Source: Chromera velia
Lineage: Eukaryota > Sar > Chromeraceae
Reading direction: 5' to 3'
Length of the DNA: 20,576 nt
Assembly (NCBI GenBank): GCA_018398765.1
Contig: JAHBMJ010003348.1
Span: 15,001-35,576 of the forward strand
Shown piece by piece: positions 1-20,576 of this stretch. A program made the position numbers and the translations under genes. Each line of letters begins with the position of its first letter. The stretch's first letter is position 1. The notes under the pieces were generated by a model that searched no databases, was not told the DNA's origin, and saw nothing but the letters and a program-made list of their open reading frames with translations.

Positions 1-107
1 CGCATGGATGGAAAGGGAATTTTGCCGCTCTCTCGATCAGAAAGGAATTTCGGCTTCCAAAAGCATTGCAAGAACAAATGAGAGCTAGAAAAGGTAACAC
101 AAAACAA

Positions 108-958
108 TTAGAACCCACCGACGATGGAATTGTACAGGGTCACATTCAACTCCTTGATGTTTCGCTCCACCTCCCCGACTGTTCTCGGTATGGTATGAAT
201 TGGTTGCAGGACATATTAATATATGAAGACGCTAAGCAATATAAATGTGAAGACAAACGAGCAGCTAGGAGGGGGGGGAGGGGGGACGATCAATTGAAAG
301 CTCTGCTGGAGGAGAATTAAGCGAATGATGCTCTGGGTGCATTCAGAGGAGAAATAGCAGACAGATGAAAAAAAGCAATCTAGCAGACAGAGAGGCAGAG
401 GCTAAGAGAGAGAAAAGGGAAAATGTTCGGGGACTTCAAGTGACAAAACAAAAACGCACCTAGAGAAACAAGTCGCATGCACATGGAGACTCTGAAAGGC
501 AGCACTGGCTAGACAGGAGGTGACGAGAAGTCATACGGACTTTGTCCACTGTATGTGTGCATCCATCTCTCTCTCTCTCTCTCTCTGTGCGGGCGCGTGG
601 GTGGGTGTGATCCAGAAGCCATCGCTTTGCATGTCAATGTATAAATCTGCCTTCACCTGATTCTTCTCACGGACTTACTCATCTGATTCATCTGGGTCAT
701 CCCACTCTCTACTTCCCGGATGCGGTCGTCGTGCGTGTCGATCGCGCTGAGTAGGATTCCCGTCTCTCGAACCGACATGCCGGGGGTCGGAGAGGGCTGT
801 GGCGGGTTTGAGACCGATGGTTTTTTCTTCTTCGACGAGTCTGCTTGAGACTTCTGGGCGTCTGAAGCGACAGATGACGCACGCGCGCCCCATCTCTGTT
901 GCTGCATTGCCATCAGCTCTGCAGATGCGCGGACGGAAAGCAATTGCAAGCTCATTTC
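108..958 (-). CDS. Unrecognised protein, C-terminal two exons (partial, coiled-coil-like end)
   Basis: Two minus-strand exons fit together in phase: 958..679 (acceptor CAG before GAA, donor GTAAGT at 678-673, one base left over) and 178..108 (acceptor ACAG, stop TAA at 110-108). A slightly longer first exon beginning at 984 also keeps the frame. The first exon encodes a Ser/Lys/Pro-rich linker and then a heptad-like stretch (ILLSAIDTHDDRIREVES, then GMTQMNQM). The second adds GEVERNIKELNVTLYNSIV and ends GGF. The joined end looks like an amphipathic helix or coiled coil. The upstream intron carries, in the sense of this strand, a long (CTGT)n/(CTGC)n tract, as in better supported introns here. 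No family was recognised and upstream exons were not found, so the N-terminus is missing from this call. The second exon is the weaker of the two; its acceptor has a poor pyrimidine tract. Confidence 0.38.
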
Positions 959-1011
959 CTGTATCATTATGATTTTTTCCCAATCTTCACAGACAAACAA
1001 ATCGTGGCATT

Positions 1012-1048
<37 letters not shown>

Positions 1049-1102
1049 TATATGACAGACAGACAGACAGACAGACAGGCAGGCAGGCAGGCAGGCAGGC
1101 GG
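1012..1102. repeat. (ACAG)n then (GGCA)n tetranucleotide tract
   Basis: Tandem ACAG units, interrupted once near 1049-1053, grade into GGCA units. On the minus strand this reads (CTGC)n(CTGT)n, a pyrimidine-leaning tract directly 5' of the proposed acceptor of the minus-strand gene at 958. Confidence 0.95.
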
Positions 1103-2488
1103 CTCGTCACGACACAGAAGAATAGCAGGAAAGAACCAATAGACAGAAATGGGCACACAGACACCGGGCTGATCACCTCTCACCGCGTGTAGACGGCTGA
1201 GACAAAGCGACCGACTGAGAGACGCATAAGTAGATTCGTAGAGACACATGCATCCATACATGTGTGGGCGTATATGCAGTTTGAAAGCCACAGAAACATC
1301 TTCAGAAAGACAGATAGAGGTGCGGAACAGCAATCCGCCAGCCAAAAGGCCTTCTAGCCCTGAAACATATGAAGAGCTTTTAGACCCAACACGTGTGTTG
1401 CTTTGCAAGCAAGCAGTCATACATGTGTTGTTTCGATCGATCAATGGGAATGGGGGCATGCCAACGTCTATATGTTTGTGTACCCAAGGACAATAAACCC
1501 TTCAACACGAACCTTGCAGCGTCAGCTTCTCGTTTTTTGCATATCCTCCCCCTTGCTGCGCCATGGTTGAAAGCGTCCCTTCGCAGCGAGTTGACGGTTG
1601 TTATTTCCTGATTTTTGCCGCTTCTTCTGGGCCCCCCCTTTATCTGTTGAGCCTGATCTGCTTATGCACACTTTTCTTGTGGTCAACAGCTACATGTCTG
1701 TGGTGCATAAGGAAAAAACTGCAGCACAAAACAAGAGGTTGCAGCAACTTTTAAGGTCATCATTTCACAACGTAACATGTGTTGCTTGAATGTGCTTCCC
1801 GCTGTTCTGACATCAACTCCGCACGGCACGTGATCGACCAAAGAGGGATCTTCAACTCCGTTCAGCCTTTCCCTGTCCGCCTATTCAGCTTCCGTAATGA
1901 CGCATCTGCTTCAAGACCCGATCCGACGACTTCCTGTACCCGCGGTGGACCGTCTGCATGTGCATGTCACTTCAATTGCATGCATGGTTTGCCTTTTGGG
2001 GGCGGAGCTGGCACATGCTGGCTCCGGCCTGATTCCTCGGGCCCACACTCGGGCCCATGCACAATGATGCCGCATGCCAGGCCCGGCAGGCCGGGCCCGA
2101 GCTGCCGTCATCTGCCGCCCCTAGCCGTCGCATACACATACGGTTACATACCGTAAGACGAGACGAAACCATTTCTATCAACCCAGCCCTACCTCCAATC
2201 CAGAGACAATTTGTCTTTTTGCTAATCAGTGATGAGTAGTGATGAGAAACTATCAAAGTGGCTAGCAAAGTGGTTGCTCTTTCACAGAATATCTACGTTT
2301 CAAGGTTATAGCTACGACTTCTACCATTCTTTGTAGCTTTTACCTCCTTAGCAGTCTAGTAGCAGAATTAACTGTGTTTTTCATTTTTATTTTAGTTTTT
2401 TTTTTTTTGCATACATAAAAATTTAGAAGAGATATTTTTTTACAAGCTTGTGCTGCTTAAGGCTATATTTTGCATGCTTAGATAAAAA
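1103..2488. other. No supported gene; GC-rich hairpin inside
   Basis: No exon with convincing protein similarity or paired splice sites was seen on either strand. Upstream exons of the minus-strand gene may lie here but could not be placed. One GC hairpin is present at 2080-2097 (8-bp arms, 2-base loop) among repeated GGGCCC words between 2035 and 2100. Composition turns AT-rich from about 2300. Confidence 0.5.
2080..2097. repeat. Short GC-rich perfect hairpin
   Basis: Arms GGCCCGGC and GCCGGGCC are separated by AG. Nearby GGGCCC copies at 2039-2045 and 2050-2056 make the stretch rich in self-complementary words. No downstream gene or terminator role can be tied to it. Confidence 0.6.
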
Positions 2489-2496
2489 TAACAGAT
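2489..2496. repeat. Left 8-bp target-site duplication (TAACAGAT)
   Basis: TAACAGAT abuts the left terminal inverted repeat and is repeated exactly at 2742-2749 abutting the right one. Confidence 0.85.
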
Positions 2497-2741
2497 CTAG
2501 GCGACACACAGTGGTTAAAAAAAAAAAAAAAGAATAGACATATCAAAATTTTTTTTTTTTCTTTTTTTTTTTTTGTCTGACGGTCAAAGGTTTAAGCAAA
2601 CTTAGCAAAGGTAGGTTTTGTAGTTAGATGTGTTTTTGTTATATGTTTAGCACTTCCAATAAAATAATGAAAAAAAAAATAAAAAAGATTCGGCTTCTCA
2701 AAATTTTTTTTTTCTTTTTTTTATCACTGTGCGTCGCCTAG
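2497..2741. mobile_element. Non-autonomous inverted-repeat DNA transposon (MITE), 245 bp
   Basis: The left end starts CTAGGCGACACACAGTG (2497-2513). The right end, read on the other strand, starts CTAGGCGACGCACAGTG (2741-2725), so 16 of 17 bases match. Both ends then run into A-rich sequence reading inward, which gives a longer imperfect terminal repeat. A perfect 8-bp direct repeat, TAACAGAT, flanks the element. The interior is about 200 bp of A and T homopolymer runs with no open reading frame, so mobilisation would need a transposase from elsewhere. An 8-bp duplication is typical of hAT, and also of P and some Merlin-like elements. The CTAGGCGAC end is not a terminal sequence I can assign to a named family. 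Confidence 0.85.
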
Positions 2742-2749
2742 TAACAGAT
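2742..2749. repeat. Right 8-bp target-site duplication (TAACAGAT)
   Basis: Exact copy of 2489-2496, directly following the right inverted repeat. Confidence 0.85.
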
Positions 2750-3452
2750 TCGGCATTTGAGGCAAAACCCAATCCTTTCTACATAAATCCGTATCCCAAT
2801 ATATCCCAATAAAATCTATTTAATACATACTTCAATTTGGAGCCTTAAACATCTTACTATTAAGACCATAATAATATGTTTTAATGAAATTGAATGAATC
2901 CTAATTTATATCTCGACATTTGATCATTTGAAATTGAACAATGCGTCTGCAACGAGTTTTTTCTAGAGTTTTTTTGTTTAACAGACAAACAAGTTGTCTG
3001 TACCTCGGATAGCGCAGCTGTACCTGGTGATGAATCCTGGCAGAAGCCAGCCTCGATCGCTAGGTCGATCGTCGGCGGGGATTCGTCACAAATAGTCGCA
3101 AAGGCATGCAGAAAGGCCTAGACCCGCCGCCCGAATTCAGCTGTCTCTGAGAACGAGCCAAAAAACTTTCTCCATGCGAATAGCAATACAAAAAGAAGAC
3201 CTCTTCTTCTCCCCGCCCGCCTTTCTAGCCGCCCTTCTTTTCACTGGGCAATCGATCTTCGGCAGTACATCCGTTTGTTTCTCTTCTGAAATTACCAGAA
3301 GATAAAACTTCCTTCCTCCATCAGAAGTTCCAGAACAGCAATAATCGATGGATGCCCATTTGATCTTATGGACGCTTGCGTTTTTTCTTCACTCACTGCT
3401 CACCCAAGGGCGTTAAGACTCAGTGCGTTTGTGCACGTCTACCTTGCATGTT

Positions 3453-3514
3453 TCTCTGTCTGTCTGTCTGCCTGTCTGTCTGTCTGTCTATCTGTCTGCC
3501 TGTCTGTCTGTCTG
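3453..3514. repeat. (TCTG)n microsatellite with CCTG and TCTA variants
   Basis: About fifteen tandem tetranucleotides. It lies outside any coding exon, downstream of the stop of the minus-strand phosphatase gene. Confidence 0.95.
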
Positions 3515-3575
3515 GCTCTCACCAAATAGCTGAACATGTAGTCGCTCCAACAGAAAGCGAAGATGACAAAAGGAT

Positions 3576-3600
3576 GGAAGGAAGGAAGGAAGGAAGGAAG
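3576..3600. repeat. (GGAA)n microsatellite
   Basis: Six tandem GGAA units, non-coding, about 150 bp beyond the stop codon of the minus-strand gene. Confidence 0.95.
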
Positions 3601-3752
3601 CTTGCAGACTCACTCACCCTTCTCAATCATATTTGTCTGCACTGCCCCACTGCTCCAACCCCGCCCCTCCCTCCCACCCCACCCCACAAAAAAAGAAGAT
3701 CGCTCGGCACCCTTAATTATCACCCCAGCGTCCCCCCCCCGCTCTTCTCAAT

Positions 3753-4663
3753 TCACCCCATCTTGGCCACCTCGTCCTTCCAGTCTCTGTGGTCCTTCGA
3801 AGTCACGTCCTCCAAAGTCGCCACCTTCCGAAGGTAACGTGCAAGCGCGACCAACTCGATGTCCGTCTGCCTCTTGGCCATCCTGCGTGCACACTCACGT
3901 CGATCCACGGTAATTCTGGTTGAGAGGAGAAAAATGAGCAGGCAGGCGGACAGGTTGACTGACTTTTTGGGGGAAGCGGGGAAGAAACAGAAAAAGAGAA
4001 TAGCTCCATTTCCTTCCTTTACTTTAAACCCAGCATGCCCTCTCTACTCCCTCCTTCCTTCCTTCTGCTCTGGACAACCGCAAAGAAAGTTAAATAATGA
4101 CCGGTGGATGCATGGAAGAGAAGACAGAGGACAGAAAACCAGGCAGGCAGGCAGGCAGGCAGGTCCCCCTCCCTCCCTTCCTCCCTACCTGTATGAGGAG
4201 ACCTTGACCCCGTTCTTCGGGTTCATCGCGAAGTTCCTCGACAGATCGTCGATGTGCAAAGTGTTGTGAGGGCCCCAGACGGGAAACTTCGACCAGATGA
4301 TCTCAAGGGCCTTCACCTGAGGGATGGGTGGATGCATCAACGCATCCATCCATCCATCCATCAATTCATCCTCTCGGTCAGTCGGCCAGTTAGAGGGAGA
4401 GAACAGGGAGAAGAAACCAAAAGTTGCAGGAAAGTCGTCAGCGAAAGACACAAAGGAAGGAAGGAATGAGGGAAGGAGGGAAGGGGAAAGAAGGAACCGA
4501 AGACAGCAAATGGAAAGAAACCAAGAGAGGCAGAATGACAGACATACGGAAGAGAAAGTTGCGCGTTGTGAACAAGATAAAATGTGCTAAAAAAGGAGGG
4601 GAGAGCTATGAGAAAAAAAAAAAACAGAGGTGTGAGGTCAGCAGGCTGGGATAGCAGCTCAAG

Positions 4664-4701
<38 letters not shown>

Positions 4702-4731
4702 AAGAAAGAAAACAAAGAAAGAAAGGAAGAA

Positions 4732-4772
<41 letters not shown>

Positions 4773-5433
4773 TCGATCAACATGCAGACGATGGAACAAA
4801 ATGAAAAAAAACCAACCCCCCGCGTACCTCATGCTGCCTCTGAGATCCGTCCTTCTGCCGCGAGGAGACTGTGAACATTGAAGACCTGCATATGCGCACA
4901 AATAGATTCCTCCCCCGTAAGTACCCTCCCTGTCTACGTATCTACACTCAGAGCCCCCCATCATTTGTCCATCCCCCCCCCCACCCATCCATCGGTGTCC
5001 CTTTCCTGCTTTCGTCTCTTTGCCCACCTCACAGCAACCACTCAAAGAAGGCCGGGCGTACTCTCGCAGAAGGAAGAACCACAATTGGTCGGTCATCCAT
5101 CCATCCATCCCACGCGACCCAGGAAGGACTATCAATCCGTAGACGACGACAAGAAAAAGAAGCGAGCCACGAATTCAATCAAGCAGACCCACCCATGCAC
5201 CGACCCAGCGACCAACAAAACGACCCACCGATCCATCACGAAGGAGAGTCTGTAGTTGGAGTTCGTCAGGAACCCCAGTTCTGTGCACTTCATCTCCACC
5301 CACTTCCAGTGCGTCTGGCTCCACACACACAGGTCAAACCACTCGTAGACCGTTGTCATGAACTCCTCGAGGTAAGGCCGTTTCAGATGCTCCACACTCT
5401 CTGCAAACATAGATCATCGTGTTTCCATTTCAG

Positions 5434-5527
<94 letters not shown>

Positions 5528-6562
5528 ATAACAAAAAAAAGCCCTGGCTGGTACCTCGTACCTGTCTGCGGGCGTGCCGATGAGCATGAACTGGTTTTTC
5601 TTCTTGAACTGGAGGAGCGGTAGGAGATCAGCATCCGTGGGATTTCCCTTCCCTCCTACTGTGACGCCAATCAGCTTCTGCGATTAGCGAAAGAGAAGAA
5701 AGAGTAAAGCAAGAGGGGGGGGTGAAATTTCTGGACCCCCCTCTGTACTAACACTGGAGTCACTGCAGGTTCGAGAAAAAGGTTTTGCACGGCCTGGGAA
5801 TGCACATGTTGCGTCTCCATGGGGAGGGGGATCCTTCCATGACTCATAGATGAACAACGGGAGCTGGCCAAAGCCCAATCCTTCAGTGCACTTGCCAGCT
5901 ACCTTGACAGGAAGCACCAGTTGCAACCCCCCCTCCTCCGGGTTTGCTGCCTGAGAAAAATTGACTCGACAAGCAATTGGTGGAGCAAAACATACCCAAG
6001 ACCACCAACCCCAAAACACTCACAACAAGTCTGAGAGTCAACCTGAAGAAAGAGATCAGAAAGGAAAACAACAACTCCAACAATGGACTGACTGACTGAC
6101 TTGTCGTGCAATTGGAATGTTGACTTCCGCCTCTATTTTCATCTTCAAGTCGTTGAACGTGAATGTCTCAAAGTCAGCCGGACAGAAAGTAAACGTCAGC
6201 GCCCTCTTACCCCACATGGCTGTGAGGACAACCAACTCCTCTTCTTCCTGTCCCTGCTGTTCGACCACCAGAGCAGAAGGAGAAAGAGGAACACCGGAAT
6301 CGCTTCCCGCGGCTGCCGCAGCAGCTGCTGCAGCGTTGTTGGTAGTGCTGGAAGAGGAAGACGCTGAAGCCGCAGCGGCAGCACTTCCCTCGTGCTTCTG
6401 CTCCTGTTGCGAAACAGGAGGAGTGGACTCCTCTTTCGTCTCCTCTGCGTTGGCCATCAAGATGTCCTCCTGTGTGGGTGCTCTCGATCTCCTTCCCTCC
6501 ACTTCCATATCGACAGCTGTGGACTCGCCTGAGATGCCGTTTTCTGAGGGCGAGGACGCCAT
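3753..6562 (-). CDS. UBLCP1-like: UBLCP1-like proteasome phosphatase (Ubl + FCP/HAD), catalytic exon missing
   Basis: Six exons are supported: 6562..6101, 5677..5562, 5400..5229, 4885..4828, 4316..4189 and 3882..3753 (stop TGA 3755-3753). Exon 1 gives a low-complexity N-terminus of about 108 residues (poly-Ser, poly-Ala) and then a ubiquitin-like domain (LTAMWGKRALTF; IARQ joined to KLIGVTVGGKG; NQFMLIGT). Later exons give the FCP-type HAD fold: RPYLEEFM, VWSQTHWKWVEMK (motif II Ser), SFVMDRSSMFTV, VKALEIIWSKFP, then LHIDDLSRNFAMNPKNGVK (Asp-Asp motif IV). The last exon ends in two helices. In animals UBLCP1 is nuclear, binds the 26S proteasome through its Ubl and dephosphorylates it. All junctions agree in phase except 5562 to 5400. 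There the DxDxT nucleophile segment should lie, and the 161 bp between the exons contains only AC/AG repeats and short flanks. The start at 6562 is the first Met of the open frame. Confidence 0.9.
4141..4163. repeat. (AGGC)n microsatellite in intron
   Basis: Tandem AGGC units in the last intron of the minus-strand phosphatase gene. In the sense strand this is (GCCT)n, starting about 25 bases after the GTAGGG donor. Confidence 0.9.
4667..4769. repeat. Two (AG)n tracts with AAAG spacer repeats
   Basis: (AG)n at 4667-4697, AAAG/GAAG units, then (AG)n at 4735-4769, all within the intron between exons 4828 and 4316. The sense strand of the gene reads (CT)n. Confidence 0.95.
5401..5561 (-). other. 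Site of the missing phosphatase exon(s); suspected assembly collapse
   Basis: This interval separates two well matched exons of the UBLCP1-like gene but holds only a donor-side stub, (AG)n at 5465-5524 with an AAAG interruption, (AC)n at 5435-5464 and an acceptor. The upstream exon ends with two spare bases. The downstream exon begins with two bases of a split codon. They cannot be joined in frame, so at least one exon of length 3k+2 is missing. In other UBLCP1 proteins this position holds the linker after the Ubl domain and the DxDxT nucleophile motif, roughly 60-75 residues by my recollection of the human protein. The second spliced codon is probably Glu. Confidence 0.75.
6101..6562 (-). 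other. Exon 1 of the UBLCP1-like gene, with donor inside a GTCA repeat
   Basis: 154 codons in phase 0, ending in CGA CAA before the donor. The intron opens GTCAGTCAGTCAGTC on the sense strand, so the 5' splice site is the first unit of a tandem tetranucleotide. The join IPIARQ to KLIGV agrees with the UBLCP1 Ubl domain (RQKLLGLK in the human protein), which fixes the site. Confidence 0.85.
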
Positions 6563-7664
6563 GTTTTTCGTACGTCACTTGTGGTTGCGCGAGAGTCCGT
6601 CCCTCCCGTCTCGCAGCAAAAAGGAGTTAAACCTGTAGACCTTGCAATACCAAGTAGAGGCTAGAGACCTTCAGTCAGTTACTTTGGAAGATTCGACCGT
6701 GAAGATCCAGAGAAAGAGCAGACCAGAGAGTCGTGCCGAGGGACCAGGACAGGAAGACTATCAGCGAGACCGCTTTCCGTCTGTGCGGGCGCTGGCTATC
6801 AATTGATCTGTTGATTCTCGTTTGGACTACAGGACAATCAATCGGAACGAATCAAAGGAGAAAATTGAAGCGCATGCCTGAGCAGACAGCTATCGACAAA
6901 ACCGAATTTGTACTGTCGTCGGAGATCGAGAACGATGATTGATCGACACCAAGACTTCAGTCTGGTCGGAAGATGGCCGGAAGTTGAGCCGCCGAGGTAT
7001 CCACGCGAGCTTGTGGCGAATTAAGTGTTGTTCAACACACCAGGAAGCCCAGATTTCAAGGCACTCATCCGTTTGTTCGTGTTTTTTTCTCAGGGCACTA
7101 ACATATTGAAGTCCTCGATCGGATCGAAATCAAATTCAAAGGGCCCCAGAAAATTATTGATTCAAGAAAAAACTCAGCATCTTCAAAATTCTTAATAATG
7201 ATGATCATAGCGTGGCTAAGCGTGCGGCTTCCGAAAAACAGTGGCCATCCGTGGTTCTCCTCCATTAGCTAGGAAAAATCACAAAAAAAATCACCAAAAT
7301 GCCCATGCACGCAAAAGAAAAAAAGAAAAATGTGTGGCTGCATGAGGGAAAAAAAGTGAAATCTGTGCCATCATGTGCCATCCGCTATCATCCGCTTCTC
7401 AATCTTTCTCATGTTTTCTCCCATTGCAAGGCAAATCAAGGCGACCTCCGATCACGGAATCAAGGACTCCGACTAACTTGTTTCTTGCATTGACTTACAG
7501 CTCGACTGAAGCAGTTTGTGCACACGCACGCCAGTGACGTGATTTTGTGATCTTCTTCATTGGCGCGACATTCTGGCAACAACTGCACTTTGTTGATCTG
7601 CGACGGAAGACTGGAACCTACTTCGCACCTTTCTCTCCCGTCTGTACAAAACCTGAGAGAGAAA
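6563..7664. promoter_or_regulatory. 1.1-kb divergent spacer between UBLCP1-like and DEK-like genes
   Basis: The two genes are transcribed away from each other, so both promoters and 5' untranslated regions must lie here. No TATA-like or other core element could be pinned down. Short open frames (for example 6733-6942) show no family resemblance. A possible 3' splice site (CTTACAG at 7494-7500) could end an untranslated intron of the DEK-like gene. Confidence 0.5.
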
Positions 7665-9264
7665 ATGTCTGCTGAAGAAGTTGCCCCGGCTGCCGTCCCC
7701 ATGGAGGAGGAGCCTCCAAAAGTGGAAGAAGAGGAAGCGCAGGAGGAGGCTGCAGAGGCAAAACAAGAGGACCATGGAGGTTGGCCTCCTCAGCTCCAGA
7801 GAGCAAAAGTAAAACCGGCCTCGACCAGTAATCTCGATTGTCATGAATACGAAAGAGCTAGAAGCAAAGCCGCAGTGTACACTCCGCTCTCTGCCTGTCA
7901 TTGCAAGTTGGAAGGAACTCTGTATGCCCTCCTTTTCCTTTCACCCACTCGGAAATCCTGTCTGACCCTTTCGCTTCCTTCTCTCTTTGCTTCCTGGTAT
8001 CGCTCTGACGGTGTTGCCATCCGCACCTTTTCCATGATCCCGTTCGACTTTTCTTGCTTTGTATCTGCTTAGGGGCCTTCTTGCCTTCGTGTAAGACTCG
8101 TGCAGTGGTTTTGGCATCAGTGTGTCGTTCCTTCCGCTGAAACATGCATGACAAACCTCGATCGTTTCCCTGAATTTCCCTGTGGAGTGTTTCCGGAAGT
8201 GCGAGTGAGTGTACAACTGTCCGTCCCAACCCGTACGAACGCGATCCATCCGACTGTGCTCCCGTGATTGTACATTCCTACCAGCTGTATGTCTGATTAG
8301 TTTGCGGTGTACATGAATGTGTTTGCCGCCGTGTGCTGCTCGCAGAGGACGCGGTGGACTCCAAGAAGAGGAAGAGAGGAGGGGCTGCTGCTGCTGCTGC
8401 TGCTGTTGCTGCTGCAGGAGCCGCAGGGGTCAGTGAGTGGGTGTGCGTGGGGTCGCTGGCTGGAGAAAGAACAAATTGCGGGAGATAGAAAAGGAATCCA
8501 AAACCACACTTTGCCCCTTTGAATCAAAAGACAACGATCAGGGTGCTTCTTTCTCTCGTTCTCTATCTCTTTCCATCTGGACGTCATATGCTTGCTTGAT
8601 GGGAATCCGACAGGGGCACATGAAAGAAAACCCTGAGGCTGTCACGTTCGAATCAAGCAAGTGTATACATCTGGTTTGTCTTTCTGCTCCGACTCTCTGC
8701 CGCCTGATGGTCCCAAGCTTCTTTGGGCCCTCTTGACTTTGATTGCAGGAAGTTCGCCGATCTGGTCGTGAGAGGAAAGCGGTCCGTCCGTCCGTCTGTT
8801 GGTGGTAGCATGGGGTGCGGACGAAAAAAGAAATGAGGGGGGCCCAGAAGGCATGCAGAGGAGTGAAGGGCAGTGCATGCTCAGCGAAGTGCTATTGTGA
8901 TCATTTTGCGAGACCTTATTGAATGTCACTAGACAGCGTCGCACTGCGAGTCTGCTTCTTGTGCTTTTTGTTGATTTTACGAAACCCTGCAGGGCTCTCG
9001 TCTCTCTGTCTGTGTGTGTCTTCACAGCATGTGTACCCATGCAGTTTGGCTGGTTCAGCGGTGCAACTTCCCGTGTCCTCGGTTGCCTTGCCCTTGTTCC
9101 TTTCCATCCATATTTCATCTCTGTGCCTCTTCATTTCACCTCCCTCTGCCCTGCATGCATGCATGATCCATGCATGCATGCAGGTGACTTTCTACAAAAC
9201 CGAAATTGCGGCGCCGAAAGAGAAGAAGAAAGTGGAGGTCGGTCAGATGGCGAACTCTTCTTTC

Positions 9265-9297
<33 letters not shown>

Positions 9298-9813
9298 TTC
9301 GTTCCTCCTCGCAATCGATCGCTCTCACGTGAGAGATTTTCGTCTTCTCTCGTCTTGCTCCCTTGATTTCCCTTCTTCTATCCTTCCATAACATATGCCT
9401 TGTTCATCTTATTTACTGACTGCATCATGGGAGGGAGGGAGGGAAGGAAGCGTCTTCCAATTTCCCCCCCCAACAGTTTGTTTGAAGGAAGGGGCTGCAT
9501 GAGCGGGGGGGGTTGGTGCTCATGGGATGGTTGGTGCGTCACAACACCAACCAAGCGGATTCCAACGTTGTGTTTTGTTTCTCTCATAAACTATAGATCT
9601 CTCTGACGTTTTGTATTCACATTAATTCTCGCTGCCTGGCTGCCTGGGTGCCCGGCTGCTTCCTTGTAGGGATCCGGAGAGGAACTCGGACAGCTCCCGA
9701 AGGTGAAGGACATGCTCGCAAAGAAGCCGGTGGACTCTGAAGTCCTCAAGAAAATCCACAGAGTGATCCTGGGGGTCGGTCGGTCTGTCTGTCTGTCTGT
9801 TGGTTCTCTCTCT

Positions 9814-9848
<35 letters not shown>

Positions 9849-12800
9849 TTTCTGTCTGTTAATTGGGTTAAGTTGACACATTGGACTTCCTTCCTTCCTT
9901 ACTGGCTCACTCACTGCATGTCCTTCGATCTGTCCATCTGCTGTCGCGTTCTGGCATTGCCACGGAAGGGTGGAGGGTCGGGGGCGGGAACACAAGGTCT
10001 CTCTTCTCTTCTCTATCCGGGAAGCTCAATTTCCTCTGTGATGTGTGGTTTTTCTTTTCGGTCTGCCTGCCTGAATGCTTGCCTGCAGAGCGACGGGACG
10101 AAACACGGGAGGAGACAGGCCATCAAGAAGTGGAAGGGAGCTGATGAGGTCAGTCAGTCAGGCGGGCAGGCAGAGAGAAAGACATGGGGACCAGCAACCA
10201 GAGCCGATCAAACTGGCATGCAGGCTGGTTTTGCAGACAGGCAATCAAAAAGATGCTCCGACAGGCAGGCAGGAAAGTGCCGAAAGGAAGGATACCAACA
10301 CAAAGATCTTCTCGAAGCCGGGCTGAGTGGGTCGTACTCCCTCCCTGCATGTCAGTCAGTATGCATGCCCGCCGGACTTCTCCTCTTCCTCTTCCTTGGC
10401 TCATCCCTCTGTCTTCTCCTCTTCTCTCGCGTCTCGGCGACAGTGAGAAAGAAAAAGTCTGCGCCTGCGTACTTAATGTGTTTCAGGAGGCTGATCGCAA
10501 GCGCATGAAGGAGGCTCTCTCAAGACTGCAGAAGGCTCACATGGTGGAAATGTGCAAGGTCTTGTGCCTGCATCAGAGCGGGGACATGGAAGGTGAGTGG
10601 GTGGATGGGAAGGACGTCCTGCATCAGACAGACAGGCAGAAAGGAAGAATGCAGGTTGATTGATGTGGTATATGCACTCTTTCTTTGTCCCTTTCTCTCT
10701 CTCTCTCTCTCTCTCGTGGTTGACCGATCGAGGAGGCACAGAGAGAGATGGAATGGTGAGGCGAGAAGGAAGGCAGATCGAGAGAGAGAGAGAGGATTGA
10801 ACGACACTGCATGAGATTTGACCCCCTTGCGCCTTTTTCTTTTTTTCTCTCTCTTTTACTGACTGGCCCCATGGCGCCCCTCTCATCTCATCTCGTCTCG
10901 TCTCTCTCCTTTGCTCCAACAAACAGACTTCCCTCTCCCCCGTGTATTTGTTAGTTGTGTCCCTCTTACCTCCCTCCCCTGCATGCACGCAGCCGTTCGG
11001 ACTACCCTCCTCAACTTCCTGGTGTGCCCGAAGGCTGAGAACACGAAGGTTGCTGCGAAGGTCGGTGGGGAGGGGAGGGGATGCAGGTTGGCAGACAAGG
11101 CAGGTTGGAATAAGTGCAGTTTGAGAAGAGAAGAGAGGGGAAGGGTGAGCGCTGCATGGCTGTGGGGGGGGTTGAGGGGGGAAGATGCAGATGAAAAGTG
11201 AGAGGGAGCGTGGGAACGATAATAAATTAATATTATACTAAGAAGAATAAGAAAACACAGGAAGGAAGGAAGCACTTATCTATTTGACTCGACGCCGTAG
11301 AGATCAGATCAGATCAGATCAGTAAGTGAGTGAGTGAGTGAGTCAAGTCTTGCAAGCAAGCAAGCAAGGAAGGAAGGAAACGGAGCCTCCCGTCAGTCAA
11401 GCCTGTCTGTCCGCCCCTGCATGGCTGGTTGACCTCCTCCCCTCCCCTCCCACCGGATCCTTTCTTTCTGTCTGTCTGTCTTTCGTTCTTGGTCGTTGCT
11501 CCCTTGACCGCCCGCCCGCAGAAGAAGGCCCGCCAGCCTGCGACGGGCAAATCCCTGTTTGTGAAGTCGAAAAAGGCGGCTGCGAAGGAGGCCGGGGAGG
11601 ACCTGGCAGAGGCCCAAAAGGCCGCAGAGGAGGCGTGGGAACAGATGGAGGAATCCGACAAAGCGGTAAGTAGGTGGGTAGTAGGTCAGACTAATGAGTG
11701 GGTAGAAGGGAGGGGAGTAAGGCTGAGGCGATTTGCTTTTTCGTCTCTCTTTGTTTCGTTGTATGTGTGCCGTGGTAGTAAAAAAATATCAGAGCATGCG
11801 GCTGTGTGACTGCAGTTGGCTGGAACAGGGCAAACACGTGATGGGTGTGCTTTCTTTCTCTTTTGTCTCCCCCTTCGCTGTTTTCTCCTGCCCCCCCAAT
11901 TTCGTTCAAATGTCTTTGCACGCACCTCCAGCGAAAGTAACGACAGACACGTGATGGAATGAATGCGAACGCCTACCTGCCTGCCTGCCTGCCTGCCTGC
12001 CTGCAGGAATGGGAGGAGAGGGCCGAGAGCAAGGAGAAGAGGAAGAGTACAGGGGAAGGGGGGGATGCAGAGGGTGAGGAGAATGAGGATACAGACGAGG
12101 AAGAGGAGGAGGAGGAGGAAGAGGCGGCTGAAGGAGAGGGTGAACAGAAGGAGGAAGAGGAGAAGGCAGGGGGAGAAGATGAGCAGGTCAGCAAGCAAGG
12201 AGGGTGGGTGGGCTGTTTGTTTGCTTCTTTCTCACGTATATTTATTTGACAGGGGGCGGGCAGGCAGATGCCGGACTGATGGCTTTTTTGGCTTTCCCAG
12301 TCAGAAAATGGTCTCACTTGCTCCTTGGGTCCCGCTCCCTCCCTCCCTCATTTTCTTTCTTTTTTCTTTTTTTTGTGCGTGCATCGCGCTGCTTTTTGTT
12401 GTTTGCTTCTTCTCTCTCTGTCCCCCCCTGTCTCCCTCTGTGCGCATGTCATATCAGCGTGTATAGCTATGGGCCCATGTAGCTGCCCCTCTTCCTCCTT
12501 CTGCGCGCGTGCGTCTGCAGAAGGAGGCCGCGGAGGAAGAGGAAGAAGAGGAAGCCGCAGGGCCCCCCTCTGCAAAGAAGGCAAAGGGCCCTGAGGAGGA
12601 GGATGAGAATGTGGAAGAGGAGAAGGAGGAGGAGAAAGGAGATGATGTGGAGATGGGAGAGGAGAAGCAAGCAGACGCAGATGCAGAGCCAGCTGCCCTG
12701 GAAGCACCAGAAGAGGAAAAGGCAGAGGCAGAGGAGCAGAAGGATGAGGAGATGACTGACGGTGCAGCAGCCCCCAGCAAGGGGCCTGCAGGAGCCCCTG

Positions 12801-12922
12801 GCGGCGACGCCGTTGGACGTGCCCCCTCGGGTGCCTCCACGGTTCAGGCGGGGAGTGGAGAGGAGGTCCCTTCTTCCTCTGCAGCTGCTCCCCCCGCCCC
12901 TGTGGTGGAGGGCTCTGCTTGA
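7665..12922 (+). CDS. DEK-like: DEK-like chromatin-associated protein, 11 exons, about 449 aa
   Basis: Exons: 7665-7779, 8346-8428, 8749-8781, 9184-9237, 9670-9774, 10089-10148, 10487-10592, 10993-11060, 11522-11665, 12007-12186, 12521-12922 (stop TGA 12920-12922). All joins keep frame and the total is 1350 nt. The protein has an acidic Ala-rich N-terminus, a basic block (SKKRKRGG, then poly-Ala), the DEK entry motif EVRRSGRERKAVTFYKTE, a pseudo-SAP segment (VLKKIHRVILG) and a SAP-like helix pair (KAHMVEMCKVLCLHQSGD; TTLLNFLVCPKAE). A Lys/Ala-rich stretch and a very long Glu-rich tail follow. In other eukaryotes DEK binds structured DNA and histones in the nucleus. The usual C-terminal DEK_C domain is not seen. 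Exon 1 could instead end at 7808 (GTAAAA donor) with exon 2 starting at 8348, giving about 458 aa. An in-frame ATG lies further upstream at 7560, but 7665 begins the acidic run. Confidence 0.88.
8380..8417 (+). repeat. GCT-codon repeat coding poly-Ala in the DEK-like exon 2
   Basis: GCT is repeated seven times, then GTT and GCT GCT GCA, in frame as alanine with one valine. It is a trinucleotide tract inside an exon, whereas introns of the gene mostly hold tetranucleotide tracts. Confidence 0.85.
9151..9183 (+). repeat. Perfect 15-bp inverted repeat ending exactly at a 3' splice site
   Basis: The left arm is 9151-9165, the loop ATC 9166-9168 and the right arm 9169-9183, built from TGCA units. 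The right arm ends in the CAG acceptor of DEK-like exon 4 (exon starts 9184), so a folded transcript would put the splice-acceptor AG inside the stem. Confidence 0.9.
9265..9295. repeat. (CTGT)n microsatellite in DEK-like intron 4
   Basis: Seven tandem units about 30 bases into the intron, pyrimidine-leaning on the sense strand. Confidence 0.95.
9775..9847 (+). repeat. Donor-linked (GTCN)n tract followed by (GT)n in DEK-like intron 5
   Basis: The intron opens GTCGGTCGGTCTGTCTGTCT, continues to about 9800, and a dinucleotide GT run follows at 9818-9847. The first GTCG unit is the 5' splice site itself. Confidence 0.9.
10679..10795. repeat. (CT)n and (AG)n runs in DEK-like intron 7
   Basis: A (CT)n run at about 10693-10714 and an (AG)n run at about 10778-10794 are inversely complementary and 60 bp apart, so they could pair in RNA. 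Confidence 0.85.
11301..11380. repeat. (AGATC)4, (AGTG)n and (AAGC)n/(AAGG)n tracts in DEK-like intron 8
   Basis: Three short tandem families lie almost back to back. AGATC units at 11301-11320 are pentanucleotide, unlike the tetranucleotide tracts around them. Confidence 0.9.
11975..12006 (+). repeat. (CCTG)n tract forming the 3' splice site of DEK-like exon 10
   Basis: About seven CCTG units end in CTGCAG at 12001-12006 and the exon begins at 12007. The repeat itself serves as the polypyrimidine region. Confidence 0.9.
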
Positions 12923-13021
12923 TCGAAGGACCAAACCATGCAGGGGGTAGGGAGGTTGCAAGAGGGGCAGGGAGGATTCAACAGAGGGAGAACAAAGCAA
13001 AGAGACACGCGGGAGAGAGGG

Positions 13022-13076
13022 NNNNNNNNNNNNNNNNNNNNNNNNNNNNNNNNNNNNNNNNNNNNNNNNNNNNNNN
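13022..13076. other. Assembly gap (55 N) beside a G-run
   Basis: Fifty-five N follow GGGAGAGAGGG and are followed by about 14 G. The true length is unknown. It lies in the 3' flank of the DEK-like gene and does not affect the coding call. Confidence 0.99.
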
Positions 13077-14139
13077 GGGGGGGGGGGGGCGGTAAGGCAA
13101 AGGACATGCAGTGTCGTTTCTGCATGCAGGCATGCGTTCTGGATTCTTCCTTTCTTTCTTTCATCCGCCCGTTGTTCCTTCCATCGCCCCTCTTGTCTTC
13201 TTCTTTTTCTCCTCCCCTTTCACACACGTAAGCACCCACCGGCTCTGCCTGCCGATGCAAAACACAGAGAGAAAGAGAGACGGCAACTCCCCGGCCCCCC
13301 CTGATCTGATACAAACAAGAACTGCAAGACCCAACCTCATCGCATGCATGACATAAAGAAAGACACAAATGAATGAAAGACAGACAGAAATGAAATACCA
13401 CAATCGTCGTCCATGCCATGCGATTTGGATTCAATGCGGGTGGAGATCGGGGCTCCAGTTTTTCGTTTCCCTCTCCTTTTCTTTTTGGTTCGTTCAAACT
13501 GTGCATCCTCTCCAGTCCTCCTGTGGTGTGTACAAATAAAATAAGCATGTATCCATTCTATTCCATTGGGCCCCGTTTCAGGCAGGAAAAGTTGAATGAA
13601 CGAAGCAAGATTGTTTCTTGGCTGACTGCGTTCTTTCTTGTTCTTTCTGATCGCATGAACAAGCATCCATCAACCTCTCTCTCTGTCTTTCCATCCTTGC
13701 TTTGTCTGCTGAGCGTCACGCCATGTTCAGGTGGACAGCCAGACAGACGACCGGACAGATGAGATGAGAGAAGCCGATGCATCATCAGAATAAATCAACA
13801 ACCACTCGGAAGTCATCGACACGTTCCACCATCCAGTAAACTTAAATTTGATGAACTGATCCTGATTTGAATCTCTTCGCTCAGGCAAGTGTCCCTCTCT
13901 CCGTCCGACGGCGAAGGAGGGGGGGAGCGGCGGACTTTTGTTTGTTTCTTTTTCGTACTCCATGCCTGCTCCCCTCCGCCCCCTGCTGTCGAGTCGGTCC
14001 AGAAAAAAGAAAAAGAAATCGGCATGCGCTTTTGACCCTCCTCTTCCCCTCTTTTTCCTTTGTTGCTTTCGCAAACCCCCCCTTCGTTTGTCGTGTGTGT
14101 TGGCGCTGTGACTGTGCGATCGGAGGTCGTCGACTGCAT

Positions 14140-14230
14140 TCTTTCTTTCTTTCTCTCTCTCTCTCTCTCTCGTTCTTTCTTTTCTTTCTTTCTTTCTTTC
14201 TTTCTTTTCTTTCTTTCTTGCTTTCTTTCT
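14140..14230. repeat. (CTTT)n with central (CT)n
   Basis: A long pyrimidine-only tract on the plus strand, non-coding, in the spacer. Translations through it are artefacts of the repeat. Confidence 0.95.
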
Positions 14231-15570
14231 GTTTTTCCTTCTATCAATTGGGTTTCTTTCATGAGTCCTGGATGATGTCGACATGACGGTGTGTGCGCCC
14301 GCCGTGTTTGGGGCAGGCACACAGGGTCTGTAAGTTAAAGGGGGGGGAGGGCTTTTCATACGCCCATGCAGCAGTGCAATGAGTTAGGTGCCTGCGGATG
14401 GGTGTGGTCGAAGAGAGAGAATGAGGGAGGGAGGGAGGGAGGAACAGGCCTTTGGTCCTTTGCTGAGCGTTGTATCGAGAGCCTTCAGGGTCGATCAGAA
14501 AGAAAGGAAGGAAGGCGTAGGAGTGTTTCTGATGTCGTCTAGCTCTACAGAGAGAGAGCTGTGTGGATTGATTGATGCATTTGCAGATTTGACTGCTAGA
14601 CGCGTGAAAGAAGTGAAAGAAACGGAATCAGAAGATGGACGGAAGGACATGCAGTTTGTTGTGTGTCTGGGGAATGTACAGGTTTCTTTTTCTTGAGCTC
14701 AATCGCTCTTCTGTTTTCTGCCTGACTGCGAGAGATCTTGCGACTGCATGAATGGGCATGGGCGTGTGTGCGTCGTGAGAGGAGCGAAGGATGGGTGGGT
14801 AGAAAAGGAAGGAAGGAAGGCTTGGGCGCGCGGGAGGAAATGTAAGAGTTTTGCATTTCTCTGCGTCTGCCGTTCCTTTTGAAACCCTTGTGCTGGGAGG
14901 CTTTGGGGAGGGGAGGTTCAGATAGACGAGATGCATGGAACGGAACGAGGCCAGCTAGCGGTCTCTCTCTGCTGCTTTCGTGTCGCGTTGCCATGGCCGG
15001 AAAAAAAAATCCCCCCCCCCTCCCTCCAGCGTATCCCCCCAAGAGATGGAGCAACTCTTCAGGGCTTTGAAGCGACCTGTCTCCTCCCCCCTCGCTCTCG
15101 TTCTCGCTGGATGTCTTCAGCTGCCTGCGACAAGAAAGGACGGGTTGCGAGAAAGGACAGGGGAAAGAAGCAAAAAACAAACATCTCATAAGGGAGAGTT
15201 CTTCTATTGTGTCAATTATGAAGTTCTTCCTGATGCGCTTCATTTCCCCGCTTGCAGTACTGCATTACTCATTGCCCCTGAACTTGCGAGGGCCTGAAGT
15301 AGGCGTGTCCATGCTCCTCTTGTTCCTCTTAGCGCAATGAGATAAAAGAGCAGAAAAAGATGAAAAAAAGAGCAAGAGAGGAGAATAAAAGACCCAGCCG
15401 TCCATCGTCATATCCGATGTTATCCATTTTTGTTCTCTGTTGAATATATAAAGTATTAAAGAATGTTTAAGTAGTGTTCAGTCATAATTGAGATTCAATT
15501 TGAGAATGATATTTTCATTTAGATACTAGCTACTTAGTATAAGATATAGCTTCTTATATCAAATGTAGTA

Positions 15571-15601
<31 letters not shown>

Positions 15602-15602
15602 C
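15571..15602. repeat. (ATTG)n microsatellite in AT-rich island
   Basis: About eight ATTG units. The surrounding 15310-15890 is markedly more AT-rich than the rest of the window. A 10-bp inverted repeat (ATACTTTAGC at 15754-15763, its complement at 15816-15825) lies to its right. Confidence 0.95.
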
Positions 15603-16027
15603 TAAGTGATGGTTTCACTGATAGAGGCTAGGACAGAGGAAAATTATAATGTATACAGATGTCTAGACTTATACAGTAATTTATACTATAGATAGCTAGT
15701 TTAATTAGCAATCTATGTTTAAAAATGACAGTTAGATTTATCTAGTTATAAAAATACTTTAGCGTGCAGACACATACTGAATTATGGTTGAAATATCACT
15801 GATTCTGAAGTGAGTGCTAAAGTATGCCGAAGCCTTGTTAGGTCTTCAGTCAAGCAACCGTACCTTCTTGAAAATAACTAAAAATCACACGGGCCCAGAC
15901 ATCGATTTTTAGCAAGTTTCCAATACTTCTCAGGGCCTCCGATTACCTCCGATTTGCCCGTTTTGCCCTCTGAGGATGCAAACTTAATTATTTCTCGCAC
16001 CGACCGACCAATACCGACCACAAACCA

Positions 16028-16047
16028 TCGCGCGCGAATGCGCGCGA
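16028..16047. repeat. CG-only hairpin TCGCGCGC/GCGCGCGA
   Basis: Perfect 8-bp arms with a GAAT loop, about 580 bp upstream of the TTLL4-like start codon and 56 bp from the larger palindrome. Confidence 0.75.
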
Positions 16048-16087
16048 ACAAACTTGTTTTTTTTGGTCGTCCATTCAATGCAGTATA

Positions 16088-16124
16088 TGCATGCATTTGC
16101 ATGCAAAACACGTACGTGTTTTGC
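16088..16124. promoter_or_regulatory. Palindrome cluster upstream of the TTLL4-like gene (two TGCATGCA, one 22-bp palindrome)
   Basis: TGCATGCA occurs at 16088-16095 and 16098-16105, the second within the 12-bp palindrome 16096-16107. A perfect 22-bp palindrome, 16103-16124, has centre CGTACG inside CACGTACGTG. TGCATGC-type words are known binding sites for ApiAP2 factors in apicomplexans. A regulatory role here is inferred from the motif and its position 500 bp 5' of the gene. Confidence 0.45.
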
Positions 16125-16623
16125 ACGTACGTATTATATACTTTGGTGAATTCCACTGTGGCAAAGGGATTTCCACACACAAGTGTACAACTGTCAAGAG
16201 CTACAAAGCATGCAAAGAAGACGGATTGGTCAGATGCTTCGATGCTGGCTCAAACCAGCCATTTCTCTTAAGCACTGCGACGACGAGCGTCGAGACGGCC
16301 CTCATAACATGTACACACACTCATAAATTCCAAAAGCAACGAGGGAGTACAGCAGACAAGCTCCTCCATGCTTTTGGACAGCGTGCCATATCCACCTTCC
16401 TTGACCCGCTGATTTCCTGTCAATCGTTCCACGTTGCCGCCTTGGTGAGAAGCAAACGTATATATACTCATTTTTCTTAACAGGTTGGGACGAGCAGAAT
16501 TAAGTAGATCGGTTTCGACTCTCCAAAAGAGAACGACAAGTCTCAGAGGTACTCTCCCTTCATCTTCTCAGCCGGTCCAATAGAGGCGCAAAAAAGACTC
16601 ACAAGTATATAGGGACGGGAAGG

Positions 16624-19600
16624 ATGCAGCAGGACCAGGCTTCTCTTCTCCACACTGCCCATCCGAATTCCGGCATCCCCCCTCCCACTTCACCGAAGAA
16701 TGCACAGTATGTGAACACATTCTCTTCCCCATCTGCCTCCTCTTCGCCTCAACCCCCAGCTCTTCTGCCCGCAGCAACCACACAGGCGCAGCTGCAGCAG
16801 CATTCCCTCAGGCAGATGGTCGCGTTTCAGAAAGACCCTCTGCCAAGCTCCGTCCGAACCAAACTCTCTAGACATATTCAAGCAGCTGCTGCTGCTGCTA
16901 ATGCATCTGGAGGCTCGTCCATGCCCTCCTCACTACCCGCAGCAACAAATTCCAACCCCTCAGGGACGGGCAGGGGGGGGTCTGGAGGACGTGGAGTGGG
17001 TGGGACTTCCGCGCATTCAGAGCGCCTCCTTCGTTTCCTTCCGAACAACGCCGACGTTCTGCAGAAGGCCTCCGCCCATCTGCAGCAGCAGCAGCAGGCA
17101 GGGACAGGCACAGCACCTCATGGGAAGAGCCCGCCCCTCTACTGTCTTGCGTCAATGCTCAAAAACAGGGGGGAGCACTCTCCTAATGAACAGCACCACC
17201 AAGGGGAGTTGTCGCCCTCTGACGGCATCATCCACTCGGTGAATGACCACACGGGCCTGTCCCCTCCACTGAATGCAAATACCCTCAACGCACTCTCACC
17301 CCCCTCTGCAGTGCATCACTGGTCCCAGACCCCCAACAGCTCCGCACATGTCAACGCGAACGCCAGCATGACACCCAATCCGATCCTCCCGATTCCGACC
17401 CTTAGCAGCAAAGACCTCCACTCATCTGCCCCCCTTCCGCCCAGTCAAAAAGAAGAAAAGAAAACAATCGAGACTCACACCGACAATCACGAGAGCAGAG
17501 CTAAGTCAGGCAGCAGGACTGAAGCACGGGGGGGGAAGGAGAGACGCCACCGCCCCCCCCCCNCCTCCCCTGTTCCCCCCCAACTTTGAGTACAGGCATC
17601 TGGATGCACAGCCACCAACCGAACGTTGCCCCCCGATCCATGCACCCACCCGACCCCTCAAGTCCTCTAGGTGCCTTCCCTCCCTCACCTGCGGTTTCAT
17701 TGCTCTCAAATGGTACCCGTCAAGCTGCCGGGGGGCCGAATTCCAATTCCACAGGAGGAGGCGTGACGCAACAAAGCAGGAGAGGACTGCGAGTGTCTGA
17801 GGAGCCCTCTTCATCTTCACACAACCGGCATGAGGGGGATAGAGGGGAGGGAAGGGGGGGTTATCCTCACACAACAAACTTTACTGCTTTCTCTGCACTA
17901 GCTTTGAGAGAGAGTCAGCAAGCCCAACGGCGGGCTTCCTATGGCGATTCTGCTGCTGCCATCAGCAGTACGAAGGATGAGTCTACTTCGAGAGGAAGGG
18001 AAAAAGAGAAGGGAAAGGGTGGGGAGTCCAACACAATGATGACTTCTGCTGCTGCTGGGGCCTCTATTGGAACGTCATTATCGAGACGCACAGCTTCGCT
18101 CTACACTTCTTCAAAAGCGCTTGTTCATAGGGAGAGGGAGACGGAAAGCGAATTAGTTGAGGAGACGGCAGCCACAAATGATGAGGGGGAAGGGGAAGGA
18201 GCACGCGAGGGGGAAAGAGAAAGAAGAGAAAAGCCTCATGTGACAGTAGGTGAAGAGAGACACATGCCGCCCCCCGCATCTCCCGGAGAACGAGGATCCC
18301 TCACAGCTGGTGGTCCCTCTTCGGTTTCCATCGGCTCTTCCTCTGTTCGGGGAGGGTCTTGGGGGGGAGGTGTGGAAGGGCGGGCAGAAAGAGAAAGAGA
18401 AAGGGGGGGCAGTCAGACGATCAAGGATAGGGAGAAGGAGAGGGAGAGGGAGTGTGACGAAGGTGCTGTGTTAGTCAAAAAGAGACCCCCACTGCTCCCG
18501 GGTGAGAGAAAACCAAGAGCCTCAGATCTCGTTCACCCTTCCCTTTCGTTCTTTCTTCAGAGTGCCTTCACGGGAAGACCGCCGACTCTTTTCTTTGACT
18601 ACCCCCATTTCACGGGAGTTGAGAAAGTTCCAGGGAGCAGACTCCTGGCAGTTGAGAGAAAGCAGTCGTGTCCTCTGTACTACCACCACAACGCGAAGGC
18701 ACACCCGTACAATTGTGTCCTGAATGCACTCAAGCGACTCGGTGGGTAAGTGCAGGCTGTCTTTTCTTAATTTGTTCAGTAATGCTTTCAGTTAGAGGGC
18801 TAGGCTTTGTGCTTTAAAGTGTTCTTCCACCTTTTTTTTCGACCCTCCGTAGTTCTTTTTTTTCCCGTTTCTTCTTTCCCTTCTTCCTTCTCTCCATGCT
18901 GCTCCATTTGTCTGCTGCTGTGAAGTCCTTTTGCGTGCTTCTGTCTGTTCAAATCTGAATGCCGTTTTTACCACTTTGCTGACTCTAGGCGAATTTGACA
19001 TTCACAACCATGATTTCTTGATTGTGCTATCTGTTCTGTTTCTTTCATTCGCCATCCTTTCTACTGGTCGGTTCTCTTTTTTTTTCTGTCCATATCATCT
19101 TCCCCTTCAGGATTTAGAAGGGCAAAGTACTCAACCAGAAAGTGGGTGCTGGCATGGGGAGGAGTCCCGAAGCCGGAGGCATTGAGGAAGTGCAACCCGA
19201 TGCAAAGACTCAACCACTTCCCACAGACATGGGCTCTGGGTGAGTAGCTCGCCACTGGGTGCATAGGGGGGGCAGTGAATCTTCATTGNNNGGGAACTGT
19301 CAGGAATCTTAACAACAGAAAGCTTCAGAGAGAGGGTTTCCTCATCGGACTTTCGCTTGCTTTCAAAAGGTCCACGTCTTCTACTTACATATGCGCACAG
19401 CAAGGAAGGAGGGACGAACGTGGGGGACAATTAATTAAAAAAGAAAGAGGGCATTCCTCGACAGCTGACAAAGAAGAGTCCCCGATTACATGCCTGATTC
19501 AAATCAATGTTTGTCGAAAAAAAGTGAAACTGTCTGTCAGGTTTTCTTCCAAAGAAACCATCTGCCTGCGCTTTCGCATGCCTGCAGGAAGAAAGGATTT

Positions 19601-20435
19601 GCTCTGGCGCAACCTAAGGAGGATGAAGAGACGGCATGGCGCTTCTTTCGACTTCTCTCCCCCCTCTTGGCTTCTGCCTGAAGACGCAAGGCTCCTCCAG
19701 AGGGAACGGGAAACACGTCAGTCACCTATGCAGTCAGACAGACAACCAGTCAGTCTCTCAGTCAGAGAGGCAAGCAGACACACAGGGAGGCAGGGCAGGA
19801 GTCTCTCAGTCAGACAGGAGGCACGCAGGCAGGAAGGTAAGGGATCGACTGGATTTGCCTCCATCGAGAAATTCATTAAGAGCTTTCGTCTTTCTTCGCC
19901 AGGCTGGCTCTTGCTGTTCCCTTCCACTGTTTGCCTTACTTCTGTTGTTCTTTTTACCTCAAACAATTTCTGGTCAAAAATGTTTGACGATGGGAGGGAA
20001 GGGTGCAGAGTGAATGACTTGTCTTTTGGCGGACACACAGAGTATCCTTCCCTTGCGTGTAGTCCTTGTCGGATAGTTTCTCCTTATCAAAGAATCCCTT
20101 TTGACTCTTTTTTTTCATTTTGTCGTCAAGTTGGATCACAGAAAGCAACAGACAAGAGAGGCATTTCTTACGTTTCCGAGCTGTATTCCGCATGCATGGG
20201 CATGTCCTTGCTCGCCTTGCATCAATACAAGACCAAGTTACAGAACGGCTGACGGAATGAAAAAATGCCTGATTGAGCAAGAGAGTGAGCGAGTCAATGG
20301 CTGACTGAGTGACTGGGTGTGCGTGAGGAACTGAGTGAGTGGGTGAAAGAGTGGACGGTCGGACGAGTGCATGGATGGTTGCAGACCCGAGGGGTCTATG
20401 GATCATCAAACCCTGTGCTTCCTCCTGTGGGCGCG
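16624..20435 (+). CDS. TTLL4-like: TTLL4-like tubulin polyglutamylase, 5' four exons (continues past window)
   Basis: Exons 16624-18741, 19111-19239, 19588-19716 and 20385-20435 join in frame; donors are GTGGGT, GTGAGT, GTCAGT and GTACGT. The N-terminal part, some 650 residues, is Ser/Pro/Gln-rich and then Glu/Arg-rich and has no recognised domain. The TTL domain starts near 18579: PPTLFFDYPHF, VEKVPGSRL, NCVLNALKRLGFRRAKYS, WVLAWGGVPKPEAL, QRLNHFPQTWALGRKDLLW, RNLRRMKRRHG, FDFSPPSWLLPEDARLL, then WIIKPCASSCGRG, the start of the ATP-grasp nucleotide site. TTLL4 enzymes add glutamate side chains to tubulin tails. Catalytic exons beyond the ATP-binding Lys lie outside the window. One N at 17563 in a C-run, plus a frame change between 17523 and 17589, breaks exon 1; this looks like a sequencing fault. 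The start at 16624 is the first Met of the open frame. Confidence 0.9.
17551..17589 (+). other. Frame break at an ambiguous base in TTLL4-like exon 1
   Basis: A run of C with an N at 17563 marks where the open frame changes from that of 16624 to that of 18738. The upstream frame stays open to 17589, while the downstream frame has a stop at 17520-17522. The change therefore falls within about 65 bases containing G- and C-homopolymers. A miscounted homopolymer is the simplest explanation. Confidence 0.85.
19289..19291. other. Three-base N gap inside TTLL4-like intron 2
   Basis: NNN interrupts the intron between exons ending 19239 and starting 19588. No coding effect. Confidence 0.95.
19717..19840 (+). 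repeat. Imperfect CAGT/CAGA/CAGG repeat at the start of TTLL4-like intron 3
   Basis: The intron opens GTCAGTCACC and continues in CAGACAGAC, CAGTCAGTCTCTCAGTCAG and GGCAGG units to about 19840, so the donor again merges into tetranucleotide sequence. The rest of the intron to 20384 shows no exon. Confidence 0.75.
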
Positions 20436-20576
20436 GTACGTCAGTTGCTCATCATCTCCCTCCCTGCATGCATGCATGCCTCTCTCTTCCCTTCATTCGG
20501 CTTGTTTTTTGTGCGAGAATGCACGAGATATCGATCTTCATTTCATGCATTTGCGTGTCATATGGCTGTCATGCTT
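20436..20576 (+). other. Start of TTLL4-like intron 4 to window end
   Basis: Begins GTACGTCAG. A TGCATGCATGCATGC run lies at about 20465-20479. No further exon is visible before the window ends. Confidence 0.7.

Follow-up and report, generated by a model that had tools for sequence, protein, structure and literature searches.

A UBLCP1-type gene on the minus strand of the Chromera velia DNA analyzed here (20,576 nucleotides, referred to as the window) is assembled without the segment in which its catalytic motif I, the DxDxT nucleophile, is expected. We regard it as highly probable that this is a normal UBLCP1 gene from which one or a few exons were lost in the short-read assembly, and we infer both the join and the software step behind it. 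The gene itself is ordinary, and the absent motif I most likely represents missing sequence, with its exon fallen into an assembly gap, and not a real feature of the genome. Six exons were recognized between 6562 and 3753, of which exons 1 and 2 encode an N-terminal extension and the Ubl domain, and exons 3 to 6 encode the part of the HAD-IIID1 domain that follows motif I, through to the C-terminus. The features of the gene and of the interval between exons 2 and 3 are as follows:

6101-6562, minus strand: exon 1, N-terminal extension followed by the beginning of the Ubl domain, ending in VNIPIARQ; donor CAA/GTCAGT
5562-5677, minus strand: exon 2, remaining Ubl domain, KLIGVTVGG to QFMLIGTPAD plus AG; donor CAG/GTACGA, with two spare bases at the end
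5401-5561, minus strand: interval of 161 bases where the motif I (DxDxT) exon is expected; presumed assembly join
5435-5525, no strand assigned: AC/AG array, AC over 31 bases and AG over 61 bases, base 5465 being common to both
5435-5465, no strand assigned: AC part of the array, exactly 31 bases
5465-5525, no strand assigned: AG part of the array, an exact 31-base run, a one-base interruption at 5496, then 29 bases
5229-5400, minus strand: exon 3, SVEHLKRPYLEEF through VWSQTHWKW (motif II Ser) to SFVMD
4828-4885, minus strand: exon 4, SSMFTVSSRQKDGSQRQHE; both sides in phase
4189-4316, minus strand: exon 5, VKALEIIW (motif III Lys) to IDDLSRNF (motif IV)
3753-3915, minus strand: exon 6, C-terminal part, ending in DEVAKMG and a stop

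The introns as assembled measure 161-511 bases, and the four junctions other than that of exons 2 and 3 follow the GT-AG rule and are in phase. Neither translated piece of the gene contains an early stop, and the TAG seen in one match of the genome search lies just beyond the donor of exon 5. A second AG-rich array (4667-4769), which starts with an exact 31-base run, lies in the intron that separates exons 4 and 5; these two exons are in phase. Elsewhere in the window, an apparent multi-exon gene on the plus strand (~7665-12922) encodes a highly charged, Glu/Lys-rich protein, a piece of which (~9671-11665) has no Pfam match over the cut-off. A single N in a C tract at 17563, located at the overlap of two long open frames on the plus strand in different phases (16504-17589 and 17523-18749), suggests a homopolymer-error frameshift, and a tubulin-tyrosine-ligase-like segment (PF03133) follows this N near 19115-19680.

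When the Ubl part was searched against PDB (maximum E 1), six matches were obtained, of which the top three are human UBLCP1 Ubl structures (2LGD, 2M17, and 2KX3) and the fourth is 1V5T, labelled 8430435I17Rik protein, which we take to be mouse Ublcp1; the top four have E values of 0.003-0.004. The Pfam ubiquitin profile gives 15.4 bits on this part, under its cut-off of 25.4. These scores are weak when judged by sequence alone, but the N-terminal part is a Ubl domain like that of UBLCP1. The C-terminal piece matches fly UBLCP1 (3SHQ) with an E value of 4.4e-30, and when joined reaches 60.4 bits with PF03031 (cut-off 21.8); the UBLCP1-type gene was not among the matches of an exon-by-exon PF03031 search of the assembly. 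TIGR02245 (HAD-IIID1) scores 181.7 bits over positions 42-193 of its 195 relative to a cut-off of 192.25, and its positions 1-41 are absent. In the alignment to 3SHQ, the Ser, the Lys (EVKALEIIW), and the DD of motifs II, III, and IV, respectively, are all kept. The Ubl domain, VWSQTHWKW, and IDDLSRNF had already been recognized in an earlier sequence-only reading of the window, which is borne out, and the motif III Lys and the C-terminal part can be added to them.

The assembled gene has no motif I. A missing DxDxT exon had been proposed in the earlier reading, and the motif is indeed absent, but the loss is larger than the motif: it begins where the Ubl domain ends and reaches approximately residue 162 of 3SHQ, includes the part aligned with REGKKLLVLDIDYT, and amounts to roughly 80 residues, provided that the linker is of animal length here. 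Exon 2 ends at 5562 and exon 3 restarts at 5400. The 161 bases between them are free of N and contain no D.D.[TV] in any frame, which confirms the reported lack of a nucleophile motif on the minus strand between the two exons. In six frames of the whole window, D.D.[TV] occurs three times, at 4200 and 14274 (plus strand) and at 20070 (minus strand); none of the three is plausible, and none lies on the minus strand within the UBLCP1-type gene. The interval had been described as an AC/AG repeat of 161 bp; its length is correct, but the array makes up only 91 bases, and the 36 bases on its donor side and the 34 bases on its acceptor side are ordinary sequence with a plausible donor and acceptor, respectively.

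Splicing at the default pair of sites (5562/5400) brings the two bases left over from exon 2 up against two leading bases of exon 3, which disrupts the frame. The earlier reading ruled out any in-frame splice between these exons, which holds for this pair only: among the 35 GT-AG pairs formed by five donors and seven acceptors, nine keep the frame, and eight of these nine are free of stops. The open in-frame joins include 5562 to 5396, which uses tandem AG acceptors (CAG/AG/AG/TG), and 5555 to 5398, and none of the eight brings motif I into the product. Because such pairs exist, the phase break alone proves nothing. The missing length of 3k+2 likewise follows from the default splice sites, as had been proposed for a single dropped exon, but may be that of several exons summed. 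The decisive point is that beta-1 and the nucleophile are absent, since the retained motifs are hard to understand in their absence. The beta-1 strand carries the nucleophile, which lies at the centre of the HAD fold. For Toxoplasma UBLCP1, the DLDYT motif was identified as the active site by means of a D470A mutant (PMC11951701).

The assembly that we searched comprises 4040 contigs with 177.8 Mb in total, compared with 193.66 Mb in 5953 scaffolds for the published Chromera velia assembly (PMC4501334); about 16 Mb of the latter may lie outside the searched part, and the absences given here apply to the searched part only. A search for plastid PsaA/PsaB gave no match, and alveolin-type matches number 11, a weak indicator of the species, as this family also gives matches in Caulobacter among the controls. 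When TIGR02245 and a UBLCP1 catalytic domain were used as queries (E up to 10), the three candidates scored for each were all exons of the present locus in this assembly, in which the exon 2 flank occurs once, with no second site, and no second UBLCP1-like locus was found. Three motif I patterns, all of which demand a hydrophobic second residue and two of which also demand DYT, gave 4, 24, and 12 matches, compared with 1, 16, and 28 for the reversed-pattern controls; the third shows no excess over its control (12 vs. 28). This third pattern was run because a DxD directly preceded by an intron, as is apparent in the paralogues on contigs C1108 and C1929, would escape the first two. The 4 and 24 matches were all read in context, as were 10 of the 12, the other two (on C552 and C2956) being places from the first pattern; from their context, none was judged to be a UBLCP1 motif I exon. 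PF03031 matches fall on six contigs, and all five that were inspected (C3545 was left out) have a DxDxT within ~2 kb of their other exons, as read without building gene models. C1108 (locus L005) and C1929 (locus L004) each carry an FCP/SCP-type phosphatase gene, the two being similar; in both, DLDETL is apparently preceded directly by an intron, so that patterns with upstream residues miss them. In the literature searched, no paper mentions both UBLCP1 and Chromera.

The lengths of AG arrays in this genome have a regularity of the assembler type, seen in an excess of 31-base AG runs and in a 32-base cycle. Exact AG runs with A at both ends, counted genome-wide on both strands, occur 1137 times with a length of 27 bases, 1820 times with 31 bases, and 969 times with 33 bases, the count at 31 bases being 1.78 times that expected from log-linear interpolation (1022). 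Of the period-2 and period-4 runs of 28 or more bases in a local, non-random sample (42 stretches with 213,921 bases, some of them N), those of 31 bases are again the most frequent (12 and 9, respectively), with 7 of these 21 runs supplied by locus L019 and 6 by the window. Since 36 of the 182 period-2 or period-4 runs of at least 20 bases in this sample are longer than 31, this length is a peak and no ceiling. Locus L019 (contig C331) contains seven consecutive 31-base AG runs with a single A between them (2562-2784), forming a 32-base cycle, (AG)15AA, that resembles a path walked repeatedly in a k-mer graph and looks like an assembler artefact. The AC/AG array of the interval repeats the 31-base run and one-base interruption of L019 before continuing for 29 bases, and we infer that the sequence of such arrays is in part a product of computation. 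Being a property of the whole genome, the excess is no proof of an error at the UBLCP1 locus. AG arrays were found within 350 bases of a contig start at 7 of 300 places, vs. 2.4 expected (p 0.011), a weak indication, as the 300 are 100 listed per run length out of 3926 counted, come from the lowest-numbered contigs, and were hand-counted and clustered. SGA works with 31-mers by default. The Chromera velia assembly pipeline consisted of SGA correction, velvet at k=71, and gap closing by GapFiller and IMAGE, left out scaffolds < 1 kb, and applied REAPR to break misassemblies; its authors named low-complexity regions as a difficulty (PMC4501334).

Between the two outcomes offered by the sequence-only reading, a collapse between AG runs or a broken or pseudo-phosphatase copy, a collapse is favored on four grounds: the four remaining junctions preserve phase, the gene retains its other catalytic motifs, the searched assembly yielded no second copy, and the AG array shares a genome-wide length signature. 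The motif I segment, consisting of the end of the linker between the Ubl and phosphatase domains and beta-1 with DxDxT, would have resided on one or more exons that were dropped by the short-read assembly, and the introns on either side probably bore AG arrays. The assembler or gap-filler may have entered the AG array after exon 2 and exited via the AG/AC array before exon 3, which would have linked the 5' portion of one intron directly to the 3' portion of another farther along the gene, and the small island between the two AG-bearing introns, probably < 1 kb, would have been lost. The use of REAPR in the published pipeline counts against an undetected misjoin, as the N-free interval counts against an assembly fault and the open in-frame direct joins, together with the failure to find the presumed exon in the searched assembly, count against exon loss in the assembly.

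It could be argued instead that the exon was deleted from the genome, perhaps via recombination between AG arrays, which would leave either a pseudogene of recent origin or a Ubl protein whose HAD domain is broken. Such arrays could recombine, no such exon was found in the searched assembly, and the direct joins 5562 to 5396 and 5555 to 5398 are open in frame; however, a HAD domain deprived of beta-1 is hardly expected to fold, and yet the gene has preserved motifs II-IV and its other splice sites, and no early stop has arisen. Nor was another UBLCP1-like locus found in the searched assembly to take over the function, and in Toxoplasma the deletion mutant is reported to show compromised proliferation (PMC11951701). 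We consider a real loss improbable and a genuine pseudo-phosphatase unlikely. There is scarcely any chance, in our view, that the alga expresses a UBLCP1 without the nucleophile strand, with exon 2 spliced to exon 3 via an alternative site, and that this protein acts at the proteasome as a Ubl adaptor without catalytic activity.

The exon might also be present in the window or elsewhere in the genome in an unrecognizable form, either with a divergent DxDxT or with an intron inside the motif, given that our patterns require a hydrophobic second residue (and DYT in two of the three) and that an intron apparently lies just before DxD in the two paralogues L005 and L004. This is very improbable, as D.D.[TV] occurs in no frame of the interval and nowhere plausible in the window, and the 161 bases minus the 91-base array cannot fit ~80 residues. 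Human UBLCP1 keeps D[LI]DYT. The same motif is kept in fly and, as reported, in Toxoplasma (PMC11951701). We think it extremely unlikely that the exon was misplaced and not lost, residing on a contig of the published assembly outside the searched part. The difference between 177.8 Mb in 4040 contigs and 193.66 Mb in 5953 scaffolds leaves room for such a contig, but scaffolds < 1 kb were excluded and an island between introns of 161-511 bases would probably be smaller; its presence there would still be an assembly fault.

AG arrays in the Chromera velia assembly may conceal exon losses without any N, and any conclusion that a catalytic motif is absent, that a gene has been lost, or that an enzyme is a pseudo-enzyme needs to be checked against reads or transcripts if it concerns sequence beside such arrays. 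A comparison of older vertebrate assemblies with better ones showed missing exons to be one of the commonest kinds of false gene loss (PMC9516821), exons of Chlamydomonas are reported to be hidden in N-islands (PMC4938644), and gap-closing methods have been noted to close gaps inaccurately (PMC8848313).

Compared to UBLCP1 proteins (TIGR02245 HAD-IIID1; 3SHQ), the Chromera gene has the same order, a Ubl domain ahead of an FCP/SCP-type HAD domain that includes motifs II-IV and the C-terminal part, whereas its assembled locus is without TIGR02245 positions 1-41, the DxDxT nucleophile included. As in the false gene losses described for short-read assemblies (PMC9516821; PMC4938644), a conserved gene is without an exon near repeats. 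Unlike those cases, including the N-islands of Chlamydomonas, the break here is closed by a plausible microsatellite with no N, and it resembles a real intron.
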